From: Aplectana chamaeleonis
Lineage: Eukaryota; Nematoda; Chromadorea; Rhabditida; Cosmocercidae
Assembly (NCBI GenBank): GCA_029168955.1
Contig: JAPDOI010001536.1
Coordinates: forward strand, 92,501 to 156,500
Length of the DNA: 64,000 bases
Direction of reading: 5' to 3'
This document shows, in pieces, positions 1-64,000 of the stretch. A model generated the notes under the pieces. It was not told the origin of the DNA, made no database searches, and was given only the letters and a program-made list of their open reading frames with translations. Both the position numbers and the translations under genes were made by a program. The number at the start of each line of letters is the position of its first letter. Position 1 is the stretch's first letter.

Positions 1-256
1 CGCGCTTTTCTCTCTTCGCCTGACAAGGGCCTGGCGTCTTTTCTCATTATCGTTTCCAAGCTGGACAAAGTATCTGAAAAGGAAATACTATTTCATTTAT
101 AGATGCCATGACCAATCATGGATGGCCTTCGCGGGGACGGGGACGTGCGGGGAGAGATGTGCATTCGGCCCCAGGAGTGTCTGTCATGTCTGCAGATGCA
201 CATTGTGCACATAATCGACTGCGCGATACGCCATCATCACAGAAGCGCAAATGAGA

Positions 257-2601
257 GTGCTAAACTAGTTGGGGGGGGGCATCCAAGACTAACTCATAGA
301 AATGAAAAGAATCATTCATAAAAATGAATATTTCTCTGGTTATCAGGGTTGGTAGTAATTGGGGGTGTTAAGCGCGATTTAACAGGCGTTAAGTTCGCGT
401 TAAACGCGAGTTTAACCACAACAGAATCAGAGCAGGACTCCTAATAGTTGCGAGAAAATTCGCTCTAGTTTCACCCTAACATCCCTCAGTGGTAGGCATT
501 TGTTACACTTTTAATGAAAACGCCTCGAAAAAGCGACAATTGTAACCTTTGTTACGAAAAATAGCGATTTTAAAACGTTTTCAGGTCTGTTTTTTCTCTG
601 AAATTCCGACATGTGGCATCCTCGCGGTAAGTTCGCGTTTAACATACTCTCGCAGACAGCACGGAAATAGTGCTGAAATGCGAGAGGAACTGGCGGTTAA
701 CGAAAAACTCCTCCCGAGGAGTTTTTGGATGCGGTTAGCAAGATACAGTAGGAACAGTTTTGACCATCTATACTGAGGGCAAGTACGAGTTAAATTAATG
801 CAGAGGGTTAAGAAAGTTTGATAGCACTGTTAGCCATTCTGATTCAGGACGTCAGCCTATCTTTAAAACTGAAAGGTGTTTCAAGGGATAGCCTTTTAAC
901 GGCTTCCGCCATGGAAACGGGCGATGAGGGATCAAAAACAAAGCAGGGATCGTTGCTGAAACACGTTGGCCGTCTTCTTTGGTGGCACTAATCAATTCCT
1001 CCCAATCAGCTGTTAATTTTTCGGCGAGCGCCGACACTTCTCTCCTTTTTTTCTATTTTCGCTCTGAATTTTTTGCGCTTTTCTGTTTTCAGGTTATTTT
1101 CCTCTTCACAATTCATTGCTTATCCTAGGCTTTAATGGGTGTGTAAAGAAATAATTGTTTGCCCGCTTTTTGGAAGGATTTCCATAACTTTTTAGTGCCA
1201 AGAAATGAAAATTTTCCAAGCGACTTTAGTAATGTTTAATCACCATTAGTCGGGGCGTATCGGGCGAGTATTGTGGGAAGGAAATGCGAACTTATTTCTA
1301 AAACCAACTGTATTTGTTCTCATTTTTCTGCAAGATTCAAATACTCTTTCATTGCCAGATCAGTGCCATCGTGGCCTCTTTTTTTTGAGGGTCCGCGACG
1401 CACTTGCTTTGGTGTATTGGTAGAGTCACTCGAAGTGTTTCAAATTCTTACCTTGAAATATGTGCACAAAACCTTTTCCTTGCATGATGCGCATATGAGT
1501 GTGTAACAGTGTTTCTATATATTTTCAGCTTTAACTGCGGGCGGGGGATAAGTTTCATTTTGAGAAGACGGCAAACACTTCACAAAGTCAACTAACTGCA
1601 TCAATGACCGAAACCACACCATTACCCCAATCTCGGACGCCAGACTTCCGTTGCACGCTTCCAAATAGAAAGACTTGAATTATTTATTATCAAGAACGAA
1701 AATAGACTATCTAGTTTATCATCATTCTTATAGGTTTTAACTATCCATTTCAGTTGAATGCAGGACATTTTTTGAATCTGTGCATTACTCGACGAGTTTC
1801 GGAATGTCTTTTTCGCACCTAGCGTAACCTTTCCAGGAATACCGTGTAATTAATTCGTCCAGAAATTTTCAAATTTTCGTTCGCTCGAAATTTCCTTTGG
1901 AGAAATTTTTTGTTTTTCAAAAAAACTTTTGTTCAAAAAAAAAAACGTTAACAAAGTTACTACAAATGCAAACTTCTGTCAGATCACACGCATTAGATTG
2001 ATTGGGCCAATGATTAACCTAACATGTCTTATCAAGAGTGGTCCTGAAAACTCACGGAGCTCATAAAAAATTACGAGAATTAGGATTTCCAAGGAAAATT
2101 TAGAAAATAGCGTGTTTCGAACGAGCGAAATATTACGAAGTTCCCTTTGAATGCTCTTCCTGATGAATAAAATAAATAGCATTACTTGTACATATAATCT
2201 TTCCGATCCCTCGTCTCTCCACCGTAAACGCCGTTCGTGTCCAAGTGTAGAAAATACTCATGCGGACGACGGCCACGCATAATGTATTTGTAAGCAGAGG
2301 GCAGCTTTCGTTAAACCGGCAACAAACCGTGGCACCTATGTCGCGGTTCGTAGCCGGCCAGGAGGTGGCGGTTTGTTCGTGTTAATTTGGCGGCTCTACT
2401 GCATTTAATTCGCGGTATGTTGGCGGCTTGGAGGTGGCGGTTTATTCGCGGTTAACACACAATTTACTACCACCCCAGATATTCGATAACGTTATCACTC
2501 GTAATTTCCTAAAAATTCCATGAAATTTGATCGATTTTTGAAAGCAGAATCATTCGTTTCTCACTTGAACTCTGAGTGCCCCCCCCCAACTAGTTTCGCA
2601 C
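257..2601. mobile_element. Element with poly-G inverted ends (MITE-like family)
   Basis: The left end reads GTGCTAAACTAGTT followed by nine G and CA. The right end is its inverted match, GTGC, a run of C, then AACTAGTTTCGCAC. Just inside both ends are CATAGAAATGA and CATGAAAT words shared with the small MITEs at 63.4-63.8 kb. The 2.3-kb interior has no recognisable transposase, and its open frames are short. Around 360-720 and 2340-2460 there are GTTAAG/GCGGTT-rich imperfect repeats. It could be one long element or two solo ends of smaller copies. I see no convincing target duplication. Confidence 0.45.
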
Positions 2602-2822
2602 CCCGAGTTTTTCAGCGCTCCCAAATAAACGCGGTTCATTGCCACTTTGCGCACTCATTTGCACGCAAACGCGGAAGTTCATCAAATAATATATTCACTG
2701 CTACAAAAAATACGCAAAATCCAAATAAGCATAGCAGAATAAAAATCATACATAATAATAAACGGCTAAGAGTTAACCGGTGACCGTTGACCGTTGACCG
2801 GTGACCGTTGACCGGTGGCCGC
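2602..2822. repeat. Spacer ending in a 7-bp tandem repeat
   Basis: From about 2779 to 2816 a 7-base unit (G or T followed by TGACCG) is repeated about five times, directly before the first 42-bp minisatellite array. The preceding 170 bases are AT-rich and hold no gene. Confidence 0.6.
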
Positions 2823-3262
2823 AGAATGTGCGGGACCCAACTGAAAGTGCGCCGAGCGCCGGAGGAAGTGTACGGGACCCAACTTAAAGTGCACCGAGCG
2901 CCGGAGGGAGTGTACGGAACCCAAGTGAAAGTGCCCTGAGCGATGGAGGAAGTGTACGGGACCCAACTAGGAGTGCGCCGAATGCCGAGGGAAGTCTGCG
3001 GGACCCAACTGGGAGTAGTGCGGCGAGCACCGGGGGAAATGTGTGGGACTCAATTGAAAAGGCCCCGAGCGCCGGAGGAAGATTATGGGACCCAACTGGG
3101 AATGCGCTGAGCGCCGGGGGAATTGTGTGGGACCCAAGGGAGAGTGCACCAGGCGCCGTAGAAAGCGTGTGAGACCCAACTGAGGGTGCGCCATGCGCCG
3201 AGGAAAGTTTGTGGGACCCAACTGGGGCGCGCCAGGCGCCGGGGAAAGCGTGTGAGATCAGG
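2823..3262 (+). repeat. 42-bp minisatellite, array 1
   Basis: About ten imperfect copies of a unit of about 42 bases. Each contains GGGACCCAACTG, then AGTGCGCCGAGCGCCGG, then AAGTGTG. The long minus-strand frames here (repeating GPVHFLRRSAHFQL-like peptides) follow from a unit length divisible by three and are not treated as genes. The same unit recurs at 4575-5190 (same strand) and 6255-7480 (opposite strand). Confidence 0.85.
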
Positions 3263-3345
3263 TGGGTTTCGAGAACCGATAATGACTAAGTTCTCATTTG
3301 GCAATGGTTCGAATATTTTATGCATCTGAATAAGCGCCTAAAAGT

Positions 3346-3362
3346 ACGCCGCGAAGCGGCGT
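3346..3362. other. Perfect hairpin downstream of minisatellite array 1
   Basis: ACGCCGC, a GAA triloop, then GCGGCGT form a 7-bp perfect stem, followed by GGGTGTGCACCTT. The same arrangement follows array 2 at 5241-5257 with one stem mismatch. The shared flank suggests that array plus hairpin tail form one repeat element. A Helitron-type 3' end was considered, but no CTRR terminus follows. Confidence 0.6.
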
Positions 3363-3586
3363 GGGTGTGCACCTTGTAATACAACATAAGAAAATAACGA
3401 TTGCAGCTAGAGATCGAGCACCAAAACCAAATACAAAAACGAAAATGTTCCAGCTCCACAGGAGTGTCACAAGCAAATAGGAAACTCGGTTACATTAAAA
3501 ATGAGATCAAAGTAATGGTACAGATCACAAGACTCATTCCAGAGAAATTATGTATCGTGCCACATTGTTCGGTACATTTCGATCTA

Positions 3587-4200
3587 GACAAAAAATACCG
3601 AGCGGTGCCGATTGCCACAAAGCCATGAAATGCTTTGATTTAAAGGCAGTGTTCACGATAAAAAATGTGTTTCAGTTTCCACTAGGAATCGGTAGTGGAG
3701 GGGCACACTGTAACGTTGTCGTCGAAAGAACGCATGAAAACGAGCCAGGAAACGCTCCAAAAGAGCCCAAAGTTGGACACCCATCAGCTCGTCACCCCCA
3801 GATGCATTTTCCACGCCCACCGACGTGAACAAATGAGTGCTCGAGATCGTGAGATGAGCGATGATTTCCAATCATTAGCCCCGTCCTTCCCTTCATTCTC
3901 AGCTTCTCTTTTTACTCAGGTCAGTTCGCATAGATCGGCTGCAAAAGACGGAAGTTACAAGCCTTGGACAACTCGTCCACCATGTTTCCTTAGCTCAATC
4001 TTTGAGGGACCATAACTCCGTTCCCAGAAGGTCTTGTACGATTTCAGGGACATCATTGGAATCAGCATGGAGCCGTTTTCAAGATAGGCGGAGAAACAGA
4101 AAAACCATTCTCATCGTGAACACTGATATGTAGAAATGCAACTGATATCATCATTTAATGTCCCTGTGGCAATAGGCACCGCTCGGTATTTGGAGTTTAC
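3587..4200. mobile_element. Small TIR element, split by a TTAA MITE
   Basis: The left arm (about 3590-3615) reads AAATACCGAGCGGTGCCGAT and then TGCCACAAAGCC. The right arm (about 4160-4196) is its inverted match, with GGCACCGCTCGGTATTT. The same arms, with CGTGCGGTAC, flank the hairpin satellite at 10.2-13.4 kb, so this is a short relative without the satellite. The MITE at 3644-4127 was inserted into it later. Confidence 0.65.
3644..4127 (-). mobile_element. TTAA-flanked MITE, family A
   Basis: Starts AGGCAGTGTTCACGATAAAA after TTAA. The right end has TCATCGTGAACACTG, but its last bases have decayed. Internally it matches the copies at 17398-17883 and 35580-36065 in inverted orientation: a segment with CGTCGGTGGGCG, then CTGACCTGAGTAAAGAG, then the TTGTAACTTCC part. 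It has no coding capacity. TTAA target sites are typical of piggyBac-mobilised elements; that assignment is inference. Confidence 0.75.
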
Positions 4201-4574
4201 TTGATAATTGCAGTCAGAAGACAGCATCACAAGAACAGGAAGAAAAAATCAAGAATGACGCCCAACCATGACGTGGCAAATTGTTTGGACACGTTTCGAT
4301 CTGTCTTGACCCGATCAGTGTCGGGAGTACGTGCAAATTTCGAAAACAGCTTTGCCGTGGGCTAGTAGCGACAGCAAATCGTCGATAAAGGACAGCCGTA
4401 TACTTGTGGGCTACTATAAAGTTGGAAAAAAGCATTTCGCTAGTGGCCCACGAGCTTTGCCAAGGAATACCGCGACAAAGTCGCTTGCGCCACTTCGCGG
4501 TATTTTCGCCCCAATCTCCATAGTCGTGGGCTAGGAGCTCCTCAATGCGTGAGATTGCTGAGGGGCTTCATGGG
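4201..4574. other. No gene seen
   Basis: Short spacer with GTGGGCTA words repeated three times (about 4357, 4407 and 4525). No ORF, RNA gene or known element was recognised. Confidence 0.4.
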
Positions 4575-5190
4575 CGGCTGCATGCGCAACAGGAGACCTG
4601 GGAAGGTAGTCGGGACTTCACTGGAAGTGCGCCTGACGCCGAAAGTAGTGGGCGCGGCTCCACTAGGAGTGCGTCAATCGCATGGGTATTGTGCGGGACC
4701 AGCTGAGAGTGCGCTGAGCGCCGGGAAAACTCTGTTGGACTCGACCTGGAGCGCGCTAAGCACCGGAGAAACCTTGTCGGACCAAACTTGGAGGTCACCC
4801 AGCGCCGAGGAGACTGCGTTAGACCCAACTAGGAGTGCGCCGGGGAAACTGTGTTGAACTCAATTGAGAGTGCGGCATGCACCAGGGAAAGTGTTTAGCA
4901 CCCAACTAGGTGTGCGCTCAGCGCCCGGGGAAGCTGTGTTGGGCTCGATCTGGAAAGCGCCAAGCGGAAGTCTGCGGGACCCAACTGCGAGTGCGCAAAA
5001 CGCTTGGAAAAGTGTGTGAGACCCCAATGAAGGGATGCCGAGATCCGGGGCAAGTGCGTGGAGTCAACTAGAAAAGCGCCAGGTGCCGCCATATGTGTGC
5101 GGTATTCCACTGGGAGTGTGCCGATCGCCTGGAAAAGGGTGCTGGAATCAACTTGTAGGGCGCCAGGGGAAAGCGCGCGTGACCCAACTG
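4575..5190 (+). repeat. 42-bp minisatellite, array 2
   Basis: About 14 diverged copies of the array 1 unit (GGGACCCAACT, GAGTGCGC, CGCCGGGGAAA motifs). It is followed by the same tail as array 1: CGA..ATTTTATGC, then a hairpin at 5241-5257 and GTGGGTGTGCACCTT. Unit divergence is higher than in array 1, so it is probably older. Confidence 0.8.
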
Positions 5191-5595
5191 ATTTCGAAAT
5201 AATTCGATTATTTTATGCCCCAAAACCCACGCCTACAAGTACGCCACGAATCGGCGTGGGTGTGCACCTTATTACTATATAATAAAACTAAAGCGGTGGT
5301 TTCTAAGAAAACACAATGGTAGAAATGGAGGAACAACCGCTTCGCTAGCATGATAGCGACATAAAAGCCACAACGCGCTTCCCTGAAGATAAGATACAAA
5401 CCATATAATTCCACATTTGGGTACGTGTAAAACAATTCACAAACAACCCACTTAGAGGCTTGGAATGATAGTGAGTACTCTGGTTGAGGTGAGCTGACAA
5501 CTTTAAGAGATTTATTTGTTTATTGATTACGCTACATAAGGTAAACATTATTGAAAAAATCGCTCATTCGTATATCAACTAAATCTAAAGAGAAG

Positions 5596-6177
5596 ATTAT
5601 CTAACTGTTTTATTCCGCTACGAGAGGTTTCTGATTTGGCATAATAATATTTATGAGAGACTCATTAAAAGAAGTGAAATATTTGGTGCTTTTGATTTGT
5701 CATGAGATTTAAGACGGAAGAAACACTAAAAGCTCGATGAAATGATGTGCCATTGATTTGGATGTGTTCTTTGTTACCGAAAATCAAAAGTGAGTGTGTT
5801 TCTGAAAGGCCAAATCACGCGCTCTCTGAGAACAAATGATCGCTCGCAGTCAAAGTTAGGAAGTCTGAGCGCCTTGAAATACTATTTTGTGACTCCTACC
5901 CTAATTTTTATTTCTTGACGATTATACGTATGTCTAGGCTCACTAAAACGCGCGTGATTCGGCCTTTCAAAACCACACTCACTTTTCGATTTTTGGTAAC
6001 AAAGAACACATCCAAATCAATGGCACATCATTTCATCGAGCTTCTACTGTTTCTTCCGTGTTAAATCTCATGGCAAATCAAAAGCACCAAATATTTCACT
6101 TCTTTTAACGAGTTTCTCATAAATATTATTATGCCAAATCATAAACCTCTCGTAGCGAAGCAAAACAGTTAGATAAT
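5596..6177. mobile_element. Foldback (long inverted repeat) element
   Basis: The left arm, about 5596-5825, is matched in inverted orientation by about 5945-6177 at roughly 90% identity. Shared words include ATTATCTAACTGTTTT, CTACGAGAGGTTT, TGGCATAATAATATTTATGAGA and CACATCCAAATCAATGGCAC. The loop is about 120 bases. There is no ORF. This is a non-autonomous foldback or MITE; I could not identify a target duplication. Confidence 0.85.
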
Positions 6178-6254
6178 TTCATTTCATTTTAGCGAAGGTT
6201 TCCTCCAGAGATAAGAGGAAGAAAACACGCCGTTCATAGCCTTTCTGCCGATGG

Positions 6255-7480
6255 CACTTGCTCGGCACTTTAGGACACTCCCACTTAGGTCCCGACCACC
6301 TTTCCCGGCGCGCTGTAAACTCCTAGTTGGATTCCGAGCACTTGATGCGGCGCTCTGTGCACTCCCGCTTGGGTCCCGACCACTTTTCCGGCGTCCTCCT
6401 CACTTCTACGGAAGTGAAGTAGTTTTTCTTGCCAGAGTTTTCCATGAGTAGGCCCCAATATCGTGTTATCTTTATCACCGGTGAGGCTGTTTCCCTACTC
6501 CCTAGTGTGCTCAGCTTCAGCCGCTCGCCTCCGGAGAAAGATGGTGTGTGAATGAAAACACACCGCTCTCAGTTTCTTTTATACCCTACCCTTTATCAAT
6601 TGGGTATCATCAATTTTGTTTACCGTGAGAATATTGTGCCGGTGTCGTCTGGTCCCGCGCACTTTTACCGGCGCCCTGCACACTCCCACTTCCATCCTGT
6701 CCACATTTTCCGGCGCGCTGTGCACTAGTACTTGGGTCCCGCCCACTTTTACCGGCGCTCTACACACTCGTACTTGGGTCCCGACCACTTCTTCGGGCGC
6801 CCTGAGCACTCCCAGTTGGGTCCCGTCCACAGTTCCCGGCGCTCTGGGCACTCCCAATTGGGGCCCGCCCACTTTTACCAGCGCGTTGTGCACTCCTACT
6901 GGGGTCCCGACCGCTTTCTCCGGCGCCCTACGCACTCCCAGTTAGGTCCCGTCCACTTTTACCAGCGCGCTGTGCACTCCCACTTGGGTTCCGCCCACTT
7001 TTACCGGCGCCCTACGCACTCGTACTTGGGTCCCGACCACTTCTTCGGGCGCCCTGAGCACTCCCAGTTGGGTCCCGTCCACAGTTCCCGGCGCTCTGCG
7101 CACTCCCAAATGGGGGCCCGCCCACTCGTACCAGCGCGTTGTGCACTGCTACTGGAGTCCCGACCACTTTTTCCGGCGCCCTACGCACTTCCAGTTGAGT
7201 CCCGTCCACAGTTCCCGGCGCTCTGGGCACTCCCAATTGGGGCCCGCCCACTTTTTCCAGCGCGTTGTGCACTCCTTGTGGGGTGCCGACCACTTTTTCC
7301 AGCTCCCTACGCACTCCCAATCGGGTCCCGACCACTTTTCTCGGCGCTCTACGCACTCCCACTTGGGACCCCTTCACTTTTCCTGGTGCTCTACGCTCAC
7401 TCACTTGAGTCCCGTCTACTTTTTACGGTGATCTACGCACTCCCAGTTGGACCCCGCCCACTTTATACAGTGCTTGGTGC
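6255..7480 (-). repeat. 42-bp minisatellite, array 3 (inverted orientation)
   Basis: About 28 units reading GGGTCCCG(A/T)CCAC, TTTTTCCGGCGC, CCTACGCACTCCCAGTT, the reverse complement of the array 1 unit. A block of several units (from about 6740) is repeated from about 6985, so local segmental duplication enlarged the array. Long frames on both strands (for example a 294-codon plus frame at 6732) arise from the repeat and are not called as genes. Confidence 0.85.
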
Positions 7481-8319
7481 ACTTCAATTTGTGTTCCGCA
7501 CGCGGAGCATATGGTTCCTGATGGACCTGAGGCACAACGTCTCTCGAGCTCTATTAAGTCTTATCACGTTATCACTCCACTTCTCTTCAAAGACCGACCA
7601 AACTTCTTATCACTAAATTCCTTCAGACACACACATACATTTTAGAATTCGCAATTTTTTTGATATCTCGAGACCAATCGCGGGAATTTTTCCGAAATTT
7701 CGGCAGTGTTGAGAACCTTTGCTGCTCTATCTTTTGAGAAAGTCCCTTGTTTCAAGACTTCTCCCAAACCAAGATTCTGGATTGAGGGGTGTGCGCAGAA
7801 GTAATCCTTTTCCAAATCAGGTGCGCGCTTCGCGCGCACCACAATACAGTGACTAACTTATATACACCCACAAAGCATAAATGTGAGGAACACATGTCAT
7901 ATGAAAAGAGTACATTTTCTCAGAAACTTAGCAGCTTTTCTCTCGAAAATCGCTTGAAAGAATAGAAGCAGGGGAGAATGAAGGGAATTTCGGAGATCAA
8001 CGAAACAAAAACGGAGCCAGCTCTGCACGTAAAACCATGCAGACTGTGCCCCGTCCTTGGTGTGTTGTACAAGATTTCCTCCGAATTACCCCTGGTCCTA
8101 GAAGCCTGGTCTGTAAAATTCCGTTACATTAGTTTAAAAACCATACAAACGTCATTTACCTTTCTTCTTGATTCTAAAGTGTGCAGACCACAGTCCTGAT
8201 TTCTCGGAAACGAATCAGGGATACTCTCGTATCGTAATCCTACCATTCTTAAAAATATTTTTCTCGTGAATTTTTTCGCACTTTCTCTAATAAGTTCATA
8301 TCTTTTTCTAGATGTGGGC
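7481..8319. other. No gene; perfect TTC-loop hairpin at 7820-7840
   Basis: The only structure recognised is GGTGCGCGC, TTC, GCGCGCACC at 7820-7840, a 9-bp perfect stem with a triloop. The rest is AT-rich, unannotated sequence. Confidence 0.5.
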
Positions 8320-9790
8320 AAAAAACAGGAGTGCCGCATACCATGAGAGGGCGTACATATGTCGTATACGCCTTTGTGAGAAGTTTTCGGTCACAAACAG
8401 ACAATGCCTAAAAATGTGGAATGAACGACGCCTTCTTGACCAGAGCTTTGTAATGAAGAGAAAAGTTCAAGCTGCAATCATACTGGAAACCCAAGTCCCT
8501 GACATGAGACACTGAAGTCAAAGTGTGGTCTTCGAGCAAATAATTATGAGGAAGACTAGATAGACTTATCTTCATATGAAACGTCTTCTATGGTGACATA
8601 GGCAAACTCCATGTTCCCGACCATTCCAGAATTTTATTCAGAGCTGTTTGAATCACAGCAATGTCTTCAGGGTCCTCAACTTTTCGATACACATTGATAT
8701 CATCTGCGTATTGTTTGCAGACCACTCCGCAACTTTCGAAAACCAACGGAAGTTCAGCAGTGTAGACAGCAAACAGGATCGGAGATATAACCTCTCCTTG
8801 GGGTACCCCACTCTGTACAGTTCTTACGGATGAGAAACAGTCACCAACTTCAACTTGAAACCTCCGGCCAGTCAGATATTCCCTTATCCACTCACCGACT
8901 AAGGGATGAAATTTAAGTCGTTCGATCTTAAGCAATAGTCTGGAATGGAATGGTCCACTTTATCAAATGTCTTTGGAAAGTCTAGGTAAAGGACGTCACA
9001 TGCCTGCCTCGAATCAAGGAAGTTTTTCCAGTCCTTCATACTCTCGAGCAAATTTGTTTCTACCGATTTACGTGGTACAAAACCATGTTGATTTGGAGGA
9101 ATTATAGCATTTGGTTTCAAATGCTCCATTATATATACCTTCAAAATTCTTTCAAAAACTCTACAAAATACTGAGGTGATACTCACCGGCCTGTAATTAT
9201 TGACAGATGAAGACGGCTCTTTTTTTCAGGATTGGTGTGACATAAGAGTGCTTCCATCTAAAGGGGATTTGAGAATACCAAAGCGACTGATTGAAAAGGA
9301 AAGCCAGGGGTTGGGTTATTGTGTGCGCGACATGTTTTATAAAAGTGGATGGAATTGAGTCAGGAGTTAGCGATTCCGAGAGAGGCAATCTTTTTAGTTG
9401 CTTACACAACTCCTCTTCGTCAAAAAACGGGAAGGTTGTCATGGGCTCTCGATTACTCGACTAAATGAGGGTGATACTCCATCAGGGTTACTAAAAACCT
9501 CACAGAACTTGTTTGCCAGTAAATCCGATTTTTTTTTTGATCCAAGACTGCTAAATGTTGTCCGTTTTTCAAAGATGGGATTTGACGAGAAGCATTAAGT
9601 CTCTTGTTAATCAGCTTGTAAAAACCTTTTTTTGTTGTTACTATTTATCACCCTTTTTTTCTATATTTCGGTTGTACTTGTTGAGAAGTACTTCGAAATT
9701 CTGAGAGTACCTATGGAAGTTATCCCAGTCCTGCGTTGTCTGAGAGCTAATGGCCAGATTATATAGATTCTTCCCTTCTAATTGCTTGCG
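8320..9790 (-). pseudogene. CR1/Jockey-type LINE reverse transcriptase, decayed
   Basis: Read on the minus strand, the fragment runs from about 9790 to 8320 in several frames. In order it gives LLANKFCEVFSNPDG (about 9480-9530); PLSESLTPDSIPS and PLAFLFNQSL (9197-9442); VFERILKVYIMEHLKP and NQHGFVPRKSVETNLLE (8899-9186); the palm segment VQSGVPQGEVISPILF; the catalytic QYADDI box near 8700; then a C-terminal part with VRDLG..YD and YTTYVRPL (8340-8580). These are the non-LTR RT blocks of CR1-like elements. There is no endonuclease domain and there are several stops and frameshifts, so it is a dead, 5'-truncated copy. It ends about 100 bases upstream of the host exons at 9903. Confidence 0.8.
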
Positions 9791-9902
9791 ACGTATTAAT
9801 TACTCGAACATGTGATTAATTGATGCGAAAACTATAATTCATATGATTGGAAGTTGAGATGCTTATCACAAACGTTCCAGAATAGGTTATCATTTCGAAG
9901 AC

Positions 9903-10113
9903 ATGAACTCCAGAGGTCAGCCGCTTTTACTTCTGAACTTGACCCCACCCTTTGAATGCGCTCAAATCGATTCCAGACGAAGTTTTTGTAGGTTTCCTTG
10001 TTATGTTTGCGATAATTTCGTCATCCTGTTCTTTACGCTGTTGGGTTACTGAAGGTGAAGATGTCGTGATGAAAGAAAATCGTCTATTTGAAGATCGCGA
10101 TAACCGTCTTCCA
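9903..10113 (+). CDS. Secreted cysteine-rich (Ly6-like) protein, exons 1-2
   Basis: Exon 1 is 13 bases (9903-9915), starting ATGAACTCC. A 61-base intron (9916-9976) follows, then exon 2 (9977-10113), with donor GTAAGA. Together they encode 50 codons: an N-terminal signal peptide with hydrophobic core VFVGFLVMFAII, then a mature start LRCWVTEG. LRC is a common mature N-terminus in three-finger/Ly6-type proteins. The copy at 48472-48684 has the same 13- and 137-base exons, the same acceptor and the same donor, which supports the splice model. Phase 0 at the donor matches exon 3 at 16087. I link these exons to 16087 and 17159 by phase and protein pattern; that linkage is inference. The spliced model gives about 130 residues. 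Confidence 0.6.
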
Positions 10114-10229
10114 GTAAGATATCCAGCATTTTGCACCCGTTTACCCAATCCATGTATACATTAGCCACTATGACCTATGACTCTCTTCTTTTGCAGCGGT
10201 CCGATAGCACCTTTCTCCAGCTCCAAAGA

Positions 10230-13200
10230 CTAGACGAAAAATACCGTGCGGTACAAATTGCCACGATAGCCGTAAAATATAGTGTATGGTGCAATTACAC
10301 AACTCACACCGAGAATCACGCCCGTAATTCCAGTGCAACCGCATTCTCAATAAATAATCACATAGGAACGGTTGTTTGGCGGTGGAAAAGGGATTGTCGG
10401 TGCAACCGCGGAAGCAAGAATAGAGATATCAGGTTGAAATCACTTGAAACCCAGATTGGACGGTGGCACCGTCAGGCAAGGGAGGTAACCCCCGGGTGGT
10501 GGCTGATTTTCGTGTTGGCTGCAATTCGGAGTGGTTTAAATCATTTGAGACCCTGGATGGACGGTGCAGCCTTCGGCTGCACCGTCAGGCAAGGGAGGTA
10601 ATCCCCGGGTGGAGGCTGATTTTAGTGTTGGCTGCAACTCGGAGTGGTTTAAATCATTTGAGACCCTGGATGGACGGTGCAGCCTTCGGCTGCACCGTCA
10701 GGCAAGGGAGGTAATCCCCGGGTGGAGGCTGATTTTAGTGTTGGCTGCAATTCGGAGTGGTTTAAATCATTTGAGACCCTGGATGGACGGTGCAGCCTTC
10801 GGCTGCACCGTCAGGCAAAGGCTAATCCCAGGTGGAGGCTGATTTTCGTGTTGGCTGCAATTCGGAGTGCTTTAAATCATTTTAGACCCTGGATGGACGG
10901 AGCAGCCTTCGGCTGCACCGTCAGGCAAGGGAGGTAATCCCCGGGTGGAGGCTGATTTTAGTGTTGGCTGCAACTCGGAGTGGTTTAAATCATTTGAGAC
11001 CCTGGATGGGCGGTGCAGCCTTCGGGGGCACCGTCAGGCAAGGAGGTAATCCCAGGTGGAGGCCGATTTTCATGTTGGCTGCGATTCGGAGTGGTTTAAA
11101 TCATTTGAGACCCTGGATGGACGGTGCAGCCTTCGGCTGCACCGTCAGGCAAGGGAGGTAATCCCCGGGTGGAGGCTGATTTTCATGTTGGCTGCAATTC
11201 GGAGTGGTTTAAATCATTTGAGACCCTGGATGGACGGTGCAGCCTTCGGCTGCACCGTCAGGCAAGGGAGGTAATCCCCGGGTGGAGGCTGATTTTCGTG
11301 TTGGCTGCAATTCAGGTGGTTTAAATCATTTGAGACCCTGGATGGACGGTGCAGCCTTCAGCCTTCGGCTGCACCGTCAGGCAAGGGAGGTAATCCCCGG
11401 GTGGAGGCTGATTTTAGTGTTGGCTGCAATTCGGAGTGGTTGGAGTGGTTTAAATCATTTGAAACCCTGGATGGACGGTGCAGCCTTCGGCTGCACCGTC
11501 AGGCAAGGGAGGTAATCCCCGGGTGGAGGCTGATTTTAGTGTTGGCTGCAATTCGGAGTGGTTTAAATCATTTGAGACCCTGGATGGACGGTGCAGCCTT
11601 CAGCCTTCGGCTGCACCGTCAGGCAAGGGAGGTAATCCCCGGGTGGAGGCTGATTTTAGTGTTGGCTGCAACTCGGAGTGGTTTAAATCATTTGAGACCC
11701 TGGATGGACGGTGCAGCCTTCGGCTGCACCGTCAGGCAAGGGAGGTAATCCCCGGGTGGAGGCTGATTTCCGTGTTGGCTGCAATTCGGAGTGGTTTAAA
11801 TCATTTGAGACCCTGGATGGACGGTGCAGCCTTCGGCTGCACCGTCAGGCAAGGGAGGTAATCCCCGGGTGGAGGCTGATTTTAGTGTTGGCTGCAATTC
11901 GGAGTGGTTTAAATCATTTGAGACCCTGGATGGACGGTGCAGCCTTCGGCTGCACCGTCAGGCAAGGGAGCTAATCCCCGGGTGGAGGCTGATTTTAGTG
12001 TTGGCTGCAATTCGGAGTGGTTTAAATCATTTGAGACCCTGGATGGACGGTGCAGCCTTCGGCTGCACCGTCAGGCAAGGGAGGTAATCCCCGGGTGGAG
12101 GCTGATTTTAGTGTTGGCTGCAACTCGGAGTGGTTTAAATCATTTGAGACCCTGGATGGACGGTGCAGCCTTCGGCTGCACCGTCAGGCAAGGGAGGTAA
12201 TCCCCGGGTGGAGGCTGATTTCCGTGTTGGCTGCAATTCGGAGTGGTTTAAATCATTTGAGACCCTGGTTGGACGGTGCAGCCTTCGGCTGCACCGTCAG
12301 GCAAGGGAGGTAATCCCCGGGTGGAGGCTGATTTTCGTGTTGGCTGCAATTCGGAGTGGTTTAAATCATTTGAGACCCTGGATGGACGGTGCAGCCTTCG
12401 GCTGCACCGTCAGGCAAGGGAGGTAATCCCCGGGTGGAGGCTGATTTTCGTGTTGGCTGCAATTCGGAGTGGTTTAAATCATTTGAGACCCTGGATGGAC
12501 GGTGCAGCCTTCAGCCTTCGGCTGCACCGTCAGGCAAGGGAGGTAATCCCCGGGTGGAGGCTGATTTTAGTGTTGGCTGCAATTCGGAGTGGTTGGAGTG
12601 GTTTAAATCATTTGAAACCCTGGATGGACGGTGCAGCCTTCGGCTGCACCGTCAGGCAAGGGAGGTAATCCCCGGGTGGAGGCTGATTTTAGTGTTGGCT
12701 GCAATTCGGAGTGGTTTAAATCATTTGAGACCCTGGATGGACGGTGCAGCCTTCAGCCTTCGGCTGCACCGTCAGGCAAGGGAGGTAATCCCCGGGTGGA
12801 GGCTGATTTTAGTGTTGGCTGCAATTCGGAGTGGTTGGAGTGGTTTAAATCATTTGAAACCCTGGATGGACGGTGCAGCCTTCGACTGCACCGTCAGGCA
12901 AGGGAGGTAATCCCCGGGTGGTGGTTGATTTTAGTGTTGGCTGCGATTCGAAAAAAAAACATTCAAAACCAAAAATCGGCAAGGAAGGGAAACTTCGGGT
13001 GTGAGCCGATCTTACTGTTGATCAAAACTCTGATTGAAGAAATGAAACCGAGCAGCCTTATAGTCAGAGTGAATAGATAACAAACGAGGCTGAAATTCTT
13101 GTCTGATTACCCAAAATCCCTTCAATTACCAAGCCAGTACCCTTATTAACTTTCAGTCACATTTCACTGCCACTTTCATGAACCTTTCTACCTGAACTTA

Positions 13201-13365
13201 CCGCTTTCCGAAGGAGACGTGAAGGTTTTTTCAAGATTTCCGCAGCTAATCAATAAAATAGGCGTCAATGTTACCATGGATTCTGCATCTACACCATCAC
13301 ACACGCCATTTTACGGCTATCGTGGCAATCGGTACCGCACGGTATTTGGAGTTTACTGCTCCAAA
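10230..13365. mobile_element. TIR element enclosing the hairpin satellite
   Basis: The left arm near 10240-10300 reads AAATACCGTGCGGTAC, then TTGCCACGATAGCCGTAAAAT, ending in ATGGTG. The right arm near 13293-13352 is its inverted match (CACCAT, ATTTTACGGCTATCGTGGCAA, GGTACCGCACGGTATTT). The small element at 3587-4200 has the same arms without a satellite, so the array appears to have grown inside a mobile element. It lies wholly within the inferred intron 10114-16086. There is no transposase. Confidence 0.75.
10453..12951 (+). repeat. 113-bp hairpin satellite array, about 22 units
   Basis: Near-identical 113-base units. Each carries a perfect inverted repeat: stem GACGGTGCAGCC, loop TTC, and the complementary arm. 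This is followed by AGGCAAGGGAGGTAATCCC, GGTGGAGGCTGATTTT and TTTAAATCATTTGAGACCC. About 21 hairpins are visible from 10566 to 12875. Two recurrent variants exist: a 7-base duplication of AGCCTTC in the hairpin and a GGAGTGGTT duplication before TTTAAATC, and they recur together as a higher-order block near 11340-11600 and 12490-12870. The overlapping 87-codon frames are artefacts of the repeat. Confidence 0.95.
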
Positions 13366-13549
13366 AGACGTCTGCGTCAGCGACCTTCCTTCTTTTCTCA
13401 TTACCGACCTTCCCGTAATGCTGTACCTCTAACTTCAAGGCCTAGCCTCAGCACTGTGCCAGACAGGTTGGCACCAGGGAAGGTTTCGTTTTCGGATTTC
13501 CGAATTAGGCGGGCTTTAGGCCTCGGAAATCGACTTCCCATTTTCCGCG

Positions 13550-13690
13550 AAGTATACTGCTCCGAATACGAACACCAATTTTTCAAAAGTAATGTTTTGA
13601 GCATATCTCGACCTGGCCTGAGCGAAACTTGATGAAACTTTGATACTTTATAGGGCATCGTAAACCTCGCCTTACACGCACTGAAGCTTA
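13550..13690 (+). repeat. Direct repeat, copy 1 (partner at 14515-14650)
   Basis: The segment containing GAATACGAACACC, then GTATCTCGA/CATATCTCGACC, then CTTACAC(G/A)CACT recurs about 960 bases downstream with moderate divergence. It marks a dispersed repeat of unknown class. Confidence 0.5.
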
Positions 13691-13742
13691 AATTTTTAAG
13701 GCACAGTTCTTGATTAGGAATTTATTTACAAATTCGCGGTAT

Positions 13743-14197
13743 TAATCCAAATTAGGGCTACTTCCTCAGAACATGTTCGAAAAAATTTCAAATCCCTGCC
13801 ACCTGCTTTCCACGAAATGTCCTTCAAAATTGCTGTACATGTTTGAGGGAAGAAGATTTCTCGCAGGATTTTCGGGGGAATGAATTCGAAGCGAGTTCAC
13901 GCGACATTGCACCTGAGAAGTATCTCAATTCAACGAGAATGAAAAAGAACGTAATTTGTGTATCAGCTATGCTTTTTCAACCCCTATACGGTACTGGTCT
14001 TCCAATGGTCTCAAGGCAAATAATTTTACAGGGGCGAATTTTCGAAAAATCTTTCTCTATCTTTCAAAAAATCCTGCAAGAAACAACTGTTTCTCAATGC
14101 CGCACAATAGTTTTGAAGATCTTCTTATGGCGAAAAAGTGGCTCGGGTTTGGAATTTATACGGATATATTTCCAGGAAATAGCCCTAATTTGGATTA
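13743..14197. mobile_element. TIR MITE (TAATCCAAATTAGGGCTA ends)
   Basis: The left end, TAATCCAAATTAGGGCTA followed by TTCCT, is matched inverted by AGGAAATAGCCC then TAATTTGGATTA at the right. The arms extend about 50 bases. The 123-codon frame inside has no recognisable domain and I do not call it. Confidence 0.65.
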
Positions 14198-14216
14198 GTG
14201 AAATGAAATTGTAAGT

Positions 14217-14405
14217 ACTGTGCTTATCTGGGCCTAATTCCGGTCCGCAATTGCGTCTTGACACGCTTTGCAGCCGCACGCGCTCGAGTCAGTCGGGTTT
14301 CCAGCGCCAAAGTCGACTCTATGTGGCTTTTTCATACAATTTTCTCTAGATTTTTTTAGTTTATAGTTTCCAAAACCTACCTAGAGTCAGCAGTTCGGCG
14401 GCTGC
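14217..14405 (-). mobile_element. TA-flanked MITE (CTGTGCTTATCTGGG end), truncated copy
   Basis: Begins TACTGTGCTTATCTGGG, then CCGGTCCGCAATTGCGTC and CACGCTTTGCAGCCGC. The following bases match, in inverted orientation, the right half of the element at 28546-30645 (TTTCCAGCGCC, CCTAGAGTC). A further solo end lies at 14679-14755. It serves as an empty-site paralogue for the hAT insertion at 28621. Confidence 0.65.
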
Positions 14406-14514
14406 GGAGCTGATAGTCCCGGAGCTTGGACTGTGCCTTTAAGAGGATGGTAAGGGGGGATTGATTCCTAATTGTTTACGCATTAGATCCCGGTCTCCGC
14501 GCCAGTGCGCCATA

Positions 14515-15169
14515 TAAGTATACGAACACCCATTTTCCGAAAATACCGTTTTGAACGTATCTCGAGCTGGACTTAGCGGAACTTAGGGAAACTCTAATAT
14601 TTTTTAGGTCATCACAACCCTTGTCTTACACACACTCAAGCTCGGGTTTTGACTGAACAGTTTCTAAAGGCGGAGTTTACTGTGCTTATCTGCGCCAAAT
14701 TCCGGTCCGCAATTGCGTCTCGACACGCTTTGCGGCCGCACGCTCCCGAGACAGAAAGGGGCGTTCACCAAAGGTTGGGTGAAAACTTGCGAAGCAGACT
14801 TTTCGAAGTGGTTCAGCGTCAAGGCAATTCTGAAGACTATTAACTCCATGTTTCTAATGGTTCCTACCATGAACGAACTGATACAGAGGGTCTAAAATCG
14901 AAATTTCTGCAAGAGCGTCAGCTGTGTCGTATACTTTTGCAACTGTCATTTTTGACAATTTCCGTTGCCAGTTTCCTGTTATTTGCTCTGATTTCATAAA
15001 GATCCGTACCTAGGGGTTTTCGAGGGTGCTGCATGGATTGGCGTTTACCGTTTGTTTCCTCGAATCACGCGAAGTTCGCAACCGCGGAAATTAGGGTGTG
15101 TCGTATAATTTTCCAACGCACTGTGTTTATGCTGTTACCTCGACCACGTTTGTGAGCCTTTAAAGACAG
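14515..15169. other. Repeat debris, no gene
   Basis: Holds the second copy of the 13550 direct repeat (14515-14650) and a solo end of the CTGTGCTTATCTG MITE (14679-14755). At 14431-14442 the sequence ACTGTGCCTTTAA looks like the right end of a TTAA MITE whose left end may be the TTAAGGCACAG at about 13697. Beyond 14760 nothing was recognised. Confidence 0.4.
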
Positions 15170-15515
15170 CCCTTCGGTGAAGGTTGTTTTTGGGTTCAAA
15201 AAAATATGTACGTTGCCACTATTCCAGCTGACTTCAGTTTATAAAGTGTTTGTTTTTACCTGGAGTTATTGGTTTTTCGTTCACAACTTATTTACGTTAG
15301 GAGACAGACTCTTGGTGAAGGTTGTTTTTCGAATCTCGATGTAGTTCTGCGTCGAATACAGTTTTAGGTTTGAAAAATAATTTCCTGATCCTTCAGCTTA
15401 GTTCAATTTATGAAATACCAGTTTTCGCTCATAACTATCAAACTGTTGGATATAGTGTCGTGGTGAGGAGTGTTTTTGAAATCTCCGTAAAATTCTGCAC
15501 AGAATGATATCACGG
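15170..15515 (-). repeat. Degenerate tandem repeat of about 130-170 bp
   Basis: GGTGAAGGTTGTTTTT occurs at about 15176 and 15313, and a related GGTGAGGAGTGTTTTT at 15462, each followed by a CTCGATGTAGTTCTGC-like stretch. The unit is the reverse complement of the tandem repeat at 44.4-44.9 kb (GGGGATTCCGGAAACAACC). Confidence 0.55.
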
Positions 15516-16086
15516 ATTCCTAACCTTGAGTGTCCCATAAACCAGCCAGGTCGGACTTCGACTCGAGCTTTCGTGTAGATTCTGGGGACAACTCTTCTCA
15601 AAGATCCATCTTTAAGGACGAAAAGCGAAAAACAGGTAGTGTTTTCTTAATTTGCTCGAAAACACTTTCTGAAAGAAAGAGTTAGCATCTCTTCAAACAT
15701 CCGTATTTTTTCATAACACTGGATTTGAGCTTTCAATGTTGGTATTTTTCGGTCCATTCAGAAACATTTTTATTGTTATTATTGGATTACGACAATAGTT
15801 ATTCTGCTGCCACGAAACACCAGAGCTGCCAGATAAAAAGTTTGAACACATCAGCTCCAGGGGGAGTAAACAACCAGAAATTGACCTACTAATGGCTCCG
15901 GAGGGTCTGGGGGAAATTAGCAGTGGAGAGGTAGGGATGTGAGGAGCTTTGCGAGTTTCCGGTAATTTTTGTCGGAAAAAGGTGTATGTTGAGCTTACAG
16001 CATGGTTTCAACAACCTCGCACACTCTATATATTATACTATTCATGTTTTGATGTTTGATTTAGATTTTTAACTGTTACGATTCAG
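15516..16086. other. No gene; end of inferred intron 2 of the Ly6-like gene
   Basis: Unrecognised AT-rich sequence that ends in the acceptor GATTCAG at 16080-16086. Confidence 0.4.
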
Positions 16087-16188
16087 GACAACGCCTGTGC
16101 ATATTTCTTGGAGTTCAAAAAAATTAACTGTGAAGACAAGAAAGTCGCTAGAGAGGGCATTAGATTAGTACATGATTCATATGAGATG
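16087..16188 (+). CDS. Ly6-like secreted protein, exon 3
   Basis: A 102-base, 34-codon exon open in phase 0, bounded by acceptor GATTCAG and a consensus donor GTAAGT. It encodes DNACAYFLEF, KKINCEDKKV and ends HDSYEM. It contributes two cysteines with CxYF spacing that fits the middle of a small disulphide-rich domain. Its phase matches exon 2 (ending 10113) and exon 4 (17159). I do not recognise a named homologue. Confidence 0.6.
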
Positions 16189-16523
16189 GTAAGTTCGAGA
16201 GTGATAATGTTTCTGCTCAGGTGTAGAAAAAGTTAATTGAAAAACTAGGCACTGATCAAAGATGAATGCGATTTTTCCTAGAGAATGACCACATTTTCTT
16301 ATGATTCACCGCTACACCCTGGTACTGCAATTTCTCTATTAGAATACCAAAAAATTACCAGCTCATTTCTTGGTATAACTTCTTCATTAGATTTTGCTAC
16401 AGGCTCAAACTATTTGATGAAGTCATGATAACAAGTCCAGAGCGACGTTTTTGTAGCGTTTAGTGGCCGTATTCATGCAACCACGGGAGCCTCCCGGGAG
16501 GGTCCGAAGTCCACCCACTGCAT

Positions 16524-16819
16524 ATGTAAGGTGCGTCCGAATGAGAATGGCGGCCCATGCGGCCGGCATGCTTGGCATGCGGCCATCGCGTTCGCCGCTC
16601 TCGGACGAGCATGCGAAAAGTCTCCACCGCCATCGACTACGAACGGGGCCGGCACCGGATGGCAGCAAGCTCTGCGCAGATCAATCAGCTAAGCAGAGGG
16701 GGGAGAGGGGACGGCCGTCGCAGGAATCCAACACTCGTCCGAGGGCGGCACATGCGACGGCCGCCTGCCAAGCACGCCGGCTGCGTGGGCCGCCATTCTC
16801 ATTCGGGCACACTTTACAT
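16524..16819. mobile_element. GC-rich TIR MITE within intron 3
   Basis: The left arm (ATGTAAGGTGCGTCC, GAATGAGAATGGCGGCCCA, GGCATGCTTGGCA) is matched inverted by the right arm ending GAATG..CACACTTTACAT. The arms are about 80 bases and include CTCGGACGAG near the centre of both. The GC content is far above its surroundings. No ORF is supported. Confidence 0.75.
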
Positions 16820-17158
16820 CGGCTAATATAGAAACATTTTCGAGAGTTTTATAAATACGACCCGATAAGTAGAAAAAAAGTGTTTGAAAGAATGCATCAA
16901 ATAAGCATTGTTGAGTACTGAGCCAAAGGAAGCTGCTACCTTACGAAAAGCCCTGGGGCCATTTATAAAGAGTTCTCTATTTTGATTGGCCATTAGTCGC
17001 TTTCTTGCATCTATCATCGCGTAACATAACCGCCGATGACTATGTGCAGACAAAAAAGACACGCTCGCTTGTGGCAAAGTGCAAAACTCAAAGTTCTGTA
17101 CGAATCTCCTAAACTTTAAGTAGTTTATCAAGCTCAATTCGTATTACACTAATTTAAG

Positions 17159-17299
17159 TACGTCGACGTATGTGCAGTATTTAAACGCTACCAATATGAG
17201 GCATCCTCTAATGCTGAAGAATACATTTATACTGTCGGATGCTTCTGTGGTTCGAGCGATGGCTGCAACAACCCTGATTACTTTATGGTTCGCATTTGA
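17159..17299 (+). CDS. Ly6-like secreted protein, terminal exon 4
   Basis: Encodes 46 residues and a TGA stop (17297-17299). It starts YVDVCAVFKRYQYEA and ends in YTVGCFCGSSDGCNNPDYF. The GCxC...DGCNN signature is the characteristic C-terminal cysteine cluster of three-finger/Ly6-type extracellular domains, which several nematode secreted families share. The acceptor is a weak TTTAAG at 17158; GTGCAG at 17176 is an alternative that would change the phase. With exons 1-3 the product would be about 130 residues with a signal peptide and seven cysteines in the mature part. Membrane anchoring is not evident. The TTAA MITE at 17398 starts only 100 bases downstream. Confidence 0.65.
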   Translation, partial: YVDVCAVFKRYQYEASSNAEEYIYTVGCFCGSSDGCNNPDYFMVRI

Positions 17300-17397
17300 T
17301 TTTTTGCTTGAATATATAGTTTTTTCGGCGGCTAAAGAACTTTGAGCAGAGCACTGCAAGCTGGCCTCGGAAATCCGGGCCAGCAACGTTCACTTAA

Positions 17398-17883
17398 AGG
17401 CAGTGTCCACGATAAAAATCGTTTTTCTGGTTTTCAGCCTATTATGAAGGCGGTCCCACGCTGATTCCAATGATCTCTCTGGAACCGCACATGACCTTCT
17501 GAGAATGGAATTATGGACCCTCAATAACAGAGCTAGAGAAGCATGGTGGAAGAGTTTTCCGAAGCTTGTAACTTCCATCTTTCGCCGCCAATGTATGCGA
17601 GCTGACCTGAGTATAGAGAGAAGTCGAGAATGAAGGGAAGAACGGGGCCAATAATCGGAAACCATCGCTCATTTCACGATTTCAAGCTTTCATTCGTTCA
17701 CGTCGGTGGGCGGGCAATGCCCTTTTGGAGTTGGCCTTGCGCTCAAAGTGGCAAATTCGGGCTCTCTTGGGTCTCTTCCTGGCTCGTTTTCATGCGTTCT
17801 TTCGACGTTAACGTTACAGAGTGTCGCTCCACTACCCATTCGTAATGTAATTTCAAACACTTTTTTCATCGTGAACACTGCCT
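17398..17883 (+). mobile_element. TTAA-flanked MITE, family A, intact
   Basis: Perfect TTAA on both sides (17394-17397 and 17884-17887). The ends are AGGCAGTGTCCACGATAAAA and TTTCATCGTGAACACTGCCT. It is 486 bases, collinear with 35580-36065 and inverted relative to 3644-4127. It sits at the edge of the BEL/Pao gag remnant. Confidence 0.9.
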
Positions 17884-17889
17884 TTAAGC

Positions 17890-18731
17890 AGATTCTCTGC
17901 ATCGGTTGTGTTCATGGAAAATTCGTTTTCGATCCTCAATACTGGCGTTCTTAGAACGAGCAAAGAACTTGTGACCGCTGGATCGACAAAACATACACGT
18001 CGTAGAATCTTGTCTTGTCGGTCTTAGGACTGTCTATAATCGTTAGAACCACGATTTCGCGCTGAATTATTCGCCATCGTTGGCTTTTGAACCATATGTG
18101 CTATGCGCTCCTCAGTCTCCAAAATATTGTCTAGGTCTGACAACATATTCCTCATTACGTAAGTGCTTCCCGGTGCGAAAGTCGCCATGCGACGTTTGAG
18201 GACTTTGAGTTGGATATGTGTCGTTAACTTGGACAAAACTTTTTGGGTGAGAAATGACCCATTAAGCGAAACCCCCGTTCCTCGAGCTGGGTCGCTAATG
18301 GCATGATATGATCGAGCAGGCGCCGTTGCTCTTCCAGGGCGGCGCCTCCGCTGTACCGTTCTTTCGAGCCGCGACTGTACACTTTCGATGAGACGTGACT
18401 CATCCCCGTACCTCTTACGCAAAAAGTCAATTGCGTGATCATAATGAGCCTCGGCCACCGTAAATCTGCTCACAGATTCCCGAGCTTCTCCTCGGAGCGC
18501 ATTAATCAGATAATTGAACTTTTGATGCCTTGAAATCGGTTGCTTATGGACATTTGATTCAATCAGAGTCCAAACGTATTCAAATTCCCATACTTTTCCA
18601 GTAACTATTGGGATGGGAATGGCAGGAAGCCTGGGTTTCTCAATTCCAGCGTCCGCTCTATTTAGAGAACTAGCATCAAAGGAACTTCGAACTCCGCTGG
18701 GGAGAACCAGAGGGTGGGATGAATAGACCAA
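17890..18731 (-). pseudogene. BEL/Pao-type gag remnant
   Basis: A 235-codon minus frame (18731-18024) holds KPRLPAIPIPIVTG, then KFNYLINALRGEARESV and DFLRKRYGDESRLI, which are the conserved gag blocks (DUF1759-like) of BEL/Pao retrotransposons. Past a frame change, the segment at 17890-18010 encodes a zinc-knuckle-like CMFCRSSGHKFFARS with its last cysteine lost, then EDRKRIFHEHNRC. No pol or LTR accompanies it. It is a different lineage from the element at 54-60 kb. Confidence 0.75.
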
Positions 18732-19252
18732 ACACCTACAAGAATAACTTTCCTGAGGGCAAGAAAACTGTTGTATGTCTGAATGGACGAAAAACTGGAT
18801 TAGTCTTTTAGAAAGGCGTAAAACGACTATAACTAAGCGCTAATAAGCGCGTAAAAGGACTAAACTAAGCGCTAAAGACTGCTTCAAACACCTAAATTTG
18901 ACTTTCGCTAAGAACTAAACTAACAACTAGCAACCAAACTAAGCGGTGATAAGCGCTCTGGAGTAATTTCAGAGTCCTCGCTTACCTGACCGCCCAAGCC
19001 TGCTCGTTCCTTCGACAGTGGTGCCACGGGTGAACCATATTTGAGCTCAGCTGTCCTGCTACGTGTTCCTGCGTCGTCGGTCGTGCTCGTAGGAACAGAA
19101 CTAAGAATGGAATTACCTAAAATACAATAACCCACGATGGGCCGGGATAGTGGTGCAACTAAGATAGAAGGGGAAATCTGTCCTCGAGTATATAGATTTT
19201 GCGCTGAAGCGAATTGTTGTACAAACAAACTGTGAGCCCAAGCTTGCTGCAT
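18732..19252 (-). pseudogene. Possible upstream part of the BEL/Pao gag
   Basis: A 110-codon minus frame (19252-18920) starts MQQAWAHSLFVQQF and reaches a good donor (GGTCAG/GTAAGC at about 18985). A plausible acceptor (TTCTCCCCAG) lies near 18700, leading into the gag frame. It could be an N-terminal gag exon or chance. No domain was recognised. Confidence 0.3.
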
Positions 19253-21111
19253 TAATCCTAAATGGTTTTAGACCCTAGAAAAGTGGGGGGGGGGTTGGGG
19301 ATACCCATAATTTGGTCCTCCCACAAGGGGCTGAAAGTCACCCAAGGGCAAATAAGAAGGATATTTAAGCCGAATGCACCATGTTACGATTCGGTGACTT
19401 TTCCCGGGGTCCAACATCAGGCGTCAGTCTCGGGGAATCTGGCCGATAGACTACCTACAGATAATATAACCGACTGTACTAATTATCCAGGCAACCTCTG
19501 TACTGTGATAAGGGCAATGTAATGATAATACCACATGCTAGCACTATGGACACCCTTGCGCCACCAACTCGGACTTCCCCTTACCAATTAACCCATATCC
19601 CGACTGTATTATAGACATTGGTAAATGTACGACCCTCTTGCATACACGACAGGACACAAGCTAATTTAGATTAGTTTATACTACAAGAGATATATGTAGA
19701 GATTTTGGAGAAAAGAAAGAGTTAATATAGACGAGGAGCAACAATACAAGGTAGAAAAGCACCATTAAATTAGGTATAACGATCAATAATAAGGGTCACG
19801 GCCGTAGACCTGTTCATGGAGATGCTCTTCGCGAGCCAACTACTGCAGGTGAAATAGTAGTGTTATAAAGGCCAGAAACCCCGAAACGAAGAACAACAAC
19901 GGTGAGTAGAAAAGAGCAGTACGGAGCTGCAGGGCGGAAGACCACGCTTGGTCAGGGGCGGAGACTGATGACTCAGACCGCGGCGCCCGAACCAGTCCGA
20001 CGCCGTCTCTACCGTGCTTGAGGCAGTCCTTGCGGGACCGACCGCGCCTAGGCCTCCTTCAAGAAGCAATAGCATCGCGCTTTTGCGACAGTTATTATCG
20101 GATTCGGGTAGGGTTTCGAAGCTCAACTTCCAGGGTAAAAAACTATGGTAACGAAATTCCGAGTGTCGAGTGGTGAAGAAATGCAAAAATATTCGATCAA
20201 CTTTCACAGTAAATGCTGAATACCTTGAGCTCGGAAGACTTGTCGCTTCCTTGGAAATTCCAACATTTATGTACTTAAAAAATATTATTTCAAAAAAACT
20301 GTAGCGTACAATATCCGCTGCCTCCCATAGTTTGTTAGTTTAAAAATATATTCCAAAACGCCAGGGTCACGAATATGTCTTTGAAGCGAGTTATACGAAA
20401 AATACGCAGAAAACCGACCCTGCGCGCCTTCTGACAACGTCCTACGAGCGGTATTGCGCGTTATAAATGTGATGGATGAGAGAAATCTTACCAGAGGCAA
20501 ATCTAACAGAGATGAAGTGCGATCGCGTCCCAATGAAGCTACTCAAATTAGCACCATCTTGCTGTTTAAGCCGGAGAAGCACAATCGAGCTGCTCTGCCC
20601 CGACGGGCACCATTTCTTATTTATTCCTCTTTGCTGCAGAGCACGGCTACAGCACGGATATGGACATCGCGATCGTTGTGGCGGATAGGGACAATCCCGC
20701 TCCAGACCGAGTGAAAGATTCCCATAGCGGTAGGAAAATATATTCCGGGCTCGGCAGGTCTCATGGAAAGTCGATTCTGGATCATCTCCCAAGGTTGGCA
20801 CAGAATTACCGAGTGGGGGCTCAAGAAGTAAAGCGGCTTGTATACTCATTTCATTGCGCGTTTGCTTGCACTCGAGCTTACTGGGCGCTCACCAGCTATG
20901 GCAACTCGTGCTGCTCTCACGAACACATAAGCGCCTAATGGTGCGTGTCCAGACCAGAACTCATCTTATCGCTCCAGCCGCAAAGAGAATGGAAAGGTCC
21001 TATTTTGCACAGGCTTTGTGTGATAATTAAAAATAAGAATTTAATGTTATGGTAAGCTTACCACTCATGACAGCATATGGTGTACTCATCAGTCTGAGTC
21101 ATTTTTTTCAG
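19253..21111. other. No gene recognised
   Basis: Contains a poly-G run (19282-19293) and several frames without domains on both strands, the longest 135 codons at 20442-20849 on the minus strand. It ends in a strong acceptor, TTTTTTTCAG, at 21102-21111. Confidence 0.35.
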
Positions 21112-21331
21112 GCTGCAATTTCGCTCCAACTTTGACATTTCCGTTTCAGTCGCTTTTCGATAGGTATATGAAGCGAAATAAAACAAAGACCTATCTTATT
21201 GCAAGGACCGATAGTGGGGATATGTACAGGCCACTCAAAAGTAAGAGAGGACATGATACGCTTATGAAATGCCTGAAACAGAGCTTCGAAGTTAGAGCAG
21301 AAGGAGAATTCAAAAATGAGGACTTCACCTG
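21112..21331 (+). CDS. Orphan internal exon of an unidentified gene
   Basis: A 220-base exon open throughout, with acceptor TTTTTTTCAG and donor CACCTG/GTGAGT. It encodes FPFQSLFDRYMKRNK, TYLIARTDSGDMYRPL and QSFEVRAEGEFKNEDFTW. It begins in phase 1 and ends in phase 2, so neighbouring exons must exist, but I could not place them. A different frame stays open to 21534 (GRIHVHLFLNE..); a 17-base intron to join it is too short to accept. The family was not recognised. Clear splice sites and a natural amino-acid composition support a real exon. Confidence 0.5.
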
Positions 21332-21669
21332 GTGAGTCTCGCATTCAGGCATTACATGATTACAACCAGAAAGGGAGAATCCACGTACATCTGTTTTTGA
21401 ATGAAACTAGAGACTTTTCCGGCGGGTACGACATGCAGCACTGGCAAAGAAGACATTTAGGGAAGCCTGAGAGATTCCCTGATGCCGTTTGTCAGCCCCA
21501 AGCAGCGATATGTCTAATGTTTAAGCTGCAATAGTTGCTCGAATAGATAAAAACAAAAATTGTAATTTGACGCAGGTAGTTGAAAATTTAGACATGAAGG
21601 CATCGTAGACCAGTTATCGTTTTTTGGGGTTCGAACCATTTGATGGTTGCGTATGAGAACACAGGGAAT
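21332..21669. other. No gene confirmed
   Basis: Possible readthrough frame to 21534 next to the orphan exon. Nothing else was recognised. Confidence 0.3.
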
Positions 21670-23650
21670 GTTTGATAGGTGAACAAAGCTTTTTTGAGGA
21701 GATAAAGCAGAAACATCAAATCGGTGAGGAAGCCATTGTTGCCTTACTGGACTCCTGTTCTACCTTCCAAGACTCTCCTTATTATTGCGTTGAAAACGAT
21801 GTTGAACAGAAAAGGAGAAACGACGTCTCCCTGGCGAACCCCTGTCCTGACAGTGAACTCCTCCGAGAATTCGTCTCCAAACTGTACACAGCTGGTCGAA
21901 CAATTATGCGTTGATTGCAGGACTGCCAGATACGAACTCTCTAATAATGAATCCGCCCCAACAGGACTTCTCCCCCTGCTTTTATAGCCTCAGCAACCAC
22001 TTTGTCTGTTCCTGGTGCTCTTCCGTTTTTGAGTGACTTGATGGCGGATCGTACTTCATCAGTGGTTGGCTCAATGTCTACTATTGGACAGGAATGAGCG
22101 GAATAAAAATATGAAATTTCGGAAATCGGTTTTCGGGTTTCGGAACAGAAAATTTTCTCTCGGGTTTCGGAAAACGGGCGCGAAACGATTGAAAATGCGC
22201 GGAAATGCGGTTTTCGGAACGCGAAACGCGGAAAAATTCAGAAATCATCTAATGTTTTTTTACGTCCCAGACGACCCGATGTTTTCGCATTCCGGGGCGT
22301 TTTCTGCGGTTTTCGGAATGCGGAACGCGGAACGCCAAAAATGCGCGAAACTGCGGGTTTCGGAACGCGAAACGCGGAACTCCGCTCATCCCTGCTATTG
22401 GTTCTTGAGGTATTCTGACACGGGGCGGATTAACCGATACTTGCTGTGGCGGACCATGATTATTATAGAGCTCGCTGAAGACACCCACGCGTGGATCGCA
22501 CTAATGTACCGTCTGCTTTTCTTATGTTTTCTCCAGCTCGTTTCCTCCCTTCACTCAGGCGTTTTAGAGTACGATATAGTGTATTGCACTCGCCTCTGGA
22601 TGCTGCATCCTCTAGTTAATAGGCTACGCCATCCCAATACGCCTCTCTTTAGGCTTTCAATCTTCTTCAAAGCTCGTGGCTGAGCTGGCGATACGAACTG
22701 AAGTCCGATAGTTTTTCTCGCTCTCGCTCGTCCGCTAGCTGCAAGGATTCATTCGGTATCCATGGCTGCCTTCGGTGACGAACAGGAGGGCAGAGTTGCT
22801 TTGCGCAGTCCAGTATGATGTCTGCTGTTCGTTTTTCTTCTTCATCGATTGTTGCTGCAGCATCTAGAGCAGCGAAACGATCTGATACAGCAAGTTCGAA
22901 CTCCTCTTTCTTACCGGGCTCGGAAAGACAGGAACAGTCTACTTTGCTATTCGAGGGAGCCCACGTCTCGATCTCCGCAGTTGCAGTTGTATGACTGCAT
23001 GCAGCAGATAGTGGTCACACCCGCAGTCAGGTCCTCTCATCGAACGGACATCTTTCAAGGACGATCGGAAACAAGCATTGACCAGAACATAGTCCAGAAC
23101 TGCCGAGTCTTCCTCCAGGCCAGTTGATGCCGTCGTGGATGCTGGAATAGACTGTTGCCAACCAGAAGTCCGTTGAGAGCGACAAAGGGAAGAAGTCGTG
23201 ACCAATTGTTGTTATTTTCACCGACTCCAAATCTGCCCATTACGTTTTCCCATCCTCTTCTTTCGGTGCCAACATGTGCAATAAAATCTCCTGCCACAAC
23301 GATGAGATCCGTCTGCGGAGTTGAATTCAACACGCCCTGAAGTTGTCCGTAACAGTCCTTCTTGCTGACATCAGAGCTTGGTTCCGTCGAGGCGTAGGCG
23401 CAGATAACATGGAGCTTAACTGATTCTTTCACAGTGAGTACGGCGATTCGAGGTGAGACGGGCTGGAATGCCAACACGCTCCCTCCAGCTTGCCTGCTTA
23501 GCATGAATCCGACTCCTTCTCTACGTTCATCACTCCCAGAAAAGTACAGCGTCACGTAGCAGCCGGGCTTCGGAACGTCCTTGACGGAGTTCGTATATGC
23601 ATAAAGGATAAGGATAAAGTCCTCGGCGTATATCAATCCTCTGGGGATGT
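21670..23650 (-). pseudogene. RTE-type LINE relic (endonuclease and RT fragments)
   Basis: Read on the minus strand. 23636-23055 encodes an apurinic-type endonuclease portion with LHVICAYASTEPSSDVSK and VVAGDFIAHVG, where the family has GDxNA (so the Asn is changed). 22680-22395 is a degraded middle part. 22065-21670 carries RT palm blocks including VRQGDVVSPFLFN. It is a different subfamily from the element at 40.6 kb. It is broken by frameshifts and by the hAT-like MITE at 22089-22394. Confidence 0.75.
22089..22394. mobile_element. hAT-like MITE inserted in the RTE relic
   Basis: The termini CAGGAATGAGCGGA and TCCGCTCATCCCTG are inverted repeats. The flanks CTATTGGA (22081-22088) and CTATTGGT (22395-22402) are an 8-base target duplication with one mismatch. 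CAGGGATG-type ends and an 8-bp duplication are hAT hallmarks. The interior is built of CGGTTTTCGG, CGGAACGCGAAACGCGGAA and similar words. The 205-codon frame crossing it is spurious. Confidence 0.85.
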
Positions 23651-23979
23651 GACTTCCGTTCAGAATCGTAGAGGCTTTTTGAGTGTGTATAGAGTCTATA
23701 AAATGACCTTGGGCGAGGATCGATCACTCGACCGTTAGCGTGATAGCGGCGCCTCTTGCCACTGCCCCACACTTGCCACACTGCCACCATCGTATATGTA
23801 CATACAAAGAGAAAAAGAAGAAATTGGCAAACAATAAAAAATCAATCTAGAAAGGAGAGAGGAGGCAAGTGCGCTCCTCCGCCGTTCAGTTGAAAGTACC
23901 CCTCTCTCCTGCGCATCGAAAAAGTATGCGGCAAGAAGATCGTCTCGTGATTCTCGAATTTCCTAGACCCGATTCTTAA

Positions 23980-24527
23980 AGGCAGTGGTCGCGATCAAAT
24001 ATGCTTGTCGTCTTTTTCTCTCCAAATCCTTTCCTGGGTCTCGAGTAGTAGGACCTATAAGAAAAAATCGCGAAAAAACCACTGTTTTGTGCCGAATTTG
24101 AAGCCTGAACTTTCTTGTCTTTTGATGGTGGACGAGCCCTCTCCACATCTTCGGCATCGATGACCTCTTATATCAAGAACATCAGCTAGCTTGAAATTGA
24201 ATGTCAATCAATGAACCTTCGAATTTATGTACACATCTAGTCAAAAACATTGACTGAAGTGATGCTTTCATTATTCAACTGTTTTTATTCGTTAAATTTG
24301 CATTTATTTCGTCCTCTGAATGTCGATGATTTTTGACTGCTCGGCATGAGACTGCGATCTGTTTCGTCATCGCTGTGCACGTGTGCACGAACTAGCTTCT
24401 TTGGGCCCTAGAAACTCTATTTGTAGACCGTTTTTCACCGCGCTACCTTCATAGTTTTTCAGCTGTTTTTGATCTAAGCTGATTTTTTTAGTTTTTTCGA
24501 TAACGTTTTTCATCGTGACCACTGCCT
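23980..24527 (+). mobile_element. TTAA-flanked MITE, family B
   Basis: Left TTAA then AGGCAGTGGTCGCGATCAAA. The right end is TCATCGTGACCACTGCCT followed by TTGA (one change from TTAA). It shares its interior (TTTTGATGGTGGACGAGCCC, CGGCATCGATGA) with 49679-50058, and its right part (GCTGTGCACGTGTGCA) with 62930-63214. Confidence 0.85.
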
Positions 24528-24967
24528 TTGATACATGGGAGACATACTCAAAAAAATCGACAGGCTTCCGAGTGACGAGGTCGGTTTGCGCCTTTGCCGA
24601 GGTCCTAGTAGACAGCCTTGTCCAATTACCACGGTGCGCAGCCACAATTCAAACACAATCCCTCCATTGTTCGTTAGTCCACTTCCTGCTAAGTAAAACA
24701 TCGCGTATGAATCGCCCTTCAATTCCGAGGGATTTCAAATTCTCCTTCACGACACCCGTTTAGCACTTCCGCTTTCTTCCAGGCCGCCGTTATCAGACCG
24801 GACTGGGAAGACTGGATTGGGTCAGTCGAAAGTAGAAGAATATTTTATGCAAAGCAGGATTGGTTAGGGCCCTAAGGAAAGAGCAGAAAAATAGAGAGTA
24901 GAGAATTGCAAAGGACGGGTCCACGAAAGATTTCATTGTCACAACAAACAATTCCTGTGATTCTTAA

Positions 24968-25456
24968 AGGCAGCAGACACGCTCAAAAATGGTATCGATT
25001 TTATTGCATAAATCAAAGGTTTGGAGCTATTGGGGATTGACGAAAAAATGGACGAAAACTGTGTGCAAATAGAGGAATAACGGTTATTTTGTTATCAGGT
25101 GGAAATGGACGAGTTTCACGGCGTGCGGTTGAAACAGCGAATATTAGCCACAAAACGGTTGAGATAGAGAAGCCGATATACTCATACAGCCAGTACTGGA
25201 ACATTAACCTCGTTGGAAGTATCAAAAACCAGCCAAAGGGACCGTATTAGTACTATCAATCTGGACGAGTTTGTATTTCGGTCGGGGTCGCGGAAGCTCA
25301 GGGGCAGGGTTGCAGAGATTTTTCAATTTGCATTGCTGAAATTTAGTAGATTTGACTCTTTTTTGACGCTTCCAACGGCGTGAGCAGTCTACTAGGAGCC
25401 ATGCGACTTCAGAAACGTAATTATCTTAACAACATTTTCGAGCGTGTCTGCTGCCT
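24968..25456 (+). mobile_element. TTAA-flanked MITE, family C
   Basis: TTAA on both sides. The ends AGGCAGCAGACACGCTCAAA and TTCGAGCGTGTCTGCTGCCT are perfect inverted repeats over about 19 bases. The interior is unlike families A and B, although the AGGCAG start is shared. Confidence 0.9.
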
Positions 25457-26922
25457 TTAAGATATGTTCAAACGAACGGAGTGGTCCTTAGGTCGCCGCT
25501 TGAGATGGCGTTATGAGGTGTTGGTACCTCTTTCGTGTCAAGCGTTGATGTGAGGCGTCGGTCTCGTTGTAGAGATCTTCAATGTGGGGCATCCGCTGCC
25601 AAAAACATCCGAGCAAACCTCTAAACAGCTTTCTCTCCGTGCAACCCTACCTTTCCATTTACGTCTTCGGTGCTTCCCACGTCTCCGATCCGTACATCAT
25701 GATAGGGTGAATACCGGGTAATTCGACGCGCAACTTGGCTTCCCTCACGATGGGGTAGAACACAAACACTTGGTTAGAGAATTGAATGCAGATATAGCTT
25801 TCGCATATCTTTGTTGATTATCCGCTGCATACCCACCATTGTTCTTGAGCAAACAGCCTTAATAACAGGAATCATCCACCAGTTCAATACGCTGTCCGTC
25901 CACACAAACTCCCCTCGAAGGACTCTGAGAGACCCACATCCGCTTGCATTTGTCGGGACAAAGAGGGCTACATAGGCTACGGCATACTTCGGAACAAAGT
26001 TCACAATCCTTTGCAGTTTTCAATTGTTCTCAGCGAATAACACATGGTCTTCGGCATACTACAGGTAGACAAGCGAGCGTCCTGATGGTGTTAGGATCAC
26101 GTCCGCAAGAAACTGTTCTGCAACTCTACCCATGATGCCATCAACGACAAAGTTGAATAGAGAAGGACCCGCTACAGCTCCTTCCTTGCCTTGCTCCTGT
26201 TTTCACCTCAAAAGCTGACGCAAATCCGGCAGATATACGAACTGCTGATGTTGTTCTTTTGTTGATGCCCACTATTAGTCGAACATACTTTCCCGGGACT
26301 CCGCTGGCTCGCAGAGCGTTGTGCATTCGATCACGATGAGGAGAGTCGAATACGGCTCCATAGTTCGAAAAAGTAATCTGTAATGGCTTTGAATACCACT
26401 GCCAGATTCAATTACTCTTCTCACGACGAACACTTGGTCGATGGTCAATCTTCCAGGGCAAAAACTGGCTTGCTCCTCTGTGGTCGCTTTCTCACGTTTG
26501 AGAGTCGCTCAAAACTGATACGTTTCAGAACTTTGTACATGACACGCAGTAGAGAAATTCCCTTCAGTTCTTGGAGTGCGTGACAGATAACTTTTTGTGA
26601 AGAGGTACTATGATAGCATGTATCTACGGATCGGGTACACGGGCATCCATATGGCACGATTGTTTTTGGTGTCACTTCACGAATCCCAGACGGAGGAAGA
26701 GCCTTCAGCATGTCAGCAGTGATGTTGTCATCTCCACCTGCCTTTTCATTTCTCATTTTCCGGACACAATTCGAAACTTCAGCCTCAGTAGGCGGTTCCT
26801 CACTGACATCGTAATGTGCTCTCTGAGCATTCGGGAGCTCACGTACTGATGGTGCTGGACGATTCAGTAGTGAGCTGAAGTAATCCTTACATCACCATTC
26901 ACAACTCCACTGGTAGTTTACA

Positions 26923-27162
26923 CAAGGTGCTGAGTTGATCGCAAAACGATTGGCTCCGGGCGAGATTGAACCAGCATATTCCTTTTCCGGGGGAGCGCCT
27001 TATCGCACTGCACCACCGAAGCCCCAGCTCCGCTCTCACTCAACTGCTCGGTGAATCTTCACCGAAGCAATCATCCTTTCATCCGCATAACGGGATGAAA
27101 CAGAAATACCGTCAGAGACTATTTAACAGTCGTAGACCTGTCAAGATGATGCCTTAGTTAAG
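26923..27162 (-). mobile_element. SINE-like insertion with tRNA-related core
   Basis: About 240 bases between two copies of TCCACTGGTAGT (about 26909 and 27162) that look like a target-site duplication within RTE sequence. The RTE reading resumes on both sides. The insert contains the tRNA-like segment 26952-27023. No other full copy was found in the window, so the SINE label is inference. Confidence 0.5.
26952..27023 (-). tRNA. tRNA-like pseudogene (72 nt)
   Basis: On the minus strand GGCTTCG and CGGAGCC pair as a 7-bp acceptor stem with one G-T pair. The B-box region is GGTTCAATC and the A-box-like region is TGGTGCAGTGCGATAAGG. The D stem GTGC/GCGC forms. The anticodon stem does not form, so no anticodon is assigned. 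Exact tRNA length and box positions favour tRNA ancestry over chance. Confidence 0.4.
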
Positions 27163-27245
27163 TCCACTGGTAGTGTTGAGGACAAAAAACATTCACTGGT
27201 AGTTTAGAGGACAAGAGAACATCTCTTCATCTTGCCGCTATACAG

Positions 27246-28076
27246 TCATAACAGCGTATAGACCTCGGAGAAATGCGAACAAGTTATTTCTATCATAAAG
27301 GGCCGAGAACAAGTTAATTGTAACATATCTAAGCTGATGTAAGCTACTTGCGACTTATCTCAGACCATTTAAATAACATGCAAGATATCGACGACACACC
27401 GCGGACAGTGCGCCTCCGATATGTTACAACTTAAACGGCACAAGATAAGTCGCAAGTAACTTAAATCGGCCAAGAAGGCATTTCCTTGAGAGTATGCGAC
27501 GCACTCTCGCGGTCAGGCTTAGGGAAGGCGTTGTTATTGGTTTAATTACCCAAGTTTGAGGTATTTGACCGCACACTAGCAGGGAATGCCACGCAAAGCG
27601 TTTTCCACTTAGCGTTTGGTCTGGGACAGTTGCGGACGAGTTTTTCGCGTCTCGTGTGGTCCATGTCTCGTCATGGCCACCCACGGTGAATATGTAAGTG
27701 TAAGTTACATGTAGCACAAGTGTAACTTACAGTATAAATGTATGCTACAGGTAATATAAATGTAAGTCACTTGAGACGTTCAAGTAAGTTACATTTATTA
27801 TGGAAGTAATTTGCTTTAACTTTTCTGAGTTGATCCCACACGAACAGGGAAGGCCTCGCACAGCGTTTTTCGGGTAACGTGTAATGTAGGACGCATGCGG
27901 ACACGTCGCTTCCCGTCTGTGTCGCGTGATGACCACTCATGGTGGAACTATAAATGTAGGTTACATGTAAAATACGTGTGTAACTTACAAGCAATATAAA
28001 TGTAAGTTACTTGAGTTATTCAAGTAAGTTAAATTTATATTACAAGTAACTTGTTTTCATTTTTTGAGTTTCTCAT
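27246..28076. mobile_element. SL-carrying inverted-repeat element, copy 1
   Basis: Interrupts the RTE copy, with a possible TCATA duplication at both junctions. It is rich in the near-palindromes AAGTTACTTGTAACAT, AAGTTACATGT and their variants. It is homologous along most of its length to 62081-62903, including the segment with CGACGCACTCTCG, the spliced-leader sequence, and GCGTGATG.CCACTCATGG. An internal duplication (27838-27950) repeats the post-leader segment without the leader. There is no ORF. Confidence 0.8.
27539..27560 (+). ncRNA. Exact SL1 spliced-leader sequence (SL RNA-derived)
   Basis: All 22 bases of the nematode SL1 leader are present, from GGTTTAATTACC to AAGTTTGAG, immediately followed by GTATTTG, which keeps the GT donor of an SL RNA. 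CAAG in the leader can pair with TTTG after the donor, as in SL RNA stem-loop I. Downstream, no convincing Sm site (AATTTTTGG-like) was found; the closest is GAGTTTTTCG near 27628. It lies within a mobile inverted-repeat element, not a 5S-linked cluster, so it is probably an SL-gene-derived segment; whether it is expressed is unknown. Confidence 0.75.
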
Positions 28077-28545
28077 ATTCTTCTCCTACCGAGCCTTCTC
28101 AAACTCCTTAGCTCCACACGTCCACTTTCGTTCGCGGTCACCTTGAAGCTGCCGGAGCAACTTCCTCCACAGATGCTTCTCCTCCACAAAGTTTCCTACG
28201 GCACGGAGGACACATACTCTGTTTTACATGGGGTATATAGAAGGTTATATCCTAGTTCTCTCGTTTTGGACCGGTCGAAGTCAGTCACATCGGGCTTATC
28301 ATATCAAAATCTCGATATCACTGTTAAGTTTTGTCGTGACCGACCGCTCCGCTGCTTGCTCCTCTTGGACTCATCCGAGCAAGCTAAACTTGATTGAGGA
28401 TTCATACCAGTATTTTTCATATTGTTAGAATATTGCTATTATTTGATAGTGTGCAGTTATCAAACTTTCCTTAATAACTCAACATCACTATTCCGTTTAG
28501 CGAAGCAATTTTACCAGATTCAACCAAACATACGCTTCTCAAACA

Positions 28546-30645
28546 TATACTGTGCTTATCTGGGTCAAATTCCGGTCCGCAATTGCGTCTCGACACGCTT
28601 TGCGGCCGCGCGCTTGCGAGCAGGGATGTGCGGCAATTGCCGTTTGCCGGTTGCCGATTGCCGTTTGCCGGCCGTTTTCGGACGATTTTTGTCGATTGTC
28701 GTTTGCCGTTTTTCCTCTCTCTTTTCGAAGAAAATTCGGCAAAAAAAGTGCGCAATAGATAACAAACGCCGCGATTAGGACGCGCATGGTAAATCCCATA
28801 AGCCTTGCAGCGACCGACTCGAAAGTAGGGAGATAGGCTATGCGTACTTCAAAACTTCAAGCCAGTTGATGTTATCTACCGTGCGGTCATGTCAAAGCAA
28901 TTGCTAGTATTGTGGTGTCATGCTCGTGTGGGTCCTCTTGTCTCGAAGAGTACCGAATTCACCACACTCTCCTTGCCAAGGCTTGATCAATAAATGTAGG
29001 GTTCATCGGGACAAGAATTAACACCCTAAACGTTTTCAGGAGAGGGCATAAAGGGTTAAGGGCTCAATTTTTTCAGACATTTTTCAAAGCGAAGCGTCGT
29101 GTAGAGGATGTTGGACTTCGCTGGCAGTTTTGGTGTTATGCACTCCGCCATCTTCTATTATGCTCACAATTACGCTGGGAAACATGCTACCAACTTGAAA
29201 GTTGCAGTTCTTACTTAAAAGGGTGGGGGGAGAGTACATGTCGTGGGGAACATTAGTTTTGGTTAAATTCGCTGCCTGACTATAATCTGGGTTCACGGAG
29301 TCGACGGTGATCAGTTCGGAATGAGGGGAGGCGTAAAGTTTGGGAGGGAGGTGGTTTGAGCAAACCGCGGTTCTTTAGGAGTCGTATTGGTGGAAAGCTT
29401 AGAAAACTACCCTATTCAATGTATTTGAGGCATTACCGCGCAGTTCAGAAGAAATTCAAAAGGTCGGAGGAGGAGAGATGCAGAATATCTAGCAGCTCCT
29501 CAGCAACGTTTCCAAGGCAGTTTGAAAACGTGCATTTTAGTTGTATTTCTTCACGTGATTATCTTTCATCTAAATTCCGGGTAAACAGTTAACACACTGT
29601 GAGACACGAAACGAGTACGCCGCGAACTCTGAGAAAGTTTCCTAATCAGACAAAGGACCTAACAACCGTAGGTGCGCATTTCTGTTCGTAGGCCCCGTCC
29701 AGATATTGGTCCTATTTTTGTAAAGGCGCAGCCACCCATCGCGGTGCCGCAGCGGCACTTTCCTGGAGCCGGTATGACTTTATCGCGGAGTTGCAGCGGC
29801 GATTCTCGCAAGAGAAGGGCTGCCTTGCTCGTTAGAGAATAATCAAGTCAAGTAGGGACACACTGACTTCTTTCTTTTTTTTTAACTACTTTCGAATGCT
29901 CACCCCCTTAAATTGGATTGCGCGAAACTCTTAATTTCGTGCGATAAATTTTGAAAACGAAACAATTGAATGACTACTACATATTCCAAAAAAGGTTGAT
30001 ATTAGAGAACCTCGTAAAATTACTATCCTTTCACCACAGCATTCCCATTACCAATGTTCAATAGAATGCCCTTTCCGGTGCTGTTTTTTATATCAGGTAT
30101 GGTACCCACGTAAGAGGTTAAATTTCTTGTGGTATTATCAAAAAACCTCGTGGTGTTATTGAACTAGAACAAAATGCCGAGGTTCAAGGACAGTCGGCCG
30201 TACATTAATTAGAAACCGTTTCTCATCTGGCTATCGAAATACGAAATGTGAATGAGAAAGAAGTATTTTTACTGCTACTTTTAGAACACTGGCATCGTTT
30301 TTGTACGAGATTTTTTTTATTTTGCCGTTTGTCGATTGCCGATTGCCGTTTGCCGGCCATTTTTGAACAAAATTTGTCGATTTCCGTTTGCCGATTTTTC
30401 AAAATCGTTTGCCGCACATCCCTTCTTGCGAGTCGGAAGAGTTTCCAGCGCCGCAGCTGCCGATCTGTTGACTCTAGGTGGGACTTAGAAACTGGAAGCT
30501 AAACAAAAGTGAAGAAAATTGTGTAAAAAAGCCATATCGAGTCGGCTTCGGAGCTGAAAACTCGATTGACTCGAGTGCGTGCGGCCGCAAAGCGTGTCGA
30601 GACGCAATTGCGGACCGGAATTTGACCCAGATAAGCACAGTATGT
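28546..30645. mobile_element. TA-flanked MITE with 66-bp TIRs, split by a hAT-like element
   Basis: The left arm (TACTGTGCTTATCTGGG, TCCGGTCCGCAATTGCG, CGACACGCTTTGCGGCCGC) is matched inverted at about 30575-30645. TA lies outside both arms, as in Tc1/mariner-type insertions. Without the internal hAT-like insertion the element is about 290 bases. Related ends occur at 14217 and 14679. Confidence 0.85.
28621..30424. mobile_element. 1.8-kb hAT-like non-autonomous element
   Basis: Ends CAGGGATGTGCGGCAA and TTTGCCGCACATCCCTT are inverted repeats. The flanks CTTGCGAG (28613-28620 and 30425-30432) are a perfect 8-base duplication. Subterminal regions are made of TTGCCGTTTGCCGG-type repeats on both sides. 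No transposase domain was recognised in the 1.8 kb; the frames at 29084-29296 and 29356-29592 show no known motif. A poly-T tract and CA/GT-rich segments are the only other features. Confidence 0.85.
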
Positions 30646-30949
30646 TCCCCATGTCTTCAAGAAAGTATCGAGAGGTCCTATCTCTATCGAGAGGTATCGA
30701 GAGGTCCTCTATCTTCAGTTCCATTAGTCACTTCAGGTTAGGGTTTTTTTTCGGGAATGCCCATTGAATTCGCCATGAATGACTCCAGCTCTACACGCAT
30801 ACCCGTGGACCGAGTACCGTATTTAATCAGTCTGCGAATATTTCATATGATGCACATTATAAACCTCCATTTCAATCAGAACTCTGCTAAATATAAACGC
30901 GGGGATACGAATAGGCTTGTTTCGTTTGGCGTATAGCTTTAACACTTAA

Positions 30950-31226
30950 AGGCAGTGTTCACGATAAATTATGGGTGTTCAGTTTCTTACGAATTATGAT
31001 ATTTCTGTTGCTGAGCGGCTGTTTTCGTGCTGAAGCTTCTTCAGAAAGGAATAGTGTGGGGGGCGGGGTCTCCGGAAAAAGGTGGAGTCTCCGGACTTTG
31101 GGGGCGCCTCGTTTGGGCACTTCAGGACGGTTTTTCCGCATTCTTTCTTCGTGATCGGCTCCGCATCCAATACACCGTTAGTTCTCAACGAAAAAATCGC
31201 CAACTTTTTCATCGTGAACACTGCCT
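30950..31226 (+). mobile_element. TTAA-flanked MITE, short family
   Basis: TTAA on both sides. The ends are AGGCAGTGTTCACGATAAAT and TTCATCGTGAACACTGCCT. At 277 bases it has the family A/B ends with an unrelated interior (GGGGGCGGGGTCTCCGG). No ORF is supported. Confidence 0.9.
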
Positions 31227-32285
31227 TTAAGAGGTACCGCCTGATCCATGGCGAGTTCACTCAGCCGACCGGTGCGCTCCAGAGCTAAATGTTATCGTGA
31301 GTGACATGTGTGGACACGCGGTCCGCTGGGAACCACTTCAGTTGGAGCAGGTTTTCTCACATGGTACACAACCATTATTCCTCTCTCACTCAACCGGGAG
31401 TATATCGCTCCACCATGAACCGCGAAAAGGCCATGGAGAGGCAATGATCAATCATTATTTTAAGGTTCTAATAGCCTCAAATTCAAAAGGTATTTCAACT
31501 TTGCGCGCACAAACTGCTTCGAAACACGACTTTTCGCAAAATTTTGGCGGGCTGATCTCGAACTGGCCGTTTGTCTCCCTACATATATAATCTTTTGTCG
31601 GTTACAGAAAATGGTCAGAACTGCACCGTGTGAAGCCAACCTAAACTTCAATTTTTCGGATTTCTAATGCTTCAGGTATTGATGCATTGGAAATCCGAAA
31701 AATTGACGAATTTTGGGCCTTTAATGCCTTGATAAACCCCATAGACAACATTCGGCAATCTTAGACACTTTGATATCTTCAGAGTTGTGTGCTATAATTA
31801 ACACGAAATTCCATCAGTAATCTGAAAGTGGGAATCAGATTGGTGACCAGCCCTCCCCCTTCCCCAAATGACCCTCTAGGCGTAGTACACAAACACCTGA
31901 AATGATTACCATCGGAAGCCGAATGGCAGACGGCAACAATTTTGTTGACAATCATGGAATAAATACCTTTCAATAAGTAGCACCTCGAAAAGTACCAATA
32001 AATTTCAACAAAATCAGGAGCATTGAACTATTTGCAGGCTTTCAGCACGACCCCCCCCCCCAGTTACCCTCCACTCCGAATTCAGCCCTGACTCGACGGG
32101 AATTCCATGAGGAATTGGGTATCTCTCATTTAGACAAAAGTTCTTTTCAGAACAATTTGATGTTTCAGTATTGTACCGCGGATATCAGGGATTTTGAGGG
32201 TGCTGTTCCTGATGATGCGCTAATTATTAAGATTATTATTGTTATTGAGAAAGTTTCCGAAGATAAACACGCGCTCTCCTTTCAG
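31227..32285. other. No gene; long hairpin at 31650-31704
   Basis: AATTTTTCGGATTTC..ATGC at 31650-31670 is complementary to 31684-31704 (GCATTGGAAATCCGAAAAATT spans the right arm), giving a stem of about 20 bp with a 13-base loop. A C-run lies at 32050-32062. Nothing else was recognised before the exon at 32286. Confidence 0.45.
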
Positions 32286-32379
32286 GCAGATTCCGGTAGT
32301 ACTTGGATCGCTAATAGGAATTATTGTACTCGTTGTTATTCTGCTTGTGTGTGTCTTGTACGTGAGTTCCCGTGAAAAG
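32286..32379 (+). CDS. Orphan exon encoding a transmembrane helix
   Basis: A 94-base exon between acceptor CTCCTTTCAG and donor AAAAG/GTACGT. After one leading base it encodes 31 residues: QIPVVLGSLIGIIVLV, then VILLVCVLYVSSREK. This is a single membrane-spanning segment of about 22 hydrophobic residues followed by a basic cytoplasmic start, as in a type I membrane protein. It enters after two bases of a codon and ends in phase 0. Neighbouring exons were not found within several hundred bases. The gene family was not recognised. Confidence 0.55.
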
Positions 32380-33704
32380 GTACGTTCCTTTTACTTCTGA
32401 AAGTTCTATATCACACCAGCGTTCCGAATATCCTGACGGCTGTTTGGGGACCTCGCCAAATATTCCGAAATTCCAAAATCCCAAAAATCCGAACACGAAA
32501 ATTTTCTTCACTTCAGTGTAATCAGTAGATTTCGAGGATTTCATTCTGCAGTTGTAATACATTGTAGCACTCCGCTTTCGAACACGTCTCACATCCCCCT
32601 TCCTTCCGTAATCCTATCTACTATCCACGGTTGCGGTATCATTGACAACCAGGCATGCCGCGCCCACTTCATCTCGCGCTTGCTGCGCTCTCCACTCCAC
32701 CTCTTGCGCTAGAGACACAAAGAAAAAGAGGCTACTATTGTGCAATCGACTGGCATCTCTCGGATGATTGAGGTTTCGATGCATATTTTGGCAAACATCA
32801 GCCACGACTGCTCCGTATATGTGGATTCTGGAGCTGTAATCACATTTGCACCTGTAAATGTATTCCCTGTAGATCAATGTATTGAAATTCCCACATTATT
32901 TTTATTTCTGACTGATCGGGTACAAATCTGACGCTCGTTCTCTCATAGCACCATGCGAATTTTTCAACAAAGTTAGTGGACAACTGAATTCTTTGCTAAC
33001 GCTTCTTGTGATAAAAAAGAAAAAGCCAAGAAAATCTATCAAAAAGGGGATCTACCAAGCCAATTTGGTCTGGTGCTGAACGGAACCTTCCAAGAGAAAA
33101 TAGATTAATAGAGAAGCGGAGTGGACGAGTATGCAAAACGTATAAATATTTCTCAAGCACCGATTCCCGTGGCTGAAACTTTCAACTCGTGAAAACAGCC
33201 CGTTTTGCTATGTTTCACAGAAGTACTCTCTGGTTTTGAGAATGACTTCTTTTTCTTCGGTTCCATTAGAAAATTTGTGCACTCAATACTTATTATTGAA
33301 AAGAAAATATGATGTTAGCCAATTCACTCAAAAGATTACATTTCCCTGTTCAGAAAGGAAAACTAGTGAAAGGGCAGTAGCAAATTCAATTACTAACACA
33401 TGTACCTTTTCAACCAAGAAAAGTCCTTCTTCGAAAACCCTAGAGCTCTTTGATGTGAAATACCATAGCGGTTTGTTCCATGGAATTAAAAATTTTAACC
33501 ACAGAAATCGATTCTCCAGAAATGTTAATTCTCTGTAGACTCGCCCAGTCCACTTTCCTAATGTTTCTTTTGGTTGGAGCGTTTCTTCTAGTGCCGAAGC
33601 GCTTGTGCTTGGAAAAACTCATTTTGCTAGAATTGTACACTTTTCTTGGTAATACGTAGTAATACCCACGAGAAATCTCCACGGTTAGCCGATCGGTATC
33701 GGTT
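32380..33704. other. No gene confirmed
   Basis: Presumed intron or intergenic sequence. A 100-codon plus frame (33236-33538) and an 80-codon minus frame (33440-33682) overlap each other and lack domains. Confidence 0.35.
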
Positions 33705-34090
33705 AATTTATAAACAGTAAGTGACCAACTTCTTAACCAGTTCCCCTATCCCACCCCATCAAAAAAGCACGGCTGGCATTGTGTTTTAGCGATTTGATTT
33801 AGAAATCTAATCTACATTTCGCTGTTATTTGTAGTTTCCTGTAGCACTATAATAGTAGTATGATTTTGAGAACGATTTCTACATTTTCATAGTTAAATTC
33901 TTTGAAAAACAACCGCTCCGCATCGACGACTGCGAGTAGCGAGGAAAGAAAGGGTATATCAAAGATTCATTCGATAATTAGTAAGTAACCAACTTGTTTA
34001 CCGATTCCCCTATCCCACCCCATCATAAAGGCACAGCCTACAATGTCTTTCAGCGGATTGATTTAAGAATCGAATGTTCCAGAGATCCTG
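33705..34090 (+). repeat. Local direct duplication (about 90 bp, two copies)
   Basis: The segment with GTAAGTGACCAACTT, ATTCCCCTATCCCACCCCAT and GCGATTTGATTTA occurs at about 33717-33815 and again at about 33979-34075 with roughly 80% identity. Confidence 0.6.
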
Positions 34091-35575
34091 CCCCGTGTGC
34101 TAACTTTGTTGGCGGGAGCACTCAAGATTTAATCATGAAATAGAAAGTTTCTTCCAAATCACATATCTTACAGTCATTGCTTCCCTAGAGACTCCATCGA
34201 AATCCTCCGATTTCTGACAGCTGTATCTTTCACTTCTTTCTGGAATTCGGAGTGCTTCTCCTCTTCGAAACTGGGATAGCTCCCATCCCTGTACTGCACA
34301 CTAAAAAAGCTGTAAATGACCCTCTCCGCGGAGACGCAGAGATAGCCAGTTTGCACTTTGGCCGGCCGAGAGAGTGCCAGGCCAGCTGGCAGCGCCTTTC
34401 TTTTCGTCCTCTGCGCTCATCATACTGACTCGAACACCCCGCGTGCCGAGTTGTCAATGCTCCGGAGACCACTATCCACAGCGTCCTTCCCACGTCTCGC
34501 AAAGTCCTTTTCATTATTCACGGCGTCCTAGGTTCTCAACATACACGGCACAAAGCAGCGTTTTTCGCTTCCCCCGAGGCGTTGCAAGCTTTGCATAGAG
34601 CGCTACTGCCCTAATACCACTCAGCGCACGATCCACATGGAACTACTCGTACTGAAAGCTCTTGCACGTACTTCGTGATGCACTACCTGATGACTCACCG
34701 CTTGGCGCAACCTCCACACGAAGCGCTATTCACTTTCTACGACACACTCCACATGAATGGCTACTGACACTCCATATCACTCCATATGAATTGCTCCATT
34801 TAGCGCACTCGATATGAATCGCTACTGACAACTTACGACGCGGCGTACGCTTAACATAGAATTCTACTTGTTTAATATGCATGAAGGCCACTCAGAGTTC
34901 ACGATGCAAAGTACGTTTAACATGTGCCCGGACCACATTGCACGTGAACCCGACGACGTCGTCTGAAGCCCAACCAGCTTGCTACCCACGACGTCCTGCT
35001 TACGATTTCTAGAGCTCTGCACTGTTTCCACAATTCTCTGCTGTCGTCATCTAGAGCCAGAAGGAGATTGGCAGAGGCTACAATGTCTTCTATACGTCAT
35101 ATCTACTTCTTGCGACATTCTACAAACTCTACAGCAGTTCATGGGATTTATTGCCTACTTTTGATCAAATTATCGGTAGATAAGGCAATATCTATGAAAC
35201 TTGTCCATGAGTTTGGTGACCCAAGGTCGTCAGGTTATGAAGCTATGACAGCGAATGCAATTTATGGTCAGTATCTGTTGTGGCCCAATAGTTAAACTGC
35301 GCAGTATCCCGCCCCGAGCAGCTGGTTTCAAAAAGTTAGAAGCATTTCAAAAGTTTTGCGAAATGGCAAGGGTGCCCATAAGAAATTTTTCGGATTGGTT
35401 TGAGAAATTACCTCAGATTTCGCTAGAAACTTGAATGAAAGGGTAATCTATGATGCTGAAAAGAAATCTAGGGTTCGTTGGTCAAAATTCTGAAGTTTAC
35501 TGTAGGTTACGCAGGTAATATGCCATTTAGGGGGCGAAACCTACCTTAATGGTTCGAAAAAACTGCAATTGAACA
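34091..35575. other. Repeat debris, no gene
   Basis: 34140-34270 resembles the interior of the poly-G MITE at 63.4 kb (GAGACTCCAT, CTGACAGCTGTATC). 34600-34860 holds degenerate copies of a motif around CACTCCATATGAATCGCTACT. No exon was identified. Confidence 0.4.
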
Positions 35576-35579
35576 TTAA

Positions 35580-36065
35580 AGGCATTGTTCACGATGGAAA
35601 TCGTTTTTCTGTTTTTCCGCCTATCTTGAGAACGGCTCCATGCTGATTTTAATGATGTCTCTGTAATCGTACAAGACCTTCTGGAAATGAAGTTATGGTC
35701 CCTCAAAAATTGAGCCAAGGAAACATGGTGGACGAGTTGTCCGAGGCTTGTAACTTCCGTCTTTTGCAGCCGATGTATTCGAGCTGACCTGAGTAAAGAG
35801 AGAAGTTGAGAATGAAGGGAAGAACGGGGCTATTGATCGGAAATCATCGCTCATCTCACAATCTCGAGCATTCATTTGTTCACGTCGGTGGGCGTGGAAA
35901 GTGCATCTGTGTGTGACGAGTTGACGGGTGTCCAGCTTTGGGGCCGTAGGGGACCGTTCCAAGCTCATTTGTCTTAGTTTTTTCAACGTTAGGGTTGCGC
36001 TAGGCCCCGCAGCTGCCGATCTCCACCAAAAAATCGGACATGGTTTTTTATCGTGGACACTGTCT
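35580..36065 (+). mobile_element. TTAA-flanked MITE, family A
   Basis: Left TTAA (35576-35579) then AGGCATTGTTCACGATGG. The right end is ATCGTGGACACTGTCT with a decayed TTAA. It is collinear with 17398-17883 over its full 486 bases. Confidence 0.85.
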
Positions 36066-36084
36066 AAATTCGTGTTGACCACCC

Positions 36085-36600
36085 TGAATAACCCCGGATA
36101 AAATTTTTGAGTCGAATCTGAGACTTTGATCAAACTACCGTATACCCACGGGAATCTACCGTAATCTGTACAAAAATTGGCAAACCAACCTCAGACTCGT
36201 ATTTAGCACATCAATCTACCTCCAGAGAATGATTTCGAGACAATTCCATCGAAGAAATCCGGAAATCTCGAAAGAGGCGTTTTGCCCTCGAAATTTTCCC
36301 CCCCGGTGGGATGTTTCGAGCGAATTAGGCCGTAAACCTTGTAAAATCGACAAACATATCCATCAGATTCGTGATGAACGCCCCGAAATACCCTTTTGGG
36401 AGAACTGTAGGCCAAATCTGGTGCATTTGTTTGAATCGCTTTCGGAACCTCTAATTGATAAAAATAACCGCCCAACCGAAATTTCGTACAAGACCAAACG
36501 CTATCAGTCTGCGCAAAGTTCGGGAAATGGGGCACCCTCCAAACTTTTCTCAGGATGTGGGGGTAGTTTGGGGCGCTTAATAAAATTATGAGGTCGGTTT
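36085..36600 (-). repeat. Dispersed repeat D (three copies in window)
   Basis: Contains CTGAGACTTTGATCAAACTACC and CCCACGG.AATCTACCGTAATC, the inverted form of GATTACGGTGGGTATACGGTAG at 47.6-47.8 and 60.97 kb. Class unknown; no ORF of its own. Confidence 0.65.
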
Positions 36601-36831
36601 CCGGATTTTTCAAAGTGTAATGCGCGTTTTAGAAAGTACAAAAACCACAAAAAACGACCGTTTCGGGCTTATAACTTTTCGGTACCTGCGGCTCGGGACG
36701 GGGTACTGCGCAGTTTTACTACATATGTCCAAGAGATGCTAGCAATACAAATCGTTTCGGCAGATCCGACACACGCTCTGTATACTTTTCTTGTGAGCAC
36801 AGAGAATGCAATTTATGTGATCTTGAATATA

Positions 36832-37780
36832 CAGTGCGTATCATAATTATAGCAACACATTCAAAGCTCTGATATCAAACTCCACGCAAACTTTAATCAA
36901 TCGGCATTATCGCCATTCAACTCCGCGTACCCAGAAACCTTTGTTTATAGAATTTCACAGAAAACGAAACTATCAAGAAATAAAATCTATTTTGTTTAAA
37001 TATCTGTTAAAGTCTTTGTATCACATTTGTAGCAACACTTTCTATTGAAAATGCCCTCTTGCTCATTTCTCAAAACATTTTCCGTTTCGAAAATAATATG
37101 GATGGAGGTGTGTAATATCAACGTATTTCTATCAAACGAATCCCTTAGCTCTGAGGTCGGAGGTGCTCAGATTTCTGCCCTGGACAAGGCTAGTCTAGAT
37201 ATCAGGAGATGAGTGAAGCAAAACCATCGTCACTACCGCTGTTTACGGATTTCTGCATGATCCTGAGTCACATGGTTCAAACGAAGGCACTGGCAGGCTC
37301 AGAAAGCTGTCTACCTCTGAGGAACGTCGAGTAGGATGGCTCGTGCCCAACTCGACCATGTCGGTCAATCAGGTTGGAGCCAAACTTTTTACGTCGGTGT
37401 TCAGAATGACCATATGGAGAGCGATCAACCGCAACACAATTATAGAGAATTGTCGTTTGCGCTCAGTACCGCACCTCAAAGCAGACCGCACGACTTTAGC
37501 GCGCTGAGAGGAACATGGCGACTCACTGGTGTAAGGTGAGCAGAACTTGTTCTCAGGCTTCATATGAGTAAACATTGTGTCCAGGGGGTCTTCTAGGACA
37601 AGAAGAAGCTTAAGTTGGATGGCATTGACGGGTACGCACACTACTGGCGAGATCTTTGCAAGAAGCCGCGGTAAATTGCCAAGCGGATTCTTAGTGAAGG
37701 CAGTCTCACGGTATGGTGTGGCTTCGATGGTGACGGTGTGATTCAGATAGCCTTGCACTTCTCTAAGAAAAATTATGGGA
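36832..37780 (+). pseudogene. Tc3-like (Tc1/mariner) transposase pseudogene
   Basis: After TA (36830-36831) the sequence CAGTGCGTATCATAATTATAG is a Tc1/mariner-type terminal end. The coding trace runs from about 37050. Its clearest part is at 37598-37740: DKKKLKLDGIDGYAHYW, RDLCKKPR, an in-frame stop, then GSLTVWCGF. It resembles the region around the second catalytic Asp of Tc3 transposases (family SDEKKF, GxDGxxxYW). Several stops and frame changes are present. The C-terminal third was not found, and homology stops where the MITE at 37787 begins. Confidence 0.7.
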
Positions 37781-37786
37781 GTACCA

Positions 37787-38108
37787 GGGGTCGTATTCGT
37801 CATCAACCCGCCGGGGAGTCGAAGGGTAGATGAAGCGAAATTTCAGTACAAAGTGCGCGCTCCACGGCCACCTCTCGCTTCCCTTGGCTTCTCTCGCGAA
37901 CGCCGGAATTTTTCGAATAGCATAGCTGAAGAATGGCCGCTTCGCGATGGAATATTTATCTTTTCGCAGTGATATCGATACGTAACACAGTTTGCATTTC
38001 CATTTAACATGGTGTAAGATGGGTTGATCTGCTCCTCAACCGCGCTCGGTATCATCCCTTCCGCTTCCCTTCGACTACCCTCGGCGGGTTGTTGGTGAAT
38101 ACGACCCC
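37787..38108. mobile_element. TIR MITE ending the Tc3-like pseudogene
   Basis: The left end GGGGTCGTATTCGTCATC, then AACCCGCCGGGGAGTCGAAG, is matched inverted by CTTCGACTACCC, GGCGGGTT, GGTGAATACGACCCC. It is 322 bases, with no ORF. Confidence 0.75.
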
Positions 38109-38489
38109 AGGAGGTGTTGTGAACAGGACCCCCTACCGTTCCTTGCTCGGTTCCAGCAAATTGAACTCACCTTTCAGTAAGACGATCGTGCTCACCTAAC
38201 GTTGAATCTGTTTTAGGAACAATAATAAAAGTCTTCATATGCTGTGTGACCACTGTGACCCTGAGCTGCCAATGTTGTTGTGCAATGCCTCTCGTAATCG
38301 CTACGTTAAACGAATCTGTCAAACCCGCGTCTGCTACGATGTATTCAGGAGTGCGCCAATCATTATCGTTAGTGACAGTTCTTCAGTGACTAATAAACTA
38401 TTACTTCACTTGTCTCCAGCAGCTCGGCCGTCTTAAACAGAAAATGTTTGAGGAATCCTACTCCGCCATGTTTATAGTGCGGCTAGGAC

Positions 38490-38974
38490 GTACAATACCG
38501 CCGCTATCCAAGGGAAAAATGGGCAAAGTGGGCAACTAAAGCGTCTTCGATCACAACTAGCCTCAATGTGTTTCGTTTTCAATTTCGCAAGGACCAAAAT
38601 GTCCACCGTGCCACAATCTATCTAGCTAGATGAGATAAAATCGGAGAATTTCTATGAAAACGTTTTTTTAAGATGCAGTTGGTTATTAATTCAATAATGT
38701 TATCACGAGATAACGAGCCCATTCGATCAAAAACAACCGTACGCGATCTCTAGCATGTTAAAATGAAAATGTATTTCGCGTTAAAAAATCAAGTTGCTCC
38801 CGAATTTCGCAAAGTATTTTTGCATGACTGACGAAATCACGATATGCTGTACATTTGTGCGTGTTCGAAATTGAGAACGGAGCACTTTGAGGCGAGTTGT
38901 GGCCGAAAGACGCTTTAGTTGCCCACTTTGCCCATTTCGCCAATTTTCCCCCTTGGATAGCGGCGGTATTGTAC
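38490..38974. mobile_element. TIR MITE with about 90-bp arms
   Basis: The left arm (GTACAATACCGCCGCTATCC, ATGGGCAAAGTGGGCAACTA, AAGCGTCTT) is inverted at about 38885-38974 (GGATAGCGGCGGTATTGTAC at the end). The interior is unremarkable. Confidence 0.85.
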
Positions 38975-40039
38975 GACTCACTGGAACACCCCGAGAGAAA
39001 TGCAATCATTGCCTGGGGCAACTTAGACGTGTAAGTGCTTAACCGACTTTTGAACTCCATGCTTGAGTGAGTTTTTGAAATTATTTATAAACAAGGCGGG
39101 CTGATAGACTACTTAAAAGCAATTTAGTATCCCCGAAGTAGGAGACTGGCGAATGAATACTGAACGTATTGCCATAATTATGACACAACGACTTTAAAAG
39201 TTATATACAAAATAGACTTCCAGATGGCTTTTTATGAAATTTCGTAAACAAAGGTTTTTGGGTGCGCGGAGTTGAATGGTGGCAGTGCCGGCTGATGAAA
39301 GTTTGCGTGGACATTGATACGAGAGTTTTTCTGTCGAATGGAGAAAAGCAGTCCAAAGTCGTTCCAGAAAGTGGTTGCCATAGATGTAAAAGAGAAGTCT
39401 GCAGATCCAGCAAAGCAATCAAAATCCTCCAGCAGCTCAGCGCCTCGCCTGGAATGAACTATCATAAATCTGTGTGTCAGATTGTCTGATTCTATTGGGC
39501 AGGAAACCTCCAGTTACTTCAACTTTGAATGCTGTTTCTATGTGACGACAGTCTAATAAACAACTGAATAATTATTCACAGTAATGCTACACATTATCTA
39601 TGAAATTGAACCATAGTCCTGTCAAGAAGTTCGAGTGGAAATACTCGTGAGATTTTCAAAGGACGTCAATGAGGCGCGGGTATAACATAGATCACACCCA
39701 TCGACGAACAAAAGCAACAGCTATTGTTGTTCTCTAGGGACTAGTGCATATTTGCGTGGGGGTCGCGGTGTAGGAACTGGTACAACCCGTCGCGCCCAGA
39801 GCAGTGATCGATCGCGCTTAGCCCTGACACTCGTCGCGCGCGGCCAATCTAGTGGGAGCTGCTATACGCGACGGTGTCGTGCCTGGGTCGCGGCCAATCT
39901 ACACTTTTCCACAATTCCTGTTTAGCGTCATCTGTATGGTGTGTCGTGTCGTCGTACACTGCACTACGACACCGCGACGTAAACGCCAGACATCCGTCCT
40001 TGAAGGAAATAATACGTTTATTTCAAAAATTTTTGGTTG
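38975..40039. other. No gene confirmed
   Basis: Overlapping frames on both strands at 39194-39489 without domains. The segment ATTGCCATAATTATGACACAAC near 39167 resembles the Tc3-like terminal end and may be its distant remnant. Confidence 0.35.
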
Positions 40040-40043
40040 TTAA

Positions 40044-40488
40044 AGGCAGCGTTCATGATGTTCATCCTCGTTGACTTTCCACAGTGAAATGAGAGGCGAG
40101 AAGGATCCTAGGTTCCCAGTGTTAAAAGAACGGTAGAAAACGAGCCAGGAGCGGCAAATTAACGGCTGCAAACAAGCGTTTTGGTGCCCCAGACACGCCT
40201 GGTGCCCCAGATCCACCCCCTCGGAATGAACAAATGAAGACTCAGACTACAGGAATGATCAAGTGAAAGTGCTGATAAGTGAACTGTATCGCTTCATTGC
40301 ACTGATAGGTATCATCCTTCTAGCGGTCAATTCCTCCACGCTCAAAAATCAACGTAAATAAGGGAGAGCCTATTTTGGCTTAAAAAGGCGTCTTTCGTGT
40401 CCTTTTGAGCATGCCTTGCTATATAGGGCACCAGACCTTTCGTAAATCGTGGAGATATCGGAAGTCAAATTTATCGTGAACACTGCCT
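40044..40488 (+). mobile_element. TTAA-flanked MITE
   Basis: TTAA at 40040-40043 and 40489-40492. The ends are AGGCAGCGTTCATGATG and TTATCGTGAACACTGCCT. At 445 bases it has an interior distinct from families A to C. It lies directly upstream of the RTE element. Confidence 0.85.
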
Positions 40489-40713
40489 TTAAACAGCCTC
40501 GAATTCGTTTGGAATGTGTGCTAATCGACAGTTCGCGTAGATTATATAACGACGATCGGCCACTCGCGGGTTTTCAATTTCCCAAATACTATCATGAAAC
40601 GGATTCCTTCATTATTTCTATCATTTCACATTTTCTTTTCTCATGACTTTTTTGGGCGATGCACTACTCCTTGTCCGAATTATGTTCGCAATAATAATCA
40701 TAGAGAGAGAGTC

Positions 40714-43700
40714 ATGGAGTCTTTGGCCACAAGCCACAATTTCGCCACCATGAACTGTCGATCGCTGTCGAGTGATATCCAAAAAACTGCGCTATCCAGA
40801 CTTCTGAGCTATTTCCATGCACCGTTTGCTGCTTTGCAGGAAACCCGCCTCAAGGATAGACCCGTCATCAGCGTCGGAGAGTACACCATCTACTGCGGTA
40901 ACGCTGACGATAGGAGAGTGGGAGGCTGTGCAATAGCTGTAAGGAAGGATTTCAATGGTATGGTCAAGGAGTTCGGCTCAACGTCGTGTCGGAATGCATT
41001 CGTACGACTGCGGGATCACAGAGGATTCAATCTGTGGATAGTGAGTGCTCATGCGCCCACTGAAACCGCCGAAGACAATTCGAAGGATGCGTTTTATGAG
41101 GAACTCAATACGTTGCTGGCCAGGATACCTTGTCAACATGCTGTTGTCGTGGGGATTGACGCAAATGCGAAGATGGGACTTGATCAGGAATCCGAAGTAC
41201 TCGGTAAATGGTTCTACCCAGTGGAGCAAACATCGGACAATGGCTACCGCCTTGTCGACTTTTGTGAACGCAGTGGTCTGATTATTGCATCGACATTCAA
41301 GAGGAATCATCGCCGCCATCAGCTTACGTGGCAGGGACCAACCCGGCTATCTCCAGAAGAGCAGCGGAAGCGAAAGATGACAACTTTGAAACTACAGCTT
41401 GACTATGTCCTGACGAGGAATATTCCAGTATCGCACATTCGAAGATCTAGAGCTGTGTGGGATGTCGCATTCGATTCGGATCACCGTCCTGTTCTGTTGA
41501 ACTTCACTGCGAGGATTCATAAGAGGAAGCGAGGGGCTCAGCCTCTTCAGAGGATTGACATGACAAGTCTCAGAGATGAAGAGTGCAGAAGGAATTTCCG
41601 ACAACGCGTTTCTATTCACATCGGAGTACGGACTAAGAAGAAACTTTGCGACGCGGACTCTTTTGTCAAGTGCATCCAGGACGCTTCGAAAGAGGCACTC
41701 CCGGTTGTACAGCCTAAGAAGAAGTTCGCCTACGTCTCAGAAGAAACAACATCTACCTACAACAGAGTATGTGCTCTCCGAATTGCAGGAAACTTCGTGG
41801 AGGAGAAGCGTCTGAGGAGGAAGTTGCGTCGGCAGCTTCAAAGTGACCGCGAACGAGAGTGGACGTGTAGAGCTAAGGAGTTCGAGAAGGCTTGGGAGGA
41901 GAAGAATCCGAAGAAAGCCTACACGTTGCTGCGACAGTATAGCGGGAAGATGAAGAGATGTTCTCCTGTCTTGAACACTACCAATGGAGTTGCAGTTGGT
42001 GATGCGACGCTGCCAATATGGAAGGATTACTTCAGTTCACTACTGAATCGTCCAGCGCCATCAGTACCTGAGCTCCCGCATGTTCAGAGAGCACATTACG
42101 ATGTCAGTGAGGAACCGCCGACTGAGTCTGAAGTTTTGGATTGTGTCCGGAAAATGAAGAATGGAAAGGCAGGTGGAGATGACAACATCACTGCTGAAAT
42201 GCTGAAAGCTCTTCCTCCGTCTGGGATTCGTGAAATGACCAACACCATCCGTGCCATATGGATGAGCGAAAGGATACCCGATTCGTGGAGACATGCGATC
42301 ATCGTACCTCTTCACAAGAAGCTATCCGTCACGGATCCTAAGAACTACAGAGGAATCTCTCTACTTCGTGTCATGTACAAGGTTTTAGAACGTATCATTC
42401 TCGAGCGACTTATCAAACATTGTGAAGGAACGACCAGAGATGAGCAAGCCGGTTTTCGACCTGGAAGATCGACCATCGACCAAGTGTTCGTCGTGAGAAG
42501 AGTAATTGAATCGTGGCAGCGGTTTTCGAAGCCATTACAGCTTGCTTTTTGGACTTTGAAGCCGCGTTCGACTCTCCTCATCGTGATCGATTGCTCAATG
42601 CTCTGCGAGCAGATGGAGTCCCGGAAAAGTATGTTCGGTTAATCGAGGACATGAACAAAGGAACAACAGCAGCAGTTCGTACTTCTGTCGGATTTACGTC
42701 AGCTTTCGAGGTGAAAACAGGAGTAAGGCAAGGAGCCGTTGCAGGACCTTTTCTTTTCAACTTCGCCGTTGATGACATCATGCGTAGAGTTGCAGAACAG
42801 TTTCCTGCGGATGTGATCCTAACACCATCAGGACGCTCCCTTGTCGACCTGGAGTACGCCGACGACATTGTGTTATTCGCTGAAAACAACGCAAAACTGC
42901 AAAGGATTGTGAACCTCGTTTCGAAGTATGCCGCAGCCTATGGACTTCGTCTTCGTCCCGACAAATGCAAGCAGATGTGGGTCTCTATGAGGCCTTCAAC
43001 TGGAGTTTGTGTGGACGGACAACGTATCGAACTGGTGGACGATTTCTGTTATTTGGGCTGTTTGCTGAAGAACGATGGTAGTTATGCAGCGGATATTCGA
43101 CAACGATGTGCGAAAGCTACGTCTGCATTCAATTCTCTAACCAAGTGTTTGTGGTCTACCACCATCGCGAAGGAAGTCAAGTTGCGCGTCTACCTATCCG
43201 CTATTCGCCCTATCATGATGTACGGATCGGAGACGTGGGCAGCACCGAAAACGCAGATGGAAAGGTTGGATTGCACGGAGAGGAAGCTTTTAGGCGTTTG
43301 CTTGGATATTTCTGGCCGCGTGTATGCCATAACGAAGACCTTTACAACGAAATCGACGCAGTACATCAACGCTTGACACGAGGGAGGTGCCAGCATCTCC
43401 TAACGCCATCTCAAGCAGCAATGGAAAGTCGACTTCGACTGCTCGGGCATATACTAAGAAGAACGCCGGATCGGCTCGTACAACACGCTTTAAAAATGCT
43501 TCCAAATCCTGTCTGGAAACGGCCACCTGGGCGTAGGCGAAAGTTCTGGACGGATGTGGTTAAAGAGGATTTAAAGTCACTCGGCATCGAAAGACAGTTC
43601 AGGCGCGATGTTTCGTTTCGCAGGAAATGGAATAGTGACAGCTGGATGGAATGTGTTCAAATTGTGGCTGAAGACCGTGAAAAATGGACACGGCTGACTA

Positions 43701-43735
43701 CTAGGACGGCACACCTCGGTGAAGATGCGGAATGA
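40714..43735 (+). CDS. RTE-type LINE polyprotein (endonuclease-RT), two frameshifts
   Basis: The likely start is MESLATSHNF at 40714; the same frame is open from 40594. The N-terminal endonuclease has FATMNCRSL, ALQETRL (about 40831), VSAHAPT, GIDANAK (about 41151), LDYVLT and DSDHRPV (about 41473), so all its catalytic signature residues are visible. The RT domain starts near 42150 (NGKAGGDDNITAEML) and includes KNYRGISLL, DEQAGFRPGRSTIDQ, FLDFEAAFD, VKTGVRQGAVAGPFLFN and the YADD box (42854-42865). A C-terminal part with ESRLRLLGHILRR and WKRPPGRRR ends at 43735. Two single-base losses, near 42545 (in a T run) and near 43293, split the frame into three. The length of about 1000 codons is normal for RTE. 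It was probably active recently but this copy is not intact, unless these are assembly errors. Confidence 0.9.
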
Positions 43736-44414
43736 CCGCGTCAGGCGAAAGCCAACCGATTAAGTCAAGTAAGTCAAGAGAGAGACACTCTATTTTGAGA
43801 ACAAATATCACGGAAAATGTAATCGAATTTCACAAGAAACTGGCGCTATTCCACATTTCGAAATTCACTTGAAATTTTTTCGCTCGGGGCTCCTGCCAGG
43901 GTTGATTTGGGCGGTCAACTCGAATTTCGGATTTGTTGAGCGATTTTCAAAAGGTTTTGATAGGTTACGCCAATACGTATGACTTAGTCGATGGGTAAAT
44001 GTTCTAGATTTGGGTAGGTGCAACCTTGCCTAAAATGGGTCTTTTTGGGTGTTGATCACTATGCAATTCACCATCGGCTTAAGAGTTGTTATATGATTTG
44101 CGCTATTTGCTGTGTATAAAACGTCAATCAGCCACCTTACATATTTTGAAGTATCGAAAGAAGTATCTTGTCAATGATCGATGCCTTAAAAGTCTCCAAA
44201 GGTGAAGTTTAAGTAAAATCTGAAACTGAGCAAGACCACCTCATATATAGAGTAATCAGCCGTGTTTAGCACCCTTAAACGAGCCAGTATTGGCTTATAG
44301 AAGATTAGACAATATTTTCGAAAGGAGATCAGCTAAGTACCCCAAAGATCCCATCACTACCCCTGAGTCACTACAAATGAATTGGCTGAAGGATTGAGAA
44401 AATATTTTTTTCTG
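43736..44414 (+). other. RTE 3' end, then unannotated sequence
   Basis: After the stop, AAGTCAAGTAAGTCAAG followed by AGAGAGAGAC (43764-43793) is the short simple repeat expected at an RTE 3' end. From about 43800 onward nothing was recognised. Confidence 0.5.
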
Positions 44415-44930
44415 AACTGGAAACACTAGTCGACGTAGAATTCTATGGGGAATCCGTAAGCAACCTTCACCAAAGGTCCACCTCCAAGCACAAGAAAGTT
44501 ATGGACGAAAAACCGATAATTTCAGGCGGAAAAAATGCCTTTTTTAAACTGAAATCGACTGGTAGAAGGGGAACGTATTTTTTAAAACTGAAAACGTTAT
44601 TCGATGCAGAATTTCATGGGGATTCCGGAAACAACCTTTACCAAAAATCCTTCTTTTAGGGTAAAAATGTTATGGACAAAAAACTGATTGGTTTTGGTGA
44701 AAGAAACGTTACTTCATAAATTGAAATCGGCTACGAGACTGGAAGCGTATTTTACTCAACATGAAAACATTATTCGACGCAAAATACCATGGAGACTTTG
44801 GAAACAGCTCCGTTCAAAGATTCGTCTTTAAAGGGCAAAAGGGCAAACGTTTTATGAGCAAAGAACGGGCAGTTTCTCAAAAATCGCTTGGGAAAAACTT
44901 CCGAAAAATTCTGCCTCCAAGACAGCTCAA
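44415..44930 (+). repeat. About 172-bp degenerate tandem repeat, three units
   Basis: Unit starts near 44415, 44586 and 44757, each with ATTCGACGCA or similar, then AT.CATGGGGATTCCGGAAACA, then an AAAGTTATGGACAAAAA part. Reverse-complement relatives lie at 15170-15515. Confidence 0.65.
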
Positions 44931-47399
44931 AGGAAATTTCTCATGACCTAGGCAGATCACTTCATTAAGAATAGTGAATTTTAAAAGGAGGTCATCTAAC
45001 GAAAAAAATGTTTCAAAATTGATGATTAAAAAGAAAAATATACTGAATGCAAAGAAAGAGGATTGAGAAAACGTCAAATTTTAAAGTTGCAAGTCTATAG
45101 GGAACCTTCTCCATTCCCCACTCAGGTATCCTAAACAGCCTTCACCCCTCGGACCGTTGTCTCCACCCCAACGAACCTATGCGATGGACTCAAATATCCT
45201 ACTCTCATGAATCCTAGCTTTCAAAATTGAAGACTTTCGGCGAGACCACGCCTGAGAAAGGTGTGATCCCGCATACTGTAGCGGTCTTCGGCGTTCATCT
45301 GAGATAGTGAAAAATTGTTTCCAGGGTAAATCAACCACGCTAGACTCAAATATCAACTCTCGTGACTCATAGAAATTATTTGCAGAAATCACTTAGCATT
45401 TAGGAGTCAAATTGCTGTGGACATTTTACATGCAGGATTCATATATCTTGACTATTATTCTGAGAAGACCTTAACTTCACCTTAAACTTCCTAATTGAAC
45501 TCCGCGACTCGTAAATGTGGTAAACCAGCCTTTCAGGAAAATCGCAATCTATATTTGAAATGTACGTGAAAAACTGTTCCTGACGGTTTTTACTCACAAA
45601 CACGTTGCCACCCTTCCTGAGCTATGACCCCACCCCTGTGGGGGCCCACACTCGAGGCACACACAAAGGTGTTAAATGTCCATTTGACAACTTGTGATCA
45701 TTTGTAATGCTCTAAAAACGGCATAGCTCCTGGAAAACATTAAATACTCGCATAATTTTGAAACTTACTCCTATTTTTTCTTTAATAAAGGTTTTATGAT
45801 TTTTATCCGGACTTGGGCAGGTCCGAGTTGCAGGTTTTCTGCTTTGTTTTTCTACTCATTGTGCTCTCACGATTCTAAACCCCTAGCCGCTCCGGCTGAT
45901 AATTGGAGCCGCCCGACAGTCCCTTGCTGTTACTGTACGGGCTCCTCAAGTCGGCTCCTATGCGCGAAAGAATAAACAGGAGGAGCCCGGTTAGCAACAG
46001 CAGCCACTCGGACATCGGGAAAACCACAAAAACGATTTAAGTGTGCTAGCGGAGGTTAGGCACCGTAATCGTTGCCGTGAAATCAAATGCATTGGGAGTG
46101 TTGGTTGCCGCCAAAACAACTGAATGGTCGGCGATTAATAATTTTTAAACCCTCATCATTCCTTATGGGCTTTTTGAAGAGATTCACGAACAGGACGGGT
46201 GTTATCGCAGTAGAGCGGTGGGGGGGGGGGGGGGCACTTGGCCAGCGCACTTGGCCACGCCCAATGGTCAGTGCGGAGACGAATTTATAACACCAACCCG
46301 TGGTTTCCTCCCCTTCCAAAATCAGTAAAGCCGTTGCGGGACGGAAAAATGGGCGTGGCCAAACGCAACATTCATGTTCCCCCCTATAGCGATATCACCA
46401 ATTCCTGAATTAGGTCTCGGACACTATAGTACCCCATTTTATTAGAGTGCAACGGTCCGGAGCAATAAAAAGGTGAAAAAATTCTCAGTTGCCGTCAAAT
46501 TAGTTGTTTGGTGTGCAAACAACAGCGGCCGAGCATTTATTGACACGGCTAAGATTACGGTACCTATTCTCCGCTAGCACACTAAAATCTCCTATTCTCC
46601 GCTAGCACACTAAAATCTATCTTGTGGAAAAACCAGGGAGTCTGGCTGATTCGGTGCCTAACAAGATAATGATAGGAGAAATACCCTCATCAGCAGGTAG
46701 CTATGGATGCAGGAACATGATTTCAAGGAAATCCGCTCTAATCGTGAACAGTTTATTACCATGAAATTTCTAGAAAAATCATAGGAAACTGCTCCGGTCA
46801 AAGGAGTCGTATGTGTAGTGTAGTTGATCTATCTGGCCCACAAGAATCGATGACAATTTACGTCGAGGTTGGTCTCTTCCACACTGCTCGACCACCCACC
46901 GCTGCCATCACTGCGAGTGATTTACTCAATTTCATTGCCATTTTTTTCAATTCTTCTGCATTCCGTTTACATTCCTTGTATTGAACTTTAGGACTTACTA
47001 GAGATACGCAGTTGAATTGCCTGTATTTTCCTCATTTTCACTATAAGAGATCCGACTGATAGTTCCAAACCCACCGTTTCGCAATCAGAGTTGTCAAATT
47101 GGTTGGTAAAAATTTGCGAAAAAATTGGAGTGAATAGAGATTTGCCACCACAGCGAGGATTCATCAAAAAGCTCCTAGTGCAGTGCATGTTTTGACTGGT
47201 TTTTATGAAACGCTTTGAAATGTGGTGTTAATGTGTCGAAGCATGAAATCTCTAATGGACATTCTAACAAGGGATCACTGCGAACTCAGAGTGGAGTATT
47301 GAAAAACGGTGTTCTGAGGGTTGTAGAGGGCCTAAAAACATTTTTAGATTTAAATAATTCCTTCAGTCCTCACGGGTAAATCAAAAACGATCACAACAA
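44931..47399. other. No gene; short tandem duplication and a poly-G tract
   Basis: A G run of 16 at about 46222-46237. A 29-base unit with ATTCTCCGCTAGCACACTAA is duplicated head to tail at about 46562-46619. GGTGTGATCCC and similar words occur in otherwise unrecognised sequence. No ORF has domain support. Confidence 0.4.
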
Positions 47400-48010
47400 T
47401 GGGTTGCGGTAGGTAAAATGCCATTCACTGCACCCTAATCTGGCGAATACCGCTAAAAACTGGAAGCGGACCTCAGATTCATGTTCAGCGCCCCAAATTA
47501 CACCCTGCGTGGAGCTTGGGCGAAAAAAATTTCGACCTCTGAACCCCCAGAAATGGCATTGAGCTTACATACCTCATGGGGCTCCAAAGGCCAAAAAAAT
47601 CTAAGGCCCAAACTTTGCTCTCGGAGGTTATTTAAAGTCCTTATAAGGAGTCTGAGCTCAGTTTATCGATTTTTGACAGATTACTGTACATTACGGTGGG
47701 TATACGGTAGTTGGGTCAAAGTCTCAGATTTGACTCAAAATTTTTGAACGGGGGTTACTTGGGGTGCTGAATACGAATTTGATGTTCATTTGTCAATTTC
47801 CAAATTATTGAAGTAGGTTTAGGCCTTCTATGGCATGCCAACTACCTTATTCTACAGTAAATCTCAGAATTCCGACAAACGATCTCTGGATTCTTGCTGA
47901 GAACCCTAGATACATACAAGTTTTGAGCCGAATCCAGAAAAAAATTTCCAAGCCACCCTGGAAACTCCTGATGGGTACCCTTGCCTTGCCGCAAGGCTTT
48001 GAAAAACGCC
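47400..48010 (+). repeat. Dispersed repeat D, copy 2
   Basis: Holds TTACGGTGGGTATACGGTAG, GTCAAAGTCTCAGATTTGA and GTGCTGAATACGAATTTGAT, shared with 60.97-61.10 kb on the same strand and with 36.1-36.6 kb inverted. Confidence 0.7.
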
Positions 48011-48471
48011 TATAACTTTTTTTTTCAGAGTGGTTTATTTTTTTTTCAGAGAAGCTGTGAACAGCTTACTTGAATTCTACGTCCAAAATGGCTCCAGAAA
48101 AGTAGATTTAATACAGAACAGCCACGCCGACTAAAAGTAGTTCCCTTGTAAGATGCGATTCCAGAACAGTGGTTCGCTTCTAACCGATATTTTGGAGTTG
48201 ATAATGAAACACTTGCTTTGAGTCTTTCTTCCATGCGCTAATAAATTAGGTTGCTTCATAGGATCTTCTAGTTTAGATACTCCCACTTCTGTTTATAATA
48301 ATTATGTATATAGTGAAACGTTTTGTACTCCTTTCCTGCCTTCCCATTACATATACGTAAAGTATAAATTGCTTCAACATGAGAATAATTGATGGGGAAG
48401 CCTCAATTCATACGATTGGAAGTTGTAATGCTTATCACAAACCTCTCAGAATATGTCCTCATTTCAAAGAC

Positions 48472-48684
48472 ATGAACTCTAGAGGTCAGCCGCTCCTAAT
48501 TCTCAACTTGACTCCACCGCTTAAAACCATTTATAACTCAATTTCAGTTGAACGTTTTTTCGGGTACCTCGTTCTATTTGCGATATTCTCGTCGTCGTAC
48601 TCTTTACGATGTTGGGTTGATGAAGATGGAAAATTCGTGATGAAGGAAACTCGTCCTTTCGAAGGTCGCCTTGAATTTCTTCCA
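48472..48684 (+). CDS. Ly6-like secreted protein paralogue, exons 1-2
   Basis: Exon 1 is 48472-48484 (13 bases, ATGAACTCT), intron 48485-48547 (63 bases, acceptor ATTTCAG), exon 2 48548-48684 (137 bases, donor GTAAGA). Exon sizes and phases equal those at 9903-10113, and homology extends about 80 bases upstream and past the donor. It encodes a signal peptide with core FFGYLVLFAIF and a mature start LRCWVDEDGKFVMKE. Downstream exons 3 and 4 were not found before the window ends. A TA-flanked MITE lies 180 bases downstream, so this may be an isolated duplicate or the start of a gene that continues beyond. An unspliced 176-codon frame (48379-48909) also covers the region but runs into the MITE. 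Confidence 0.5.
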
Positions 48685-48866
48685 GTAAGAAATCCAGGAT
48701 TTTACACTCGTTTTTTCAACCTAAGTATTCATGAGCACGGCCCCTATGACATGTCACTCTCTCTCTTCTTTCGCACCGCATTCGCTAGCGCATGTATCAA
48801 ACTCAAAGAGACGTCAGCGTCAGCGTCTCATCTTCCGTTCACTAAATCAACCTTCCTGCAGTATTA

Positions 48867-49425
48867 CTGTACGGCATGTGGATTGAATCCACACCGCGGG
48901 TGTGGCTAAGGAGCAGTTCGGCTGGCACAAGCGACGGAAAAACGCTGCGCGTGCTCATCGTCCTCGGGGCGCGTTAACCGAGGGCCCTCAAAAAAAGGCA
49001 TCGTTGCCCCAGTCTAGCCGTCAGCCCTTTTCAGTTTTCTGCATTTAATTCATGTCTTTTTTGTTTATAATGTCCTTTTTCAGACGCACTGCTTCTGATA
49101 CCTTCGTTTCAGTGGAATTCACATTTTTTATACAAGTTTTTTTGGAGTTCTTTTTGATTGCTTCTTGGAGCGGATTGGGAGATGATGATATTGATTCCGA
49201 CGCTGACCCTACGTCTGACACAATAGAAACATGAACAAAATGCAAAAAACGATAAAGCGGATTGGCTAAAATGGAACAACAACAACTTAATTCGGGTGCC
49301 CTCGGTTAACGCGCCCCAAGGACGATGACCGCGCACAGCGCTTTTCCGTCGCGCGCCTCGTGTGTACCAGCCGAACTGCTCCTTAGCCACACCCACGGTG
49401 TGGATTCGATGTACATGCCTTACTG
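48867..49425. mobile_element. TA-flanked MITE with about 130-bp TIRs
   Basis: The arms run from 48867 (CTGTACGGCATGTGGATT) to about 48990 and from about 49297 to 49425 (ending GCCTTACTG), with TA outside each. Shared parts include GGTGTGGCTAAGGAGCAGTT and GGGCGCGTTAACCGAGGGC. The 310-base interior is AT-rich. Confidence 0.85.
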
Positions 49426-49678
49426 TACCTCCGACTACATACAAGGCCACTCTGTTAGAAGGTTGGCACTAGAGTGTTGGATCGAATTATTTCCATTTTC
49501 CGATCAATCCTAATATTTCCTCAGAGCCGAAATGGTTTTAGCTTCTCTTGGTATCAAATATTACGTGAATGGAAAGGTATCCATAACTGATGGAAAAGTA
49601 AATTGCTGTCCAATCACAGATTGGCTAACACCATTTTTTCGAATAGTTCCATAAAAAACTTTTCTTGAAGGAAGTGTT
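49426..49678. other. Spacer, no gene
   Basis: Short unrecognised stretch between two MITEs. Confidence 0.4.
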
Positions 49679-50058
49679 CGCGATAAAATATGCCTGTCCC
49701 TTTTTTTCTCTTTAAATCCCTCTCTGGATTCAGAGTAGTAGAATCTATAAGGGGAATTTGCAAAAAAATCTTTTCCTTGGCGAAATTTCAAGCCTGAGAT
49801 TTCCTGTCTTTTGATGTTGGACGAGCCCACTTTACAAAAACGGCATCGATGATCTCTAACATCAAAAACATAAGCTGGCTGGAAATTGGAATTCAATCGA
49901 TGAGCAATAGCCTTCGAACTGACCAGCTAAAATATTTTTGGCCTCATCTAATCAAAAATTTGAATAAAATGCTTGTTTTCTATGTTCAACTGTTTTTATT
50001 AGTTAATTTTGCCTTCAATTCTGGCTATGTACGTCAATGATTTTTGACTCTACACACT
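49679..50058 (+). mobile_element. TTAA MITE family B, right end truncated
   Basis: Starts AGGAAGTGTTCGCGATAAAA after TTGA. It is collinear with 23980-24360 (TTTTGATGTTGGACGAGCCC, CGGCATCGATGA, CAACTGTTTTTATTAGTTAA) and stops near 50058, so the right end is missing. The truncation point adjoins the inverted-repeat element at 50103. Confidence 0.8.
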
Positions 50059-50102
50059 CACAATCAGATGAAAACAGCCCACTTCCCGCCGGCCAAGTCG
50101 GG

Positions 50103-50917
50103 CTACTCAGACAGTAGGTGCGGACGGACCGCTGGCAATCAAGGCCTCTCCGGGCGGTACGCCGGCAAGTTGCGGGCGGATCGCTGCTCATCGGGACCTC
50201 GGCGGGCGGATCGCTGCCTCTCGTCTCAGCGGGCGGATGGCTGCGTTTTGGCGGGCGGATAGCGGCACCTGGGAAAGTTGATCACGCTAGCGGGCGGATC
50301 GCCGGCAAGCTCTCAAGCGGCGATCCGCCCGCCAGGGCTTTGATAGTCAGCGATCCGCCCGCCACTGCTTTGATAGCCAGCGATCCGCCCGCTCAAGTTT
50401 TACACGGTGAAACTTGTCAATCATTGACAAGTTCTTTTCTGTTATCACTATTATGCTCAGAGCAAACAAACCGAATGGTTTAAAAGGCGCTCCATCGCAC
50501 TGACTGCTAACTCGGCATTTCGAGGCCGATCCTGGAAGGTGACTTCAAGTCACCTCTGGAGGATCACTCAGAGGCCGAAGGATAATTTTTGTCAGCTGAG
50601 AGGATGGTCCCCACGGCTAGGGGGGGATGGTCCCGCACACGGAGACCGTGGTGGGAACCACCGGGAACCAACATGTGGCATCGAGGGAGGATCGCTGGCT
50701 AATGGCGGGCGGCTCGCTGGCTAACGGTGGGCGGATTGCCGGCTACTGGCGGGCGGATCGCTGGCTACTGGCTACTGGCGGGCGGATCATTGGCTACTGC
50801 CGGGCGGATCGCTGGATACTGGCGGGCGGATCGCTGGCTACTGGCGGGCGGATGGCGGGGGGATGTCAACCCGCCCGCCAAAAGCCAGCGATCCGCCTGC
50901 ACCTACTGTCTGAGTAG
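50103..50917. mobile_element. TIR element made of GCGGGCGGATCGC repeats
   Basis: Ends CTACTCAGACAGTAGGTGC and GCACCTACTGTCTGAGTAG are perfect inverted repeats over 19 bases, extending imperfectly through CGGA(C/T)CGCTGGC. Inside, GGCGGGCGGATCGCTGGCTA-type units run forward at 50166-50310 and 50700-50860 and inverted (GCGATCCGCCCGCC) at 50318-50395 and 50868-50890. A unique middle part (50400-50690) separates them. No gene is supported; frames there are repeat-derived. Confidence 0.85.
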
Positions 50918-51152
50918 TCGAATTCGCGCGGCGCCAATTTCGTGGGCGCGGCGCAGCGCCCCACTTCCCGCGGAAAGAGAGGTTTTACCGTCTGCCCGCG
51001 GACTGTCGGCGGGCAGTTGGCTATTCCTGGAGTCATCGAACACTCAGTCCTCGATTCCCACTTCGATGTCATCATTGCACCACCCACTAGATTGGAACCA
51101 ATGAACGATTGCTGAGCAGAGAACGCTGTCTTGAGACTCTTTCCGAAACCCA

Positions 51153-51560
51153 GCAAATGTCCCAACTTTCTACAACTATCGGGATTCATCATGGCCGGCC
51201 TCTCGACATATCCGACAATCGCCTTGTTCCAAATGATCGAACTTTTGATCTATCCAGAATATCAACTTTTCGATTAATCGACTAACTCGGTTCAATCTAA
51301 GTCGACCTTCTTCGATAGAATAATGACTCGGTCATCCAGCTGAGCCCAAGTGTACGGGCAAGTGGGCTAAGCTGAATGATCGATTCATTATCCTATTGAA
51401 AAAAGGTCGACTTAGCTTTCATCGATTTGATCGATGATTCGAAAAGTTCAATATCTGGATAGATCAAAAAGTCGATCAATCGGAAAAGGGCGGAGGTCGG
51501 ATATGTCGAGAAGCCGGCCATGATGAATCTCGATAATTGAAGAAAGTTGGGACATTCGCT
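51153..51560. mobile_element. Long imperfect palindrome (foldback element)
   Basis: The left arm from AGCAAATGTCCCAACTTTC, through CATGGCCGGC, GGTCGAC words and GACTCGG, is matched inverted up to GTTGGGACATTCGCT at 51560. The arms are about 190 bases around a centre with CCCAAGTGTACGGGCAAGTGGG-like symmetry at about 51346-51370. The 190 bases between 50918 and 51152 hold nothing recognised. Confidence 0.8.
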
Positions 51561-52214
51561 GAAAGCACGCATAAAATCTGTCCAAAGGCGGTTGTCTGCC
51601 CAAGCGGTCGGCGTGCGTGTCGAGAATAAAAAAAAAAGAAAAAAGTCGTGATCGTGAAAAAAGACGTAATTAATTAATTACCTATTTATTTATATATTAT
51701 TTACTTTATTTATTGTAACACACTTTAACAACATAATCATGAAATGGAATATACGAACCGCCCCCCCTCCCCCACCGAACCGCAAACTTTTCTGCTTTTT
51801 TCATTTCTGCTTTTTGATTTTATAAATATGCGACTCATCAAGTATTTCATATGTTGTCGAAAAGTCGGATATTCGAAACAAATTTCATTTGGGACGAGTA
51901 TAGCAGGGATATGTAAAGTCTTAAAAAGTCCGAAGAATAAACCGTAGATCAATACTAACAGCACTGAGTAATGGAGGAAGGGTAAGACTTCAAGGTGATA
52001 TCATAGAATTCGAACTAGGCGAAAACTGATCAGGCCAATCTCTGAGTTTTAGCCGTAACAGCCTTGAAATGCCTGCTAGCCGCGTAATAGCTGTGAAAAT
52101 AGCCGCGAATTAACGCTTGCCGCGAATTAGCCGCTAAACAGCCGAAAAATAATGATCTCCAGGTAGATATATTGCGCATTCCAAAGGCAATATTCAGAAC
52201 TCAACACCTCCGTC
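51561..52214. other. No gene; simple AT repeats
   Basis: A TTAATTAATTA/TTTATTTA-rich tract at about 51668-51715. From 52060 GCCGCGAATTA-type words are repeated four times (TAGCCGCGTAATAGC, TAGCCGCGAATTAACGC and others). Confidence 0.45.
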
Positions 52215-52236
52215 GGTTCAGTTACCCAAGTTTAAG
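52215..52236 (+). ncRNA. SL1-like spliced-leader sequence, 19/22
   Basis: Starts GGTTCAGTTACC and ends AAGTTTAAG; it differs from SL1 at positions 5, 7 and 20, and is followed by GTTCTTGG, keeping the GT donor. CCAAG in the leader can pair with CTTGG after the donor, a stem-loop I-like fold. The surrounding sequence is not the 27/62-kb element. A possible Sm-like CTTTTAG lies about 100 bases downstream, but it is weak. It could be a diverged SL RNA gene or pseudogene. Confidence 0.5.
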
Positions 52237-52586
52237 GTTCTTGGTCCTCGTTCAGCCTCTTGAGGCCCCGCCGAATCGCTGGATGGTGGCTTGGCGAACC
52301 GGCGACGGTTGAGTCTGAGCTACTTTTAGTCACTTCTCAATACTTCTCGGTTATATCTCGTCTATTTCTCAGCTTATTCTTGTCCGTTTCGTCAAAATCC
52401 GAGAAATAGCCTAGAAATAGCAAATGAAAGGAAATACAGGCATGGGACAACTTGTCCACCAATTTTTCGCCTTGGAATAACAGGCTTTTTTTAGGAGCCA
52501 GAAATCCTTTGGTAGGGGGTCTTGAACGATTTTAAAGATACCACTGTTATCATATTATGCATGAACACTGAAAAACAATTTTCCAG

Positions 52587-53106
52587 GTTTACTCTGCCTT
52601 TAAAGGCACTGTCCAACCTCAGGTTCGATTTTTCGTTTTTTGGACTATCTTGAGGAAAATTTCACGCTGATCACGATGGTGTCTGCAGAATCGCTCAGAA
52701 CTCACTGCGAACGGAGTTACGGCTCTTCAGAGATTTCGATTTTGAACGGCTAGAAGTTCGTGAACGAGTTGTCTCGAGCCTATATTTACTCGTTATTCGC
52801 AGCCATCGTTCTGAAGCAGGCCACAATATAAAGCCACACCGAATACAAACGGAAGAACATAGGTTTTGAATAAAATCATTCGCGCGTCTCTTGCCTATTC
52901 AGGTCGGAAACCTGCCAGTGGGCGTTACCCATTTTTCCTTTCAAGGGGGCGTGGTCGAATTTTTCCTAGCCTTTTCTCGCTTATTTGAGATCTCGCGCTT
53001 GGCAGGGTTGCTACTCATCATGAGCGGTTTACTATACCAAGTTTTACCCCTGAGGTTGGCTGTGCCTTTAAACTGGGTATGGAACCTACTAGCGGCAACG
53101 TACAAG
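52587..53106 (+). CDS. Penultimate exon of an unidentified gene, split by a MITE
   Basis: Exon pieces 52587-52603 and 53072-53106 flank the MITE at 52604-53067 and its duplicated TTAA. The acceptor is CAATTTTCCAG and the donor is ACAAG/GTAAGC. Taken without the insert they form a 52-base open exon that ends in phase 0, ready for the 53152 exon. The right piece encodes NWVWNLLAATYK. With the insert the native frame is broken. A MITE-internal acceptor (CTATTCAG at 52896-52903) could create a new exon 52904-53106 that is open. The protein was not recognised. Confidence 0.5.
52604..53067 (+). mobile_element. TTAA-flanked MITE inside an exon
   Basis: TTAA at 52600-52603 and 53068-53071. The ends AGGCACTGTCCAACCTCAGG and CCTGAGGTTGGCTGTGCCT are inverted repeats. 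It is 464 bases. Its layout resembles family A (TATCTTGAGGA, GAACGAGTTGTC..CGAG, GCAGCCATCGTT), making it a diverged subfamily. Confidence 0.9.
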
Positions 53107-53151
53107 GTAAGCCGTCTTCATGAATGTGTACGTGGAGACTATTGTGTTTAG

Positions 53152-53226
53152 ATCATCGACCGACCTATGATCGATGCGTTGACCATGCCCGTCCTGCGTC
53201 CCATTGCACCTGTCGCCTACCAATGA
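53152..53226 (+). CDS. Terminal exon of the same unidentified gene
   Basis: A 45-base intron (53107-53151, GTAAGC to TGTTTAG) precedes a 75-base exon encoding IIDRPMIDALTMPVLRP, IAPVAYQ and a TGA stop at 53224-53226. Phase 0 joins it to the exon ending 53106. The tiny intron with consensus ends is typical of nematode genes. The product family was not recognised, and upstream exons were not found. Confidence 0.55.
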   Translation: MIDRPMIDALTMPVLRPIAPVAYQ

Positions 53227-54206
53227 TTCGCGGTTCACCGTCCATTTCAGGCTACATTATTCAAACTAATTTCTATCTAATATTGTACTTTATACGTGAT
53301 TTCTGTCATTTTCATCTGCTACTTATCATTATTTGTCCAAAAGTGTTGGTTTCTTTGTACATTCGTTCATTTCTCAATCATAACTTCTATTTAATGTGGA
53401 AATTGATCGCATTTTGAAGTAACCTGACTTTTCTATCCTCCCTGTTGTTTGACTTTACGTTTTTTTTCTTATTTTATGTCGGTCTTCCTCTATTGGAAGG
53501 ATTTCGCACTTTTTTCTACAGTTTCTCCAAATGAGTCCGCCATTTCTGGCACCTTCAGGAGTGCGTATCGAAACTACGAAGTTCCTCTTATACTTGGATT
53601 CGCTACCATAGATACACATTTTTGAATGGTTCTCCCAATTTATTCTCGGGGTTTTCTCCAAATAGCTAGTCATTTTCGGTAACAATGGTCACCTAACAAC
53701 TGGTAGTCCATTACTTCTTAACCGTGCGCTTAGTACCGATCTTTTCGAAATATTCACATACAACAAAAATCGCAAAAAAATTTTCGCTGTCATCTGAAAA
53801 AGAATAACTGTTCTGTAGGGTTTCATAACGAGCGTAGCAAAAAGTGTCAAGAATTGAGAGAAGAGCGTGATTTTATTTGGACACGGCCATTTCTTCAGAA
53901 ATACCGCGGTATCCATACACGAACACCCTTCGTGCTACGTACCTATAAATGAGCAGAGTATCTGGCGTTGTGGCCCCACCAGACGAAAACGGAAAATTTG
54001 ATCTTTCTTCTGTAGTTCAGGACAGGCATGTCGCGTACGGGAGGAGCCCGGCCTGTCGTAGCGACCGATTTGGGTTGCCGGATCTCCTCGTCGCGGACTA
54101 CATCGGCGGTGTCGTGTGTCTTCCGGCTGACAATTGCCCTCCGGTACAATCCCCTTTCGGGTAAGGTACCTTCAATGTGGGGATCACCTGACAGGCTGCC
54201 GTGTGA
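53227..54206. other. 3' flank, no gene confirmed
   Basis: Pyrimidine-rich sequence after the terminal exon. A 71-codon plus frame (53949-54164, starting MSRVSGVVAPPDENG) lies against the LTR and has no recognised domain. Its GC content is closer to the LTR element than to the surroundings, so it may belong to an older insertion. Confidence 0.35.
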
Positions 54207-54831
54207 GTACTGGGACAAACACCTGCCTGCGTATTAGCGCATTGCGTAACACAGCACAAGAATATAAATTATAACCCTTTTATCCTTATGACACTAAAAC
54301 CTTAGGTATTTACTGGGTTCGCCTTTACAAACACTTAAGGTTCCCTTTGGCTCATATCCACAGACGCGTATTATAGTAGCGAAGTATACCACGGCGTAAT
54401 AGACAAGCGGAGTACGTGGTAGCGTATTATCGCACCTCTTCCACTAGTCAACCGCACATCCCTGCGGTGACTAATACCAGAAGCCGATGTGGCTCCACCA
54501 ACCTCCAGGCCGCTCGACCAAAGTCGAGCCGGCGCCCGAATGCCGGCTTCCTCAACAGCAAAGGCTACTGGAGGACGGAGTCACCGGTTCCGGGGTCTCC
54601 CGGGAGGCCATCACTGCCGAAGCAGCGCAGTACCAACGGGTACTGTAGGCCAACGCCATCCGGCGCCGGGCAGACCACTGAACCGAGGACAGCCGCCTTA
54701 TATAGGCAGCGCGGAGGAAGGGGGCGGGGCGCCGCGGCTGGCGCGGGCATGCCCCGCCTCCAAGCGGCTGGCGTAGCGGAAACAGGCCGGGGCCTCACGG
54801 TCCGCCCCCAGCCACCGTCGCATCCGCGACA
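54207..54831 (-). repeat. BEL/Pao element, 3' LTR
   Basis: 625 bases, matching 59659-60283 with about seven substitutions and no indels. In element sense it starts TGTCGCGGATGCGACGG and ends near GTTTGTCCCAGTAC. It contains four GCGTANTA motifs (plus strand). The 169-codon frame inside occurs identically in both LTRs and is not a gene. Confidence 0.9.
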
Positions 54832-56345
54832 CTCCCGACAACAAAAGAATTGCTGCCAGGGGGCCGCAGAAAACGGTGACAACAGGGGCAGGGCCACCGA
54901 GAGGACCCAATTAAGCGAATTATAAATTTATAGAAAAGAAGCAGCAAAAGTTATGCTGCGGGGATGAGCCAGCGTATTATGGACCATCATACAGACATTC
55001 TACCCTACCTAACGAGGCGAACCCTCTCACTCATAACAAGGGCGAAATACGATGCAAAATATGTACACGAGCCCTCGTCAGAAACGGGCTAGAGGGGCAT
55101 AAGGCCTCGCCTCGAAAAAGAACCGGAACATAAAAAAATATATACATACAAGCCCTCAGCAGAAACGGGCTAGAGGGGCTTAAGGCCTCACCTCAAAAAC
55201 AAAGTGGAGGGGCTTAAGGCCACACCTCAAAATACCATATGTACACTATATACAAGCCCTCATCAAAAACGGGCTAGAGGGGCTCAAGGCCTAACCTCAG
55301 AGAAAAAGCGTAGTACATACATGCCCTCGACAGAAACGGGCGAAGGGGGCTTAAGGCCTCACCTCAAAAACCGGTAGATCAAAAAATTAAAACTAAGCCG
55401 AAACTACCTACGGCCCTCAATTAAAACGGGCGAGAGGGGCTTATGGCCTCACCTCTAAAAGCTCACACAAAAACGAGCTACATCACAAAATAAAAACAGC
55501 GAAATAAATGTGAAAAAATACAAGACTAACAACTAGACAAAAACTGAACTAAATAGATCACAAATATTTACAAGCCTTCTTGCGATGCCATCAGGCATAC
55601 CATAGTCGATCCATCCGTCGTATAAAGGGAATATCTATTCATCTAGCCGACTATAGAGCATGCCATCCATCCAGCGCCACAGATCCATCAGAATACCATG
55701 ACGCATCCAACCAGGCATCTCGAAGGCGCGTACTAAGCGTATTAGGCGGCAAACGATCTGGAATTAATCAGATGGAATACAAGATCAAAATATATACAAA
55801 TTTGCCACCAGCGTAGTATAACCTAGCAATGAATGCTAGGCTAAAGCGTAATAAGTCTGACGTGAGTAGATCAGACCTGCGTAGTAGAGTCTGCCTTAGT
55901 GGTCTAGACTGTAAAAACGTATTAGCTAGTCAGCCACTATGGACAGGACTAGGCGTAGTGGATTGCGTACTACAGTATACCACAAGGGAGTTATACCGAG
56001 CGTATTGTAGTCAATATTGACCCGCGTAATAAAGGAAATAAACCATGCGTATTCGAATGGCGTATTACAGCATACCACGAGAAGGGCTATACCGAGCGTA
56101 TTATGGTTAATTATTACTAACCAGCATATTGTGGTTAAGAAAATATTAACCAGCGTAATAAACAAAATTAACCACGCGTAATCAAACGGCGTGTATCATT
56201 GCGTACTAAACAATATTTGCTCGACTAGCGTATTAATAAATGTTGGACATTGGTCCATCCTCCCAACTTCGAGATAGAGAGTAGGACCGCGTTTTGTTTT
56301 TCTGCAGCAAGTATTGATCTTTTGCGTAATACGAGAGATTGCGGA
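54832..56345. repeat. Non-coding 3' region of the BEL/Pao element
   Basis: From about 55060 to 55460 five or six copies of a unit of about 70 bases run: GCCCTC, a spacer, AAACGGGCTAGAGGGGC, TTAAGGCCTCACCTCAAA. GCCC..GGGC and CCTC..GAGG can pair as a hairpin. From 55700 to 56240 GCGTANTA motifs are very dense, about one per 40 bases. This is where the RT core, RNase H end and integrase of a complete element would lie. No ORF is supported. Confidence 0.8.
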
Positions 56346-57302
56346 TTAGGAAGTCGTATTAAGAAGTTCCAAGTCTCGTTTCGGAATGGAACTAGGCGCA
56401 GTAGTGAAGTCTATATTGGCATGAGGCCGTTGCTTCGGCGTACTAGATAGGAAAGACGGTCCGTTCCACCACAAAGGACTGGTCATTTCCTGCAACGTAA
56501 GCCCTGCTGTTGCACAAACTGCTTTATTTTGAGCAGCAGGGGCGTAATAAAAATTACTTTCGATTTTGTTCACAGCAAGCATGTCAAGCACCGAATGTAT
56601 GTGCTTTACTCTATTGCTGACGAAAGTTCTGAGCGATTGATTGGAATGGATCCAAGAAAGCGAAATAGTCGAGTCAGTCAGAAATCGAACTGCTGACATC
56701 GCAAGTTTCAATTCCTTGAGAAGGAATTGAGCGAGGTGGACTGCTGCATCACAAGCCATGAGCTCCATACGCGGAATTGAGACTTTCCTGTCTGGAGCGA
56801 CCCTGGTCTTGGAAATAAGCAGATGCGAAATAGAGCCCTTAGCGTCGGACTGACATAGCAGGTGGGCTACAGCGGAGTAAATGCGCGGCGATGCGCTTGC
56901 GAATATAACGAGCTCGTAACGGGAGGGCTCGTCTCCATGAGTGATGAGTCTCGGTACACTACAAGTGTAGCCGTCTATGTCCCGAACGATCTCTCGCCAT
57001 CTTGCGTAATAATGATCTTCAAATGGGCGATCCCACTCGTACCCTTCCCGCCAAAGATCTTGAATGAAGACTTTGGCGCTGACGAGCAGAGGGGCTAAAA
57101 TACCCAGGGGGTCAAACTGAGAGGCAATAGCCTTGAGCGCAGTACGTTTCGTAGTAACTAGGAATGATCCAAGGTCAACAGATACATGGAGTGTATCGAA
57201 CCCTGGACTCCAGCGAATTCCTAGCAACTTGACTGTGCTAGAAGTGCGTATTATTTGATCCTGCCGTGGAATCTGTTCCATGACTTGCGTACTATTGCAC
57301 AT
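56346..57302 (-). pseudogene. BEL/Pao pol C-terminal fragment (RT thumb, RNase H)
   Basis: An open frame of 318 codons. It begins just after the RT palm, with VKLLGIRWSPGFDTLHV and ASQFDPLGILAPLLV (BEL/Pao thumb and connection). RNase H follows. The first catalytic site reads FASASPRIYSA at residues 134-144, where the family has an Asp in the FxDAS motif, so that residue is lost. The Glu of PRMEL (about residue 178) and the Asp of TDS (about 210) are present. Then NRVKHIHS and SPLWWNGPSFL. The stop follows the RNase H end, with no integrase. The Asp loss suggests it no longer encodes an active enzyme. Confidence 0.85.
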
Positions 57303-58305
57303 GAAGCCGTGAGCGTATTAATGTTCCAGAAAGATCCGGAAGCAGTGATGGTCCTTGATGAAGACAGTCATTTAGACTTGGTCGTCCTCTGAGATGACTG
57401 CTGGCGTCAAAGACGATTCTCACTGCTGTCGTAGTACTCTCTTTGATGACCGCTCCATGGGGCATATAGTACACACGCGGACCATCAAATACGTATTCCG
57501 AACAATCCTCAATTATACTCGAACTCAATTGCCTTTCAAAGGTGTCGCAGTATGCTCTCCAGATGTCCGGCTTCGCCTGGAGCGAGCGGTACTGGTATTC
57601 CAGCCTTTTCAAGGCAATAATTTTGTTCTCGGACAAAGGCGGATGTTGCGGTTTCCAAGGGAATTGGACTCGTATTATACCATCGTAGAACTGTACGGTT
57701 GCGTAATAGTTTCTGATGACTTCTTCGTTGACCTCGTCATCGTCTTGCGCGTCGTGGATCCCAATCGCTTTGGGATCCCATAACTGTCGAAGGTCCGGTT
57801 CAGAACTGAGGCGATCGGGATGCGTACTAGTAGTGGTTATGGTCAGCGTACTAGAATTCAGCGTAGTAGGTTGAACACCGTGTTCGGATGCTTCTTGATC
57901 CGAGGCGTAATAGGAATCGAACTCTATTGAAACCAAGGGTTTAGTTCTTTGCGAACTTACCAGTTTAGAGCGGTGTTTGCGTATTTTAGAGGTTGTGGTG
58001 CGAACCGGTGACACGTGGCGTAGTATTCGGGGCGAACTATGCCCTCTGGTCTGAGACCTACTGTATTCACGTCTAGCCTCGCTACGGCAAAGTGTTCTGT
58101 GATGTGCACCCCTACAGTAGGCACAGTAGGGGTTTTTCACAGTTCTCTGCCCGATCGTCATTGGCAAAACATTTCCTACAGAGGTGATCTTCGCATACAG
58201 CGGCTCAGCGATCCTTGAGCGAAGTAATTCGGTGACAGTGTTCAGCGCTGTGACTTTGTCGTAGACAAAGTGTGCAGCTAATGAATGCGCTGTTGCGTAA
58301 TACAA
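57292..58305 (-). pseudogene. BEL/Pao pol N-terminal fragment
   Basis: An open frame of 337 codons, overlapping the gag frame by about 100 bases. It has a zinc-knuckle-like CAYCRGAHHRTLC near residue 61, an Arg/Ser-rich stretch, then VQFPWKPQHPPLSENK and the RT fingers start YYMPHGAVIKES, RIVFDASSHLRGRPSLND, GPSLLPDLSGTLIRSRL before a stop. The frame stops exactly where the palm domain should begin. It overlaps the next pol fragment by 11 bases, so the palm is deleted. No DTG/DSG protease motif is visible. Confidence 0.85.
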
Positions 58306-58804
58306 TCGTCTTACAGGAAGATAAACTTCTGCTGCGATTTCGAACTGGGCTTCTAGAAGATGTTCTAGAGCGCGTTTTCGTAATAGAGGAGCGTGTGGTC
58401 AGTGTTTGAGAATTAAGCGCGGTTTCCGATGTGTCGGCAATTGTTTCGAAGGCGCGTACGATGCGATCTATACCTTCTAGCAGCTGCGGGACAGTGAACG
58501 GATTCTGCGCCGAATTCTCGAGCATGCCGACTTGTTCCATCGTTTTCGACGGAAATTTGCTGCGTATTATTTGCAGATCGAATATACTGCCCTCGTGCTC
58601 TCCGTAACGTTGGAGTTGAGTCCACACGGATTTGAGCTGTGCGAGCAGTACACGTTGCTGCAGGGCGTATTCTCCAGCTGGTTCAAAAGCCTGGAGCTTG
58701 CGACTGAGTTGAACGCGGAGAAACTGCGGGCGATAGTACGCTTCGCGAAGCGTATTAATGGCCAAATCATAGTTATCAGCCTTAATATTATAACCTGCTA
58801 TCAT
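58205..58804 (-). pseudogene. BEL/Pao gag C-terminal fragment
   Basis: A 199-codon frame with LREAYYRPQFLRVQLSR, LKSVWTQLQRYGE, then a basic RSRTSSRSPVRNRSRS stretch and a CTLCLRQSHSAEHC zinc knuckle (CX2CX4HX4C) at the C-terminus. It connects to the upstream gag frame (58852) across about 50 bases with a stop and frame change, so gag is broken here. Confidence 0.8.
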
Positions 58805-58851
58805 AGACAGCGCATCTCTCTTTAGAGAGTTTTTGAGTTAATGAAATTTGA

Positions 58852-59532
58852 CTACTGATGGAACAGAACAGTTCGAATGAACTGCTGAGTCAAACACGTC
58901 CCAAAACTCAAAAAAAAAGCGATATCTCCAGCAAAGGTTGGAAGGTTCACCTTCGGTAAGCGTATTGGCGTAGTAGGCAGCGAAGCTGCGTTTTGCGGAA
59001 TAAATGTCTCTTGCTGGGTAATATGATGCCTAGTAGTTGGCGTATTATTGGAAGGCGCATATTGTAAACTCGGTGCTTTGCCGTACAATGTCGTAGCGAC
59101 ATGTCCTGGCTCAACAGATTGAGAGTTGATTTGCGTCGGCGGAATATTAGATTCATCCGATCTGATGCATGAAAGCATCATCTCAAGCGAAATAAGAAGT
59201 GACTGAGCTTCAGCCTCGACTATTTGTCCACCACTGGAAATCCAGTAGGAGGAAATTTCGTCGTATTCAGACCGTTGCTGACCCGCTTCCAATGGCGTAG
59301 TAATGTAGTCAATGAAGCTTGACCACAAATTGCGTAATTCTGCAAGATCCCGAGCGACGAAAGCATGGGAGATTATTAGTGATCCTTCCTTTTCACTTCC
59401 ATGACAAGGAAGATCTTGTGGCGTAATATTCAGCTGAATACCTCCCAGAAGACTCAGAACGACTGACTGGCAAGTGTCCCTCAAGCGCTGAATCCTCTTG
59501 AGGACTTCTTTCCTGCGAACTGCTGCTTCCAT
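58852..59532 (-). pseudogene. BEL/Pao gag N-terminal fragment
   Basis: The frame is open from 59670, but that start lies inside the LTR; MEAAVRRKEVLKRIQRLRD at 59532 is the likelier start. A mostly helical matrix-like region follows, then Thr/Pro-rich linker sequence and RLPKVNLPTFAGDIAFF, the conserved BEL/Pao gag motif (family LPKLxLPxFxGD). It ends shortly after, in decayed sequence. Confidence 0.8.
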
Positions 59533-59658
59533 AATGGTCGACGTTGACCAGCGGAGTAGTAGTGATGGATTGAATAGCGGAATAGAAGTGATGATTGAAT
59601 AGCGAAATAGGAGTGAGTGCGGAGTAGGCGTGCCGATTGTCGATGCAAAAGTGCAAGC

Positions 59659-60283
59659 GTACTGGGACAAACACCTGCCCGCGTATTAGCGCATTACGTA
59701 ACACAGCACACGAATATAAATTATAACCCTTTTATCCTTATGACACTAAAACCTAAGGTATTTACTGGGTTCGCCTTTACAAACACTTAAGGTTCCCTTT
59801 GGCTCATATCCACAGACGCGTATTATAGTAGCGAAGTATACCACGGCGTAATAGACAAGCGGAGTACGTGGTAGCGTATTATCGCACCTCTTCCACTAGT
59901 CAACCGCACATCCCTGCGGTGACTAATACCAGAAGCCGATGTGGCTCCACCAACCTCCAGGCCGCTCGACCAAAGTCGAGCCGGCGCCCAAATGCCGGCT
60001 TCCTCAACAGCAAAGGCTACTGGAGGACGGAGTCACCGGTTCCGGGGTCTCCCGGGAGGCCATCACTGCCGAAGCAGCGCAGTACCAACGGGTACTGTAG
60101 GCCAACGCCATCCGGCGCCGGGCAGACCACTGAACCGAGGAGAGCCGCGTTATATAGGCAGCGCGGAGGAAGGGGGCGGGGCGCCGCGGCTGGCGCGGGC
60201 ATGCCCCGCCTCCAAGCGGCTGGCGTAGCGGAAACAGGCCGGGGCCTCACGGTCCGCCCCCAGCCACCGTCGCATCCGCGACA
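59659..60283 (-). repeat. BEL/Pao element, 5' LTR
   Basis: 625 bases, partner of 54207-54831; the differences are all substitutions. In element sense it is followed by GCTTGCACTTTTGCATCG, which does not begin with the usual TGG of a tRNA primer site, so the primer tRNA is unassigned. Confidence 0.9.
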
Positions 60284-60429
60284 AAGCATTTCCAGTGCGT
60301 ACTGCGCCTTCAAGAATTGTTGTTGTTTAGTAGGCAGTGAGTTCGCTTAAAAGGAAACTGCTATTTGCCAAACTGGCCTATTCGAATAAAATGTACGTTT
60401 CTTTAATCACTTTTTGACGTATAGTCCGA

Positions 60430-61560
60430 ACATGCCCTTCGCAGCTGCCTGGAATCACTCTGAAAAAAGTTATGTGCATTGTTTTCTGACTTTCGTACCT
60501 ATTGTACCCTCCAGAAAGGGAGGGCAGTGATCCTTCGAAAAACCGAAAACGGACATCATATTCGCGTTCAAGGCCCGAAGCAACCCCTCCAGGAAAAGTT
60601 TGGGTGTAAGCGCATTTTTCCAACTTTGCACAGACTGATAGCGTTTTGGACCTCTACGGATTTTTTGGTGAAGCGTTCACTTACATCAATTACGGGGTTC
60701 AGAAAGCGTTGATGAAAAATATTCCAGATTTGACTTACCCTTCTCCCTGGGGGTTATTTGGGGTGCTGATCACGAATCTAAGGTTTATTTGTCGTTTTTC
60801 CTATGTTTCCCCCTAAAAATGTTCAGAGCTTCCTACCGGCAGAAAAATTTCCCGGCAAAATCGACTTTTGGCGATTTCCGGAATGTGGCGACAGATGTGG
60901 CTCAAATCGCTCGTCTGAGGGTAATTCGGAGTGCTCAATACGAATCTGATGTCAGTTCATCGAATTTCGACAGCTAACGGTAGATTACGGTGGGTATACG
61001 GTAGTTTGGTCAAAGTCTCAGATTTGTCTCAAAGTTTCTATGTGGGTGTTATTTGGGGGTTGCTGAATACGAATTTGATCTTCATTTGTCGATTTTCGAA
61101 TTATTAAGATAGGTTTTGCCTCTTAAATGGGGAATATGGGCTCTCTACACACCGAGGGGATGTAGTCTCGCCTTTTGCGGCTCTAATTCCACTCGGGACC
61201 ACTTCGCTTGTGTGGAGTGGCATTACGTTTCAAACTGCGAAAACGGGACAACTCCTCCCTCGGTGTGTAGACATCCCCTGTCTCCCTAAATGGCATGTTA
61301 CCTACCGTAACCTACAGTAAACCTTAAAAATTCGACAAGTGAACCCCAGAATCGTGTTCAGCACCCCAGATTACCACTTCTCACCTGCTTTTAGCAAAAT
61401 CCGGAAAAAAATTCAGATCACTAAAAATTCCATGAGAGGTGGTAGGTACCCTTACCGCGAAGGTTTAAAAACGCTCATAAGTTCTTGCAGAGTGAGTCTG
61501 GGCAGCTGCGATGGACATATTTGAACTTTACGTCCGAAAATGATTCTAGAATAGTACATT
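60430..61560 (+). repeat. Dispersed repeat D, copy 3
   Basis: Contains GATTACGGTGGGTATACGGTAG, GTCAAAGTCTCAGATTTG, GTGCTGATCACGAATCT and TACCGTAACCTACAGTAAAC, collinear with 47.4-48.0 kb. Interrupted by a small MITE at 61144-61271. No ORF has domain support. Confidence 0.7.
61144..61271. mobile_element. 128-bp MITE (TCTACACACCGAGG ends)
   Basis: TCTACACACCGAGG at the left is matched inverted by CCTCGGTGTGTAGA at the right. It is inserted in the dispersed repeat, which lacks it at 47.8 kb. Confidence 0.75.
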
Positions 61561-62080
61561 TCATTTGGAATGGTTAGTATGACTACAGTAGTTCCCTTGT
61601 TAGACTAGACAGTGCAAGACGCTCAGATCCCTTTTTTATTACAACAAAACAGAAACAACAACAACAACAAAAACTACGTCTACAGCAAGGATTACAAGGC
61701 AAAAAAAGGACTGCGCCGTGTTTATCCTCCCTTAAACTAAGATTTAGCGCTGTCAGATCTTGAAAAAAGAGAAAAAACGGCATCATTCTCAATAACCGAC
61801 TGCGTAATTGTATTCAGTCTGATCTTCGGTCATTCCCATGGTTGTATATGGATCAGAATTGTATTTTTCCGTAATCATCACTGTACGCTTCGGTCTAACA
61901 TTTTCTCGATTGCGGCGGAATGTTGCTCCATTTCTATGAAACTCGTATCTGGCCTAAACTTTCAGTGTATTATACTTAGGCATTAAAAAGTTACTTAGTA
62001 AGACCCACATCCCCGCCCTCTTGCTCTATGGCCACTGCAAAGTGGCTGAGGAGGTCGAAATCGTATGATCGATCATTGGT
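61561..62080. other. No gene; short (AAC)n tract
   Basis: An AACAACAACAACAAC-type tract at about 61648-61668. The rest was not recognised. Confidence 0.45.
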
Positions 62081-62903
62081 CGAGAGATCGCCGCGTCGAA
62101 CACAGGTGGCACGCAAGCGAGGAGGTAATGATACTCAGAAAAACAAAAACAAGTTACTCGTAACATAAAAGGCCGAAAACAAGTTACTTGTAACATATCT
62201 GAGCCGATGTAAGTTACTTGCGACTTATCTCAGGTCATTTAAGTTACATGTAACATATCGGCGGGATACTGCGTGGGGTGCGCCTTCGATATATTACAAG
62301 TAACCTAAATGACTTGAGATAAGTCGCAAGTAACTTACATCAGCTTGGATATGTTACAAGTAACTTGTTTTCGATTTCTGAGAAGACACTGCGTGAAGTG
62401 CGCCTCCGATATGTTACATGTAACTTAAGTGGCATAGTATACGTCGCAAGTAACTTAAATCGGCCTAGAAGATATTTCCCAGGGGGATATGTACGACGCA
62501 CTCTCGGGTTCAGGCTTAAAACTTGCGTTCCTGTTGGTTCAATTACCCAAGTTGGAGGTACTTGACCCCCCACCAGCAGGGAAGACCGCGCACAGCATTT
62601 TGTTGCGTAGTATGTGGTTTGGGACGCGCCCTCTGCGTCGCGTGTCGTCTGCGTCACGTGATGGCCACCCATAGTGAAAATTCGAATGTTAGTCACATGT
62701 AACATAGGTGTAACTTACATGTAATATAAATTTAAGTTACATGTTATATAAATGTATGTTACATGTAATAATAATGTAAGTTACTTGAGACATTCAGGTA
62801 AGTTACAATTATATTACAAGTAACTTGTTTTGATTTTTCTGAGTATATCATTACCTACTCGCTCGCGTGCGTGCCACGCGTGTTCGAAGCGGCGATCTCT
62901 CGA
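62081..62903. mobile_element. SL-carrying inverted-repeat element, copy 2
   Basis: Terminal arms of about 95 bases: TCGAGAGATCGCCGCGTCGA, GTGGCACGCAAGCGAG, GGTAATGATACTCAGAAAA at the left, inverted at the right up to CGATCTCTCGA. Inside are many AAGTTAC(N2)GTAACAT-type palindromes on both flanks of a unique centre (62405-62680) that holds the leader-like sequence. Copy 1 is at 27246-28076. It has no ORF and is presumed mobilised in trans; the transposase class is unknown. Confidence 0.85.
62536..62557 (+). ncRNA. SL1-derived leader sequence, 20/22
   Basis: Lies at the same place in the element as the exact SL1 at 27539. It starts GGTTCAATTACC and ends AAGTTGGAG; the changes are at leader positions 5 and 19. 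The GT donor follows (GTACTTGACC), and CAAG pairs with CTTG after the donor. It is likely a decayed copy of the SL segment. Confidence 0.65.
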
Positions 62904-62929
62904 ACAGTGGTCGACGATATTTCATTTTA

Positions 62930-63214
62930 TTTTGAGCAGATTCGCAGACATGTTTGTTGGCTAGTAAGATTTACTCTTACCCGAGATGAGGCTTGTAAAT
63001 TTTTGGAAGAGGTTTACTGTAGCCCACCGTCCACTGATCGGTATGAGCGTGCTTGTCTATTTGGGCGGAGCTGTGCACGTGTGCAAGAATTGGGAAGTTA
63101 GGATCCTATTAACTCTACTTTTAGCTCGCGGTCTTTCGTGGTCTTGTAGCCGTTTGAGGATCAAGCTAATTTTTATGGTTTTATCCACAACTTTTCTCAT
63201 CGGGACAACTGCCT
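62930..63214 (+). mobile_element. TTAA MITE family B, right-end fragment
   Basis: Shares GCTGTGCACGTGTGCA and the terminal CTCATCGGGACAACTGCCT followed by TTAA with the right part of 23980-24527. The left end is missing. Confidence 0.65.
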
Positions 63215-63378
63215 TTAATTAATCTTGGCAATTTATTGAATGTACGGAATCCTGTTTTTTTTCAGAAAATAAGAGAACCCTCTTTCACCGTGACGCTTGA
63301 GAATAAGCGGTGTTTAAAGAATTCCGATCATAAAGAGAAAACTAGATAAATTCGAGAAAAGGCTCTATCCTAAACGGA
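63215..63378. other. Spacer, no gene
   Basis: Unrecognised sequence between MITEs, up to a 12-base G run. Confidence 0.4.
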
Positions 63379-63600
63379 GGGGGGGGGGGGTGAAACCGTT
63401 TGAGGTGGTGCACTCAAGAAAATGAAATGGTTCATCCATGAAAATAAAAATTTGTACTGATATCATATGCCTGATAGCATTATCGTAATTGTTTTCGTGG
63501 AGACTCCATGGAAATACTTCGACTTCTGAAAGCTGTATCATTCATTCTCCAACTGAATCCTGACTGCCCCAACCCAGCCCCCCCAAATGGTTTCATACCA
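63379..63600. mobile_element. Poly-G MITE, copy 1
   Basis: A G run then TGAAACCGTTTGAGGTGG at the left; CCCCCCCAAATGGTTTCATACC at the right is its inverted relative. Interior words CATGGAAATACTTCGA and CTGAAAGCTGTATC recur at 34.2 kb. Confidence 0.6.
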
Positions 63601-63605
63601 ACGGT

Positions 63606-63779
63606 GGGGGGGGGGCACCCAGAATTTTTTCATAGAAATGAAGAAAAAATCTTATAAAAAATGCTTGTTGCTGCTATTAATCACTGTTGTTATTGAAATT
63701 GTATAGAAATACTTCAATTGATAGCTTAAAGATCGGTGGTTCATCTCATTTCCATGAAAAAATCTTGAATGCCCCCCCC
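63606..63779. mobile_element. Poly-G MITE, copy 2
   Basis: Ten G then CACCCAGAATTTTTTCATAG at the left; CCATGAAAAAATCTTGAATG and eight C at the right. The arms are about 35 bases and the whole element is 174 bases. It shares CATAGAAATGA with the left end at 257. Confidence 0.75.
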
Positions 63780-64000
63780 GTCTAGGATAGTTCTCAAAAA
63801 AATCGAGATAATTCGAAGCGACATTCTGGTTGGCACCGGGTACAATACCTGCGCTAAGTATTGTAAAAATGGGAAGCATTTGGCAAACTCGGCAAAAAAA
63901 GCGTTCAATGAATGTGACTTCTTTGAATGAAGACTTTTTTTGAATTTTGAAAACGCTATCATATTCACAGATCAAATTGCTACCCAAGAATGTTTCTTGT
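63780..64000. other. No gene seen
   Basis: AT-rich sequence to the window end; frames on the minus strand have no domain. Confidence 0.35.

Follow-up and report, generated by a model that had tools for sequence, protein, structure and literature searches.

We found three sequences resembling the nematode spliced leader SL1 in the window (the whole 64-kb stretch of DNA analysed), where dinucleotide shuffles give an expectation of 0 SL1-like sites. Each lies inside a short element with terminal inverted repeats (TIRs), and candidate copies of these elements number in the thousands; the three elements are here named W1, W2 and W3. The family leader of these elements is GGTTCAATTACCCAAGTTTGAG, with a C at position 5 (the C5 form). 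The leader of W1 (27539-27560, + strand) is an exact 22/22 match to SL1 followed by GT, as the initial annotation had reported. The leader of W2 (62536-62557, + strand) matches SL1 at 20/22 positions, having C5 and one further change. A third leader (52215-52236, + strand), absent from that annotation, has the C5 form and matches SL1 at 19/22 positions. The features are as follows.

27264 to 28068, + strand: W1, an old family-B TIR element of 805 bp that holds the exact SL1 (ends placed by visual comparison with young copies and with a paralogous empty site)
27464 to 27538, + strand: upstream region of W1, resembling that of 5S-linked SL1 RNA genes (local alignment)
27539 to 27560, + strand: leader of W1, exact SL1, the T5 form of the family leader
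27561 to 27570, + strand: GT donor of W1 and a strand able to pair with the 5' part of the leader, as in stem I of SL RNA; somewhere in these ten bases the homology to native SL1 RNA ends
27565 to 27831 and 27830 to 28070: internal duplication of W1, about 265 bp (by alignment)
41758 to 41986, - strand: paralogue of the host repeat without W1 (empty site), matching the flanks of W1
52040 to 52421, + strand: W3, a degenerate family-A TIR element with the left end CTCTGAG (right end approximate)
62134 to 62843, + strand: W2, a young family-B TIR element of 710 bp with the 2-bp target duplication TA

W1 and W2 are collinear (72% over 468 nt), with the leader at the same internal place. The homologous element described earlier near 62 kb, with its 20/22 leader, is real, and its extent is 62134-62843 rather than 62081-62903. 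The TIR of W2 reads CTCAGAAAAA.../...TTTTTCTGAG. A different element, an inverted repeat at 62064-62121 and 62862-62919, flanks the W2 insertion site; it is not common to other W2-related copies and is part of the sequence that W2 inserted into. At W1, no target duplication was seen. Among 40 scored of the 3273 first-look candidates obtained with W1 as the query, three relatives extend over nearly its full length at 84-87%, and the three closest match SL1 at 21, 18 and 16 of 22 positions (counted by eye). The repeat interrupted by W1 had been taken for an RTE copy, a designation that our analysis did not bear out: the one ORF tested beside W1 (26448-26891, - strand) has no Pfam match.

Families A, B and F have element ends CTC(A/T)G and 2-bp target duplications, and their sharp TIR ends are common to copies at unrelated sites, which marks them as TIR DNA transposons or MITEs. 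Family A elements are about 500-570 bp long, with the TIR CTCTGAGAGTTTTGGCC and 2-bp duplications in several copies (by eye). With W2 as the query, we obtained 4686 first-look candidates, scored 40 and fetched 20 full copies, which are the best matches to W2 and hence young. The leader is at the same place in 20/20 of them. A 2-bp target duplication was seen by eye in 19/20 young copies, L074 being the exception and L085 being counted by reading its first bases as changed. The duplicated dinucleotides are TA in 12 cases, TT in three, and CT, AC, AA and CA in one each (by eye). The Tc1/mariner superfamily duplicates TA only, and membership of family B in it was rejected because the targets are not TA-only. 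CA is duplicated at the short TIR element L034 and at L132, described below.

The C5 leader has 1837 exact copies genome-wide and exact SL1 has 1024 in the 1.037-Gb assembly, while reversed-pattern controls yield 0 for both. SL1, its linkage to 5S and the types of element found point to a nematode genome. Both the 20 young family-B copies and the 20 old family-B modules fetched with W1 give a leader consensus with C at position 5. Thus, the exact SL1 of the window is one substitution away from the family leader. Sampled sites were assigned to families with leader-masked BLAST searches (cut-off 1e-4); the sampled loci are not random, since they were taken from the first listed places (contigs C1-C11, and C1 alone for C5). 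Exact SL1 was sampled at 62 sites (60 loci), 13 of which belong to family A, 3 to family B and 46 to neither. Families A and B account for 23 of the 24 C5 sites (20 loci), with 7 and 16 sites, respectively, and one site belongs to neither. Five of the 16 lie in a tandem array of family-B modules with the C5 leader and a period of about 371 (L089, C1:5168350-5170620). A BLAST search of plasmids with a 162-nt query and a search of viral contigs for exact SL1 gave no match.

A profile search of the same genome with RF00198, the model of the 5S-linked nematode SL1 RNA gene, produced 256011 candidates, of which 50 were scored, and three matches of 99 nt (L129, L130 and L131) came out, at 50, 48 and 45.6 bits against a cut-off of 75. 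A 5S gene follows each match 290 bp further along the same strand. L130 and L131, which agree at 98% over 1.9 kb, may be one duplicated locus. Any of these three native-type genes may be an orphan, all scoring below the Rfam cut-off. We aligned the 75 nt before each element leader to the 80 nt upstream of each native gene and compared the scores with 2000 shuffles. The upstream region of W1 scored 16.5 against L130 (reached by 0/2000 shuffles), 16.5 against L131 (1/2000) and 12.0 against L129 (46/2000). With the best of the three genes, scores of 54 for uL034 (element L034), 21 for the family-A copy uL014 and 19 for the old family-B consensus were reached by 0/2000 shuffles, as was that of uL037; the family-A consensus was reached by 1/2000 and uL021 by 6/2000. 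The likeness is weaker for W2 (30 to 171 of 2000, by gene) and W3 (37 to 191 of 2000, by gene), and several elements fail against the poorest-fitting gene, L129 (uL021 388, W3 191 and W2 171 of 2000). The control, 47 leader sites that belong to neither family A nor family B, has a maximum score of 13.0. Scores of at least 13.5 are found in 14/21 family-A copies, 5/20 young B copies, 5/9 C5-sampled B copies and 1/3 T5-sampled B copies, and the young B copies, with a median of 12.0, are mostly no better than the control maximum. In these alignments, likeness to native SL1 genes is present in older copies and weak in young ones. The upstream similarity between families A and B varies with the consensus and the method (reached by 0/300, by 1 and 8 of 5000, and, as a negative result, by 1418/5000 shuffles).

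Downstream of the leader and GTACTT, the best comparison (uL034) was reached by 32/1000 shuffles and the others by at least 79. The similarity to the SL1 gene stops there, and the window copies are thus without an SL RNA body. They share with the 5S-linked SL1 RNA gene the leader, the GT and the partner strand of stem I, to which older copies add the upstream region; they differ from it in lacking the rest of the SL RNA and in being dispersed in TIR elements. An Rfam search of the 64-kb window gave no match at the gathering score, and W1 scores only 21.7 bits against RF00198 (cut-off 75). Single-sequence folds of the window copies, a check proposed in the initial annotation, have z about 0 (-0.39 to 0.22). 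On these sequence grounds, the window copies are fragments of SL genes, not genes.

L129, one of the three native-type loci, is a TIR element in which two leaders enclose a complete SL1 RNA-5S unit (C29:1226600-1228600). Its 46-nt inverted repeats (525-570/1769-1814) enclose, in order, leader 1 (canonical SL1), SL RNA, 5S and leader 2 (GGGTCATTAACCCAAGTTTGAG), with the leader starts 710 bp apart. The left arm matches the short TIR element L034 (165/189), and the promoter matches L034 at 52/60 positions versus 39/57 for native L130. The SL RNA (98/99) and the spacer with 5S (425/436) match L130, and past leader 2 the sequence matches L034 again (236/282). The RF00198 match covers the whole model. 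The ends of L129 are altered, with no clear-cut target duplication. In L132 (contig C187), the arms of L129 are found at 93.7% and 92.4% identity with one C5 leader at their junction and no unit. Ninety nucleotides of L129 including leader 2 (1427-1516) are 100% identical to the start of L134 (C1353:65000-66620), a tandem array of SL RNA-5S units. The leader of L134 is not canonical SL1 but the variant GGGTCATTAACCCAAGTTTGAG, present twice, 704 bp apart; this variant may be a further spliced leader. A second TIR element, L133, has an SL1 leader, an SL RNA (83 identities over 97 positions) and a 5S gene (110/119), with AT where the donor GT is expected. The leader appears to be the point at which TIR elements and SL1-5S arrays recombine: the two leaders flanking the unit in L129, the unit-free L132 and the identity with L134 are the remains expected of such recombination. 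The near identity of the L129 unit to other SL1-5S units argues that it entered recently. Loss of a unit by deletion between leaders accounts for the short forms equally well.

We consider it likely (a probability of about 0.8) that the window leaders are remnants of an SL1 RNA gene that form an internal segment of the short TIR transposons of families A, B and F, a segment captured from a 5S-SL1 array, spread by transposition and recombining at the leader. An ancestral element would have taken in a stretch of a 5S-SL1 tandem array comprising the upstream region, leader and GT donor, up to GTACTT. Transposition, with first-look candidates in the thousands, would then have spread it, its leader drifting meanwhile. 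That leader would remain a stretch of homology to the real SL1-5S array, and in L129 recombination between element leader and array would have placed a unit-length SL1 RNA-5S segment between leaders, so that a whole SL1 RNA gene is carried. The scheme starts from what was observed directly, namely the element anatomy, the copy numbers, the upstream likeness of older copies, the breakpoints of L129 and the unit-free L132. Beyond this, it presumes a particular sequence of events, a single ancestor of families A, B and F, and mobilisation by a transposase in trans. Capture and dispersal had been proposed in the initial annotation with the exact leader as cargo, a proposal that holds in its broad lines. 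The TIR elements, with candidate copies in the thousands, do contain an SL1 gene piece (upstream region, leader and donor), and L129 and L133 have SL RNA and 5S as well; the exact leader gives way to C5 as the family consensus.

To our knowledge, the movement of SL gene clusters and the rise of variant leaders in nematodes are poorly explained. A TIR transposon that takes along the upstream region, leader and donor of SL1, and in the case of L129 the whole SL1-5S unit, is a concrete, testable route for such movement. A tentative extension, which we hold to be possible but rather unlikely, is that TIR elements are vehicles for spliced-leader genes. The leader would serve as a recombination site for the entry and exit of unit-length SL1-5S segments, and transposition would seed transcribable SL1 or variant SL genes and help arrays move and change their leader.

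The spread of working trans-splice donors by the window copies, as initially envisaged, finds no support: having no SL RNA body, these copies are probably not working donors and are presumably silent. More generally, a captured promoter in the dispersed elements could transcribe (variant) spliced leaders, or their leader exons could splice in cis, and mRNAs would then start with the C5 or GGGTCATTAACCC leader. The upstream region, leader, GT and stem I do recur in old copies, the SL RNA of L129 looks intact, and the alignment folds of families A and B are steadier than column shuffles, at most 1/100 of which are as low (a control that ignores dinucleotides). In five unselected family-A/F copies, including uL034 (family F) and leaving out uL036, where the leader region is missing, the leader is also less changed than its flanks (9/110 vs 136/842, p 0.033). 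However, in young family B, where 1/20 copies have exact SL1, the leader diverges by 1.59% vs 1.92% for the element, and 336/679 windows are at least as conserved. In old family B, the corresponding values are 9.8% vs 12.0% and 41/219 windows; 0/20 copies have exact SL1, 3/20 have the exact C5 form, and the leaders differ from C5 in 17/20 and from SL1 in 20/20. The leader is barely better kept than its surroundings in unselected family-B copies, so any selection on it is weak at best. We therefore regard dispersed working donors as improbable.

The leader of the TIR elements might instead derive from trans-spliced, reverse-transcribed mRNA, an origin that other sampled SL1 copies of the same genome fit. 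Of the 46 exact SL1 sites that fall in neither family A nor family B, LTRs hold at least 15 and LINE 5' ends about 7; the remaining 24 or so were assigned to neither type of retroelement. Seven LTR pairs (L041, L015, L045/L046, L027/L028, L029/L030, L049/L050 and L052/L053), picked like the other LTR sites for exact SL1, have it in both LTRs, making 14 sites. The sequence TGGTGCATCGGC, which would fit a primer site for tRNA-Gly, occurs within about 210 nt of 7/62 exact SL1 sites; the unpaired L038 is among these and brings the LTR sites to at least 15. The distance from SL1 to the end of the LTR is about 60-85 nt, except in L029/L030, where it is about 350. ORFs beside L027 and L029 match DUF1759 over its cut-off and DUF1758 and the integrase rve below theirs, from which we infer that these families are of the BEL/Pao type. 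The LTR leader perhaps serves in strand transfer after trans-splicing of genomic RNA. A polyadenylation signal just before SL1, which would have supported a reading of SL1 as the R region, is seen in only 2/18 sites treated as LTRs, counting L010, L011 and L019, whose LTR status is assumed, and this line of support was dropped. Seven LINE sites open exactly with SL1 (L025, L034, L039, L043, L055, L060 and L061), and endonuclease or reverse-transcriptase domains are found at L043, L034 and L025. Within L043/L055/L061 and within L025/L060, the downstream sequence is common, the upstream sequence is not, and SL1 starts abruptly. L039 and L043 show the same LINE with SL1 attached at two different acceptor places, the downstream attachment following ..CACAG.

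The TIR elements differ from these retroelement copies. Family A and B copies are alike on both sides of the leader, and many have SL1-gene-like upstream sequence, GT and the stem partner. SL1-gene promoter-like sequence, which reverse transcription of a trans-spliced mRNA would not bring along, is found upstream of the leader in older copies. The elements have TIRs with 2-bp duplications and the C5 leader, and the LTR primer site was found in 0/24 C5 sites (in the stretch examined). The window copies have neither an LTR with a primer site nor a 5' boundary with unrelated upstream sequence. An origin by reverse transcription is thus very improbable for the TIR elements. Least credible, to the point of being negligible, is convergence on SL1 or a chance likeness in a transposon that uses the stretch otherwise: C5 would make the leader start resemble a tRNA B box, but chance is ruled out by the shuffles (0 expected) and by the reversed patterns (0 in 1.04 Gb for both leader forms), and the older copies' match to the SL1 gene upstream and L129 contradict convergence as well.

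Dispersed SL1 outside 5S clusters is in itself already in print for PAO retrotransposons of Brugia malayi (PMC7181701), and SL-bearing retrotransposon loci with other leaders are described in flatworms (PMC12582326, PMC5832876). The authors of these studies infer SL addition to RNA by trans-splicing (PMC7181701, PMC12582326, PMC5832876), and the LTR and LINE copies found here fit this published effect of trans-splicing and reverse transcription. All are dispersed SLs inside mobile elements, a kind to which the LTR and LINE copies from the present genome also belong. The window leader, in contrast, came with upstream gene sequence and the donor and lies in TIR elements. The sections consulted of two other reports offer partial parallels. 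The Tm1 Mutator/Foldback elements of root-knot nematodes (PMC3169594) likewise have TIRs that are composite and repetitive, and they include MITE-like members as well as members with a gene or motif enclosed by the TIRs, but they have 9-bp duplications, and SL1 is mentioned there solely as an acceptor site. Dada elements (PMC3706591) are also DNA transposons tied to multicopy small RNA genes; they insert into U6, U1 and tRNA genes with 6-7 bp duplications, whereas the elements described here carry SL1. In the portions of the open-access literature that our search covered, no paper was found that describes SL RNA genes within TIR transposons, and the C5 leader string was not found in the open-access papers searched. 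The same leader also occurs in another repeat family, E, whose two copies L026 and L105 differ in having T5 and C5 (one each). A count of dispersed SL1 sequences can thus combine copies of three origins: those captured as DNA by TIR elements, and those acquired through trans-splicing by LTR elements or by LINEs.
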